Source of the DNA: Sulfuricaulis sp.
GTDB taxonomy: Bacteria > Pseudomonadota > Gammaproteobacteria > Acidiferrobacterales > Sulfurifustaceae
Direction: 5' to 3'
DNA: 45,112 nt
NCBI GenBank assembly: GCA_024654125.1
Contig: JANLIC010000317.1
Coordinates: 1 to 45,112 of the forward strand
Each line of letters opens with the position of its first letter. Within the stretch, counting starts at the first letter, position 1. Position numbers and translations under genes: made by a program. Positions 1 through 45,112 of this stretch are shown here, one piece after another. Below the pieces are notes generated by a model, which was not told the origin of the DNA, did no database searches, and saw only the letters and a list, made by a program, of their open reading frames with translations.

Positions 1-3000
1 GCGCACGCGCTCGTGCAAGCGTTCGGCAAATGCCTCGGCCAGACGATCGGCCAGCGCCTTGGCCATGATGGAATTGTAGTCATCGTGCGCCTTCTCGAAT
101 ACTTTCGACAGCTCATCGGCACCATGAATTCCGACGGCAAAACCACCGATATAGTCCTGCAACCCGGAAACTTTCGGCGCAACGAAATCCGCCAGCGCCC
201 GATTCGGCCGCCCCGGGGGTTTTTCGTCCTGCTGACGCAGGCTGTGCAATACCATCAATGCCTTCTTGCGTGACTCGTCGGAGTACACCTCGATATCGTC
301 TTCGTTCACACTGTTGGCCGGGAACAGGCCGATCACGCCCTTCGCGATAAAAAGTTTTTCCTGAATGATGCGCTTGAGCAACGTCTGGGCGTCGTTGAAA
401 AGCTTGGTGGCCTCCACGCCGGTTTTTTCATCCTTGAGAATGGCCGGGTACCGGCCTTTCATTTCCCAAGTAATGAAGAACGGTGTCCAGTCGATGTAGC
501 GCGTCAGCTCATCGAGCGGGTAATCGTCGAATACCGTAACACCCGGTTTGCGCGGCACCATCGGGACATAGCCCTTCCATTCGATTCCCGTCTTGTTCGC
601 GCGCGCATCGGCGAGCGTGAGCATGCGCGCCCCGGCCTTCTTACCTTTGTGGCGCGCGCGTACTTCCTCGTATTCGGCATGGACTTTCGCGACAAAATCA
701 GTCTTCAGGTCGTCGCTCAGGAGATTGGAGGCCACGCCGACGCCACGCGAGGCGTCCTTGACCCAAATCACAGGATGCGGATAGTTCGGCGCGATTTTCA
801 CCGCGGTGTGCACGCGCGAGGTGGTGGCGCCACCGATCAGCAGCGGGACCGTGAACCCCTCGCGCTGCATTTCCTTGGCGACATGCGCCATTTCATCGAG
901 CGAGGGCGTGATCAGACCGGACAGGCCGATGATGTCGACCTTTTCCTTTTTCGCGGTTTCGAGGATCTTTGCGGCTGGCACCATGACGCCGAGGTCGATG
1001 ACCTCGTAGTTGTTGCAGGCCAGCACCACGCCCACGATATTCTTGCCGATGTCGTGCACATCGCCTTTGACCGTCGCCATGAGGATCTTGCCCTTGGCGC
1101 GGCTTTCGGCGGTCTTCTCCTTCTCGATGAAGGGGATGAGCCAGGCCACGGCCTTTTTCATGACGCGCGCGCTCTTGACCACTTGCGGCAGGAACATCTT
1201 GCCGGCGCCGAACAGATCGCCGACGACGTTCATGCCATCCATGAGCGGGCCTTCAATGACCTGAATCGGGCGCGGGAACTGCTTGCGCGCCTCTTCGGTA
1301 TCCTGTTCGACATAGAGATCAATGCCGTGTACCAGCGCATGTGTCAGACGCTCGGTCACCGGCGCCTCACGCCAGGAAAGATCCTCAGCCTTGGCTTTGC
1401 CGCCTTCACCGGCGAACTTCGCGGCGGTTTCGAGCAGGCGCTCGGTGGCGTCAGGACGGCGGTTAAGAATTACATCTTCGACGCGTTCGCGCAATTCCTC
1501 CGGGATGTCCGCGTACACCGCGAGCTGACCGGCGTTCACAATGCCCATGGTCATGCCGGCCTTGATGGCGTGGTACAGGAAAACGGAATGGATCGCCTCG
1601 CGCACCGCATTGTTGCCGCGGAATGAAAATGACACGTTGGACACGCCACCTGAGATATGCGCGTGCGCCAGGCGTTGCCGGATCTCTTGTGTGGCTTCGA
1701 TGTAATCCACCGCGTAGTTGTTATGCTCCTCGATGCCGGTCGCAATCGCGAAAATATTCGGGTCGAAGATGATGTCCTGCGGCGGCAAGCCGACCTTCTC
1801 GGTGAGCACCTTATATGAGCGCGCGCAGATCTCTATCTTGCGTTGGCGCGTGTCGGCCTGGCCCTTCTCGTCGAAGGCCATTACCACCACGGCCGCGCCG
1901 TAGCGGCGGCAGGCGCGCGCCTGCTCGATGAATTTCTCCTCGCCCTCCTTGAGGCTGATGGAGTTCACCACCGGCTTGCCCTGTACGCATTTCAGCCCGG
2001 CCTCGAGCACGGTCCACTTCGAGGAATCGATCATGACCGGCACCCGCGAAATTTCCGGCTCGGAGGCGATGAGATGCAGGAAGGTCGACATGGCCTTCTC
2101 CCCCTCCAGCATGGCCTCGTCCATATTGACGTCGATCATCTGCGCGCCGTTTTGCACCTGCTGGCGCGCGACGTCGAGGGCCTTGTCGTATTCGTTATTC
2201 AAAATGAGTTTCTTGAACACGGCCGAGCCGGTGACATTGGTGCGCTCGCCCACGTTCACGAACAGGCTGTCCGGGCCGATATTGAGCGGCTCCAGACCCG
2301 CGAGACGGCAATGCGGTGCGATCTTCGGCAGCGTGCGCGGACGCACCGTCCGTACGGCGTCGGCAATAGCCTTGATATGTGGTGGTGTGGTGCCGCAGCA
2401 GCCACCGATGATATTCAGGAAGCTCGACTCGGCCCACTCCTTTATTTGTCTGGCCATGAATTCAGGCGTGTCGTCATAGCCGCCGAACTCATTTGGCAGG
2501 CCGGCGTTAGGATGGCTGCTGACGTGCACGTTGGTGACGCGCGCCATTTCTTCGATGTACTGGCGCAATTGCGTTGTGCCGAGCGCGCAGTTCAGCCCCA
2601 CGCTTAGCGGTTGCGCATGCGCGATGGAATTCCAGAACGCCTCGGTGGTCTGCCCGGAAAGCGTGCGCCCGCTGGCATCGGTGATAGTGCCCGAAATCAT
2701 GATCGGCACGCGGATTCCGTGCTCTTCAAAATACCGGTCGATGGCGTATAGCGCGGCCTTGCAATTGAGCGTGTCGAACACGGTTTCGACCAGCAGCAGA
2801 TCGGCGCCGCCTTCGAGCAGCCCGCGCGTGCATTCGGTGTAGGCGGCGACCAGCTCGTCATAATTGGTGTTGCGGAAGCCTGGGTTGTTCACATCCGGAG
2901 ACAGTGAAGCGGTGCGGTTGGTTGGCCCGAGCACGCCGGCCACGAAACGCGGGCGTGCCGGATCTTTGCGTTCGTATTCGTCGGCCGTGGCCCGTGCCAG

Positions 3001-3363
3001 GCGCGCGCCTTCACGGTTCAGTTCATAAGCCAGCTCCTCCATCTTGTAATCCGCCATGGAGATGGATTGCGAGTTGAAGGTGTTGGTTTCGAGAATGTCG
3101 GTGCCGGCGTCGAGATAAGCGGCGTGTATGTCGTGAATGATTTTAGGCTGCGTCAGCGTGAGGAGGTCGTTATTGCCCTTCAGCTCATGCGCCCAGCTCG
3201 CAAAGCGTTCGCCGCGATAGTCTTTTTCGCCCAGCTTGTAGCGCTGGATCATGGTGCCCATGGCACCGTCCAGGATCAGGATTCGCTCTTGGAGGAGGTT
3301 CTCAAGCCGGGACAGGCGTTCACGACGGGCGCCGTCAGGGACGACGTAGGGACGCTGGGACAT
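1..3363 (-). CDS. metH: Cobalamin-dependent methionine synthase, 3' end outside window
   Basis: MetH transfers the methyl group of methyltetrahydrofolate to homocysteine through a cob(I)alamin intermediate in the cytoplasm. The frame is open from the ATG at 3363 to base 1, giving 1121 residues; the family is about 1230 residues, so roughly the last 100 residues, the end of the activation domain, are missing. Domains in order: homocysteine-binding barrel with zinc cysteines C259 and C322/C323 (GGCCGT motif), pterin-binding domain (about 360-640), cap region, and cobalamin-binding domain with DVHDIG, whose lower-ligand histidine is H770, followed by the start of the S-adenosylmethionine activation domain. 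The upstream ATG at 3385 is out of frame; a GAAGAAG stretch precedes the chosen start. I found no B12 box or SAM riboswitch upstream, but a large palindrome lies there (3451-3614). Upstream neighbours are unrelated in function. Confidence 0.97.
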
Positions 3364-3450
3364 TCTTCTTCAGGTTCTGGCTCATGTTAAGAGCTGACGG
3401 AGTTTAGCGGAAAGCCGCGGTGAATGCATGAAACGACAACCCCGCTTGTA

Positions 3451-3614
3451 GCGCCCATTGCCCGAGGCGAACGGGCGACTCCCTTCCGAGGCGAAGCTCC
3501 TTCGAAGGGAGTCCGCCGGGTCGCCACAAAGAACTGCGTTCCTTGAGTCGCCTGGTCGCCACCGCCGAAAGAGCTATCGCCTCGAGCGGTGGCGACCCCT
3601 TCGGCAATGGGCGC
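3451..3614. repeat. Nested palindrome (outer stem plus two hairpins), copy D of a repeat family
   Basis: Most of the 370-bp gap between metH and the next gene. A perfect 12-bp outer inverted repeat (3451-3462 with 3603-3614, GCGCCCATTGCC / GGCAATGGGCGC) encloses two perfect hairpins: 3477-3486 with 3504-3513 (10 bp) and 3554-3565 with 3586-3597 (12 bp). Folded, this is a three-way junction. On the minus strand the sequence flanking the first hairpin (CCCGGCGG before it, CGCCCGTTCG after it) resembles that of the repeats at 5430, 7841 and 28537. It sits in the 5' region of metH, so a leader-RNA role cannot be excluded. Bases 3615-3733 show nothing else recognisable. Confidence 0.7.
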
Positions 3615-3733
3615 AGTAGCCGCAATGATCTCTGTTTTTTAGGGCGCCGCTGCTGCCGTCTTGAAGAGGCCGCTCGGGACACGGCGGTTAGCGGGGTTGT
3701 CGGACATCCAGCGGTTGAAGAAATGATCCGCCG

Positions 3734-4192
3734 CTATGCCGCCTGGTTTGCGTATTTCGCCTTGGCCTGGCGTGCGGCCTTGGCCTCCTCGGGGGAGTAG
3801 GCACTGCCGGACCAGAGCATGGTGTAGGCGATCTCTTCATTACCGTTCTCGCACAGCTCGAGCACTTTCTTGAACAGCGGCTGGAAGGTCTCGCTGCGAT
3901 GTGACGCTTCATGCTCCTCAAACGTGCGCCAGAAGGTGACGATCAGCGCCTCCTTTTCCTTGAGCGGGCTTTTGACTGCCTGGCCGATGGTCGAACCTTC
4001 GTTGGAAATGGCGCCACTGTTGAGGGACACGAAGCCGCCCACGAAACCAGTTTCGGAGTGATAGGTCTTCACGTTTTCGCACAGCATGGCGACACGTTCC
4101 TGCAGGTCATCCACGGTGTACCCGGTTTTGAGCAAGACGCGGTTAACCGTCACCACGCCGTCTGATGGAAAGCCGTTAATTAGCTGAGTCAT
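3734..4192 (-). CDS. Half-length sulfur oxygenase reductase-like protein (ABM-type fold)
   Basis: 152 residues from the ATG at 4192, chosen because AAGAAGGTG lies at ribosome-binding distance; a longer reading from 4243 lacks this. No signal peptide, so cytoplasmic. Residues 86-99 (TFWRTFEEHEASHR) closely match the iron-site segment of sulfur oxygenase reductase as I remember it (TFWKDWKDHEEMHR): the HxxxH pair is H94/H98. Upstream, C38 corresponds to the essential C31 and GFVG at 49-52 to GFVG at 39-42. A third iron ligand, E114 in the known enzyme, is uncertain here; E115, E119 and E120 are candidates. C114 lies near the position of C101/C104. The known enzyme is about 308 residues, with the iron site in its first half; this protein is half that size. 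The fold is the antibiotic-monooxygenase/Dabb type, so a heme- or quinone-related monooxygenase is an alternative. Transcribed alone from a strong promoter at 4270-4299. Confidence 0.6.
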   Translation of the reverse strand: MTQLINGFPSDGVVTVNRVLLKTGYTVDDLQERVAMLCENVKTYHSETGFVGGFVSLNSGAISNEGSTIGQAVKSPLKEKEALIVTFWRTFEEHEASHRSETFQPLFKKVLELCENGNEEIAYTMLWSGSAYSPEEAKAARQAKAKYANQAA

Positions 4193-4269
4193 CGCAAAGC
4201 ACCTTCTTAAATCTCTGATTACAGGGTTCCCACACATCGGCAAAAGACAGAATATTAGAGAATGTTAAT

Positions 4270-4299
4270 ATAATATCTATAGCTTACTAAATTAGTCAA
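4270..4299 (-). promoter_or_regulatory. Sigma-70-type promoter of the SOR-like gene, with overlapping dyad
   Basis: On the minus strand: -35 TTGACT (4294-4299), 18-bp spacer, -10 TATTAT (4270-4275), about 75 bases before the ATG at 4192. The surrounding 50 bp are strikingly AT-rich compared with the flanks. The -35 box lies inside the dyad TTAGTTGACTAA, a plausible operator. The rest of the 4193-4395 gap holds a small GCGGC/GCCGC hairpin near 4367-4384 that may end the ATP-grasp transcript. Confidence 0.55.
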
Positions 4300-4395
4300 C
4301 TAATGGGACAATAATTCAAGGATTCAAGATACGCAAGACGCAGGCCAGAGAAGACTTGGTAAGAGTGCGGCAGGAAAAAGCCGCGGCCCTGGAGG

Positions 4396-5415
4396 CTACT
4401 CGCTGGTCCGGTAAGTCGTACCCAGTTGGATAAGGCGTTGAATGAAGTCGTCATAGCTCATCCCGGCCTTGATGGCGGAATGCGTGCAGTCCTCATCGCG
4501 GGCAATACCGGGATTGGGATTGGCTTCAATCACGTAGATTTCGCCGTCAGCCGTGAGACGCAGGTCGACTCTCCCGTAGCCGTTCATGTCGAGCAGGTGG
4601 TAGACGCGCTTGCACAGGTGCTGGATGCGCTCCTCCATGCCGTTCGGCAGGGTGCGGGCGAACTGGTATTCGATACCCCAGCGTTCGCGGTACTTGTCGT
4701 CCCATTTAACCGCGTAGGTTGCCATCCTGGGCGTTCCCGGCTCGACGTTGTCGAATACCAGCTCGCGGATAGGCAGGACCTCGAGTTTGGCGTTTCCGAG
4801 GACCGTGACATACAGCTCGCGTCCGTCGATGTATTGCTCGGCGATGGCATCGCCATGAAGTTTGTCGTGGATCAGCGCCACGCGTTCGCGCAGCTGGTCC
4901 TCGTTCTCCACGTAAGACGCCTGGGCGATGCCGACCGAGCCTTCCTCGGTCAATGACTTGACGATCAGGGGAAAGACGAATTTTCGCCGTCGGCTGATCT
5001 TGCGGCCGAGCCGGAAGACGTAAAAGTCCGGAACACTGATGCGATGGTACGTGAGGATCATCTTGGTCAGCGCTTTGTCGCGCGCCAGCAGCAAACCGCG
5101 CGGATTGCAGCCGGTGTAGGGGATGCGCATCATCTCGAAATAACTGACAACGTAATAATCGAAGGCGCTGTTGCCGGCGAAGTCTTCCAGAAGATTGAAT
5201 GCGATGTGGGGCTTGAATTCCTCGTTCATCTTGCGAATCGGCATGAGATCGTCGTAAACGCCCACGACTTGGACTTCATGCCCGAGATTGATCAACGCGT
5301 TTTTGACGTCGTACTCGGTGCGGAACTTCTCCATGCGCGGATCATTTTTATCTTTCAAATCATCCGGTGGCACCAGCGTGTAGTGTACCACCATCATGAC
5401 GCGCAGTTTTTTCAT
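4396..5415 (-). CDS. ATP-grasp ligase, D-alanine--D-alanine ligase-like
   Basis: 339 residues, cytoplasmic. Typical Ddl-like ATP-grasp features: ATP-binding lysine K153 in VKS, the small loop EGSVGI at 158-163, EQYIDGRE at 193-200, and the metal-binding residues D284, E297 and N299 (IEANPNPG at 296-303). ATP-grasp ligases of this kind join an amine to a carboxylate through an acyl phosphate. It is unlikely to be the housekeeping Ddl: the first 100 residues (PPDDLKDKNDPRMEK, FNLLEDFAGN) differ from canonical Ddl and no cell-wall genes are nearby. It follows the metallopeptidase gene in the same direction after a 216-bp gap occupied by a repeat, so a ligase/peptidase pair making or trimming a small peptide is a reasonable inference. 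The substrate is unknown. Confidence 0.8.
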   Translation of the reverse strand: MKKLRVMMVVHYTLVPPDDLKDKNDPRMEKFRTEYDVKNALINLGHEVQVVGVYDDLMPIRKMNEEFKPHIAFNLLEDFAGNSAFDYYVVSYFEMMRIPYTGCNPRGLLLARDKALTKMILTYHRISVPDFYVFRLGRKISRRRKFVFPLIVKSLTEEGSVGIAQASYVENEDQLRERVALIHDKLHGDAIAEQYIDGRELYVTVLGNAKLEVLPIRELVFDNVEPGTPRMATYAVKWDDKYRERWGIEYQFARTLPNGMEERIQHLCKRVYHLLDMNGYGRVDLRLTADGEIYVIEANPNPGIARDEDCTHSAIKAGMSYDDFIQRLIQLGTTYRTSE

Positions 5416-5429
5416 GATGCTGTCTCAAT

Positions 5430-5619
5430 ACCCCCTCTCCCTTGAGGGAGAGGGCGGGGGTGAGGGTGATGAGGTATGCCATATCGCGGCGTCTCACCCC
5501 TCACCCTGGTTGTTCCCGCCGGGGTGCCATAAAACTCCATGGCACCCGTTCGGTGGCGTGAACACACGTTAAGTGTGTTCACGAAAACCCCACCTCACCT
5601 CCCCTGAGGGGAGAGGGGT
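5430..5619. repeat. Modular palindromic repeat, copy A
   Basis: Fills the gap between the ATP-grasp and metallopeptidase genes. Outer arms CCCCTCTCCC (5432-5441) and GGGAGAGGGG (5609-5618). Inside, hairpin 1 has arms GGGTGCCAT (5522-5530) and ATGGCACCC (5539-5547); hairpin 2 has an 11-bp stem, CGTGAACACAC (5557-5567) with GTGTGTTCACG (5573-5583) and loop GTTAA. A further GGGTGAGGG/CCTCACCC dyad lies between the left arm and hairpin 1. Shared backbone with copies B and C: CCCGCCGGGGTGC before hairpin 1, GCACCCGTTCG after it, then ACCTCACCTCCC. Confidence 0.8.
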
Positions 5620-5631
5620 AATGAAATCTGT

Positions 5632-6717
5632 TCATATGGCGAGGCGCGACATCCCGCTGCGCAGCGAGCCCATGTAGAGCATCACGAGCGAAGCGATGAG
5701 CGCGGTCTTGGTTTCTTCCTTGTCGCGTGAGGCGTGAAGATTCATTTCCTCACAGCGGTGGATCATGTCCTCGATGGTCAGGTTGATACGATAGCGAGAT
5801 TCGGAGGTCCAGCGGGCGACGCTGTTGATGGCCTCGCGCCGCATTTTCCGGACGAAATGCGCGGCGCGCTCATTCTTGTGGCTGACCGAGGCGGGGAAGA
5901 TCTGCCGCAACTGCTGCTCGTGAAAGCATGGCAGATCCTGTTGCAGGCGCGTTTGCTTCTCCGCGAAATATTCGCGCAGCGTGATCCGCAGCGTGTTGAC
6001 CGAATCGACCTGCTTCTTGCTGCGCACCGGCGGCGTGTGGCCGACGATCTCCTTCATCAACGTGTCCACGTAATTGAGTTTCTTGATAGCCGGCCAGTCA
6101 CGGTATTTCTCACGCCAGCGCGAGCCCGGGTCGAGCCATACGGCGAAGGTCTCGGCCCAGTCCTCGGCGGGATGGCTCTGCGCGTACCAGTTGTCGAGGT
6201 GCAGCACGTAATTGCGGCTGTAGGGCCGCGGCAGGTAGCTTTCGGGATAGGTCTTGCTGTTGCGCCCGAAGCGGCGGCGCCAGCTTTGCTTCAGGTGCAG
6301 GCGATAGGCGTTGGCCAGCGCATGCGCGGTTTCGTGCCGCAGCAGCTTCATGCGTGACTCCAGCGTGGTGCCGTCGAATTCGAGCATGTGCGCTTTTTCC
6401 AGGCGCATGAGCCGCGGGTGCACGAGGAAGAACGGGATGGCAATTCCGGGCACGCCGTCCGGGCAAAACCAGCAGTCCGAAAGCCAGCAATGCGGGCGGA
6501 ACGCGAAGCCGCGGTTGGCGAGGTCATGCCACAGCAGCCTGACCTCTTTCTGGATCTTGCTGCCGTCGAGCGTAAGCCCCAGGTCGCACAGCCGGGTGTC
6601 CAGTAGGTTCTCATCGGATAAACGCGTCCAGGAGACTGCCGCCGGGCGCCGCGAGGTTTTCTTCCGGCTTTTCTTCCGGCGCAGTTTCTTGCGTTTTTTT
6701 ATTTTTTTGGAAGGGAT
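5632..6717 (-). CDS. Putative zinc-binding metallopeptidase, non-AUG start
   Basis: About 361 residues if translation begins at the ATC codon 6715-6717. Zincin signature RHETAHAL (H128, E129, H132) followed by AEDWAETFAVW (E185, E189), which probably supplies the third zinc ligand. This matches the 'putative zinc-binding metallo-peptidase' family (Pfam Peptidase_Mx-type) from memory. The N-terminus is very basic (residues 4-20 mostly K/R), then comes a cysteine cluster C44, C77, C82, C85 that may form a zinc ribbon. No ATG, GTG or TTG lies in frame between the upstream stop (6739-6741) and GTG 6453, and starting at 6453 would delete the cysteines. AAGGAG stands six bases before ATC 6717, which decided the start. 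No signal peptide. It follows the TraB/GumN gene by 29 bp and precedes the ATP-grasp gene, suggesting one operon. Confidence 0.72.
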   Translation of the reverse strand: MPSKKIKKRKKLRRKKSRKKTSRRPAAVSWTRLSDENLLDTRLCDLGLTLDGSKIQKEVRLLWHDLANRGFAFRPHCWLSDCWFCPDGVPGIAIPFFLVHPRLMRLEKAHMLEFDGTTLESRMKLLRHETAHALANAYRLHLKQSWRRRFGRNSKTYPESYLPRPYSRNYVLHLDNWYAQSHPAEDWAETFAVWLDPGSRWREKYRDWPAIKKLNYVDTLMKEIVGHTPPVRSKKQVDSVNTLRITLREYFAEKQTRLQQDLPCFHEQQLRQIFPASVSHKNERAAHFVRKMRREAINSVARWTSESRYRINLTIEDMIHRCEEMNLHASRDKEETKTALIASLVMLYMGSLRSGMSRLAI

Positions 6718-6746
6718 GTCCGTCTCCTTAAAGATTTTTCAGTAAA

Positions 6747-7712
6747 TTAATAGACCACGGTAACACGATACCCGGCTTTCTCAAGCCGGTACAACAGGCC
6801 AGTTTCGCCCGGCAGGTGCGCCGCGCCCACGGCGATGAAGGCACCGCCCTGTTTGAGAATCGGTTTTAAGCGCTCGACCATGCGCAGATTGCGTTGCGCC
6901 AGTAACCGGTCCATGACTTCGTCATAGAGTCGCGCATCGCCCGGTTTGTTCTTTTCAGTGATGGCCACGATGGCGCCCAGGTCGCGCGCGAGATAAGCCT
7001 TATGCAGCGCCTCGAATTCCTTTTCAGACTCTTTTTGTGTATCCACGGTATCCTGTAACAGCGCCACCTGATCGGGCAGCGGCAGGTCGTCGAACACCGC
7101 CAATTGTTCCGCGACGGTTTCGAGCCCGGACACGGGTTTGTTTTGTTGCGTGGCGCGCGCCTGCAGCATGAGATCGAGGTATTCGCCGGTCTTGAGAGTC
7201 GGCATGGACAGCGCCATCATGACCGCCCAGGGTTTTTGCTTCTCGATGCCCAGCGTTGGCACGCCGCGAGCGGTCATTGCCATTTTGGTTTCCAGGTACA
7301 GTTTCTCGCCGATGACCTGTTCCAGCGTGCGCCCGTCGTTGAAAAACATGGCCTCGGCCATTTGCACCAGGGCTTCGCCACTGACAATGGCCTCCATGAC
7401 GAAGTGGCTGGAGTTGCCCAGCGAGCGTGCGACGGGCTCTGGCAGAACATTAACGCGCGCATCGTCGGAGTGGATCGTGCCGAACAGAAAACTTGTCGTA
7501 GCGCTCGGCGATTCGATTTTCCACAGCAGGCCCTTGGTGTAGCGCGAAGCGGATTCGGAAACGGCGCTGACGCTGCTTTTTGCCGCGGAAGTTGTTGCTG
7601 AGGCTTCACCCGTCCAGAGTGGCAGGGCAAATAGGACGGCAAGTAGAATTCTGGAAAAGAGGCGGAAATCGGTTTTGGACAACGCTGTGTGGGCGGCGGA
7701 ATGTCGACGCAT
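6747..7712 (-). CDS. TraB/GumN family protein, secreted
   Basis: 321 residues. An N-terminal hydrophobic segment (about 17-39) ends in GEASA, a likely signal peptide cleavage site, placing the protein in the periplasm or anchored in the inner membrane. Family hallmarks: FLFGTIHSDD with H81 near the start of the domain and VGAAHLPGETGL (295-306) near the end, the two conserved GxxH elements of the TraB/GumN fold, which is related to TIKI-type metalloproteases. The bacterial function is not established. First gene of a minus-strand run with the metallopeptidase and ATP-grasp genes; the 29-bp gap to the next gene suggests co-transcription. Pairing a secreted putative protease with a cytoplasmic zinc peptidase and a peptide-type ligase is suggestive but unproven. 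No good ribosome-binding site is seen before the ATG. Confidence 0.85.
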   Translation of the reverse strand: MRRHSAAHTALSKTDFRLFSRILLAVLFALPLWTGEASATTSAAKSSVSAVSESASRYTKGLLWKIESPSATTSFLFGTIHSDDARVNVLPEPVARSLGNSSHFVMEAIVSGEALVQMAEAMFFNDGRTLEQVIGEKLYLETKMAMTARGVPTLGIEKQKPWAVMMALSMPTLKTGEYLDLMLQARATQQNKPVSGLETVAEQLAVFDDLPLPDQVALLQDTVDTQKESEKEFEALHKAYLARDLGAIVAITEKNKPGDARLYDEVMDRLLAQRNLRMVERLKPILKQGGAFIAVGAAHLPGETGLLYRLEKAGYRVTVVY

Positions 7713-7840
7713 TGAACGATTGGCTTCAGGAAAGGATTCTACAAATGTGCCACGATCGCGGATGGCGACCCGGAATCGGAGTTGCTTTCATTCACATGCC
7801 CCTCACCCTTTGCCCCAATCGAAATAAAGATGCTCACTGA

Positions 7841-8044
7841 CTCCCCTCTCCCTCCGGGAGAGGGCAAAGGGTGAGGGGGATCACCCCTCGTCCCCATCGT
7901 TTCCTGCCGGGGTGCGCGTACATCATGCGCACCCGCTCGATGGCGCGGATGTCCACCGGACATCCGCGACACCTCCATCTCGCCTCCCGCCAGGGGAGAA
8001 GGTACCCTCACCCCGACCCCTCTCCCGCAAGCGAGAGAGGGGAG
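7841..8044. repeat. Modular palindromic repeat, copy B
   Basis: Occupies most of the 458-bp gap between the divergent TraB/GumN and MipA genes. Outer arms CTCCCCTCTC (7841-7850) and GAGAGGGGAG (8035-8044). Hairpin 1 has arms GGGTGCGC (7910-7917) and GCGCACCC (7927-7934). Hairpin 2 has an 11-bp stem CGCGGATGTCC (7944-7954) with GGACATCCGCG (7958-7968). The backbone matches copy A, but hairpin 2 arms differ while staying fully complementary. The left and right ends also contain the widespread CCCTCTCCC/GTGAGGG-type dyads. Bases 7713-7840 and 8045-8170 hold nothing else that I recognise, although promoters for both neighbours must lie there. Confidence 0.8.
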
Positions 8045-8170
8045 TTCTGTAAGATCGGAGCCGTGGCGCGCTGGCGCACGCACCTCTTCACTCTGGGGGA
8101 GTTTGTTCGCTGACGCGCTTTTTCGGTTGGGCCCGATTACCATGTATCCAAGAATATATTAGGAATGCCG

Positions 8171-8968
8171 ATGCGCCAAATAGTAATTCCTTCTTTAGTC
8201 GCGTTGTGCCTGTTCGCGCCGGCGGCGCGTGCTGAGGACTTGCCGCGCTGGGAGCTGGGGCTGGGCCTAGCCGGCTTGAGCATCCCCGATTACCGGGGTT
8301 CCGATGAAAAACGCGGATACCTTCTGCCCTTGCCCTACATCCAGTACCGGGGCGAAATATTTCAGGTCGATCGCGAGGGCGCGCATGGCAAGCTGTTTAC
8401 CTCGGAGCGCGTCCGGCTCGAGCTGAGCGTGAGTGCGGGGCCCCCGGCCCGGAGCGATGACAACGAGGCCCGCCGCGGCATGCCGGACATCGACCCGACC
8501 GCGGAGGTCGGCCCGTCGCTGGAGATTTATTTATCGCAAGATCGAGCGTGGTCACTCCGACTGCCTTGGCGTGCGGTCGTCGCGACCGATCTTTCGCACG
8601 TGAATGGGATCGGCTGGGTCTTTGCGCCCAATCTGAATTATGAGGCGCGCCACAATGGCGGCTGGGGCTTCGGGGCGGCGGTCGGGCCGTTATACGCCTC
8701 GGAGAAATATCACGACTACTACTACGAAGTTTTGCCGGCCCACGCCACGGCCACGCGTCCGGCCTACGATGCGCCGGGTGGTTACAGCGGCAGCCGCGTG
8801 ACCTTCACGGCGAGCCGGCGCTTCCCGGATTTCTGGGTCGTGGCGTTCGCGCGCTATGATCGTCTTTCCGGCGCGGCCTTCGAGGACAGCCCGCTAGTGA
8901 AGAAAAATTCCTCATTCATGGCGGGCGTGGGTATTGCCTGGGTGCTGGCGGAAGCGAAGCACCCTTGA
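8171..8968 (+). CDS. MipA/OmpV family outer-membrane protein
   Basis: 265 residues starting at MRQIVIPSL. An ATG six bases upstream (8165) touches the AGGA motif directly, so the second ATG, with a six-base spacer, is preferred. Signal peptide: hydrophobic residues 4-17 then AARA|EDLPRW. The mature part resembles the MltA-interacting protein family: WELGLGLAGLSIPDYRGSDE, alternating aromatic beta strands and a C-terminal strand ending FMAGVGIAWVLAEAKHP. Members form outer-membrane beta barrels; some link a murein transglycosylase to a synthase, others affect antibiotic or stress response. Unusually for an outer-membrane protein, the sequence does not end in phenylalanine. Stands alone; downstream lies a repeat. 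Confidence 0.85.
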   Translation: MRQIVIPSLVALCLFAPAARAEDLPRWELGLGLAGLSIPDYRGSDEKRGYLLPLPYIQYRGEIFQVDREGAHGKLFTSERVRLELSVSAGPPARSDDNEARRGMPDIDPTAEVGPSLEIYLSQDRAWSLRLPWRAVVATDLSHVNGIGWVFAPNLNYEARHNGGWGFGAAVGPLYASEKYHDYYYEVLPAHATATRPAYDAPGGYSGSRVTFTASRRFPDFWVVAFARYDRLSGAAFEDSPLVKKNSSFMAGVGIAWVLAEAKHP

Positions 8969-9005
8969 TGTTCCATGGGAGCTGTCTTAAAAAGAAATTT
9001 CCTGA

Positions 9006-9074
9006 AACCACAGATGTACACAGATGAACGCCGATTGAAATAAAGAGATTATTAATCTGTGTTAATCCGTGGTT
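9006..9074. repeat. Imperfect inverted repeat of the AACCACAGAT type
   Basis: Left arm AACCACAGATGTACACAGAT (9006-9025), right arm ATCTGTGTTAATCCGTGGTT (9055-9074): 17 of 20 positions complementary, AT-rich loop of 29 bases. I recognise this as a type of intergenic dyad scattered in many unrelated bacterial genomes; its origin is not settled. It lies 38 bp after the MipA-like gene and 32 bp before the next start, so it could also act as a transcript end. Confidence 0.7.
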
Positions 9075-9106
9075 CCATATTTCATGAATTCTTACTTTTG
9101 GCTACC

Positions 9107-9421
9107 ATGACACCAAGAGCGCGCGACGAATTTCTGGACCTGGTGGACCAGCTGATCTTCGAAATCGAGGAGGTCCTGATGTGTGCCGGGGACGAGGATG
9201 ACCCGGAGGATTCCGAGTTTTCCGATCTGTTGCCGCTCTACGAGCAGCTGTCAGTGGAGCTCAAGAAACTGCACGCCGAGGTGACGCAGGGCAAGCATGC
9301 CTTCGGCGCGGACCAGGACCTGCCTTTCATGCCGCTCGTTAACAAATGGAAGGAGCGGCTTCCTTTCTACAGTCTGTTCACGACGCTCAACATCGCGAAC
9401 AAGCAAGGTCTGACCGGGTAA
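9107..9421 (+). CDS. Small acidic conserved-looking protein upstream of aroC
   Basis: 104 residues from ATG 9107; an in-frame TTG at 9059 would add 16 residues encoded by the repeat arm, so it was rejected. I do not recognise the family. The sequence is soluble and acidic in the middle (AGDEDDPEDSEFSD, about 31-44) with two probable amphipathic helices (EFLDLVDQLIFEIEEVL and LLPLYEQLSVELKKLHAEV) and a C-terminal aromatic segment (KERLPFYSLFTTLNIAN). No signal peptide or metal motif. It ends 39 bp before aroC on the same strand, so they are probably co-transcribed, but nothing points to a shikimate role. Codon use resembles its neighbours. Confidence 0.6.
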   Translation: MTPRARDEFLDLVDQLIFEIEEVLMCAGDEDDPEDSEFSDLLPLYEQLSVELKKLHAEVTQGKHAFGADQDLPFMPLVNKWKERLPFYSLFTTLNIANKQGLTG

Positions 9422-9460
9422 CGGTTTGTGACTTCGCTGGTTTGCCGGTAACATTCCGCC

Positions 9461-10558
9461 ATGTCCGGTAACACCATTGGCAAGCTCTTTACCGTCACCA
9501 CCGCGGGTGAATCCCACGGCCCCGCCTATGTCGGCATCATCGATGGCTGTCCGCCCGGCATGGCGCTGACGGAAGCCGATCTCCAGCCGGACCTCGACCG
9601 GCGCAAGCCCGGCCAGTCGCGTCACACCACGCAACGGCGCGAGTCGGACGAGGTAAAAATTCTTTCGGGCGTGTTCGAAGGCAAGACCACCGGCACGCCG
9701 ATCGGCCTGATGATCCAGAATACCGACCAGCGCCCGCAGGATTATTCCAAGATTATGGATAGATTCCGCCCGGGCCATGCCGATTACACCTACATGCAGA
9801 AATACGGCCTGCGCGACTACCGCGGCGGTGGACGTTCATCCGCGCGCGAAACGGCGATGCGCGTGGCGGCCGGGGCCGTTGCCAAAAAATATCTGCGCGA
9901 ACGTTACAAGATGATGGTTCGTGGCTATCTCGCGCGACTGGGACCGATCAAGCTGGATCTCAAGGATTGGAACGAAGTCGAGAACAATGACTTCTTTTGT
10001 CCGGATGCCTCCAAGGTGGCGGAACTGGAGGCCTATATGGACGCGTTGCGCAAGGAAGGCAATTCCATCGGCGCGCGCATTAATATAGTTGCCAGCCACA
10101 TGCCGGTGGGTCTCGGCGAACCGATATTCGGGCGGCTGGACGCTGACATCGCCTACGCCATGATGGGCATCAACGCCGTGAAAGGCGTCGAGATCGGCGC
10201 AGGCTTTCGCTGTGTCGAGCAGAAGGGCACCGAGCACCGCGATGAAATCACGCCCAATGGTTTTCTTTCCAACCACGCCGGTGGCACGCTCGGCGGGATA
10301 TCTTCCGGGCAAGACATCGTCGTGAGCATCGCGCTCAAGCCGACTTCCAGCATCCGCCTGCCGGGGAAAACCGTGAACGTGAAGGGCGAGGCAGTCGAGG
10401 TCGCCACCACCGGGCGTCACGATCCCTGTGTCGGCATTCGCGCCACGCCCATCGCCGAGGCCATGCTGGCTATCGTGCTGATGGACCACGCGCTGCGCCA
10501 CCGTGCTCAGAATTCCGACGTCCACAGTCCCACGCCGGTGATTCCGGGACAGGCATAA
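9461..10558 (+). CDS. aroC: Chorismate synthase
   Basis: Last step of the shikimate pathway: converts 5-enolpyruvylshikimate-3-phosphate to chorismate using reduced FMN. 365 residues, normal for the bifunctional-length bacterial family. Signatures seen: [18 protein letters not shown] at about 17-34, [23 protein letters not shown] in the FMN/substrate region, the [24 protein letters not shown] segment, and [20 protein letters not shown] with a following histidine-rich [10 protein letters not shown] motif. The start ATG is preceded by only weak ribosome-binding sequence. Same strand as the small protein upstream and the membrane protein 31 bp downstream. Confidence 0.97.
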
Positions 10559-10589
10559 AAAGACGTTGCCACATAACGGAGGAGTCGCT

Positions 10590-11000
10590 ATGAACGTCAA
10601 GCGCTGGTTGTATGCAAGTCTGGCAGTGCTGATCGTCATCTTCGCGCTGGAGTTGGTCATCAACAGCTTCCTGCTCATGGGCATTTATGAGCAAACGGCC
10701 TCCATCTGGCGCCCGTTCCCGGAAATCGAGCGGATGACCTGGGTATTCTGGCTGGGCTACCTGGTCTTTGCCCCGTTTTTCGCTCTGATTTACACCAAGG
10801 GCTACGAACCGGGCAAAGCCGGTCTCGGTCAGGGTTTGCGCTATGGCCTGTACTTGGGCGTGCTGTTGTCCGTGTTGCCGAATCTCGTCTGGTATGCGGT
10901 GTTGCCGATTCCGTTCGAGCTGGCGTTCTACTGGTTCCTCGGCGGCATGGCCGAGTCGATCGCTGCCGGCGCGGCCGTGGGGATGATCTACAAAAACTGA
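10590..11000 (+). CDS. Small integral membrane protein, unknown function
   Basis: 136 residues from ATG 10590, preceded by GGAGGAG; a TTG 24 bases earlier is in frame but has no such site. About four membrane segments can be read: residues 6-28, 50-70, 87-108 and 112-131. The start RWLYASLAVLIVIFALELVINSFLL and the glycine/alanine-rich end FLGGMAESIAAGAAVGMIYK look like a compact four-helix protein. No catalytic motif is visible and I do not recognise a named family. Lies between aroC and an MFS permease on the same strand, 43 bp before the latter, so the three may be one transcript. Confidence 0.65.
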   Translation: MNVKRWLYASLAVLIVIFALELVINSFLLMGIYEQTASIWRPFPEIERMTWVFWLGYLVFAPFFALIYTKGYEPGKAGLGQGLRYGLYLGVLLSVLPNLVWYAVLPIPFELAFYWFLGGMAESIAAGAAVGMIYKN

Positions 11001-11043
11001 AATCCCCCTGGCGGGGGCATGAATGCGGCTCTGCTAATTCAAG

Positions 11044-12177
11044 ATGCCCTACTGGCGCCTTTCCGGTTTTTATTTCTTATACTTCGCCACCCTCGGCGTG
11101 CTGGTGCCGTACTGGGGTTTGTATCTCCAGTCCGTCGGGTTCAGTCCGGTGGACATCGGGCATCTCATCGCGATTCTCATGTTCTCGCGCATCGTCGCGC
11201 CGGTGGTGTGGGGCTGGATCGCGGATCATCGTGAGCAGCGCATGGCGGTGGTGCGGCTGGCTTCGTTCCTGACGGTCGTGGCATTCAGCGGAGTTTTCTT
11301 CGGTACATCGTTCTGGTGGCTGGCGGCGGTCATGCTGCTGTTCAGTTTTTTCTGGAATGCCTCGTTGCCGCTGCTCGAAGTGTTTGTCATGCAACACACG
11401 GCGGCGCGACCGGGCGCCTATGGGCGTGTGCGTCTGTGGGGTTCGATTGGATTCATCATATTGGTTCTGGCACTTGGTCCGGTGATCGACGCGCACGGAC
11501 CGTGGTGGATATTGCCATCGCTGTTGTCGTTGATGGTGGGTATCTGGCTGTTCAGTCAGACCTTGCCGGAATCGGAGATGAAATGCGCTGTCGAACCGGC
11601 GGGGCGGTTCCGCGATGCGTTGCGGCAACCGGGGGTGTTCGCTTTCCTGTTGGCCTGTCTGCTGATGCAGATCAGTCATGGCCCGTACTACACCTTCTAT
11701 TCCATTTATCTGGAGAGTTACGGTTATTCGAAGACCGTGATCGGCATGCTGTGGGCGTTTGCCGTGGTGTGCGAGATCGGCGTGTTCCTGTTGATGCAGC
11801 GCCTGCTCACGCGCGTATCGTTGCGCGCGGTGTTGATCGCGAGTTTCTTTCTTGCAGCGGTACGTTGGCTGCTGATCGGCCACTTTCCTGAAAATCTGTC
11901 CGTACTGGTGGCGGCGCAGGCGCTGCACGCTGCGACCTTCGGGAGCTTTCACGCCACAGCGATTCAGCTCGTGCATCGTTTTTTCACGGGCAAACATCAG
12001 CATCGCGGACAGGCAATCTATGGAAGCCTGAGCTTCGGGATCGGTGGGGCGGTGGGAAGCTTTTACAGCGGTCATACCTGGGCCACGCTGGGTCCAACCG
12101 TAACCTTCAATATTGCTGCCGCCGCCGCAGGACTGGCGTTTCTGGTAGCTTTGCTGCTGATCAGGCCGAAGACTTGA
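11044..12177 (+). CDS. Major facilitator superfamily transporter, HcaT-like
   Basis: 377 residues, about 12 hydrophobic membrane segments, inner membrane. The opening WRLSGFYFLYFATLGVLVPYWGLYLQ and the sequence WGWIADHREQR in the first cytoplasmic loop (the MFS motif A position) fit the small MFS_1-like group that includes the 3-phenylpropionate transporter HcaT and nucleoside permeases. GRVRLWGSIGFI (about 126-137) and the second-half HQHRGQAIYGSLSFGIGGAVGS are also characteristic. The substrate cannot be told from sequence. The 3' end overlaps the convergent unknown gene by 17 bp. Confidence 0.85.
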   Translation: MPYWRLSGFYFLYFATLGVLVPYWGLYLQSVGFSPVDIGHLIAILMFSRIVAPVVWGWIADHREQRMAVVRLASFLTVVAFSGVFFGTSFWWLAAVMLLFSFFWNASLPLLEVFVMQHTAARPGAYGRVRLWGSIGFIILVLALGPVIDAHGPWWILPSLLSLMVGIWLFSQTLPESEMKCAVEPAGRFRDALRQPGVFAFLLACLLMQISHGPYYTFYSIYLESYGYSKTVIGMLWAFAVVCEIGVFLLMQRLLTRVSLRAVLIASFFLAAVRWLLIGHFPENLSVLVAAQALHAATFGSFHATAIQLVHRFFTGKHQHRGQAIYGSLSFGIGGAVGSFYSGHTWATLGPTVTFNIAAAAAGLAFLVALLLIRPKT

Positions 12178-12580
12178 GCCGGCGCAGGTGGCGGTAGGCG
12201 GAGAGGGGAATGATCTCGGCGGTACGCCGGATCGCCGGTGCGACCACCTTGATGACGGGTTTGCTTTCAGAAAAGATTTTGCCCAGCGCGGCGCCAAGCT
12301 CGTCGAGCACGCGGTAGAGATCCACGTCTGTGTGGGCGGCGCGAAGGACTTCCTGGCGGATCGGCGTAAGCGCCAGCAGGGTTCTGTCCAGATTCACCGG
12401 ATCGGTCAGGCGACGGCAGGCGTTCGAGACAAAAATCGCGCGCACCAGACGCGTCATGATGTCGTGGTGCAGTGGGCTGCCCTCGAACACGTCTTTGATA
12501 TTGGTCGCTGCGGGGTTCACCGGAAATTGGTGATAACCCATGCGTTCTTCCAGCTGTTCCAGTAACTCTTTAAAATTCAT
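12161..12580 (-). CDS. Unknown protein, convergent with the MFS gene
   Basis: 139 residues from ATG 12580 with AAGGAA about 11 bases upstream. Not recognised. The protein looks soluble and helical: MNFKELLEQLEERMGYHQF, a central basic segment VRAIFVSNACRRLTDPVNLDRTLLALTPIRQEVL, and a positively charged C-terminus YRHLRRLKSSA. No signal peptide, no metal or nucleotide motif. Its last 17 bases overlap the end of the MFS gene on the other strand, so transcription of the two may interfere. It lies downstream of the LysR gene on the same strand, separated by a 100-bp gap containing a repeat. Confidence 0.6.
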   Translation of the reverse strand: MNFKELLEQLEERMGYHQFPVNPAATNIKDVFEGSPLHHDIMTRLVRAIFVSNACRRLTDPVNLDRTLLALTPIRQEVLRAAHTDVDLYRVLDELGAALGKIFSESKPVIKVVAPAIRRTAEIIPLSAYRHLRRLKSSA

Positions 12581-12630
12581 TTTGCTGTCGCTTCCTTTGT
12601 GTCGGGGAAAATTAATACCCCATTCTGTCA

Positions 12631-12695
12631 GCGACCTGCGTCAATTCGCCGGTCGCATCCCCACTTCGTGGGGGCCCTGCTCAGCGGCTCATGCC
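12631..12695. repeat. Two-hairpin repeat at the end of the LysR gene (copy 1 of 2)
   Basis: On the minus strand it reads through the last codons of the LysR gene (ATGAGCCGC, stop) into GAGCAGGG, a CCCCCAC/GTGGGGG-type hairpin, then a GCGACC...GGTCGC hairpin containing GGCGAATTGACGCAGG. A near-identical stretch in opposite orientation lies at 40769-40839, also across the 3' end of a gene. Confidence 0.75.
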
Positions 12696-13562
12696 GCTAC
12701 TTTCCCGAATTATTCGTATCATGGCCTGTCCGGCATTGGAGAGAGTGCGTTTCTCGTGAGTGACAATTCCCAGCTCACGTTTTATCTCCCCCTTTTCAAT
12801 CTGGACCACATTGAGCCCTCCGTCAATCATAGTCCGTGGCAAGGCACTCCACCCGAGACCGATCGCCGCGAGCATTTTCAGCACTTCGAGATAATTGGTG
12901 GCCATGCCGACCTGGAGGCGGTCGCGCATCGGACCGAAGGCGTTCAGGATGATTTCGCGGGTATAAGTGCCGGGACCGGGCAGAATCGCCGGGTATTCCA
13001 GCAACCGGGCAAGTTTCACGCGCTTTTCCCGCGCCAGCGGGTGGCCGGGGCTGACGACGATATCCAGCGGGTCGTCCCAGATCTTCTCGACTTTCAGTGG
13101 CGCGGCGGCCTTGGGCGGCAGTGTGACCACCGCCAGTTCCAGATTGCCGCGCGCCACCGCCTGGCAGGCCTTCTCGGAGTCCATGAATTGCAGATTCAGG
13201 CGCACTTGCGTGTAGGTTTCGTGGAATTGCTTGAGCAACTCCGGCAGCCGGTGCAGGCCGATGTGATGGCTGGTGGCGAACAGTAATTCCCCGGTAATGG
13301 CGCCGGAAAGATTGGTAATGCCGCGCTTCACGTCCTCGAGCTCCTTCAGCACGGCGCGGGCGCGGGTGAGCAGGGCCTCGCCGGCCGGCGTGAGGTGAAT
13401 GCCGCGGCCGATGCGGTCGAACAGTCGGGCGCCGATGTCTTTTTCGAGCGCGGCGATGCGCTTGCTGACGGCCGGCTGGGTCAGGTAGATCCGTTCCGCC
13501 GCGCGTGAAAATGACCCGGATTCGGCCACGGCCAGGAAGGCTTGCAAGGCGGATATGTCCAT
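12681..13562 (-). CDS. LysR-type transcriptional regulator, divergent from leuCDB
   Basis: 293 residues. N-terminal winged helix-turn-helix at about 3-60 (LQAFLAVAESGSFSRAAERIYLTQ, then PAVSKRIAALEKDIGARLFDR), a linker helix, and a periplasmic-binding-protein-like effector domain from about 90. The effector half has CysB/CbbR-type spacing (GELLFATSHHIGLHRLPELLKQF). LysR proteins usually bind a T-N11-A dyad between divergent genes, and one is present at 13577-13591. Position next to leuC suggests control of leucine synthesis, as for the LysR gene next to leuC in pseudomonads; the effector is not known. The last codons lie inside a repeat shared with 40769-40839, so the C-terminus may have been changed by its insertion. 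Confidence 0.9.
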   Translation of the reverse strand: MDISALQAFLAVAESGSFSRAAERIYLTQPAVSKRIAALEKDIGARLFDRIGRGIHLTPAGEALLTRARAVLKELEDVKRGITNLSGAITGELLFATSHHIGLHRLPELLKQFHETYTQVRLNLQFMDSEKACQAVARGNLELAVVTLPPKAAAPLKVEKIWDDPLDIVVSPGHPLAREKRVKLARLLEYPAILPGPGTYTREIILNAFGPMRDRLQVGMATNYLEVLKMLAAIGLGWSALPRTMIDGGLNVVQIEKGEIKRELGIVTHEKRTLSNAGQAMIRIIRESSGMSR

Positions 13563-13576
13563 AACTTAATAGAATA

Positions 13577-13626
13577 GTTTATATGATAAACATGAATTTG
13601 TGTTATTTATAGATCCTGCCTAAAAT
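13577..13626 (+). promoter_or_regulatory. LysR-box dyad and leuC promoter
   Basis: A perfect dyad GTTTAT-ATG-ATAAAC (13577-13591) has the T-N11-A form of LysR-regulator sites and begins 15 bp from the LysR start codon. It is followed on the plus strand by -35 TTGTGT (13598-13603), 17-bp spacer and -10 TAAAAT (13621-13626). The leader to the leuC ATG is only about 25 bases, so there is no room for a leucine attenuator peptide. Confidence 0.6.
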
Positions 13627-13656
13627 TTGCGCAAGTATTCAACCGCGGTGGCAGGC

Positions 13657-15063
13657 ATGGCCGGAAACACCCTTTACGACAAGCTCTGGGAATCGCACGT
13701 GGTGCGTCAGAACGATGACGGCACCAGCCTGCTCTATGTCGACCGCCACTTGGTGCACGAAGTCACCAGCCCGCAGGCCTTCGAGGGGCTGCGTCTCGCC
13801 GGCCGCAAGCTCTGGCGCGTGGACGCCAATCTCGCCACCGCCGATCACAATGTCCCGACCACGGACCGTGCGCGCGGCATTGCCGATCCGGTGTCGCGTT
13901 TGCAGGTGGAAACCCTCGACCGGAATTGCCACGACTATGGCATCACCGAGTTCGCCATGAACGATGCGCGCCAGGGGATCGTGCACGTGATCGGCCCGGA
14001 ACAGGGCGCAACCCTGCCCGGCATGACCGTCGTTTGTGGCGATTCGCATACTTCGACCCACGGCGCCTTCGGCGCGCTCGCCTTCGGCATCGGCACTTCG
14101 GAGGTCGAGCATGTACTCGCGACGCAATGCCTGATCTTGAAGAAAGCCAAGAACATGCGCGTGCGCGTCGAGGGGAAAATTCCCGCGGGCATCACCGCTA
14201 AGGATATTGTACTCGCGATCATTGGCAAAATCGGCACCGCCGGCGGTAACGGCCATGCCATCGAGTTTGCCGGCGACGCGATCAAAGAACTTTCCGTCGA
14301 AGGCCGCATGACGGTGTGCAACATGGCCATCGAAGCCGGCGCGCGCGCTGGCATGATCGCCGTGGATGACAAGACGATTGAATATTTTCGCGGTCGGCCT
14401 TATGCGCCGAAAGGCGAAATGTGGGACAAGGCCGCGATCGCGTGGCGCGGCATGACGAGCGATGCGCAGGCGAAGTTCGACAAGGACGTGGTGCTCCAGG
14501 CCGCCGACATCAAGCCGCAGGTTACCTGGGGTACATCGCCCGAGATGGTGGTGCCGGTGGACGGTGCGGTGCCCGACCCGGACAAGGAAAGCGATTCCAT
14601 CAAACGCGGCAGCATGCAACGGGCGCTCCAGTACATGGGTCTCAAACCGGGAACAGCGATGCGCGACATTGCGCTCGACAAGATTTTTATCGGCTCCTGC
14701 ACCAACTCGCGGATAGAAGATCTTCGCGCCGCAGCGGCAGTGGTGAAAGGCAAGAAGGTCGCCAACAACATCAAGCTCGCGCTGGTGGTGCCGGGCTCCG
14801 GTCTGGTGAAAACTCAGGCCGAAAAAGAAGGCTTGGACAAAATTTTCCGCGCCGCCGGTTTTGAGTGGCGCGAGCCGGGATGCTCCATGTGCCTCGCCAT
14901 GAATGCCGACCGGCTTGAACCGGGCGAGCGTTGCGCTTCAACATCGAACCGCAACTTCGAGGGTCGCCAGGGCGCCGGCGGGCGCTCCCATCTCGTGAGT
15001 CCGGCCATGGCTGCCGCGGCCGCTATCGCCGGGCATTTCGTAGACGTGCGTGAGGTTCGCTGA
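13657..15063 (+). CDS. leuC: 3-isopropylmalate dehydratase, large subunit
   Basis: Isomerises 2-isopropylmalate to 3-isopropylmalate in leucine synthesis, as a complex with LeuD. 468 residues from [11 protein letters not shown]; an in-frame TTG 30 bases earlier overlaps the promoter and was rejected. Aconitase-type [4Fe-4S] ligands are C348 (GSCTNSR), C409 and C412 (CSMC). Other conserved parts: [38 protein letters not shown] and the C-terminal [29 protein letters not shown]. The stop TGA overlaps the leuD ATG by one base, indicating coupled translation. Confidence 0.97.
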
Positions 15064-15704
15064 TGCAAAAGTTTGAAAAACTGACGGGCCTCGTCATGCC
15101 GCTGGATCGTGGTAATGTCGATACCGACGCGATCATTGCCAAGCAGTATTTGAAATCGATACATCGCACCGGCTTCGGGCCGAACCTGTTCGACGACTGG
15201 CGCTACCTCGATCCGGGTGAGCCGGGTATGGACCACAGCCAGCGCCGTATCAACCCGGACTTCGTGCTGAATCAGCCACGCTACCAGGGCGCGCAGGTAA
15301 TGCTGGCGCGTGATAATTTCGGTTGCGGTTCCTCGCGCGAACATGCGCCATGGTCGTTAATGGATTACGGTTTCCGCGCGATCATCGCGCCAAGTTATGC
15401 CGATATTTTTTACAACAACAGTATCAAGAATGGTTTACTGCCGATCGTGCTTGATAGCGCTGCCATGGATCAGCTGTTCCGGGAAACCGAGGAGACGCCG
15501 GGCTATCGGCTGACGGTGGATCTTGCGGCGCAGACTGTAACAACACCCGCGGGCAAGGTACTCAAGTTTGAGATCGATGCCTTCCGCAAGCACTGCTTGT
15601 TGAACGGGCTCGATGAAATCGGTCTCACGCTCCAGCATGTGGATGAGATCAAGACTTTCGAAGCACGACGTCGTAAAGAGGCGCCGTGGCTGTTCGCGAA
15701 GTAA
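15063..15704 (+). CDS. leuD: 3-isopropylmalate dehydratase, small subunit
   Basis: Swivel-domain subunit that completes the LeuCD active site. 213 residues, the normal LeuD length. Conserved features: [21 protein letters not shown] near the start, [36 protein letters not shown] in the middle (the GCGSSRE loop contacts substrate), and NGLLPI. Starts on the overlapping TGATG with leuC; leuB begins 11 bases after its stop. Confidence 0.97.
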
Positions 15705-15715
15705 AGGTACGAACG

Positions 15716-16789
15716 ATGACCAAGAAAATTGCGATATTGCCTGGCGATGGTATCGGACCCGAAGTAATGGCCGAGGCGGTCAAGCTGCTTGAGCGCCTGC
15801 GCAAGGATTTCGGCCTCAAAATCGAGACCGAAACGGCCCCCGTGGGCGGTACGGCGTACGAGGCGCACAAGCACCCGCTGCCGGACGCGACGCTGAAACT
15901 GGCGCAACAAGCGGATGCCGTGTTACTTGGGGCCGTGGGCGGCGCCCAGTGGGATACGCTGCCGCGCGAGCTGCGCCCGGAAAAGGCCCTGCTGAGATTG
16001 CGCTCGGAGCTCAAGCTGTTCGCCAACCTGCGTCCCGCTATTCTCTATCCGCAATTGGCCGCGGCCTCGACGCTTAAACCCGAAATTGTGGCGGGGCTCG
16101 ACCTGCTGATCGTGCGCGAGCTGACGGGCGATATCTATTTCGGTGAACCGCGTGGCGTGCGCACGCTTGAGAGTGGCGAGCGCCAGGGATACAACACCAT
16201 GGTGTATGCCGAGCACGAAGTGGAGCGCGTGGCGCGGGTGGCGTTCGATGCCGCGCGCAAGCGCCGCAAGAAACTCTGCTCGGTGGAGAAGGCGAATGTA
16301 CTGGAAACCTCCGGCCTGTGGCGCGAGGTAGTGCTGCGCGTGGCCAAGGATTATTCCGACGTGGAATTGAGCCATATGTACGTGGACAACGCCGCGATGC
16401 AGCTGGTGCGGGCGCCGAAGCAATTTGACGTGATCGTGACCGGCAATATCTTCGGCGATATCCTGTCGGACGAGGCGGCCATGCTGACGGGTTCCATCGG
16501 TATGTTGCCATCGGCCTCGCTCGACGCCGCCAACAAGGGCATGTACGAACCGATTCACGGTTCCGCCCCGGACATCGCCGGCAAGGGCGTGGCCAATCCG
16601 TTGGCTACGATACTGTCCGTGGCCATGATGTTGCGCTACACACTGAACGAACCGCCGTTAGCCGGAAAAATTGAAAAGGCGGTTTCCAGCGTGCTCGATC
16701 AGGGATTGCGCACCGGCGATATTTACACCGACGGAACCAAGAAAGTCGGCACAGCTGAAATGGGTAATGCTGTGGTAGCGGCTCTATAA
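15716..16789 (+). CDS. leuB: 3-isopropylmalate dehydrogenase
   Basis: NAD-dependent oxidative decarboxylation of 3-isopropylmalate, third step of leucine synthesis. 357 residues from [17 protein letters not shown]; a longer reading from 15686 overlaps leuD and lacks a better start. Seen: [11 protein letters not shown], the [14 protein letters not shown] substrate loop, the [15 protein letters not shown] segment with the catalytic lysine, [45 protein letters not shown] (Mg-binding aspartates and catalytic region) and [24 protein letters not shown], the NAD-binding loop. Last gene of leuCDB; followed by a repeat and then asd. Confidence 0.97.
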
Positions 16790-16797
16790 GGTTATTC

Positions 16798-16874
16798 ACC
16801 GCAAAGACGCAGAGAACGCAAAGAAAATATTTTTAAACTTCTTTAAATCTTTGCGACTTTTTCGCCTTTGCGGT
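16798..16874. repeat. Imperfect inverted repeat of the ACCGCAAAG type
   Basis: Left arm 16798-16823 (begins ACCGCAAAGACGC, ends CGCAAAG) and right arm 16849-16874 (begins CTTTGCG, ends GCCTTTGCGGT) are complementary at about 20 of 26 positions, with an AT-rich loop. This is a known kind of dispersed intergenic dyad, different in sequence but similar in design to the one at 9006-9074. It separates leuB from asd and could form a strong hairpin in a read-through transcript. Confidence 0.7.
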
Positions 16875-16906
16875 AAGAACTCATAGTTTTTTTAAGAGGT
16901 GAAGCA

Positions 16907-18022
16907 ATGAAGCGGGTAGGACTGGTGGGTTGGCGCGGCATGGTGGGCTCGGTGCTCATGGGCCGCATGCAGGCGGAAAAGGATTTCGATCACACCGAGC
17001 CGGTGTTCTTTACCACGTCGAATGTCGGTGGCAAGGGCCCCGCCATCGGCAAAGATGTGCCACCGCTCAAAGATGCAAAAAATATCAACGAGCTGAAGGC
17101 GATGGATGTCATCATCACCTGTCAGGGCGGTGACTACACCTCTGAAATATTTCCCAAACTGCGCACGGCCGGCTGGAAGGGTTACTGGATTGACGCGGCC
17201 TCCAGCCTGCGCATGGACAAGGACGCCATCATCATTCTCGATCCGGTCAATATTGAGGTTATCAGGGCGGGGATCAAGAACGGCGTGATGAACTACATCG
17301 GCGGCAACTGCACGGTGTCGCTTATGCTCATGGCGCTCGGCGGGTTGTTCAAGGCCAATCTTATCGAGTGGATGACCTCAATGACCTATCAGGCCGCTTC
17401 GGGCGCGGGCGCCAACAACATGCGCGAGCTGGTGAAGCAGATGGGCAGCGTCCATGCCGTGGTGAAGGCCAAGCTCGATGACCCGGCTTCGGCGATTCTG
17501 GACATCGACCGCGCGGTGGCCGATCACATCCGCAGCGACAAGTACCCGAAGGAATTTTTTGGCGTTCCGCTGGCGGGTTCGATCATCCCTTATATCGACA
17601 AGCAGCTCGACAGCGGTCAGTCGAAAGAGGAATGGAAAGGTCAGGCCGAGACCAACAAGATCCTCGGTCGTTCCGAGCAGCCGATTCCGATCGATGGCAT
17701 CTGCGTGCGTGTCGGCGCCATGCGTTGCCACAGCCAGGCATTCACCATCAAACTCAAGCAGGATGTCCCGCTGGACGAGATCAATTCCATGCTGGCGGCG
17801 CACAATGCGTGGATAAAGATCGTTCCGAACGAACGCGACAAGAGCATGCGCGAACTTACTCCGGCAGCGGTAACGGGCACGCTCACAGTGCCCGTGGGAC
17901 GCCTGCGCAAACTGAACATGGGCAAGGATTATTTGGGCGCCTTTACGGTCGGCGATCAGCTTCTCTGGGGAGCGGCCGAACCCTTGCGGCGCATGTTGCG
18001 CATCCTCCTGGAACACCGTTAA
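16907..18022 (+). CDS. asd: Aspartate-semialdehyde dehydrogenase
   Basis: NADPH-dependent reduction of aspartyl phosphate to aspartate semialdehyde, the branch-point precursor of lysine, methionine, threonine and diaminopimelate. 371 residues, the gammaproteobacterial long form. N-terminal nucleotide fold [18 protein letters not shown]; active-site cysteine C135 in [41 protein letters not shown] near the C-terminal substrate site. AAGAGGTG precedes the ATG. Gene order leuCDB-asd-fimV is conserved in pseudomonads and relatives. Confidence 0.97.
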
Positions 18023-18264
18023 TTTCCTGAAATACCGGTTTTCCCCCTTGAAACATGGGTTCGCCGGCACATTGATGTCGGGCGGGCGCACGACTATATA
18101 AAAATAGGAAGCTGAAAATACGCCAGATCTGGCCGTATCCAGACGGGCGCGGTTCTGGCGGCCATGCCGGTGACTGGCCTCATTAAATCAGCCAAATTCA
18201 GGGGCGTGCGAGCGTTTGCCGGTAACGGGATGTCTGGTAAATAATCTTCTGTACGCTATAGTTA
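18023..18264. other. Gap between asd and fimV, no gene seen
   Basis: Part of a 342-bp non-coding stretch. It contains a 10-bp palindrome CCAGATCTGG at 18123-18132 and an AT-rich tract TATATAAAAATA near 18095, but no open frame with a ribosome-binding site and no clear terminator with a T-run after asd. Confidence 0.5.
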
Positions 18265-18265
18265 G

Positions 18266-18296
18266 TTGAGGTTTGTAAAGAATATTGCTATTTAAT
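18266..18296 (+). promoter_or_regulatory. Possible fimV promoter
   Basis: TTGAGG at 18266-18271 followed after 17 bp by TATTTA or after 19 bp by TTTAAT (18291-18296), in an AT-rich stretch. About 70 bases before the fimV ATG. Weak match; the exact -10 is undecided. Confidence 0.35.
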
Positions 18297-18364
18297 TGTC
18301 TAACTCCCGGTCTTATAAGGCCTTTGGACAAGGAAGCCCGTTGACTACAACAGGGGTGAACAGG

Positions 18365-21235
18365 ATGTTTGAAATCAGGAGGGGACTCGCGCTCATTTCT
18401 CGATGGATGCTCGTCGGCATCCTGGCGTTGTTCCCACTGACCGGTCATGCGCTGGCATTGGGCAAGCTCAAAGTTCTTTCCGCCCTGAATGAACCGCTCA
18501 ATGCCGAGATTGAATTCACATCCATCACTGACAAGGAACTGAAAGGGCTGGCTGTTTCGCTGGCTTCGCGCACCGACTTTGACGCCGCGGGTATTGAGCG
18601 TCTACCGTTCCTGTCCCAGGTCAAATTCGTCGTCGATCGGAAATCCGATGGGCGTCATTTCCTGCTCCTGCGCACCGAGCAACAGATTAACGAACCATTT
18701 CTGCATTTATTGTTGCAAATCGAATGGCCGGGCGGGCGTCTCGTGCGCGAATACACCGCGCTAATTGATCCTCCCTACCGAATCACCGGCAAGGCCGCTC
18801 CCGTCGAAACACCTGTTGTGACGCCTCCGGCACCAGCACCGATGCCGGAAGTACAACCGCTGGCGCCACCAGCACCCGTGGCTGAAGCGCCACCGGCGGA
18901 AATGACGAAAGAAGAAATCCCGCCCGTCGCCACCAAACCGGAAGAACTGAAATCAGAAGCGGTACCCCCCCAGGAAGAAGTTATAAAGAAAATTCCGCCC
19001 GCGGAAGCGATCGCGGCAGAGAGAAAATTCGGTCCGCCGGACATTGCACAAGGAGTGGCTCCGTCAGAATCTGACACGCCAACGGTGGAGCCTCTGGAAG
19101 CCGCCCCGAAGATCGAGGTGGCTCAGGCACCAGAGGGGCAGCGGCCCGCTGAACCCGGAGTGAAGCCGGCACCGGTTCTCGCGGACATGTCGAAATATAA
19201 TGTCAAACGCGGTGACACGCTTTGGCACATCGCCGAGAAGGCGCGTACCGATGGCCGGGACGTGAGCATCGAGCAGATGATCCTGGCGATTTATCGAACC
19301 AACAAAGATGCCTTTTTCAGCAATAACGTCAACAATCTGAAGGCGGGCAAGATACTGAAAATTCCCGAGCGTGTGGAAGCAGAATCCGTCACACAATCCG
19401 ATGCACGGCGCGAGTTTCGCGCGCAATACGATGCGTGGCAGGAATACAAGTTGAAACTGGCAAGCGCCAGTGGTGCCGTCAAGATAGCGGAAGCTCCCGC
19501 GGTGGCGCCACCGGCCGCGCCGGAGAAACCCGCGATACCTGAGAAGCCCGCCGTGGCCTCGGAGCCCAAGAAAGAACCGGCAAAACCTGCGAAGCCGGCC
19601 CCGACCGTGACTGACAAGGGCAAGCAGGATGAACTGCTAAAGATTGTGCGCAACACTTTGCAGCAGGAAAAGAGCACGCCGGACAAGGCCGTTTCCGAGA
19701 AAGAATCCGCCAAGGAATCGACCACCCGCGAGCAACAGGCGCTGGCGGAACGTGCCGCCACGCTGGAAGAGTCCCTCGAATCCCGGCGGCTCGAAAACAA
19801 GGACCTCAGCGACAAAGTCGGGCTGGTGCGTTCGCAGCTCAAGAAAGAATCGCGTCTGATCGAACTGGAAAGCCAGAGTTTGGCGCAGCAGAAAAAGCCA
19901 CCGGAAACCAAGCCGACAGAACCCGTCGCCAAGCCGGTGGAGCCGCCCCCTCCGCCCGCCGCGGTGGAAAAGCCCAAGGTTGAACCCCTCCCCCCGCCGG
20001 TCGCCAAGCCCGCGCCTGACGCGCCGAAGAAGCGTGTGCCGCCACCGCCACCGCCGGAGGAAAAGGACTTCCTGGCCACGATCATGGAGGCGGTACAAGG
20101 CGATCTGTTGATGCCGGCCCTGATTGGCTTTGTGGTGTTGCTGAGCGGTGGGATCGCGCTCGTCTATTTCCGTCGCCGTCAGAAGTCCATTGCCGAATTC
20201 GAGGAGAGCATTCTCTCGGCCGATGCCATCAGTACCGACCAGCCTGCGACCACCGGCAACGTTGTGGGCCAACAGCCGTCGGCCGCCACTACCGGGGGCG
20301 ACACGTCGTTCCTGAGCGACTTCAGTCAGGGCGGTATGGGCAACATACACACCGATGAAGTGGATCCGATAGCCGAAGCCGAAGTTTATCTGGCCTACGG
20401 ACGCGATGAAACGGCCGAGGAGATTCTCAAAGAGGCCATGGTCAAGAATCCGGATCGCCAGGAAATCAAGCTCAAGCTCCTGGAGATCTATCACCAGCGC
20501 AATGATGTATCCGCGTTTGAAACGCTGGCGGAGGAACTCTACGCCGCGCAGGGAGGCCGCGCGGGCAAGCACTGGGGCAAAGTGGAAGAAATGGGGCGCA
20601 AGCTCAATCCGGACAACCCGATGTTCCGTGGCGGTGCCCCGGGCAAGACCCCCGCGGCGCCGCCAGCCAAGCCCGTACCGGTTCCCCGGGTGGAGTCCGC
20701 CGCGACGACGGCGCCGGCAGTGTCAGGAATCGATTTCAAGGTATCCCAAGCCGATGCAGGAAAGGTGGAAACCGCCGGTGACTTCGATTTTGACATCGAG
20801 ACACCCGCTGCGCAGGAGGCCAAGCACGGGTCGGATGACTTCTCGGTTGTCATGCCAGAGACAACCCGCAAGTCCAAGGAAGAGCCGAATCTCGATTCCC
20901 TCGATTTTGGCGGGGCGACAGACAGCGCTGACATTTTTCATTTGGGCGCCGAAGCGCCCGCCGCCCCCGCGGTCAATAAAATCAAATGGGAACCGGAAAC
21001 GGCGGAACCGTTTACCGCTGGGTCGGAAGTTGATCTGGAGGTGGGTGCCACACCCGCCGGAGAAGGTGAGGTCTCCGGGCAGTGGGACGAGGCGGCGACG
21101 AAACTGGATCTGGCCAAGGCCTACATCGACATGGGCGATGCCGAAGGGGCACGCAGCATTTTGCAGGAAGTGATGACCGAAGGCAGCGACGCGCAAAAGA
21201 AACAAGCGCAGGAACTGTCGTCCCAAATCGCCTGA
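18365..21235 (+). CDS. fimV: FimV, LysM-containing pilus assembly / polar hub protein
   Basis: 956 residues from ATG 18365; 69 bases of in-frame sequence upstream were left out because they overlap the promoter. Signal/anchor segment about 11-31 (LISRWMLVGILALFPLTGHALA), FimV N-terminal domain (LGKLKVLSALNEPLNAEIEF to about 140), a long proline/alanine/glutamate-rich region, peptidoglycan-binding LysM at about 278-335 (NVKRGDTLWHIAEKAR), a coiled-coil stretch about 455-515, a second proline-rich linker, a transmembrane helix at about 581-602, and a cytoplasmic part with tetratricopeptide-like repeats and the conserved C-terminal FimV domain (LDLAKAYIDMGDAEGARSIL). In Pseudomonas FimV supports type IV pili secretin assembly and cAMP signalling. 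The usual next gene, truA, is absent; a convergent gene ends 10 bp after the stop. Confidence 0.93.
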   Translation: MFEIRRGLALISRWMLVGILALFPLTGHALALGKLKVLSALNEPLNAEIEFTSITDKELKGLAVSLASRTDFDAAGIERLPFLSQVKFVVDRKSDGRHFLLLRTEQQINEPFLHLLLQIEWPGGRLVREYTALIDPPYRITGKAAPVETPVVTPPAPAPMPEVQPLAPPAPVAEAPPAEMTKEEIPPVATKPEELKSEAVPPQEEVIKKIPPAEAIAAERKFGPPDIAQGVAPSESDTPTVEPLEAAPKIEVAQAPEGQRPAEPGVKPAPVLADMSKYNVKRGDTLWHIAEKARTDGRDVSIEQMILAIYRTNKDAFFSNNVNNLKAGKILKIPERVEAESVTQSDARREFRAQYDAWQEYKLKLASASGAVKIAEAPAVAPPAAPEKPAIPEKPAVASEPKKEPAKPAKPAPTVTDKGKQDELLKIVRNTLQQEKSTPDKAVSEKESAKESTTREQQALAERAATLEESLESRRLENKDLSDKVGLVRSQLKKESRLIELESQSLAQQKKPPETKPTEPVAKPVEPPPPPAAVEKPKVEPLPPPVAKPAPDAPKKRVPPPPPPEEKDFLATIMEAVQGDLLMPALIGFVVLLSGGIALVYFRRRQKSIAEFEESILSADAISTDQPATTGNVVGQQPSAATTGGDTSFLSDFSQGGMGNIHTDEVDPIAEAEVYLAYGRDETAEEILKEAMVKNPDRQEIKLKLLEIYHQRNDVSAFETLAEELYAAQGGRAGKHWGKVEEMGRKLNPDNPMFRGGAPGKTPAAPPAKPVPVPRVESAATTAPAVSGIDFKVSQADAGKVETAGDFDFDIETPAAQEAKHGSDDFSVVMPETTRKSKEEPNLDSLDFGGATDSADIFHLGAEAPAAPAVNKIKWEPETAEPFTAGSEVDLEVGATPAGEGEVSGQWDEAATKLDLAKAYIDMGDAEGARSILQEVMTEGSDAQKKQAQELSSQIA

Positions 21236-21245
21236 TATTTTTTAC

Positions 21246-21929
21246 TCAGAATCTCCGCTTAAAATAAATCTCACCGCCACGGACGAGTCCTGATCGGGCC
21301 TCGATGCCGATATAACCGTCTGTCTCCACATTCAGGTCAAGACCGATAAACCCCCCGGACATTGCGCCTCGTTCGAAGGACAGCGTGTGATTGATTGAAC
21401 CGCTGGCGCGTTCTTCGCCGTCGATTTTGCCGTAGGATCCTCCACCGTAAAAGCGCCAATGCGGGGCCAGTTTTGCTATGACGCCGATTTCCGCTCGAGG
21501 CAGTGCCCAATCTATCACGACCGTCTGTGAGTCGTTTTTATGATCCACCTTCTGATAGATATATTCGATGGAGCTGTAAAGGGAGAGGCGTTGGCTTTCC
21601 ATCAAGAGTGCATGCAGGGAAAATCCCGCATGATAACCCTCGAGTTCTATTCCGGCCGTGACGGGATTGTTTGTCTGGGTGAGAAAGGCATAACCGCCGT
21701 ACATTCCCAGCGTCACGCGTTGGCCGGCCTTTTCGCGCAGGCTCACACCGAGCCAGCGGCTGGTGCTGTCCTGGGTGCGGTTGGCATAATCGAGCGGAAT
21801 TTTGTGGCGGGCGAATCGCATGGAAAAATCCAGCGTCGAGCCATGGCGCTCTGGCGGCGTTAACGGTCCGGCCGCCTCGACCAGGACGGGCAGGAACAGC
21901 ATCAACAGCAAGCCACCACGGACCATCAT
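21246..21929 (-). CDS. Predicted outer-membrane beta-barrel protein
   Basis: 227 residues with signal peptide (MMVRGGLLLMLFLPVLVEA|AG). The mature protein is rich in alternating aromatic/glycine beta strands and ends in FKRRF, the terminal phenylalanine typical of BAM-inserted barrels. Lines such as VTLGMYGGYAF, WRFYGGGSYGKIDG and GIEARSGLVRGGEIYF suggest an 8-10 strand small barrel. No named family recognised. Start codons ATG 21929 and 21926 overlap the folA stop (ATGATGA arrangement), so its translation is probably coupled to folA. Convergent with fimV, with 10 bp between stop codons. Confidence 0.75.
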   Translation of the reverse strand: MMVRGGLLLMLFLPVLVEAAGPLTPPERHGSTLDFSMRFARHKIPLDYANRTQDSTSRWLGVSLREKAGQRVTLGMYGGYAFLTQTNNPVTAGIELEGYHAGFSLHALLMESQRLSLYSSIEYIYQKVDHKNDSQTVVIDWALPRAEIGVIAKLAPHWRFYGGGSYGKIDGEERASGSINHTLSFERGAMSGGFIGLDLNVETDGYIGIEARSGLVRGGEIYFKRRF

Positions 21930-22432
21930 TTATTTTTCCTCCTGTCGTAAGTCACGAAACTGTAGGCATAGGGATTCTTTTCATCGGCCGTGTGGTGAAC
22001 ACGGCTGACCTCCTGCCAGTCGCCCCGGTCGAATTCGGGAAAATAAGTGTCGCCGTCGATTTCGGCATGCACCAGGGTTAGATAAATCCGGTCGGCGCTA
22101 CCGATGGACTGACGGTAGATTTCCGCACCGCCAATGATAAATATTTCAGATTTGTCCTGGATCTCCCGAAGTGCTTCTTCGAGTGAATTCTTAACCTGGC
22201 AACCTGGTGCGCGAAACGCCGGGTTGCGCGTGACGACGATATTGGCGCGGTCGGGAAGTGGCTTGCCAATGGACTCGTAATTGCGCCGTCCCATGATTAC
22301 AGGGTGGCCGGTGGTGAGCTGGCGGAAGTGTCGGAGATCGGCCGGCAAATGCCACGGCAATTTGTTGTTAACGCCTATCACGCGGTTCTCCGCCATGGCG
22401 GCAATGAGGGAAACGCGCCTTTCGCGTGACAC
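21926..22432 (-). CDS. folA: Dihydrofolate reductase
   Basis: Reduces dihydrofolate to tetrahydrofolate with NADPH, regenerating the cofactor oxidised by ThyA. 168 residues. Conserved: SLIAAMAENRVIGVNNKLPWHLPADLRHFRQLTTGHPVIMGRRNYESIG (substrate loop, WHLPxD and nucleotide motif GRRNYES), then IFIIGGAEIYRQSI. Starts five bases after the thyA stop on the same strand and overlaps the outer-membrane gene at its end. The thyA-folA pairing is common and metabolically natural. Confidence 0.97.
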   Translation of the reverse strand: MSRERRVSLIAAMAENRVIGVNNKLPWHLPADLRHFRQLTTGHPVIMGRRNYESIGKPLPDRANIVVTRNPAFRAPGCQVKNSLEEALREIQDKSEIFIIGGAEIYRQSIGSADRIYLTLVHAEIDGDTYFPEFDRGDWQEVSRVHHTADEKNPYAYSFVTYDRRKNK

Positions 22433-22437
22433 AGCGT

Positions 22438-23232
22438 TTACACCGCGACGGGCGCCTTGATGGAAGGGTGAGGGTCGTAATTCAGCAGCTCAAAATCATC
22501 GTAATCGAAATCGAATAATGAGGTTATTTCCGGGTTGAGACGCATCGAGGGTAGCGATCGCGGTTCACGGGCGAGTTGTGTTTGAACCTGGTCGAGATGG
22601 TTCAGGTAAAGATGAGCATCGCCCAGCGTATGGATAAATTCACCGGGCTTGAGTCCGGTAATCTGAGTGATCATCAGGGTGAGCAAAGCGTAAGACGCGA
22701 TGTTGAATGGCACACCGAGGAAGATATCGGCGCTGCGCTGGTACAGCTGGCACGATAATTTTCCCTCCGCCACGTAGAACTGGAACAGCAGATGACAGGG
22801 GGGCAGCGCCATGCGTTCGATTTCGGCCACGTTCCAGGCGCTGACGATCAACCGGCGCGAGTCCGGATTCTGGCGGATGTCTCGCACCACTTGGCTGATC
22901 TGGTCGATCTGCCGACCGTCCGCCGCGGGCCAGGAGCGCCACTGGGAGCCGTAGACCGGACCGAGGTTGCCGTTTTCATCGGCCCAATCATCCCAGATGC
23001 TGACGCCGTGCTCCTTCAGATAGCGGGTGTTGGTGTCGCCACGCAGGAACCACAGCAATTCGTAAATGATTGACTTGGTGTGAAGCTTCTTGGTGGTGAC
23101 GAGGGGGAACCCCTGGGCCAGGTCGAAGCGCATCTGATGGCCGAAAACGGAGAGCGTCCCGGTGCCGGTGCGGTCGGCTTTGTGTGCCCCATGCTGTATC
23201 ACGTGGCGCATCAAGTCAAGGTACTGCCGCAT
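22438..23232 (-). CDS. thyA: Thymidylate synthase
   Basis: Methylates dUMP to dTMP using methylenetetrahydrofolate. 264 residues, the same length as the E. coli enzyme. Catalytic cysteine C146 in [24 protein letters not shown] phosphate-binding arginines, [21 protein letters not shown] and the C-terminal IKAPVAV that closes over the active site. A possible -10 (TATACT on the minus strand, bases 23281-23286) lies about 50 bases upstream. The rhomboid gene ends 88 bp upstream, with a GTCGGACG/CGTCCGAC hairpin (23299-23321) over its stop. Confidence 0.97.
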
Positions 23233-23320
23233 GCATTGGTCTCCCTTGTCACGACGTTACAGGGCATCAGACGGATCGTAAGTATATCCGCTCGCCGTGT
23301 CGGACGCAGCCGCCGTCCGA

Positions 23321-24016
23321 CTAATGTCGCGATGGCGCGAACAGGCGCACGTGGCGATATTTGAACAGCGGTAACAGCATCATGCCCGCGATGAAACCGC
23401 CGATGTGCGCGCCGAAGGCCACACCGCCCTGGCCGGGGTCGGCAAGGGCGGAATTGACCAGTTGCAGCACGAACCAGAAACCCAGCACCACCATGGCCGG
23501 CAGGTACATGGTGCGGGTTATAAATCCCAGGGGGACCAGTACCAGCACATGCGCGCGTGGGAACAGCAGCAAGTAGGCCCCGAGCACGCCGGAGATAGCG
23601 CCGCTGGCGCCAATCATCGGGATGGTGGAATCCATGTTGGGCAGAGCCTGCGCGAACACGGCGGCGATTCCGCACAGCAGGTAAAACACCACGAAGCGCA
23701 CGTGACCCATGGCATCCTCGATATTGTTGCCGAATATCCAGAGGTACAGCATGTTACCGATAAGGTGCATCCAGCCGCCATGCATGAACATGGAGGTGAA
23801 CACCGTCAGCGTCGGCGGGACCATGGCCAGTTCCGGCGGGAGGATTTTGTCGCCGAGGAGCGCGGCCGGGATCACGCCGAGACCATACACCGCCATCTCG
23901 AAACCGCGCGCGCCCAGCGACAACTGCCACAGGAAAACCAGCGAACTAGCCGCGATAAAAGCGATCGTCAGGAACGGCTTGATCGTCGTGGGATTGTCAT
24001 CGTGCAGCGGAATCAC
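23321..24016 (-). CDS. Rhomboid family intramembrane serine protease
   Basis: 231 residues with about six membrane helices, inner membrane. Catalytic serine S138 in IGASGAISG and histidine H204 in FGAHIGGFIAG; the HGGWMHLIGNMLYLWIFGNNIEDAMG segment (79-104) is the conserved rhomboid histidine-rich helix. GTG start within GTGA, overlapping the MtfA stop, so translation is coupled. Substrates are unknown; bacterial rhomboids have been linked to membrane protein quality control. A hairpin without a T-run covers the stop codon. Confidence 0.92.
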   Translation of the reverse strand: MIPLHDDNPTTIKPFLTIAFIAASSLVFLWQLSLGARGFEMAVYGLGVIPAALLGDKILPPELAMVPPTLTVFTSMFMHGGWMHLIGNMLYLWIFGNNIEDAMGHVRFVVFYLLCGIAAVFAQALPNMDSTIPMIGASGAISGVLGAYLLLFPRAHVLVLVPLGFITRTMYLPAMVVLGFWFVLQLVNSALADPGQGGVAFGAHIGGFIAGMMLLPLFKYRHVRLFAPSRH

Positions 24017-24837
24017 GATTTTGTCCTGTGAATCACGCTGTCGGGGTCCTGACGATAGAAGCGTTGCAGGTGGTCATATACCGCCGAAAAATCTTCCCGG
24101 ACGTAATGAGGCGCGGTGAAGAATGTTTCGCTGAGAACGGCAAAGAATTCCGCGGGATCTTCCGCGGCATAGGGATCGAGTCGATAGCGGTCGCGGGAAT
24201 CCAGTGCGGTGCACAGCCGCCGGTAGGCATCATGGAAATCGCGTGCCCAGGCGCGCGCATCCATTCCGGAATGCAAGGGCGGGAAACCGTTGGCAGCGCC
24301 ATTCAGCATATCCAGCTTGTGTGCGCATTCGTGTATCACCAGATCATGGTCTGCCGGCGCTACCGCTTCCTCCCGGATGGCCTCCCAAGACAACACGATC
24401 GGACCCTGGGACAGAGACTGGCCGCACAAATCCATTATCTCCGGGTGCACGACGCCATACTCATCCATGTGCTCATCCTGCACGCGGAAATCGCCCGGGT
24501 AGATCACGATGGAGATCCAATCATCATAGTATTCCAATCCGAGATTGAGCACAGGGAGGCTGGCGTGCAGCGCGATGCGGACACGCATTGATTTGTTGAT
24601 GGAGAATCCGTTCGCCCCCTCGAAGGATTTTGTCCGGAGAAAGCGTGCGGTGAGCCGGCGCAAACGTTGCTGGTCTTTCCTCGGCAACGCCTGTGCATAG
24701 GATGAAGAGCGCATCGATTTCAACCACAGCGATTCGGACAGAGGTTCATGTACGTGGCGCCAGCGGCGGTAAAGTTTTTTAACCCTGCCTGCCGCACGCC
24801 CGACACGCCGCGGCGCTGTTTGGCGGCTAGCGACCAC
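24013..24837 (-). CDS. mtfA: MtfA-like zinc peptidase
   Basis: 274 residues, GTG start inside the end of pgi (11-base overlap). Zincin motif HECAH (H169, E170, H173) with a downstream AEDPAEFFAVLSE (E230 a likely third ligand), and YGVVHPEIMDLCGQSLSQGPIVLSWE, all typical of the MtfA / DUF980 family. In E. coli MtfA is a zinc aminopeptidase that binds the repressor Mlc and so influences the glucose phosphotransferase gene; whether a Mlc exists here is not visible. A basic N-terminus of about 30 residues precedes the domain. It lies between pgi and a rhomboid gene with overlapping ends, so the three are one operon. Confidence 0.88.
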   Translation of the reverse strand: MVASRQTAPRRVGRAAGRVKKLYRRWRHVHEPLSESLWLKSMRSSSYAQALPRKDQQRLRRLTARFLRTKSFEGANGFSINKSMRVRIALHASLPVLNLGLEYYDDWISIVIYPGDFRVQDEHMDEYGVVHPEIMDLCGQSLSQGPIVLSWEAIREEAVAPADHDLVIHECAHKLDMLNGAANGFPPLHSGMDARAWARDFHDAYRRLCTALDSRDRYRLDPYAAEDPAEFFAVLSETFFTAPHYVREDFSAVYDHLQRFYRQDPDSVIHRTKS

Positions 24838-26197
24838 CGCTGAGATTCTGGATGGCCAATTTTTTGCCTTTCTCCACGGCGGGTTGGTCCAGTGGATTAA
24901 TACCGTACAACAGACCGGCGTATACCGTGGTGCGCTGGTAGAGATCGATCAGCTGGCCCAGCACGTGGGCATCGAGCCTGGGCAAACGCAAGGTCATGTT
25001 CGGGTGGCCGGTCTCGGAGATTACCTGAACGGTGGCACGGAACTCGGCCTCGAGAACATCCAGCATGCGCTTGCCTTCCAGATAGGGAAAATGTTTTTTG
25101 TCAGCGCTGGAAACCGGGATGGGAAGATTCGTTCCCCAGTCGTCGACGGCCATGAAGGTGAAAATTTTGTCGTGCCGCGATTCGAGATACATCTGCAACT
25201 GGCTGTGTTGGTCCACCGCGCCCATGGCGCGCACCGGCAGCGTTCCCGCCGGGGGTTTGTCAGGCAGGGTCTCCATCCGCTTGCCGAGGGATTCGGCCCA
25301 GAGCTGGCGGTACCAGTCGCCGAAAAGTTGCAATGGGTCGGCGTAAGGCATCATGATTGAGACGCGCTTGTTGTGTTTGATATCGAGCAGGTAAAATAGT
25401 ACGGCCATTTCCAGCGCCGGGTTTTCCCGGAGATCGTCGGACGCACAACGCGCGGCATTGGCGGCGCTGCCGGCGAGCAGTCGGCGAATATCCACCCCGG
25501 TGATAGCCAGCGGTAACAGCCCCACTGCCGTGAGTACCGAGAAACGACCGCCCACCCGGGGAGGCACCGGCAGCGACGAAATCCCCTCGCGTCGGGCCAG
25601 TTCCCGCAGCCATCCCTGCACCGGATCGGTGATCAGCCACTGGTGATAACGCGCCTCGTCCGACCCGAGTTGCTTCTCGAGCCACGCACGCACGATCAAC
25701 AGCTGGATGACTGTTTCAATGGTCCCGCCGGATTTGCTGATGGCGATGACGGCCGTTTTTTCAGCGGTCCAGTTTCGCAGCAACCTGTCCAGACGGCGAG
25801 GATCGATGTTTTCCAGAAAATGCAGCCGGGGAAGCGAGGAGTCCTGTGAATCGAGTGCCTGATGCACGGCCTTGGCGCCGAGACTGGAACCGCCGATACC
25901 GATGAAAGCGATATTCTCGAATCCACGAATCGGCTCCGCCATGGCCTCGATCTGGGCCAGGGAATCCGGCATGGTGTCATGCAGCGTCAGGCAGGCGTAC
26001 TCGGCCTCCAACCCGCCGGCGGATCCTTCAATCAGTGTTTGATGAACGCTCCGGAGTTGGGGCAGGAGGGCCTCGATTTCGGACTGGCCCACGCCTTCCA
26101 CGCCGATGGCGTCCCGGTACAGACGGGCGGTATCGATAGACAGCCGTGATGAGGCGGAGGCGATGTTGGCAGGGGAATTATTGCTGGGTTGCGCCAC
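24827..26197 (-). CDS. pgi: Glucose-6-phosphate isomerase
   Basis: Interconverts glucose 6-phosphate and fructose 6-phosphate. 456 residues, shorter than the E. coli-type enzyme of about 550, so of the compact form. Sugar-isomerase domain motifs: FIGIGGSSLGAKAVHQAL (about 98-115), AISKSGGTIET phosphate loop, VPPRVGGRFSVLTAVGLLPLAITG, and MGAVDQHSQLQMYLE near the C-terminal active site. GTG start with GAAGAGA upstream. Same direction as folD (45 bp upstream) and overlapping mtfA. Confidence 0.95.
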   Translation of the reverse strand: MAQPSNNSPANIASASSRLSIDTARLYRDAIGVEGVGQSEIEALLPQLRSVHQTLIEGSAGGLEAEYACLTLHDTMPDSLAQIEAMAEPIRGFENIAFIGIGGSSLGAKAVHQALDSQDSSLPRLHFLENIDPRRLDRLLRNWTAEKTAVIAISKSGGTIETVIQLLIVRAWLEKQLGSDEARYHQWLITDPVQGWLRELARREGISSLPVPPRVGGRFSVLTAVGLLPLAITGVDIRRLLAGSAANAARCASDDLRENPALEMAVLFYLLDIKHNKRVSIMMPYADPLQLFGDWYRQLWAESLGKRMETLPDKPPAGTLPVRAMGAVDQHSQLQMYLESRHDKIFTFMAVDDWGTNLPIPVSSADKKHFPYLEGKRMLDVLEAEFRATVQVISETGHPNMTLRLPRLDAHVLGQLIDLYQRTTVYAGLLYGINPLDQPAVEKGKKLAIQNLSGGR

Positions 26198-26242
26198 GGA
26201 TTATCTCTTCGGCATCGGGGCTTGTTGCAATACTACCATTCT

Positions 26243-27097
26243 TTACTTTTCTCGATATCCCGCGGCATCCAGTGTATTGGACAGCAAGGTGGCCACGGTC
26301 ATGGGACCGACACCACCCGGCACCGGTGTGATCCACCCCGCGCGTTTTTTGGCCGCCTCGAAATCTACATCGCCGACCAGTTTGCCGTCGGGAAGCCGGT
26401 TGATCCCGACGTCGATGACGATGGCGCCGGGTTTGATCCAGTCTCCCTTGATCATCCCGGGTTTTCCCACGGCGACTACCAGCACGTCGGCACGGGCGGC
26501 ATGGCCGGGAAGGTCTTGCGTGTAGCGGTGACAGGTGGTGACGGTACAGCCGGCGAGCAGGAGTTCGAGCGACATCGGACGTCCGACAATGTTCGAGGCT
26601 CCTATCACGACAGCTTCCTTGCCTTCCAGTGAATCGCCGGTGTGCTTGAGCAGCCGCATGACGCCGAAGGGTGTGCACGGACGCAAACGTGGCATTCGCT
26701 GCGCCAGTCGCCCGATATTGTAAGGATGAAACCCGTCCACGTCCTTGTCCGGATGGATGCGTTCAATAATGACGGTCTGGTCGACATGTGGGGGGAGTGG
26801 CAGTTGCACCAGGATGCCGTCCACATCCGGATTCGTATTCAACTGGTCGATGTGGGACAGGATTTTCTCCTGGGAAACTTCCGCCGGCAGATCGAAATCG
26901 AACGAAAAGAAACCGACCTCGGCACAGGCCTCGCGCTTGTGGCGCACGTATACTGCCGAGGCGGCGTCAGCGCCCACCTTGATGACCGCGAGCCCGGGCG
27001 GTCGTTTGCCCGAGGCGGTACGGCGGTCGACCCGCTGTTTAATCTCAGCGCGAAATGCTTGTGCGATTTTCTTTCCGTCGAGGATGCGTGCGCTCAT
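26243..27097 (-). CDS. folD: Methylenetetrahydrofolate dehydrogenase / methenyltetrahydrofolate cyclohydrolase
   Basis: Interconverts methylene-, methenyl- and formyl-tetrahydrofolate. 284 residues from [10 protein letters not shown]; an in-frame ATG eight codons earlier lies inside an inverted repeat and lacks the family N-terminus. Active-site Y50 and K54 in [49 protein letters not shown] (NADP-binding), and [19 protein letters not shown] at the end. Supplies the methylene-folate used by ThyA further along the same minus-strand run and, indirectly, MetH. Its 5' flank is the first of three inverted-repeat elements. Confidence 0.97.
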
Positions 27098-27188
27098 GAT
27101 TATTGAGGCGGAATGAATCAACTTGAAAATATCCGTTGGTCTATTATTGCCCTATCGCTATCAAGGTTGCCTTGCCGCCTCAATAATC
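27098..27188. repeat. Inverted-repeat element E1 upstream of folD
   Basis: Perfect 14-bp arms GATTATTGAGGCGG (27098-27111) and CCGCCTCAATAATC (27175-27188), 63-base interior with a second inner dyad (CAACTTGA with TCAAGGTTG). It touches the folD start codon, so it would form in the folD leader RNA on the minus strand. First of three similar elements in 27098-27478. Confidence 0.65.
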
Positions 27189-27205
27189 GGAAATCATTTA
27201 TAACT

Positions 27206-27304
27206 TTTGATATTGACCCGACATATTCGTGTGTTTACCAAGACTGAGAAATGCCCATCGCCGCAATCTTCGTTCAAGTGCAATCGTGCCGGGTCAGTAT
27301 CAAA
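27206..27304. repeat. Inverted-repeat element E2
   Basis: Arms TTTGATATTGACCCG (27206-27220) and CGGGTCAGTATCAAA (27290-27304), 14 of 15 pairs, 69-base interior. Shares the TATTGACCCG core and GTGCCGGG at the inner right side with element E3. No open frame of note. Confidence 0.6.
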
Positions 27305-27386
27305 CCGCTGCGCGCAAGGAGACGCCCGGCGCATCATCGCATGCGTCGTGGCGGCGAGCCAAGCATCGGTAGCGTGATTTTGGCCT

Positions 27387-27478
27387 GCTATTGACCCGGC
27401 CGACGATTTTTGATCGAAAATCAACCACGTCAGTGTTTCTCGGTGCCTGCCATGGCAGAGACGTGCCGGGCCAATAGC
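27387..27478. repeat. Inverted-repeat element E3
   Basis: Arms GCTATTGACCCGGC (27387-27400) and GCCGGGCCAATAGC (27465-27478), 13 of 14 pairs, 64-base interior containing the hairpin GATTTT/AAAATC and the 12-bp palindrome CTGCCATGGCAG. The remaining gap, 27479-27721, contains a TTGGA/TCCAA dyad near 27531-27543 and must hold the tRNA-Pro promoter, but I see no gene there. Confidence 0.6.
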
Positions 27479-27721
27479 GAAAATTATTATGGATTTTCGA
27501 TTATGGCGGCGACTTGACGGCACTCAATCTTGGACTATCCAAGTATTGGCTCATTAGGATGATTGCTGCGGGTTTATGCCGCCGCAATAACCGGGCACGC
27601 CAGATTGACGGTCCCGGAGGCGGTGCGTATAGTTCCGGCCTCGTTCCGCCGGGTAATACCGCTTTTTCATCCGTGTTCGCCAAAATGGGTTGCCATTGCG
27701 GCGCCTGGCGTAAGTACTGAA

Positions 27722-27798
<77 letters not shown>

Positions 27799-27852
27799 TT
27801 TTCAATTGCGCATGGGTGATGCTTGGGATGTAATGTGCGGGCGTTTCTCCAG

Positions 27853-27928
27853 GCGCCCGTAGCTCAACGGATAGAGCACCAGCCTTCTAAGCTGGGGGTC
27901 GCAGGTTCGATTCCTGCCGGGCGCGCCA
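27853..27928 (+). tRNA. tRNA-Arg (anticodon TCT)
   Basis: 76 nt with encoded CCA. Acceptor GCGCCCG/CGGGCGC, anticodon stem CCAGC/GCTGG with loop CTTCTAA, T-loop GTTCGATTC. 54 bp after tRNA-Pro, probably on the same transcript. Confidence 0.97.
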
Positions 27929-27978
27929 TACACGCTATACATGCCGTCCATGGCGGGACAGGGTAGATTCATCGCAGG

Positions 27979-27984
27979 TATAAT
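27979..27984 (+). promoter_or_regulatory. -10 box upstream of tRNA-His
   Basis: Perfect TATAAT; a poor -35 (GGGACA at 27955-27960, 18-bp spacer). It would start transcription about 20 bases before tRNA-His, giving an internal promoter in the tRNA cluster. Confidence 0.45.
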
Positions 27985-28011
27985 ATCCGGTGACTTGATC
28001 ATCAGTTCACG

Positions 28012-28088
28012 GTGGGCGTAGCTCAGCTGGTTAGAGTCCCGGATTGTGATTCCGGTTGTCGTGGGTTCGAATCCCATCGCTCACCCCA
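28012..28088 (+). tRNA. tRNA-His (anticodon GTG)
   Basis: 77 nt with encoded CCA, plus the extra 5' G (28011) expected for histidine tRNA, which pairs with the C discriminator. Anticodon stem CCGGA/TCCGG with loop TTGTGAT. The spacer after it (28089-28206) holds an 8-bp CCGGACTT/AAGTCCGG dyad and a duplicated GGCAGGCAAG. Confidence 0.97.
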
Positions 28089-28206
28089 ATTTTTAACCCG
28101 GGCCGGACTTCGGGCGAGGCAGGCAAGCGCAGCGACAAGTCCGGGCCGGTGTTCAGAATCGCTATGCCGCCGCGCCAGAGATGGCAGGCAAGTTAAGATA
28201 AAATTT

Positions 28207-28282
<76 letters not shown>

Positions 28283-28426
28283 TATTTTTGCAGCGCCGGG
28301 CGTTTTAATACGAGCGAAGGCCACTTCCCTCCCGGCGATGTCGCCTGCCTTCATCCCCCGGTCTTGCGGTGCGGCCTGTCCTGCCGAAGTCAGGCAGCTT
28401 GGCGCTATACTGTGCCCGGTATTACT

Positions 28427-28511
<85 letters not shown>

Positions 28512-28536
28512 AACCGAAAGAAAGGACTCTCGCCAA

Positions 28537-28659
28537 CTCCCCCTTTCCCGCGAAGGCGGGAGGTGAGACGGGGCTGTCACGAATGCACTTAACGTGCATT
28601 CGTGCCGTCGAACGGGTGCGCAAGATTCTCGCGCACCCTGGCGGGAATCCAATGGGGAG
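28537..28659. repeat. Modular palindromic repeat, copy C (opposite orientation to A and B)
   Basis: Lies between tRNA-Leu and tig. Short outer arms CTCCCC (28537-28542) and GGGGAG (28654-28659). Hairpin 2: CACGAATGCAC (28578-28588) with GTGCATTCGTG (28594-28604), 11 bp, loop TTAAC. Hairpin 1: GGGTGCGC (28614-28621) with GCGCACCC (28631-28638). Read on the minus strand it aligns with copies A and B over the CCCGCC, CACCCGTTCG and CTCACCTCCC backbone. Confidence 0.8.
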
Positions 28660-28693
28660 AGGGTCGTAAACCATGGCAAGACGGCTAACATTG

Positions 28694-28722
28694 TTGGCCT
28701 GCTCGCGGCGAATCGGTATGAT
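28694..28722 (+). promoter_or_regulatory. Probable tig promoter
   Basis: -35 TTGGCC (28694-28699), 17-bp spacer, -10 TATGAT (28717-28722), about 45 bases before the trigger factor ATG. A second TATAAA lies just downstream. Confidence 0.5.
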
Positions 28723-28772
28723 TCCTGTATAAAATTCAGCAGTTCATTATTTAATGATTGTGGAGTTGTCCC

Positions 28773-30062
28773 ATGCAAGTTTCGGTTGAAACCTTCGGCA
28801 CGCTCGGGAGGCGGTTAAAAGTGGCCGTGTCGGCGGATCAGGTGGAAAAAGAATTCAATGCCAGGCTCCAACGTCTTTCAAAGCAGGTCAAGATGCCCGG
28901 CTTTCGCCCCGGTAAGGTGCCGCTCAAAATGGTGGAAGCCCAGTATGGCGTGCGACTGATGGACGAGGTGGCGGGAGAGTTGATACAGACTTCCATGTTC
29001 GAAGCCATCGGAAGCCAGGGATTGCGGCCGGCCGGTGACCCGCAAATTCAACGCAAGCCGGTGGTGCGGGGTGAGCAGCTAGAATATACCGTCGAGTTCG
29101 AAATCTTCCCGGAAGTCAAACGCTTCGATCTTGCTGGCACGCGCATTGAGCGTCCGGTGGTCACGGTGGCCGATGAGGATGTGAACCGTACGCTGGAGAC
29201 AATACGGAAACAACGTGTCACCTGGAATCCGGTCGAGCGCGGGGCCCGTCTGGGTGACCGGGTAACGGTTGATTTTGTGGGTCGTTTGGATGGCAAGGAA
29301 TTCGAAGGCGGTAAGGCCAATGGTTTTCACGTGGTGCTTGGCAGTGGTTCGCTGATCGAGGACATGGAACAGGGGATTGTCGGGGCGAAAAGCGGCGATA
29401 CGCGGGATATTCCTGCCAAATTTCCATCCAACTATCGGCATTCCCCGTTGGCGGGGCAGAATGTGGCTTTCGAGGTAAAAATCATCGCCGTCGATGAGGC
29501 AAATTTGCCCGAGCTGAATGAAGCGTTTGCCAGTGAAATGGGAGTCAAGGAAGGAGGCCTCGATAAGCTGAAAGCCGATGTGAGGTCCAATCTGGAGCAT
29601 GAGGCGGCTAATCGCGCCCGTGCTGTCGTGAGGGCGCGGGCGCTTAAGTTATTGCTGGACGCCAATCCCATCGAAGTACCCCAGAATCTGGTGGAGGCGG
29701 AAATTCGGCGCCTGAAAAACAGTGACGCCTCGACGGGTATGAAGATAAGCGACGAAAATACCTACCGAAAACAATCGCGCCGCCGGGTAGCGCTGGGGCT
29801 TATACTGGGCGAAATCATTCGCAGCCGGGGGCTCGTTACCGATCCGGCCAAGGTGCGCACGAGGCTTGAGGAAATGGCGGCCGATTACGAATCTCCATCG
29901 GAATTTATCCAATGGCACTACCAGAAACCGGAGCGCCTGGCGGAAATCGAAAGCCTCGTCATGGAGGAACAGGTGGTGGAGGAACTCCTGAAATCGGCAG
30001 AAATCACTGATCAGCCGATAGGTTTTCGGGATTTGTTGAAGATTGAGACTGCTGCTCAATGA
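28773..30062 (+). CDS. tig: Trigger factor, ribosome-associated chaperone
   Basis: 429 residues from MQVSVETFGTLGRRLKV. N-terminal ribosome-binding domain with the GFRPGKVPLKMVE signature at about 47-59, FKBP-type peptidyl-prolyl isomerase domain about 155-240 (GDRVTVDFVGRLDGKEFEGG, then LGSGSLIEDMEQGIVGAKSGD), and helical C-terminal chaperone arms. Binds nascent chains at the ribosome exit. First gene of the conserved tig-clpP-clpX-lon-hup-ppiD order; clpP follows after 65 bp. Confidence 0.97.
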   Translation: MQVSVETFGTLGRRLKVAVSADQVEKEFNARLQRLSKQVKMPGFRPGKVPLKMVEAQYGVRLMDEVAGELIQTSMFEAIGSQGLRPAGDPQIQRKPVVRGEQLEYTVEFEIFPEVKRFDLAGTRIERPVVTVADEDVNRTLETIRKQRVTWNPVERGARLGDRVTVDFVGRLDGKEFEGGKANGFHVVLGSGSLIEDMEQGIVGAKSGDTRDIPAKFPSNYRHSPLAGQNVAFEVKIIAVDEANLPELNEAFASEMGVKEGGLDKLKADVRSNLEHEAANRARAVVRARALKLLLDANPIEVPQNLVEAEIRRLKNSDASTGMKISDENTYRKQSRRRVALGLILGEIIRSRGLVTDPAKVRTRLEEMAADYESPSEFIQWHYQKPERLAEIESLVMEEQVVEELLKSAEITDQPIGFRDLLKIETAAQ

Positions 30063-30127
30063 GCTACAGTGGATATATAACCATGACAATCACGGCGCCG
30101 TTTTCGGCGTATTCAAGGAACTGAATA

Positions 30128-30757
30128 ATGAAAGATACTGATCCACAGGATGGCGCGCTGAATCCCCGGGCCCTGGGCCTGATTCCCATGGTCATCGAGA
30201 CCACGGGTCGAGGCGAGCGCGCCTACGACATTTATTCGCGGATGCTCAAGGAGCGCGTGGTATTTCTCGTGGGGCCAGTGGAAGATCATATGGCCAACCT
30301 CGTGGTGGCGCAGCTTCTGTTCCTGGAGTCCGAAAACCCGGACAAGGATATTCATCTCTACATCAATTCACCAGGCGGCGCGGTCAATGCCGGTCTGGCC
30401 ATTTACGACACCATGCAATTCATCAAGCCGGATGTCAGCACCGTGTGCATTGGCCAAGCGGCCAGCATGGGGGCGCTGATACTTTCAGGCGGCGGAAAAG
30501 GGAAACGTTTTGCGTTGCCGCACTCGCGCATGATGGTGCATCAACCCATGGGCGGTTTTCAGGGGCAGGCGACGGATATTGATATTCACGCCCGGGAGAT
30601 TCTGCGTGTACGTGAACGGCTGAATCAGATCCTGGTCAAACATACCGGTCGTACTCTCGATCAAATCAAGGATGATACCGACCGCGATTATTTTTTGGAC
30701 GGTGAAGAGGCAAAAAGTTTTGGCCTGATCGATTCGGTTATCGATAAACGCAGCTAA
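30128..30757 (+). CDS. clpP: ATP-dependent Clp protease proteolytic subunit
   Basis: 209 residues. Serine-protease triad S113 (GQAASMGA), H138 (MMVHQP) and D187, with the same spacings as in E. coli ClpP. YINSPGG (oxyanion region) at 78-84. Forms a double heptameric chamber fed by ClpX, encoded next. The N-terminal dozen residues are probably a processed propeptide. No separate promoter is obvious, so probably expressed with tig. Confidence 0.98.
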
Positions 30758-30797
30758 AAAAGGTGCACATTCCACGAGATATGCTATAGATTTAAGG

Positions 30798-30803
30798 TAT
30801 AAT
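30798..30803 (+). promoter_or_regulatory. Possible clpX -10 box
   Basis: Perfect TATAAT in the 137-bp clpP-clpX gap, about 92 bases before the clpX ATG. No convincing -35 at the right distance. A short CCGCA/TGCGG hairpin (30847-30861) lies between it and clpX. Confidence 0.35.
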
Positions 30804-30894
30804 GTTGTTAAGTATGGCTGTTTTGCTTGCAAATAATCGCGAAAACCCGCATTCTTTGCGGCAAAAGATCCTTAATTGACTGTGAGGTTTAAGG

Positions 30895-32196
30895 ATGGCG
30901 GACAGTAACCATACGGGCAGGGGCGATGGTAAGGGCGAAAAGCTCCTGTACTGTTCTTTCTGCGGCAAGAGCCAGCACGAGGTGCGTAAGCTGATTGCCG
31001 GCCCTTCCGTGTTCGTCTGCGACGAATGCGTCGAGCTGTGCAACGACATCATTCGCGAGGAAGTCCAGGAAGAGAAAAACGCCGCCAACGCCAAAAAGAA
31101 ATTCCCCACCCCGCGCGAAATTCTCCAGATACTCGATGAGTACGTCATCGGACAGACCGATGCCAAGAAGGTGCTCTCGGTCGCGGTCTACAACCATTAC
31201 AAGCGAATTGAAAACGAAGGTAAGATCGGCGAGGTCGAGCTTTCCAAGAGCAATATCCTGCTGATCGGGCCGACGGGTTCCGGCAAGACGCTGCTGGCCG
31301 AGACGCTGGCGCGATTGCTCAATGTCCCTTTCACTATTGCCGATGCCACGACGCTCACTGAGGCCGGATACGTCGGCGAGGACGTCGAGAACATCATCCA
31401 GAAGCTGCTGCAAAAGTGCGACTACGATGTCGAGAAGGCACAGAAGGGCATCGTCTACATCGACGAAATCGACAAGATTTCGCGTAAGTCCGAAAATCCC
31501 TCGATCACGCGCGATGTTTCGGGTGAAGGCGTGCAGCAGGCCCTGCTCAAGCTGATCGAAGGAACCATCGCTTCGGTGCCGCCCCAAGGTGGGCGCAAGC
31601 ATCCACAGCAGGAATTCCTGCAGGTGGATACTCGCAACATTTTATTTATCTGCGGCGGCGCGTTCTCGGGCCTGGAAAAGGTGATCCAGAGCCGCACGGA
31701 GCGAACCGGCATCGGTTTTCACGCGGAGATTCGCAGCAAGGAAAACGCGAAGCAAACGGGCGAGATCCTGCGCGCGGTGGAACCTGAAGACCTTATCAAG
31801 TACGGGCTAATTCCGGAGTTTGTCGGCCGTCTTCCGGTCATTGCCATTCTTGACGAACTCGATGAACGGGCGCTGATCCAGATCCTGACGGAACCCAAGA
31901 ATGCCCTGGCCAAGCAATACCACAAACTGCTCAAGCTGGAAGGGGTTGAACTTGAAATTAAAGAGGATGCCTTGCAGGCCGTGGCTAAGCGCGCCATGGA
32001 TCGCAAAACCGGTGCGCGTGGATTGCGATCCATTCTTGAGCGCGCCTTGTTGGACGTGATGTTCGATTTGCCATCCACGGAAAACGTGAAGAAGGTGATC
32101 ATCGAGTCGGGCGTGATTACGGAGGGCAGCAAACCGCTGGTAATTTATGTAGACAACGATGAACAGGAGAAGCGGCGGGCATCGGTTAACCAGTAA
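30895..32196 (+). CDS. clpX: ATP-dependent Clp protease ATP-binding subunit ClpX
   Basis: 433 residues. N-terminal zinc-binding domain with C20, C23, C42, C45 (adaptor and substrate recruitment), Walker A GPTGSGKT at 125-132, Walker B VYIDEIDK at about 186-193, pore-loop GYVGED, and the AAA+ C-terminal small domain with [23 protein letters not shown]. Hexameric unfoldase that feeds ClpP. AAGG precedes the ATG. A rho-independent terminator follows at 32221-32249. Confidence 0.98.
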
Positions 32197-32220
32197 GTGA
32201 AACACCGGGCTTACAAGAAG

Positions 32221-32249
32221 AACCCCGCCGAGCGCGGGGTTTCTTTTTT
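32221..32249 (+). terminator. Rho-independent terminator after clpX
   Basis: 8-bp stem AACCCCGC (32221-32228) with GCGGGGTT (32234-32241), five-base loop, followed by TTTCTTTTTT. Separates the tig-clpP-clpX transcript from lon. Confidence 0.85.
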
Positions 32250-32339
32250 CTCCGGGCAGCAGTTTGTAAGGTCATATCCGCCATTTGTCGCGTGCTCGAT
32301 AGAAGCATGTGTAAATTGAAAAATATCTTCGGTGAATCA

Positions 32340-32366
32340 TTGAAATCAGGGCATTTAGCCCCCAAA
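32340..32366 (+). promoter_or_regulatory. Possible heat-shock (sigma-32) promoter of lon
   Basis: TTGAAA (32340-32345), 13-bp spacer, CCCCCAAA (32359-32366), resembling CTTGAAA-N13-CCCCAT. Lon is a classical heat-shock gene, and an independent promoter is expected after the terminator upstream. The leader to the ATG would be about 30 bases. Confidence 0.4.
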
Positions 32367-32404
32367 CTTGAAGATATCCACCCACAATATTGATTAAAGC
32401 GCAA

Positions 32405-34837
32405 ATGCCAGAAACCAAGCGAGCTGTGGTCGTGTCAGGATCGGAAACGAACATTCCGGTTCTTCCGTTGCGCGACGTCGTCGTGTTCCCGCACATGGTC
32501 ATCCCTCTGTTCGTGGGTCGGCGCAAGTCCATTCGCGCCCTGGAACAGGCCATGGAGTCCGGCAAGCAAATCATGCTGGTGGCGCAGAAGAGCGCCTCAG
32601 ACGATGATCCGACGACGGACAACATTCACACCATCGGCACCATTGCCACCATTCTGCAATTGCTCAAATTGCCCGACGGCACCGTCAAGGTGCTGGTGGA
32701 GGGGGAACGCCGCGCGGTGCTGCAAAAATATCAGGAGACGGAGGAATACTTCTCCGCCCAGGTGGCGCTGCTCGAGGCGCTCCCGCTCACGGACAAGGAA
32801 GGCGAGGCGCTCATGCGCTCCGTCTTGAATGAGTTTGACCAGTACGTCAAGCTCAACATGAAGATTCCCCCCGAGATTCTCACCTCGCTGGCGGGCATCG
32901 ATGACCCCAGTCGCCTAGCCGACACGGTGGCGGCACATCTGTCCCTTAAGATCGAGGACAAGCAGCAGATACTTGAAGTCCAGGATGTGCGTGAGCGCCT
33001 GGAAAAAATACTCGGCGTGCTCGAGAGCGAAATCGACCTGTTGCAGGTTGAGAAACGCATCCGTGGACGCGTCAAACGCCAGATGGAGAAGAGCCAGCGC
33101 GAGTATTATCTCAATGAACAGATGAAGGCCATCCAGAAGGAGCTGGGTGAGCTTGAAGATGGGCCGAACGAGGCCGAGGAGCTGGCGAAGAAGATTGAAA
33201 AGGCGGGCATGAGCAAGGAAGCTCGCGAAAAGGCTGAGTCCGAATTGAAGAAGCTGAGAATGATGTCGCCGATGTCGGCCGAGGCCACCGTCGTGCGCAA
33301 CTACATCGATTGGCTCTTGAACGTGCCGTGGAAAAAGCGGAGCAAGATTGAGAAGGACCTCAGCAAAGCCGAGGAAATATTGGAAGCAGATCACTACGGT
33401 CTCGAAAAGGTCAAAGAACGTATTCTTGAATACCTCGCGGTGCAGCAGCGCGTGGTCAAGCTCAAAGGTCCCATCCTGTGCTTGGTCGGTCCGCCGGGTG
33501 TCGGCAAAACTTCACTGGGGCAGTCGATCGCGCGCTCCACGAACCGCAAGTTCGTGCGCATGTCGCTGGGAGGAGTGCGTGACGAGGCCGAAATCCGCGG
33601 CCACCGCCGTACCTATATTGGTTCGCTGCCGGGCAAAATCATTCAGAATCTTTCCAAGGTGAAGGTGCGTAACCCGCTGTTCATGCTGGATGAGGTGGAC
33701 AAAATGGCCATGGATTTTCGCGGCGATCCTTCTTCCGCGTTGCTGGAGGTTCTGGACCCTGAACAGAACCATGCGTTCAACGATCATTATCTTGAGGTCG
33801 ATTACGATCTGTCGGATGTTATGTTCGTGGCCACCGCCAACACGCTGAATATTCCGCCCCCCTTGCTGGATCGCATGGAGGTCATTCGTCTTTCGGGTTA
33901 TACCGAGGACGAGAAGGTAAATATTGCCGTTCGCTACCTCGTTCCCAAGCAGTTCAAGAACAACGGGCTCAAGAATAAGGAGCTGCATCTGTCGGAAAAG
34001 ACGATCCGTGACATCGTCCGCTATTACACGCGCGAAGCGGGGGTACGCAATCTTGAGCGCGAGATCTCCAAGATTTGCCGCAAGGTCACCAAGGCCCTGC
34101 TGCTCCATAAGGGCAAGGCGGATAAAACGATTTCCGTTACCCCCAAGGGCCTGGAAAAATACCTGGGTGTACGACGTTTCCGGTATGGCACCGCCGAGCA
34201 GAGCAATCAGGTTGGCCAGGTGACGGGTCTGGCATGGACCGAAGTCGGCGGAGAATTGCTCACCATCGAAGCCACGATCGTCCCCGGCAAGGGCAAGCTG
34301 ACCATTACCGGCAAGCTCGGGGATGTGATGCAGGAATCCATCCAGGCGGCCATGAGCGTGGTGCGCGCGCGCGCGGCCAAGCTGGGAATCATGCCGGATT
34401 TCTACCAAAAGCATGATTTTCACGTGCACGTACCCGAGGGCGCCACGCCCAAGGACGGTCCGAGCGCGGGCATTGCGATGTGCACGGCCATGGTCTCGGC
34501 ACTGAGCAAGATTCCGGTACGCGCTGAGGTGGCCATGACCGGAGAGATCACATTGCGCGGAGAGGTTCTTCCCATCGGTGGTCTCAAGGAAAAACTGCTC
34601 GCGGCCCATCGCGGCCATCTCAAGGTGGTGCTGATCCCGGAGGAGAACCGCAAGGACCTCACGGAGATCCCGAAGAACATTCGTGACAGCCTGGATATCC
34701 GTCCTGTAAGATGGATCGATCAGGTTTTGGAAGCGGCGCTCGAACATCTTCCCGAGCCGCTGGACGAGTCGAAACTCGCGGAGGCTGCCAAGCCTCCCGA
34801 ACCGCACGACGCCGACAAGCCGGTTCGGACACACTGA
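32405..34837 (+). CDS. lon: ATP-dependent protease La (Lon)
   Basis: 810 residues from [10 protein letters not shown]; a TTG 15 bases earlier is also in frame, and neither has a strong ribosome-binding site. N-terminal substrate domain ([22 protein letters not shown]), coiled-coil middle, AAA+ module with Walker [10 protein letters not shown] at about 362-370 and Walker [11 protein letters not shown], then the proteolytic domain with the Ser-Lys dyad: S687 in [10 protein letters not shown] and a lysine near 730 in [13 protein letters not shown]. Degrades misfolded and short-lived regulatory proteins in the cytoplasm. The C-terminal 30 residues ([20 protein letters not shown]) extend past the E. 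coli protein. Confidence 0.98.
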
Positions 34838-34938
34838 CGGCGAGACGGTGATGATTTCCCTCATCAGGGGGAGATGGCTTTTTCGTCTCTGATGTGCACC
34901 GCGCGGTGTTTCGATAAACCGCGCCACGCATATCTTTC

Positions 34939-34967
34939 TTGACAAGGTTTTCCCACGCTTGTATAAA
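34939..34967 (+). promoter_or_regulatory. Strong sigma-70 promoter of the HU gene
   Basis: Perfect -35 TTGACA (34939-34944), 17-bp spacer, -10 TATAAA (34962-34967). The strongest promoter in the window, as expected for an abundant nucleoid protein. A hairpin with arms GCGCGG (34901-34906) and CCGCGC (34919-34924) lies just upstream and may mark the end of the lon transcript. Confidence 0.8.
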
Positions 34968-35063
34968 ACCTGCGACGCGCCTTGGTTTTTTTCGACGCGC
35001 CGTTTGGTCTCAGCAGCATTGGCTTTTCGGGTAGCTGTTCACCACAACATGCAAGGAGCTAAC

Positions 35064-35336
35064 GTGAATAAAACCGATTTGATCGATAGAGTTGCTGTAT
35101 CTACTGAACTCAACAAGGCCTCCGCCGCGCGCGCCGTTGAGGCGGTACTGGATACCATCGCCAATACGTTGCGCGGTGGTGATTCCGTGACGCTTTCCGG
35201 TTTTGGAACATTTTCCGTCAGCAACCGGTCGGCCCGCACCGGACGCAATCCGCGCACCGGTGAGTTGATCACGATCCCGGCCTCGAAGGCGCCCAAATTC
35301 AAATCTGGCAAAGGCCTGAAGGATGCCTTAAACTAA
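35064..35336 (+). CDS. hup: DNA-binding protein HU
   Basis: 90 residues, normal for HU, from GTG 35064. The start is decided by AAGGAG at 35053-35058, five bases before it; the ATG at 35049 would put the same site inside the gene. Typical sequence: VNKTDLIDRVAVSTELNKASAARAVEAVLDTI (helical body), GFGTFSVSNRSARTGRNPRTGE (DNA-binding arm with the RNP proline) and ITIPASKAPKFKSGKGLKDALN. Nucleoid-associated homodimer or heterodimer, HupB by synteny between lon and ppiD. Two tRNA genes follow. Confidence 0.96.
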   Translation: MNKTDLIDRVAVSTELNKASAARAVEAVLDTIANTLRGGDSVTLSGFGTFSVSNRSARTGRNPRTGELITIPASKAPKFKSGKGLKDALN

Positions 35337-35365
35337 TCCCCCATTTTGGGGATCGTATCGCCTCC

Positions 35366-35441
35366 GGGTGCTTAGCTCAGTTGGTAGAGCGTCGCCCTTA
35401 CAAGGCGAATGTCGGGGGTTCGAGCCCCTCAGCACCCACCA
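35366..35441 (+). tRNA. tRNA-Val (anticodon TAC)
   Basis: 76 nt with encoded CCA. Acceptor GGGTGCT/AGCACCC, anticodon stem TCGCC/GGCGA with loop CTTACAA, T-loop GTTCGAGCC. 29 bp after the HU gene. Confidence 0.97.
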
Positions 35442-35449
35442 AGAGACCG

Positions 35450-35526
35450 GGAGCGGTAGTTCAGTTGGTTAGAATACCGGCCTGTCACGCCGGGGGTCGC
35501 GGGTTCGAGTCCCGTCCGCTCCGCCA
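35450..35526 (+). tRNA. tRNA-Asp (anticodon GTC)
   Basis: 77 nt with encoded CCA. Acceptor GGAGCGG/CCGCTCC, anticodon stem CCGGC/GCCGG with loop CTGTCAC, T-loop GTTCGAGTC. Eight bases after tRNA-Val, so one precursor. Confidence 0.97.
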
Positions 35527-35540
35527 GTACTATGCATGCC

Positions 35541-35575
35541 GGGCGAGGTTTATTCCTCGCCCTTCCGTTTTCGGT
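35541..35575 (+). terminator. Terminator after the tRNA-Val/tRNA-Asp pair
   Basis: 8-bp stem GGGCGAGG (35541-35548) with CCTCGCCC (35555-35562), loop TTTATT, followed by TTCCGTTTTCGGTTTTC. Ends the HU-tRNA transcript 57 bp before ppiD. Confidence 0.75.
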
Positions 35576-35631
35576 TTTCTCGTATAACGGATTTGATGTT
35601 CCGAAAAAAGCCCCGATAAAGTAGCCGCCTC

Positions 35632-37518
35632 ATGCTTTCTGCCATCCGCGAAAAAACCCAAGGGATCATCGCCACTTTCATTGTCGCGCTGATAGCCATT
35701 CCGTTTGCGCTATGGGGCGTCAATTCCTATTTCGATTCCGGGGGGCAGATCAATGTCGCCAAGGTAAATGGCATAGACATCACCCAGAATGAATACCGCA
35801 ACGAAATCGACCGGTTGCGTGGACGGGTGGAGCCTAAAACCCTCGATAATCCGCAATTCAAACTGTCCCTTCTGAACAATCTGATTGACCACACGCTGAT
35901 TATTCGGGATGCCGAGCATCAGGGCTACCGTGTCGGCAATGCACAGCTGGCTGAAATCATACGGAATCAGTCCAATTTTCAGCGTGACGGAAAATTCGAC
36001 GCGGGCTTGTATGAGTCCTTGCTGCGCCGCGAAGGCATGAATCCGAAGCAATTTGAAGCCAGGGTGCGCGATGAAATACTCGTCACCCATCTCCAGGCCG
36101 GCATCAGTGAAAGCCGGGTTATCACCCGCTCCGAGATGGCTGAAATCGCCCGCCTGTTGTCACAGATGCGGGAAGTTGCTTACGTCGTGATCGGCACGGA
36201 GTCGCTCATCGCGAGGGTAACGGTCACCCCGGAGGACATCGAACAGTACTATTCGGAGCATTCCGAAATGTTCCTGATCCCCGAACAAGTGCGTGTCGAG
36301 TATCTGCGCCTTTCCGCCGCCGACCACAATCAGAGCTATCGCCCCACGGAAGAAGAGCTTAACAGGGCCTACGCCGAAGAGGCGGCACGCTACGTGACTC
36401 CTGAGAAACACCGCGCCAGCCATATCCTGATTATCCTGCCCGCGCAGGCTGGCGAAGAAAAGACCAAAGAGGCGCTCGCCAGAATTCAGGGAATCGCCAA
36501 ACAGGCCCGAAGCGGTTCTGATTTCACCGGCCTGGCCAAGAAACTTTCCGAAGACACCACTACGGCTTCACAGGGCGGTGATTTGGGCGAAATCCGCCGC
36601 GGCGTGTTGCCCAAAGAGCTCGAAGACGCGGTGTACGCGTTGAAGCCCGGGGAAGTCAGTCAACCTGTGCGCAGTACCTACGGCTATCATCTGGTCAAGC
36701 TGACCAAGCACGCACCGGAAAAACGTAAACCGCTTGCCGATGTACGCCAGGAGCTTGTCGAAATCATACGTCGCCGGAAGGGCGAGGAAGTGTTTTTCGG
36801 CAAATCAGAGAGATTGCGCAATCTTGTCTACGAGCAGCCGGACAGTCTGATCCCGGCCGCCAAGGCGCTCGGTCTCGATATCCAGAAAAGCGACTGGTTT
36901 ACTCATGCGGGCGGGAGCGGAATCGCCGCGAACCCTAAGGTGGTGCAGGCCGCTTTCGAACCGGAGGTGCTGAGTCAGGCGCGCAACAGCGATGCCATCG
37001 ATATCAGTGCCGATACGCTGGTGGCCATCCGCGTGACCGACCGTCGTCCAGCCGGTCGCAAACCGATCTTGGAAGTGCGTCCGCAGATCGAGCGTCTGCT
37101 GAAACAGGAGCGAGCGTTGCAGCAGTCCCGCGAGATCGGTGAAGGTGTATTGCGCGAAGTCCGTGACGGCGGCTCGCTCAGCACCATTGCCGCCAAACAT
37201 GGTTTGAAATTCAAACCACCCATAACGATTTCACGCGAACAAACCGATGGGGTGGATTCGCGCATCGTTGAACACGCCTTCCGTGTACCTCGTCCCGCCG
37301 GCGATAAACCGGTTTACGATCTGGTTGACCTGAATAAAGAGGGCTATGCGCTGTTGGCGGTGAATCACGTGCGTGACGCCGCCTCCAAAGGCGTCGTTGA
37401 CGCGCAGAAAAAAATCCGCGCGATGCTTGAAGTGCGCCGTGGTGGTGATTATTTTAACAATTACCGGTCAGGGCTGCGGCAGAAGGCAGATATCAAGATT
37501 CATTCCGATCAGCTCTGA
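35632..37518 (+). CDS. ppiD: PpiD-type periplasmic folding chaperone / peptidyl-prolyl isomerase
   Basis: 628 residues. One N-terminal membrane anchor at about 12-34 (IIATFIVALIAIPFALWGVNSYF), a SurA-like N-terminal chaperone domain, a parvulin domain at about 261-365 (RASHILIILPAQAG, LSEDTTTASQGGDLGEIRRG, YGYHLVKLTKHAPE) and a long C-terminal helical part. Assists proteins leaving the Sec translocon. Position after lon and hup is the usual gammaproteobacterial one. Convergent with fabI, with 6 bp between the stops and a hairpin over the junction. Confidence 0.95.
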   Translation: MLSAIREKTQGIIATFIVALIAIPFALWGVNSYFDSGGQINVAKVNGIDITQNEYRNEIDRLRGRVEPKTLDNPQFKLSLLNNLIDHTLIIRDAEHQGYRVGNAQLAEIIRNQSNFQRDGKFDAGLYESLLRREGMNPKQFEARVRDEILVTHLQAGISESRVITRSEMAEIARLLSQMREVAYVVIGTESLIARVTVTPEDIEQYYSEHSEMFLIPEQVRVEYLRLSAADHNQSYRPTEEELNRAYAEEAARYVTPEKHRASHILIILPAQAGEEKTKEALARIQGIAKQARSGSDFTGLAKKLSEDTTTASQGGDLGEIRRGVLPKELEDAVYALKPGEVSQPVRSTYGYHLVKLTKHAPEKRKPLADVRQELVEIIRRRKGEEVFFGKSERLRNLVYEQPDSLIPAAKALGLDIQKSDWFTHAGGSGIAANPKVVQAAFEPEVLSQARNSDAIDISADTLVAIRVTDRRPAGRKPILEVRPQIERLLKQERALQQSREIGEGVLREVRDGGSLSTIAAKHGLKFKPPITISREQTDGVDSRIVEHAFRVPRPAGDKPVYDLVDLNKEGYALLAVNHVRDAASKGVVDAQKKIRAMLEVRRGGDYFNNYRSGLRQKADIKIHSDQL

Positions 37519-37522
37519 TCGG
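37505..37522. terminator. Hairpin at the ppiD/fabI convergence
   Basis: Perfect 8-bp stem CCGATCAG (37505-37512) with CTGATCGG (37515-37522) and a two-base loop, covering the ppiD stop. No clear T-run on either side; symmetric, so it may act on both transcripts. Confidence 0.4.
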
Positions 37523-37524
37523 GA

Positions 37525-38325
37525 TTATTCCAGCAGTTTAGCGTAGTCGAGGCCGATGGCCACGGTGTTAAAGCCACCATCCACGTAGGTGATCTCGCCG
37601 GTCACTCCGGAAGCAAGATCCGAGCACAGAAACGCCGCCACGTTCCCCACCTCATCTATGGTTACACCGCGCCCGAGCGGTGCCATCTTGTCGTTGTAGT
37701 CCAGCAGCTTCTTGAAGTCGCTGATGCCGGCGGCGGCCAGTGTACGGATCGGACCGGCGGAGATCGCATTGACGCGGATTCCCTCCGGACCAAGGGCCTG
37801 CGCCAGGGAGCGCACGTTGGCTTCCAAGCTGGCCTTCGCGAGACCCATGACGTTGTAATTCGGCACGGAACGATCCGCACCGATGTAAGTCAGTGTCAGC
37901 AGCGCGCCCTGGCGTCCCTGCATCATGGATCGGCCGGCCTTGGCCAGCGCGGTGAGACTGTAGGAGCTGATCTCGTGCGCGACACGGAACCCCTCGCGCG
38001 TTGTGACTTCCACGAAATTGCCTGCCAGTTGCTCGCGCAGCGCGAAGGCAACGGAGTGCACGATGATATCCAGTCCATCCCAGAAATCATCGAGGTGGGA
38101 GAACACGGCCTCAATTTGCTCGTCGCTCGATACATCACAGGGAATCAGGATGTCGGACTTGGTCTGGGCCGCGAGCTTCGCGACGCGTTCCCTCAATTTG
38201 TCGTTCTGATAGGTATAGGCGATCTCGGCGCCTTCCCGGTGCATGGCCTTGGCAATGCCCCAGGCAATGGACCGGTCACCCGCCACGCCCACGATCAGCG
38301 CCCGCTTGCCTGTCAGAAAGCCCAT
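37525..38325 (-). CDS. fabI: Enoyl-[acyl-carrier-protein] reductase (NADH), FabI
   Basis: Final reduction in each round of type II fatty-acid elongation. 266 residues, short-chain dehydrogenase fold. N-terminal [37 protein letters not shown], and the FabI-type catalytic set Y147, Y157, K164 (Y-x9-Y-x6-K). [17 protein letters not shown] is the substrate-loop region. By family this is the target of triclosan-type inhibitors. The leader contains a short direct repeat (38330-38395) and has only a weak ribosome-binding site. Confidence 0.97.
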
Positions 38326-38329
38326 GAAT

Positions 38330-38395
38330 GTAGCCCTGCTCGCTGCGCTCGCTCGTTTTGCCGTATTAAACGTAGCCCTGCTTTGCTCGTCTTGT
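38330..38395. repeat. Direct repeat in the fabI leader
   Basis: GTAGCCCTGCT at 38330-38340 and again at 38372-38382, each followed by a related CTCGT/TTG stretch; copies 42 bp apart. Rest of the 277-bp gap to the transporter gene: an AT-rich stretch 38388-38440 and the promoter at 38531-38539. Confidence 0.5.
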
Positions 38396-38530
38396 TATTC
38401 ATAAGGTTCTCCACCGGCTTATTGGTTTAAATCGGGACGTGGCCTGTCATATCGAGTGCATCCCGAAACTATTTGTCGCTACAGTAGCGAAAATTCACGT
38501 TCGCGGGAAGAGGGACGCAACGGTGTAATT

Positions 38531-38539
38531 TGGTATATT
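38531..38539 (+). promoter_or_regulatory. Extended -10 promoter of the peptide transporter operon
   Basis: TGGTATATT: TG plus TATATT (38534-38539), the extended -10 arrangement. About 65 bases before the ATG at 38603. No clear -35. Confidence 0.4.
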
Positions 38540-38602
38540 GACGGCGCAAACGGCACATTCATCCGGCACAACGGACATGGTTGGAGAACGGAATCAGAAA
38601 GC

Positions 38603-40777
38603 ATGAAACGCCCCGGCGCGACGCGCTATGCCTTGTTGGCGATTTCCCTGATTTTCTCCGCCGGTGCGGCGGCTTCCTGGAACAATCCCTATCCGGCGGC
38701 GGAGGCAAAAAGCAACATCCTCTATTCCGCCTTCCGCGAGCGTCCCAAGACCTTCGATCCCGCGCGCGCCTACAGCTCCAATGAGTATCTCTTCATCGCG
38801 CAGATCTACGAACCGCCGTTCCAGTATCACTATCTCAAGCGTCCGTATGCGCTGACGCCGCTTACGGCGGTATCGGTGCCAACGCCCGTCTATTTCGATA
38901 AGCACGGGCGGCGCCTGCCGCATAACACTCCGGCCGCGGCGATTGCCTACAGCGTGTATGAAATCCATATTCGCCCCGGCATCTACTATCAGCCGCACCC
39001 GGCCTTTGCGCGCGACGCCGACGGCCGGTATTTGTACCATGCTCTGAGCACGCACGATCTTGCCGGCATATATGCCATCGGTGATTTCCCCCGGACTGGC
39101 ACGCGTGAGCTGGCGGCGGCCGACTACGTGTACCAGATCAAGCGACTCGCGCATCCCAAGCTGCATTCGCCGATTCTGAGCGTCATGAATGAATACATCG
39201 TGGGGCTTCGGGATTACGCCGACACGCTGAAAAAAGAGTACGAAAAAATCGCCGGCGGCCGCGACACCGGTGTGTTTCTGAATCTCGCGAAATTCCCGCT
39301 CGCCGGCGTCGAGGAAGTGGATCGTTATACCTACCGCGTGAAGCTTCACGGCAAGTATCCGCAACTGCTTTACTGGATGGCCATGCCCTTTTTTGCCCCG
39401 ATGCCGCCCGAGGCCGACCGGTTTTTCTCGCAACCGGGCATGGCGGAAAAGAATCTCACGCTCGACTGGTTCCCCGTCGGCAGCGGTGCCTACATGCTCA
39501 CGGTCAACAATCCCAACCGTCAAATGGTGCTCGAACGCAACCCAAACTATCACGAGGAACTTTACCCCGCCGAAGGCGAACCGGAGGATGGCGCTGCCGG
39601 ATTGCTGGACGACGCCGGCAAGCCGATGCCTTTCATCGACAAGGTGGTTTTCAGTCTCGACAAGGAAAGCATCCCGCGCTGGAACAAATTTCTGCAAGGC
39701 TATTACGACCGCTCCGCGGTGTTGACGGAGGGCTTCGACCAGGCGATCCGTTTCACCGGCGAAGGCGACACGGAAGTCAGCGATACGATGAAGCAGAAAG
39801 GCATAAATCTGCGGACCAGCGTCGCCGCCTCGACCTATTACCTCGGTTTTAACATGCTCGATCCGGTGGTCGGTGGTAATACCGAACGCGGACGCAAGCT
39901 GCGCCAGGCCATTTCCATCGCCATTGATTTCGAGGAACAGATCTCTATTTTCGAAAACGGTCGCGGCATCGCGGCGCAGGGTCCGCTGGCACCGGGAATT
40001 TTCGGTTACCGCGAAGGACAGGCTGGCATCAACCCTTATGTCTATGACTGGGTTGACGGTAAACCCCGGCGCAAGCCGCTTGAATACGCACGACAACTGC
40101 TGGTGGAGGCGGGTTACCGGGGCGGCGTGGATCCCGCGTCGGGCAAACCGCTGTCGATCAATTATGAAACCCCGGCGATCGGACCGGAAAGAAAGGCCCA
40201 GCTCGATTGGATGCTCAAGCAGTTCAGCAAGCTCGGCATCCAGCTGGTGGTGCGCGCCACCGACTACAACCGCTTCCAGGAAAAGATACGCAAGGGCGAT
40301 GCGCAGATTTACGACTGGGGCTGGAACGCGGATTACCCCGATCCGGAAAATTTCCTGTTCCTGCTCTACGGGCCGAACAAGAAGGTGGGCCACGATGGCG
40401 AGAACGCCTCGAACTACGACAACCCGGAGTTCAACCGCCTGTTCGAGCGCATGAAGAACATGGAGAACACGCCCGAGCGGGCGGAAATTATCCATCGGAT
40501 GCTGGAGATTGCGCGGCGCGACTCCCCCTGGATTTGGGGCATGCACCCCAAGAATTTTCTGCTCGAACACTCGTGGATGTACAACGCCAAGCTGAATCAG
40601 ATGGCGAACAACACGCTCAAATACAGCCGACTCGATCCGGACAAGCGCGCGGAACGGCGCGTGGCCTGGAATCGCCCCGTGGTCTGGCCCATCGTGGCAG
40701 TACTAGGAGTGCTGGTGGTGGGCGCGGTCCCGGCCGTCGTGACGTACCGAAGAAGAGAGCGTGAGGGGGCGGTATGA
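38603..40777 (+). CDS. Peptide ABC transporter substrate-binding protein with C-terminal membrane anchor
   Basis: 724 residues from MKRPGATRYALL; in-frame sequence back to 38456 contains the promoter and has no signal-peptide character. Signal peptide about 1-24 (LLAISLIFSAGAAAS). Family SBP_bac_5 (dipeptide/oligopeptide/nickel type): SAFRERPKTFDPARAYSSNEYLF, LPLTWFPVGSG-like LDWFPVGSGAYML, ISIAIDFEEQISIF and DWGWNADYPDPENFLFLLYGP. Unusual: a hydrophobic helix at about 694-713 followed by YRRREREGAV, which would anchor the protein in the inner membrane instead of leaving it free in the periplasm. Two permease genes and an ATPase follow. In Pseudomonas the locus beside fabI is the Npp/Yej-type peptide transporter, so peptides or peptidyl antibiotics are likely substrates. 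The last codons lie in a repeat (40769-40839). Confidence 0.88.
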   Translation: MKRPGATRYALLAISLIFSAGAAASWNNPYPAAEAKSNILYSAFRERPKTFDPARAYSSNEYLFIAQIYEPPFQYHYLKRPYALTPLTAVSVPTPVYFDKHGRRLPHNTPAAAIAYSVYEIHIRPGIYYQPHPAFARDADGRYLYHALSTHDLAGIYAIGDFPRTGTRELAAADYVYQIKRLAHPKLHSPILSVMNEYIVGLRDYADTLKKEYEKIAGGRDTGVFLNLAKFPLAGVEEVDRYTYRVKLHGKYPQLLYWMAMPFFAPMPPEADRFFSQPGMAEKNLTLDWFPVGSGAYMLTVNNPNRQMVLERNPNYHEELYPAEGEPEDGAAGLLDDAGKPMPFIDKVVFSLDKESIPRWNKFLQGYYDRSAVLTEGFDQAIRFTGEGDTEVSDTMKQKGINLRTSVAASTYYLGFNMLDPVVGGNTERGRKLRQAISIAIDFEEQISIFENGRGIAAQGPLAPGIFGYREGQAGINPYVYDWVDGKPRRKPLEYARQLLVEAGYRGGVDPASGKPLSINYETPAIGPERKAQLDWMLKQFSKLGIQLVVRATDYNRFQEKIRKGDAQIYDWGWNADYPDPENFLFLLYGPNKKVGHDGENASNYDNPEFNRLFERMKNMENTPERAEIIHRMLEIARRDSPWIWGMHPKNFLLEHSWMYNAKLNQMANNTLKYSRLDPDKRAERRVAWNRPVVWPIVAVLGVLVVGAVPAVVTYRRREREGAV

Positions 40778-40839
40778 GCCGCGGAGCAGGGGCCCCACGT
40801 TACACATGGGGATGCGACCGGCGAATTGACGCAGGCCGC
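40769..40839. repeat. Two-hairpin repeat at the end of the binding-protein gene (copy 2 of 2)
   Basis: GCGGTATGAGCCGC, then GAGCAGGG, a CCCCA/TGGGG hairpin, then GATGCGACCGGCGAATTGACG and CAGG-CCGC. Matches the minus strand of 12631-12695 nearly base for base. It includes the stop codon of the gene. The rest of the 109-bp gap to the permease (40840-40886) has a GCCGCC/GGCGGC hairpin and the permease ribosome-binding site GGAGG. Confidence 0.75.
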
Positions 40840-40886
40840 CGACAAGGCGGCGCAAGTATTTTGCATGATAATTCGGAGGCGGTGCA

Positions 40887-41864
40887 GTGATCGGATACAT
40901 CATTCGCCGGCTGTTGTACGCCATCCCGATTCTGATCGGGGTAAACCTGCTCACTTTCACGCTGTTTTTCTTCGTCAACAGCCCGGATGACATGGCGCGC
41001 ATTCATCTGGGCGGCAAGCGCGTGACGCCCGAAGCCATTGTTAAGTGGAAAGACGATCATGGTTACAACAAGCCGTTGTTGTATAACAGCGGCAGGCCTG
41101 GTACGGGAAAAATCACGGACACTATTTTTTACCGTTATTCAGTAAGACTTTTCGTTTTTGATTTTGGCAGCTCCGACCAGGGTCGGGATATTCGAAACGA
41201 TATTTCCCAGCGCATGTGGCCGAGTCTGGCTATCGCCTTGCCGGTTTTTCTAGTCGGTATTCTGGTGCACATTACCTTTGCTATGCTGCTGGCGTTTTTC
41301 CGTGGAAGTTATCTCGACACTTCCGGTGTGGTGCTGTGCGTCATCATGATGTCTATATCCAGTTTGTTTTATGTCATCGGCGGACAATACCTCATCAGCA
41401 TGCTGCTGCGCCTGGTGCCGATCTCGGGCTATGACCTCGGATTCGAGGCCGTCAAATTCCTGATCCTTCCCATCATTGTCGGCGTGGTGGGCGGCATCGG
41501 CGCAAGCACGCGGCTTTATCGCACGTTTTTCCTGGAGGAAATCAACAAGGACTACGTGCGTACCGCGCGCGCCAAGGGTTTGTCCGAGTTGCGCGTGCTG
41601 TTTCGCCACGTGCTCAAGAATGCCATGATCCCGATTCTGACCGGCGTAGTGGTGGTGATCCCGCTGCTTTTTACCGGCAGCCTGATTCTGGAGTCGTTCT
41701 TCGCCATTCCCGGTCTCGGCAGCTACACCATCGACGCCATCCACTCGCAGGACTTCGCCATCGTGCGCGCCATGGTGTTTCTGGGATCGGTGCTGTACAT
41801 CACCGGTCTGATTCTGACCGACATCACCTATACGCTGGTCGACCCGCGCGTGCGGCTTGAATGA
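40887..41864 (+). CDS. Peptide ABC transporter permease, DppB/YejB type
   Basis: 325 residues, about six membrane helices, inner membrane. Opening IGYIIRRLLYAIPILIGVNLLTFTLFFFVNSP is typical of the first permease in DppB-like systems. The EAA loop that contacts the ATPase is EEINKDYVRTARAKGLSELRVLFRHVLKNAMIPILTG (about 216-252). A soluble stretch of about 60 residues follows the first helix. GGAGG precedes the start. The stop overlaps the next permease ATG by four bases. Confidence 0.93.
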   Translation: MIGYIIRRLLYAIPILIGVNLLTFTLFFFVNSPDDMARIHLGGKRVTPEAIVKWKDDHGYNKPLLYNSGRPGTGKITDTIFYRYSVRLFVFDFGSSDQGRDIRNDISQRMWPSLAIALPVFLVGILVHITFAMLLAFFRGSYLDTSGVVLCVIMMSISSLFYVIGGQYLISMLLRLVPISGYDLGFEAVKFLILPIIVGVVGGIGASTRLYRTFFLEEINKDYVRTARAKGLSELRVLFRHVLKNAMIPILTGVVVVIPLLFTGSLILESFFAIPGLGSYTIDAIHSQDFAIVRAMVFLGSVLYITGLILTDITYTLVDPRVRLE

Positions 41865-43270
41865 ACTCCATGCCATTTCAGCCTGAAATATTGTGGACTG
41901 ACTTTCTGATCTTTGTGTTGATCGGATCCTTTCTGGTGTTCATCGTCTATACCTTGCGTCACGAGCATCTGCGTGTGCCCTGGCGCCAGGTGGCGCGCCG
42001 GCCGATGGCTATGGCTTCCATGGTTATCCTGCTGGCCTATGTGGCCGTGGGGCTGATGGATTCCATTCATTTCCGTCCCTTGCAGGAAGGACAGAATCCG
42101 GAGGCGCCGGTTTATTCCAACGAGGTGTTGAGCCTGCTGGACAAGGCCGCGATGCCTTTGCGGGCGCGCACGGAGAAAACCTATTCTGCGCCGTTTGCCA
42201 TGCAAGCCTATTCAAAAGAAACCGTGGAATACCCTGACGGTGGGCACGCGCGTGAAAACCCGCGATTACTTTATGGCGGCGCGCATTTGCAGGATCCCAG
42301 CGAGCGTGCCGCGGATATCGTCCGGCGTGCCGGGACCGCCACGCTGGCGGCGTTGGGACTGTGGTCGCTGTTGGTGGTGGGTTTCCTGTTGTCCTGGCGT
42401 CAATCGCACGAGCCCTTGATGCAGACTGTACGCAGACTGGTGCGTGGCAAGGGTGAGTTTCCGTGGCGTGCCGTTTTGATCACGTCCGGCATTCTTATAA
42501 TTCTGGTGTTGAATGCCGTTTACCTGTCGCTCTACTACCACATTTTCGGCACCGATCAGGTGGGCCAGGATGTGTTCTACAAATCCCTGAAGAGCATTCG
42601 CACCGGGCTGGTGATCGGCACGCTCACCACGCTGGTCATGCTGCCGTTCGCGGCGCTGTTCGGCATCATGGCCGGGTATTTCCGCGGCTGGGTGGATGAT
42701 GTAATTCAATACGTCTACACCACTCTGAGTTCAATCCCCAGCGTGCTCCTGATTGCCGCTGCCATCCTGACTCTGCAAGCGTATATCGCGACCCATCCGG
42801 AATCGTTCACCAGCGCCACCGAGCGTGCTGACATCCGGCTGTTGTTTTTGTGCCTGATCCTCGGCGTCACCAGCTGGACCAGCCTGTGCCGGCTGTTGCG
42901 CGGCGAGACGCTCAAGCTGCGCGAGGTGGACTATATCCAGGCCGCCCGCGCTTTGGGAGCGAGTCACCTGTCGGTCATGGCGCGCCATATTCTTCCCAAC
43001 GTCATGCATATCATCCTCATTGCCGTGGTGCTGGATTTCAGTGGCTTGGTGCTGGCGGAGGCAGTCCTGTCTTATGTCGGCGTTGGCGTCGATCCGACCA
43101 TGGACAGCTGGGGCAACATGATCGTCAGCGCACGCCTGGAAATGGCGCGCGAGCCGCTGGTGTGGTGGAGCCTGGCCGCCGCGTTCGTGTTCATGTTCAG
43201 TCTGGTGCTGGCGGCCAATCTGTTCTCCGACGCCGTGCGGGATGCGTTTGATCCGAGGTTACGGAAGTGA
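41861..43270 (+). CDS. Peptide ABC transporter permease, DppC/YejE type, long form
   Basis: 469 residues, longer than the usual 300-340. An N-terminal helix (about 11-30), a second helix near 47-65, a periplasmic segment of about 80 residues, a helix near 165-185, then the standard transport domain. EAA loop: LREVDYIQAARALGASHLSVMARHILPNVMHIILI (about 353-387). GVGVDPTMDSWGNMI near the end is typical of DppC proteins. ATG overlaps the end of the first permease (ATGA). The ATPase gene lies 391 bp downstream, beyond a repeat. Confidence 0.93.
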   Translation: MNSMPFQPEILWTDFLIFVLIGSFLVFIVYTLRHEHLRVPWRQVARRPMAMASMVILLAYVAVGLMDSIHFRPLQEGQNPEAPVYSNEVLSLLDKAAMPLRARTEKTYSAPFAMQAYSKETVEYPDGGHARENPRLLYGGAHLQDPSERAADIVRRAGTATLAALGLWSLLVVGFLLSWRQSHEPLMQTVRRLVRGKGEFPWRAVLITSGILIILVLNAVYLSLYYHIFGTDQVGQDVFYKSLKSIRTGLVIGTLTTLVMLPFAALFGIMAGYFRGWVDDVIQYVYTTLSSIPSVLLIAAAILTLQAYIATHPESFTSATERADIRLLFLCLILGVTSWTSLCRLLRGETLKLREVDYIQAARALGASHLSVMARHILPNVMHIILIAVVLDFSGLVLAEAVLSYVGVGVDPTMDSWGNMIVSARLEMAREPLVWWSLAAAFVFMFSLVLAANLFSDAVRDAFDPRLRK

Positions 43271-43661
43271 CGCGTTCTACTGATTTTTATTTGCCGAACG
43301 GGATGCGCCCTTGCGCTAGGTTTTGTGTCGCCTGCGGCGACGCATACTTGTGGGTGGCTGACCCACGGCAGGTGACTTTTCTTTGGACAGACAAGGAAAA
43401 GTCACTAAAAGAAATCCGCCCCAGTCGCTTCGCCGCGCAAACACCACGCGGTGCCCTGCGTGCCTCGCTGCGGCCGGGCGCTCACTTAACTCGCCGGGCG
43501 CCCACAACGCGCCTCGGGCTCGATCAAAAGTCTCGCGACGACTCCCGGCCTAGCTCGGTGCTCGGCTCGCTCCGACGGGGATTTGAGCAGCCCACCTCAG
43601 TCCGTTACTTGGAGGTGTTTTCAAAATCCTCTATGGTCCAGCCGACTCTCGGGGGCGTTTG
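43271..43661. repeat. 391-bp repeat-like insert inside the ABC transporter operon
   Basis: Gene-free stretch between the second permease and the ATPase. It contains a GTCGCCTGCGGCGAC hairpin, GTGACTTTTCTTTG...AAGGAAAAGTCAC (a long imperfect dyad near 43370-43405), and a G+C-rich tail with CGCCGGGCG and GGTGCTCGGCTCGCTCCGAC. I recognise this combination from dispersed intergenic elements in several gammaproteobacteria. An open frame crosses it but has no protein character. The last 40 bases include the ATPase leader. Confidence 0.6.
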
Positions 43662-45112
43662 ATGAGTACTAAAGAAAAACTGCTCCAGGTCGAAAACCTC
43701 AAAACCTGGTTCGACACGCCGGAAGGCATCGTGCGCGCAGTGGACGGGATCGATTTCGATATCGCGCCCGGTGAGACCCTGGCCTTGCTCGGCGAATCCG
43801 GCTGCGGAAAATCCATCTCCGCGTTGTCGCTGCTGCAGCTGGTGCCGGAGCCTGCCGGGAGGATTGTCTCCGGACAGGCGCGACTGTATGGAAAGGACGT
43901 ATTGGCACTGCCTGAGCGCGACATGCGTGCCATCCGTGGGCGGCGCATGGCCATGATTTTCCAGGAACCGCAGACCTCGCTTAACCCGGTGTTGACGGTG
44001 GGCGAACAAATCAGCGAAGCGATCCCGGAGGCTGACAGGCTCAGTCGTAGACAAAAGCGGGACAAGGTGGCCGAGCTGCTCAAGGCCGTTGGCATTGCCG
44101 ATGTCGCGCGGCGCTACGACGAATATCCGTTTCAGCTTTCCGGCGGCATGAAACAGCGCGTCATGATTGCCATGGCGCTCGCGTCCGAGCCCGACTTGCT
44201 GATTGCCGACGAGCCGACCACGGCGCTCGACGTCACCATCCAGGCGCAGATCCTGGCCTTGCTCAGGGAACTGCAAAAGAAAACGGGCATGGCCATCTTG
44301 CTCATCACGCACGATCTCGGGGTTGTGGCCGAAATGGCGGACCGGGTAGCGGTCATGTACGCCGGGCAAATTGTGGAGCTTGCGCCGCAAAAAAAGTTTT
44401 TTTCATCGCCGCAACATCCCTATTCGCAAAAGCTGTTCCGCTCCATTCCCGGGCGGATACAGCGCGGCAACGCGCTTGAGGTCATCCGTGGCAGCGTCCC
44501 CTCGCTGAAGCAGGAATTCCGTGGTTGCCGGTTTGTCGAGCGTTGCGATCATGCCTGGGAACTCTGCCACAAGAAAATCCCCGTCTGGATCGACGAGGAT
44601 GGACGGGGGGTCCGATGCCATCTCTATGATGCGTCGGTGTCGGCACCGGCTTCACCGCTGCCACGGAATACACGCAAAGCCCCGACCAAACCGCCCGCTA
44701 AGCTTGGGGAATCACTGTTGCAGGTACGCGATCTCAAGGTGCACTTCCCGATCCGTCAGGGCATCTTTCAGCAAGTCGTGGGTCACGTAAAAGCGGTTGA
44801 CGGCGTTTCATTGGATATCGCGCGAGGGCGCACGCTGGCGCTGGTGGGTGAATCCGGTTGCGGCAAGACCACTGTCGGAAAGGGCATCCTTCAACTGATA
44901 CCGCCTACATCAGGAAGCGTCGTGTATAACCGGCGCGAGCTGACACAGCTCAAAGGCGAGGAATTGCGCGCCTTGCGGCGGCATTTCCAGATCATTTTCC
45001 AGGACCCCTACGCCTCGCTCAATCCGCGCATGCTGGTGGGCGAAATTCTGGAGGAGGGCTTGCACGCCCAGGAAATCGGCGGTAGCCGGCCGGCACGGCA
45101 GGCGCGGGTGGC
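43662..45112 (+). CDS. Peptide ABC transporter ATPase, two nucleotide-binding domains, 3' end outside window
   Basis: Partial: 483 codons from ATG 43662 to the window end. First domain: Walker A GESGCGKS (about 44-51), Q-loop [10 protein letters not shown], signature LSGGMKQR, Walker B LLIADEPT and H-loop ITHD. It ends in the oligopeptide-type cysteine region [19 protein letters not shown]. After a basic proline-rich linker a second domain begins: [16 protein letters not shown], Walker [11 protein letters not shown]-loop [11 protein letters not shown]; its signature and Walker B lie beyond the edge. This fused form is the YejF/GsiA arrangement, one protein powering a DppBC-type permease pair. 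Members couple ATP hydrolysis to peptide import. Confidence 0.93.

Follow-up and report, generated by a model that had tools for sequence, protein, structure and literature searches.

We found that three of the palindromes in the window (the whole 45,112-nucleotide stretch of Sulfuricaulis sp. DNA analyzed here) are composites, in which a mobile hairpin element that we call Y has settled within older palindromes, mostly a known triplex-forming repeat (TM/PIT/BoxC). Y is a small mobile element of ~85 bases that has apparently not been described so far; no published description of its core or of the palindrome sequences was found in the open-access literature, which is not proof of novelty. A sequence-only reading had regarded these copies, named A, B, and C, together with a divergent copy D, as one family of modular palindromes. 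A (5430-5619), B (7841-8044), and C (28537-28659, reverse) are indeed present with the common core that it described, and each hairpin-2 arm (CGTGAACACAC, CGCGGATGTCC, and CACGAATGCAC) has an exact 11-bp partner. When folded as single-stranded DNA and compared with dinucleotide shuffles, A, B, and C gave z = -9.0, -7.9, and -6.9, respectively, and no shuffle equalled them. The composites as a whole are nevertheless not one family, because the outer arms are the known TM/PIT/BoxC repeat, which carries Y as a separate inner unit. The limits proposed for A were also too short, since the inserted DNA extends over ~5416-5635 when judged by empty sites, and the outer arms, which had been said to pair in every copy, pair arm with arm in B and C, while in A each arm forms its own local hairpin. 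The features are listed below, with scores from the covariance model R1, which was built on an alignment of 18 Y copies.

5416..5635, unstranded: composite A, inserted DNA including one TTCAT copy, based on empty sites in congeners
5411-5415 and 5631-5635: TTCAT 5-bp repeats bordering composite A
5431..5466, plus strand: first TM/PIT/BoxC motif of A, CCCTCTCCC-TTGA-GGGAGAGGG-CGG-GGGTGAGGG, which fits the TM pattern of PMC4666352
5496..5619, unstranded: second TM of A, inverted and split by the Y core into ~5496-5507 and ~5600-5619, by comparison with uninterrupted pairs (L008, L011, L013)
5513..5599, minus strand: Y core of A, a two-hairpin unit with the 11-bp stem CGTGAACACAC / GTGTGTTCACG; R1 match of 93.7 bits
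7841..8044, unstranded: composite B, an inverted TM pair with a nested Y core plus a further TM, based on folding and repeats
7901..7984, minus strand: Y core of B, with the 11-bp stem CGCGGATGTCC; R1 match of 92.7 bits
28537..28659, plus strand: composite C, between tRNA-Leu and the next gene, a 434-aa ORF
28562..28647, plus strand: Y core of C, with the 11-bp stem CACGAATGCAC; R1 match of 97.4 bits
3451..3614, plus strand: D, a different palindromic repeat family without an R1 match

The 434-aa ORF that follows C is one that we take to be trigger-factor-like, judging by its place before clpP/clpX/lon-sized ORFs. Copy D, previously counted as a divergent member, is a separate repeat family, because R1 misses it and a distinct set of 18 matches to it exists in the window's genome. 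Its family, with the ends GCGCCCATTGCC...GGCAATGGGCGC, was found in 7 of 8 congeners, and D itself folds strongly (z -7.5). As a side observation, corresponding intergenic positions are occupied in related genomes by palindromic repeats of other kinds (L136, L091, and L069 versus L026, L002, and L052), namely of the types CCACAGAG, CCGCAAAG, and CGCAGATAAACGCAGAT.

Y consists of GGYGAGRCGG, an 11-bp stem-loop (hairpin 2), CCGYCGARCG, hairpin 1, and GGGCNGCAA, and it is present in many copies, with an imperfect, bulged hairpin as its consensus fold, as is characteristic of REPs. Across 91 distinct copies, standard pairs fill 98.3% of the paired cells, and 360 double-changed cells were observed versus 88 +/- 8 in shuffles, while sliding the partners by 1-3 columns left just 31-52% of cells paired. 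The arms therefore change together with their pairing kept, as had been claimed from the few copies in the window, and do so well above both controls. The hairpin-2 stem is a perfect 11 bp in 74 of the 91 copies, with arm sequences that are many and varied and loops of two main types, almost always TTAAC or RGT. A second form of hairpin 1, with CAGGGATG-type loops, is found in Y copies flanked by direct repeats at genes.

The ends of Y were analyzed in 44 copies that lie outside TM. To the left, the 19 columns from -20 to -2 hold 0-0.5 bits each, after which come a G at -1 (1.7 bits) and GGYGAG, with GG at about 2 bits and conservation of up to 2 bits per column; to the right, conservation drops past GGGCNGCAA. 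This sharp left end and the fall-off on the right indicate that Y is a defined unit placed after a G, not a ragged copy. A GTAG or CGTC tetranucleotide is absent from the Y end, where the left end is GGYGAG and the flanks are unconserved apart from the preceding G.

A genome-wide search with R1, of the kind that the sequence-only reading had suggested, revealed further copies and a true multi-copy family: 43 in the window's own 2.43-Mb draft genome and 45 in a complete congener of 2.86 Mb, with Y present in 23 of the 41 genomes searched as relatives (Sulfuricaulis / Ca. Muproteobacteria, own genome counted), including all 8 congeners. Carriers comprise Sulfuricaulis sp., Candidatus Muproteobacteria, and gammaproteobacterial MAGs. 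In the wider class, at least 21 of 369 genomes have a Y match with an E value no higher than 1e-5, and three of these genomes belong to the same family; strict filters make the count a lower bound. By blastn, the Y core matched neither E. coli nor phages, and plasmids yielded no meaningful match; Rfam returned no family above its gathering score, with only tRNAs in the window and weak chance matches in the element region.

Insertion sites in related strains, also proposed as a check, were compared, and empty sites were found for all three composites. Site A is empty in seven congeners, where the neighbor genes are directly joined (CTTTTTCAT to ATGG, or CAT to ATCG, with TCAT in one), and in the window the inserted DNA is bordered by two TTCAT copies. 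An element lies at the same point in the congener G004, with different Y arms. Because closer relatives of the window's genome and of G004 lack the element, either it was inserted twice independently or it was precisely lost several times, and we tentatively favor independent insertions. At site B, ~7735-8129 is absent from G001, G004, and G006, and a related insertion is present in G008; at site C, seven congeners have no element between the tRNA and the next gene. Where Y copies are syntenic across genomes, paired changes exceed one-sided changes by about two to one (18 vs 9, from eight comparisons, some of which share a copy), which argues that Y copies stay paired after insertion. Between L032 and L072, an arm and loop of Y have been replaced whole.

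TM/PIT/BoxC is an intrastrand-triplex repeat common in E. coli, where it also forms inverted pairs (PMC4666352, Holder et al. 2015). It makes up the outer arms of A, B, and, in part, C, and triplex formation is predicted for them here from the motif. The pattern CCCTCTCCC-loop-GGGAGAGGG-loop-GGGTGAGGG has 31 exact matches in the genome and none for the backward control, and the first TM of A has perfect 9-mers at 5433, 5446, and 5458. Inverted TM pairs uninterrupted by Y exist in the same genome (L008, L011, and L013), and part of one such Y-free pair recurs in E. coli, with matches at 18,052 places distributed among 4,565 of 5,426 genomes.

Nesting is not limited to TM. A perfect TM 9-mer lies within 60 bp of 20 of 30 own-genome Y copies, compared with 1.8% of random intervals, and Y is also nested in a GTAGCCYGGAT REP-like repeat, in CCGCAAAGACGC, GTCATTCC, and ACAGGATTAACAG repeats, in CCGCAAAGACGCGAAG or CCGCCAAGACGCCAAG repeats and GTCATTCCSGCGAAAGC repeats, in tRNA genes, and within the hairpin 1 of a second Y. 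The left and right flanks of Y match exactly in inverted orientation over at least 9 nt in 44% of 110 copies (6% with shuffled flanks) and match directly in 31% (7% when shuffled). Inverted Y pairs recur at a near-constant length of 197-233 bp (ten examples). We also observed inverted double-Y units of ~230 bp within ACAGGATTAACAG...CTGTTAATCCTGT-type flanks in two congeners (G004 L194-L198 and G008 L214-L217).

A further subset of copies lies between direct repeats. The sequence left of Y is repeated downstream (score of at least 13) in 21 of 158 copies versus 5 of 316 control positions, and these repeats are variable in length (15-119 bp) and end at Y. At tRNA loci, a 5′ or a 3′ portion of the tRNA is what recurs; the outer border of the repeat falls at most ~4 nt from the mature tRNA end at L218, L265, L202, L207, L269, L273, and L271, and the repeats are longer at L208, L266, L274, and L073. 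ARAGORN found an intact tRNA beside Y in the examples run, and at the tRNA-Met of G059, several tandem Y units lie upstream and inverted units downstream. Y-like units between partial tRNA copies, some in tandem arrays, were seen at L275 (G059:C1:1013500-1019500), L269, L271, L273, L274, L202, L207, L212, and L218. In G011 and at L059/L080, it is the beginning of a protein gene that is repeated. Y-like units at L059, L078, L080, and in G011 (L280) are located, in several genomes, at the beginning of one and the same gene, MSEEILINVTPQET, whose start is duplicated; from its appearance by eye, we presume this gene to be ribonuclease G-like.

The family status of Y and its insertion are well supported, and we infer the following mechanism. 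On balance, we lean toward Y being a non-autonomous REP-like element, mobilized in trans, recognized as folded single-stranded DNA, and preferring palindromes, by analogy with REP/REPIN or IS200/IS605-type elements. Recognition would probably involve the folded single strand, with the 11-bp hairpin on its GCGG/CCGC base and the second hairpin, and an enzyme encoded elsewhere would act on it, as in those systems. Y would insert just 3′ of a G, with a preference for palindromic or hairpin-forming DNA that would explain its nesting within other repeats. Within the window, Y occupies one half of inverted TM/PIT/BoxC pairs, themselves inserted elements. Stems would be maintained by selection for mobility, and arm-to-arm template switching may help to keep them perfect. 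The sharp ends of Y argue for an enzyme and against its spread by copying alone. Against the mobile-element reading, no mobilizing gene was found, and the best candidate, the Y1/RAYT class, is neither adjacent nor consistently present, and the variable direct repeats of 15-119 bp are not a product of IS200/IS605-type transposition; the comparisons behind this reading include no orthologous TM with and without Y. The pairing of orthologous Y copies over long divergence could also point to a function beyond mobility.

An enzyme-free alternative is that replication template switching both repairs the arms of Y and copies it into forks that have stalled at tRNA genes or palindromes. Arm-to-arm template switching is a described route to making and keeping perfect hairpins (PMC8794818), and it would suit the insertions at palindromes and tRNA genes as well as the excess of copies between direct repeats. 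It would also suit the changes in hairpin 2, where double-changed cells (~175) far exceed one-sided or broken ones (14; ~12 to 1, counting sequences, not events), with intermediates nearly absent. However, such copying should leave ragged ends, and those of Y are sharp across unrelated flanks; it also leaves the whole arm-and-loop replacement between L032 and L072 unaccounted for, and we consider this alternative unlikely. We are equally hesitant about a broader possibility, that Y is the founding member of a class of hairpin elements moved by an enzyme or by a process templated by RNA or replication, with hairpins and tRNA genes as its targets. The direct repeats that enclose Y at tRNA loci have, in several cases, a border at or near the end of the mature tRNA; an intact tRNA is left in place, sometimes beside multi-unit arrays.

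The proposal that Y is a REP mobilized by a RAYT (Y1 tyrosine transposase) fits the similar architecture, with a short 5′ tag, an imperfect hairpin, and inverted pairs, and Y1-type genes do occur in 14 of 20 genomes of the family and, in the wider class outside the order, in 14 of 18 Y-positive genomes. Nonetheless, they are also found in 9 of 16 Y-negative genomes and are missing altogether from 4 of the 18 Y-positive ones, and Y has no GTAG or CGTC tag. The 40 regions around Y1-type loci contain 6 Y in 269 kb (1 per 45 kb), not clearly above a background of ~1 Y per 64 kb genome-wide in the complete congener, a rough comparison. The sequence-only reading had seen no mobilizing gene in the window, which agrees with the surroundings of the copies examined here, and had advised a search for a RAYT-type transposase. 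That search did yield one weak Y1-transposase-like gene with an MPNHVHGII motif (L031, G000:C75:10797-11078), the only one detected in the window's genome as assembled, but it is a frameshifted remnant with no Y nearby. With no adjacency, no consistent co-occurrence, and no GTAG tag, the RAYT suspicion found no support, and we regard this explanation as improbable.

Two further candidates were tried and rejected. An autonomous parent was sought between inverted Y pairs (two 3-4 kb and one ~6 kb apart), which enclose only ordinary genes, by eye presumably SoxB-like, phosphoribulokinase-like, and TRAP transporter parts. Integron attC sites have the core motifs RYYYAAC/GTTRRRY, and these are absent from the Y ends. 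Finally, it is likewise improbable that Y acts under selection as a structured RNA or a transcription signal (a terminator or mRNA stabilizer) and was spread by recombination: orthologous copies keep their pairing, and Y may outdo its flanks in conservation (95% vs 74-83% at L069/L071), but no Rfam family scored above threshold, Y is inserted within tRNA-derived copies and other repeats, and a terminator or strand-specific RNA role was rejected because the gene context shows neither convergent-gene enrichment (9 of 73) nor strand preference (28 vs 23 among tandem pairs).

As a trans-mobilized REP-like element, Y would be a small element that targets palindromes and tRNA genes. It also offers a clean, countable case of perfect hairpin pairing under letter change, in which selection can be set against arm-to-arm copying, and it links the E. 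coli triplex repeats, with their puzzling ‘instability’, to insertions for which empty sites exist. In motif and inverted pairing, the outer arms of A and B and part of those of C agree with TM/PIT/BoxC of E. coli, where, unlike in the Sulfuricaulis composites, there is no Y core match; PMC4666352 reported no mobile-element link for TM, whereas here the empty sites show insertion. Like REP/BIME/REPIN (PMC3733652, PMC2817692, PMC3116915), Y forms short intergenic imperfect hairpins with a conserved 5′ tag, in tens of copies and inverted pairs, and both are likely moved in trans. Y is thus REP-like in form, yet it has GGYGAG in place of the GTAG or CGTC tag and shows no RAYT adjacency at the Y1 loci examined, and, unlike REPs, it includes a second hairpin in its unit and nests in other palindromes. 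MITEs are likewise short, non-coding, and multi-copy, and composite A resembles them in lying between 5-bp direct repeats (TTCAT); its outer ends are partly alike. A single Y, however, lacks terminal inverted repeats and a constant duplication, and no autonomous parent was found between the three inverted pairs 3-6 kb apart. IS110-type insertion sequences insert into REP and group IIC introns at terminators, and both share with Y the insertion into palindromic DNA; they are, however, far larger and encode their own enzyme, whereas Y encodes nothing.
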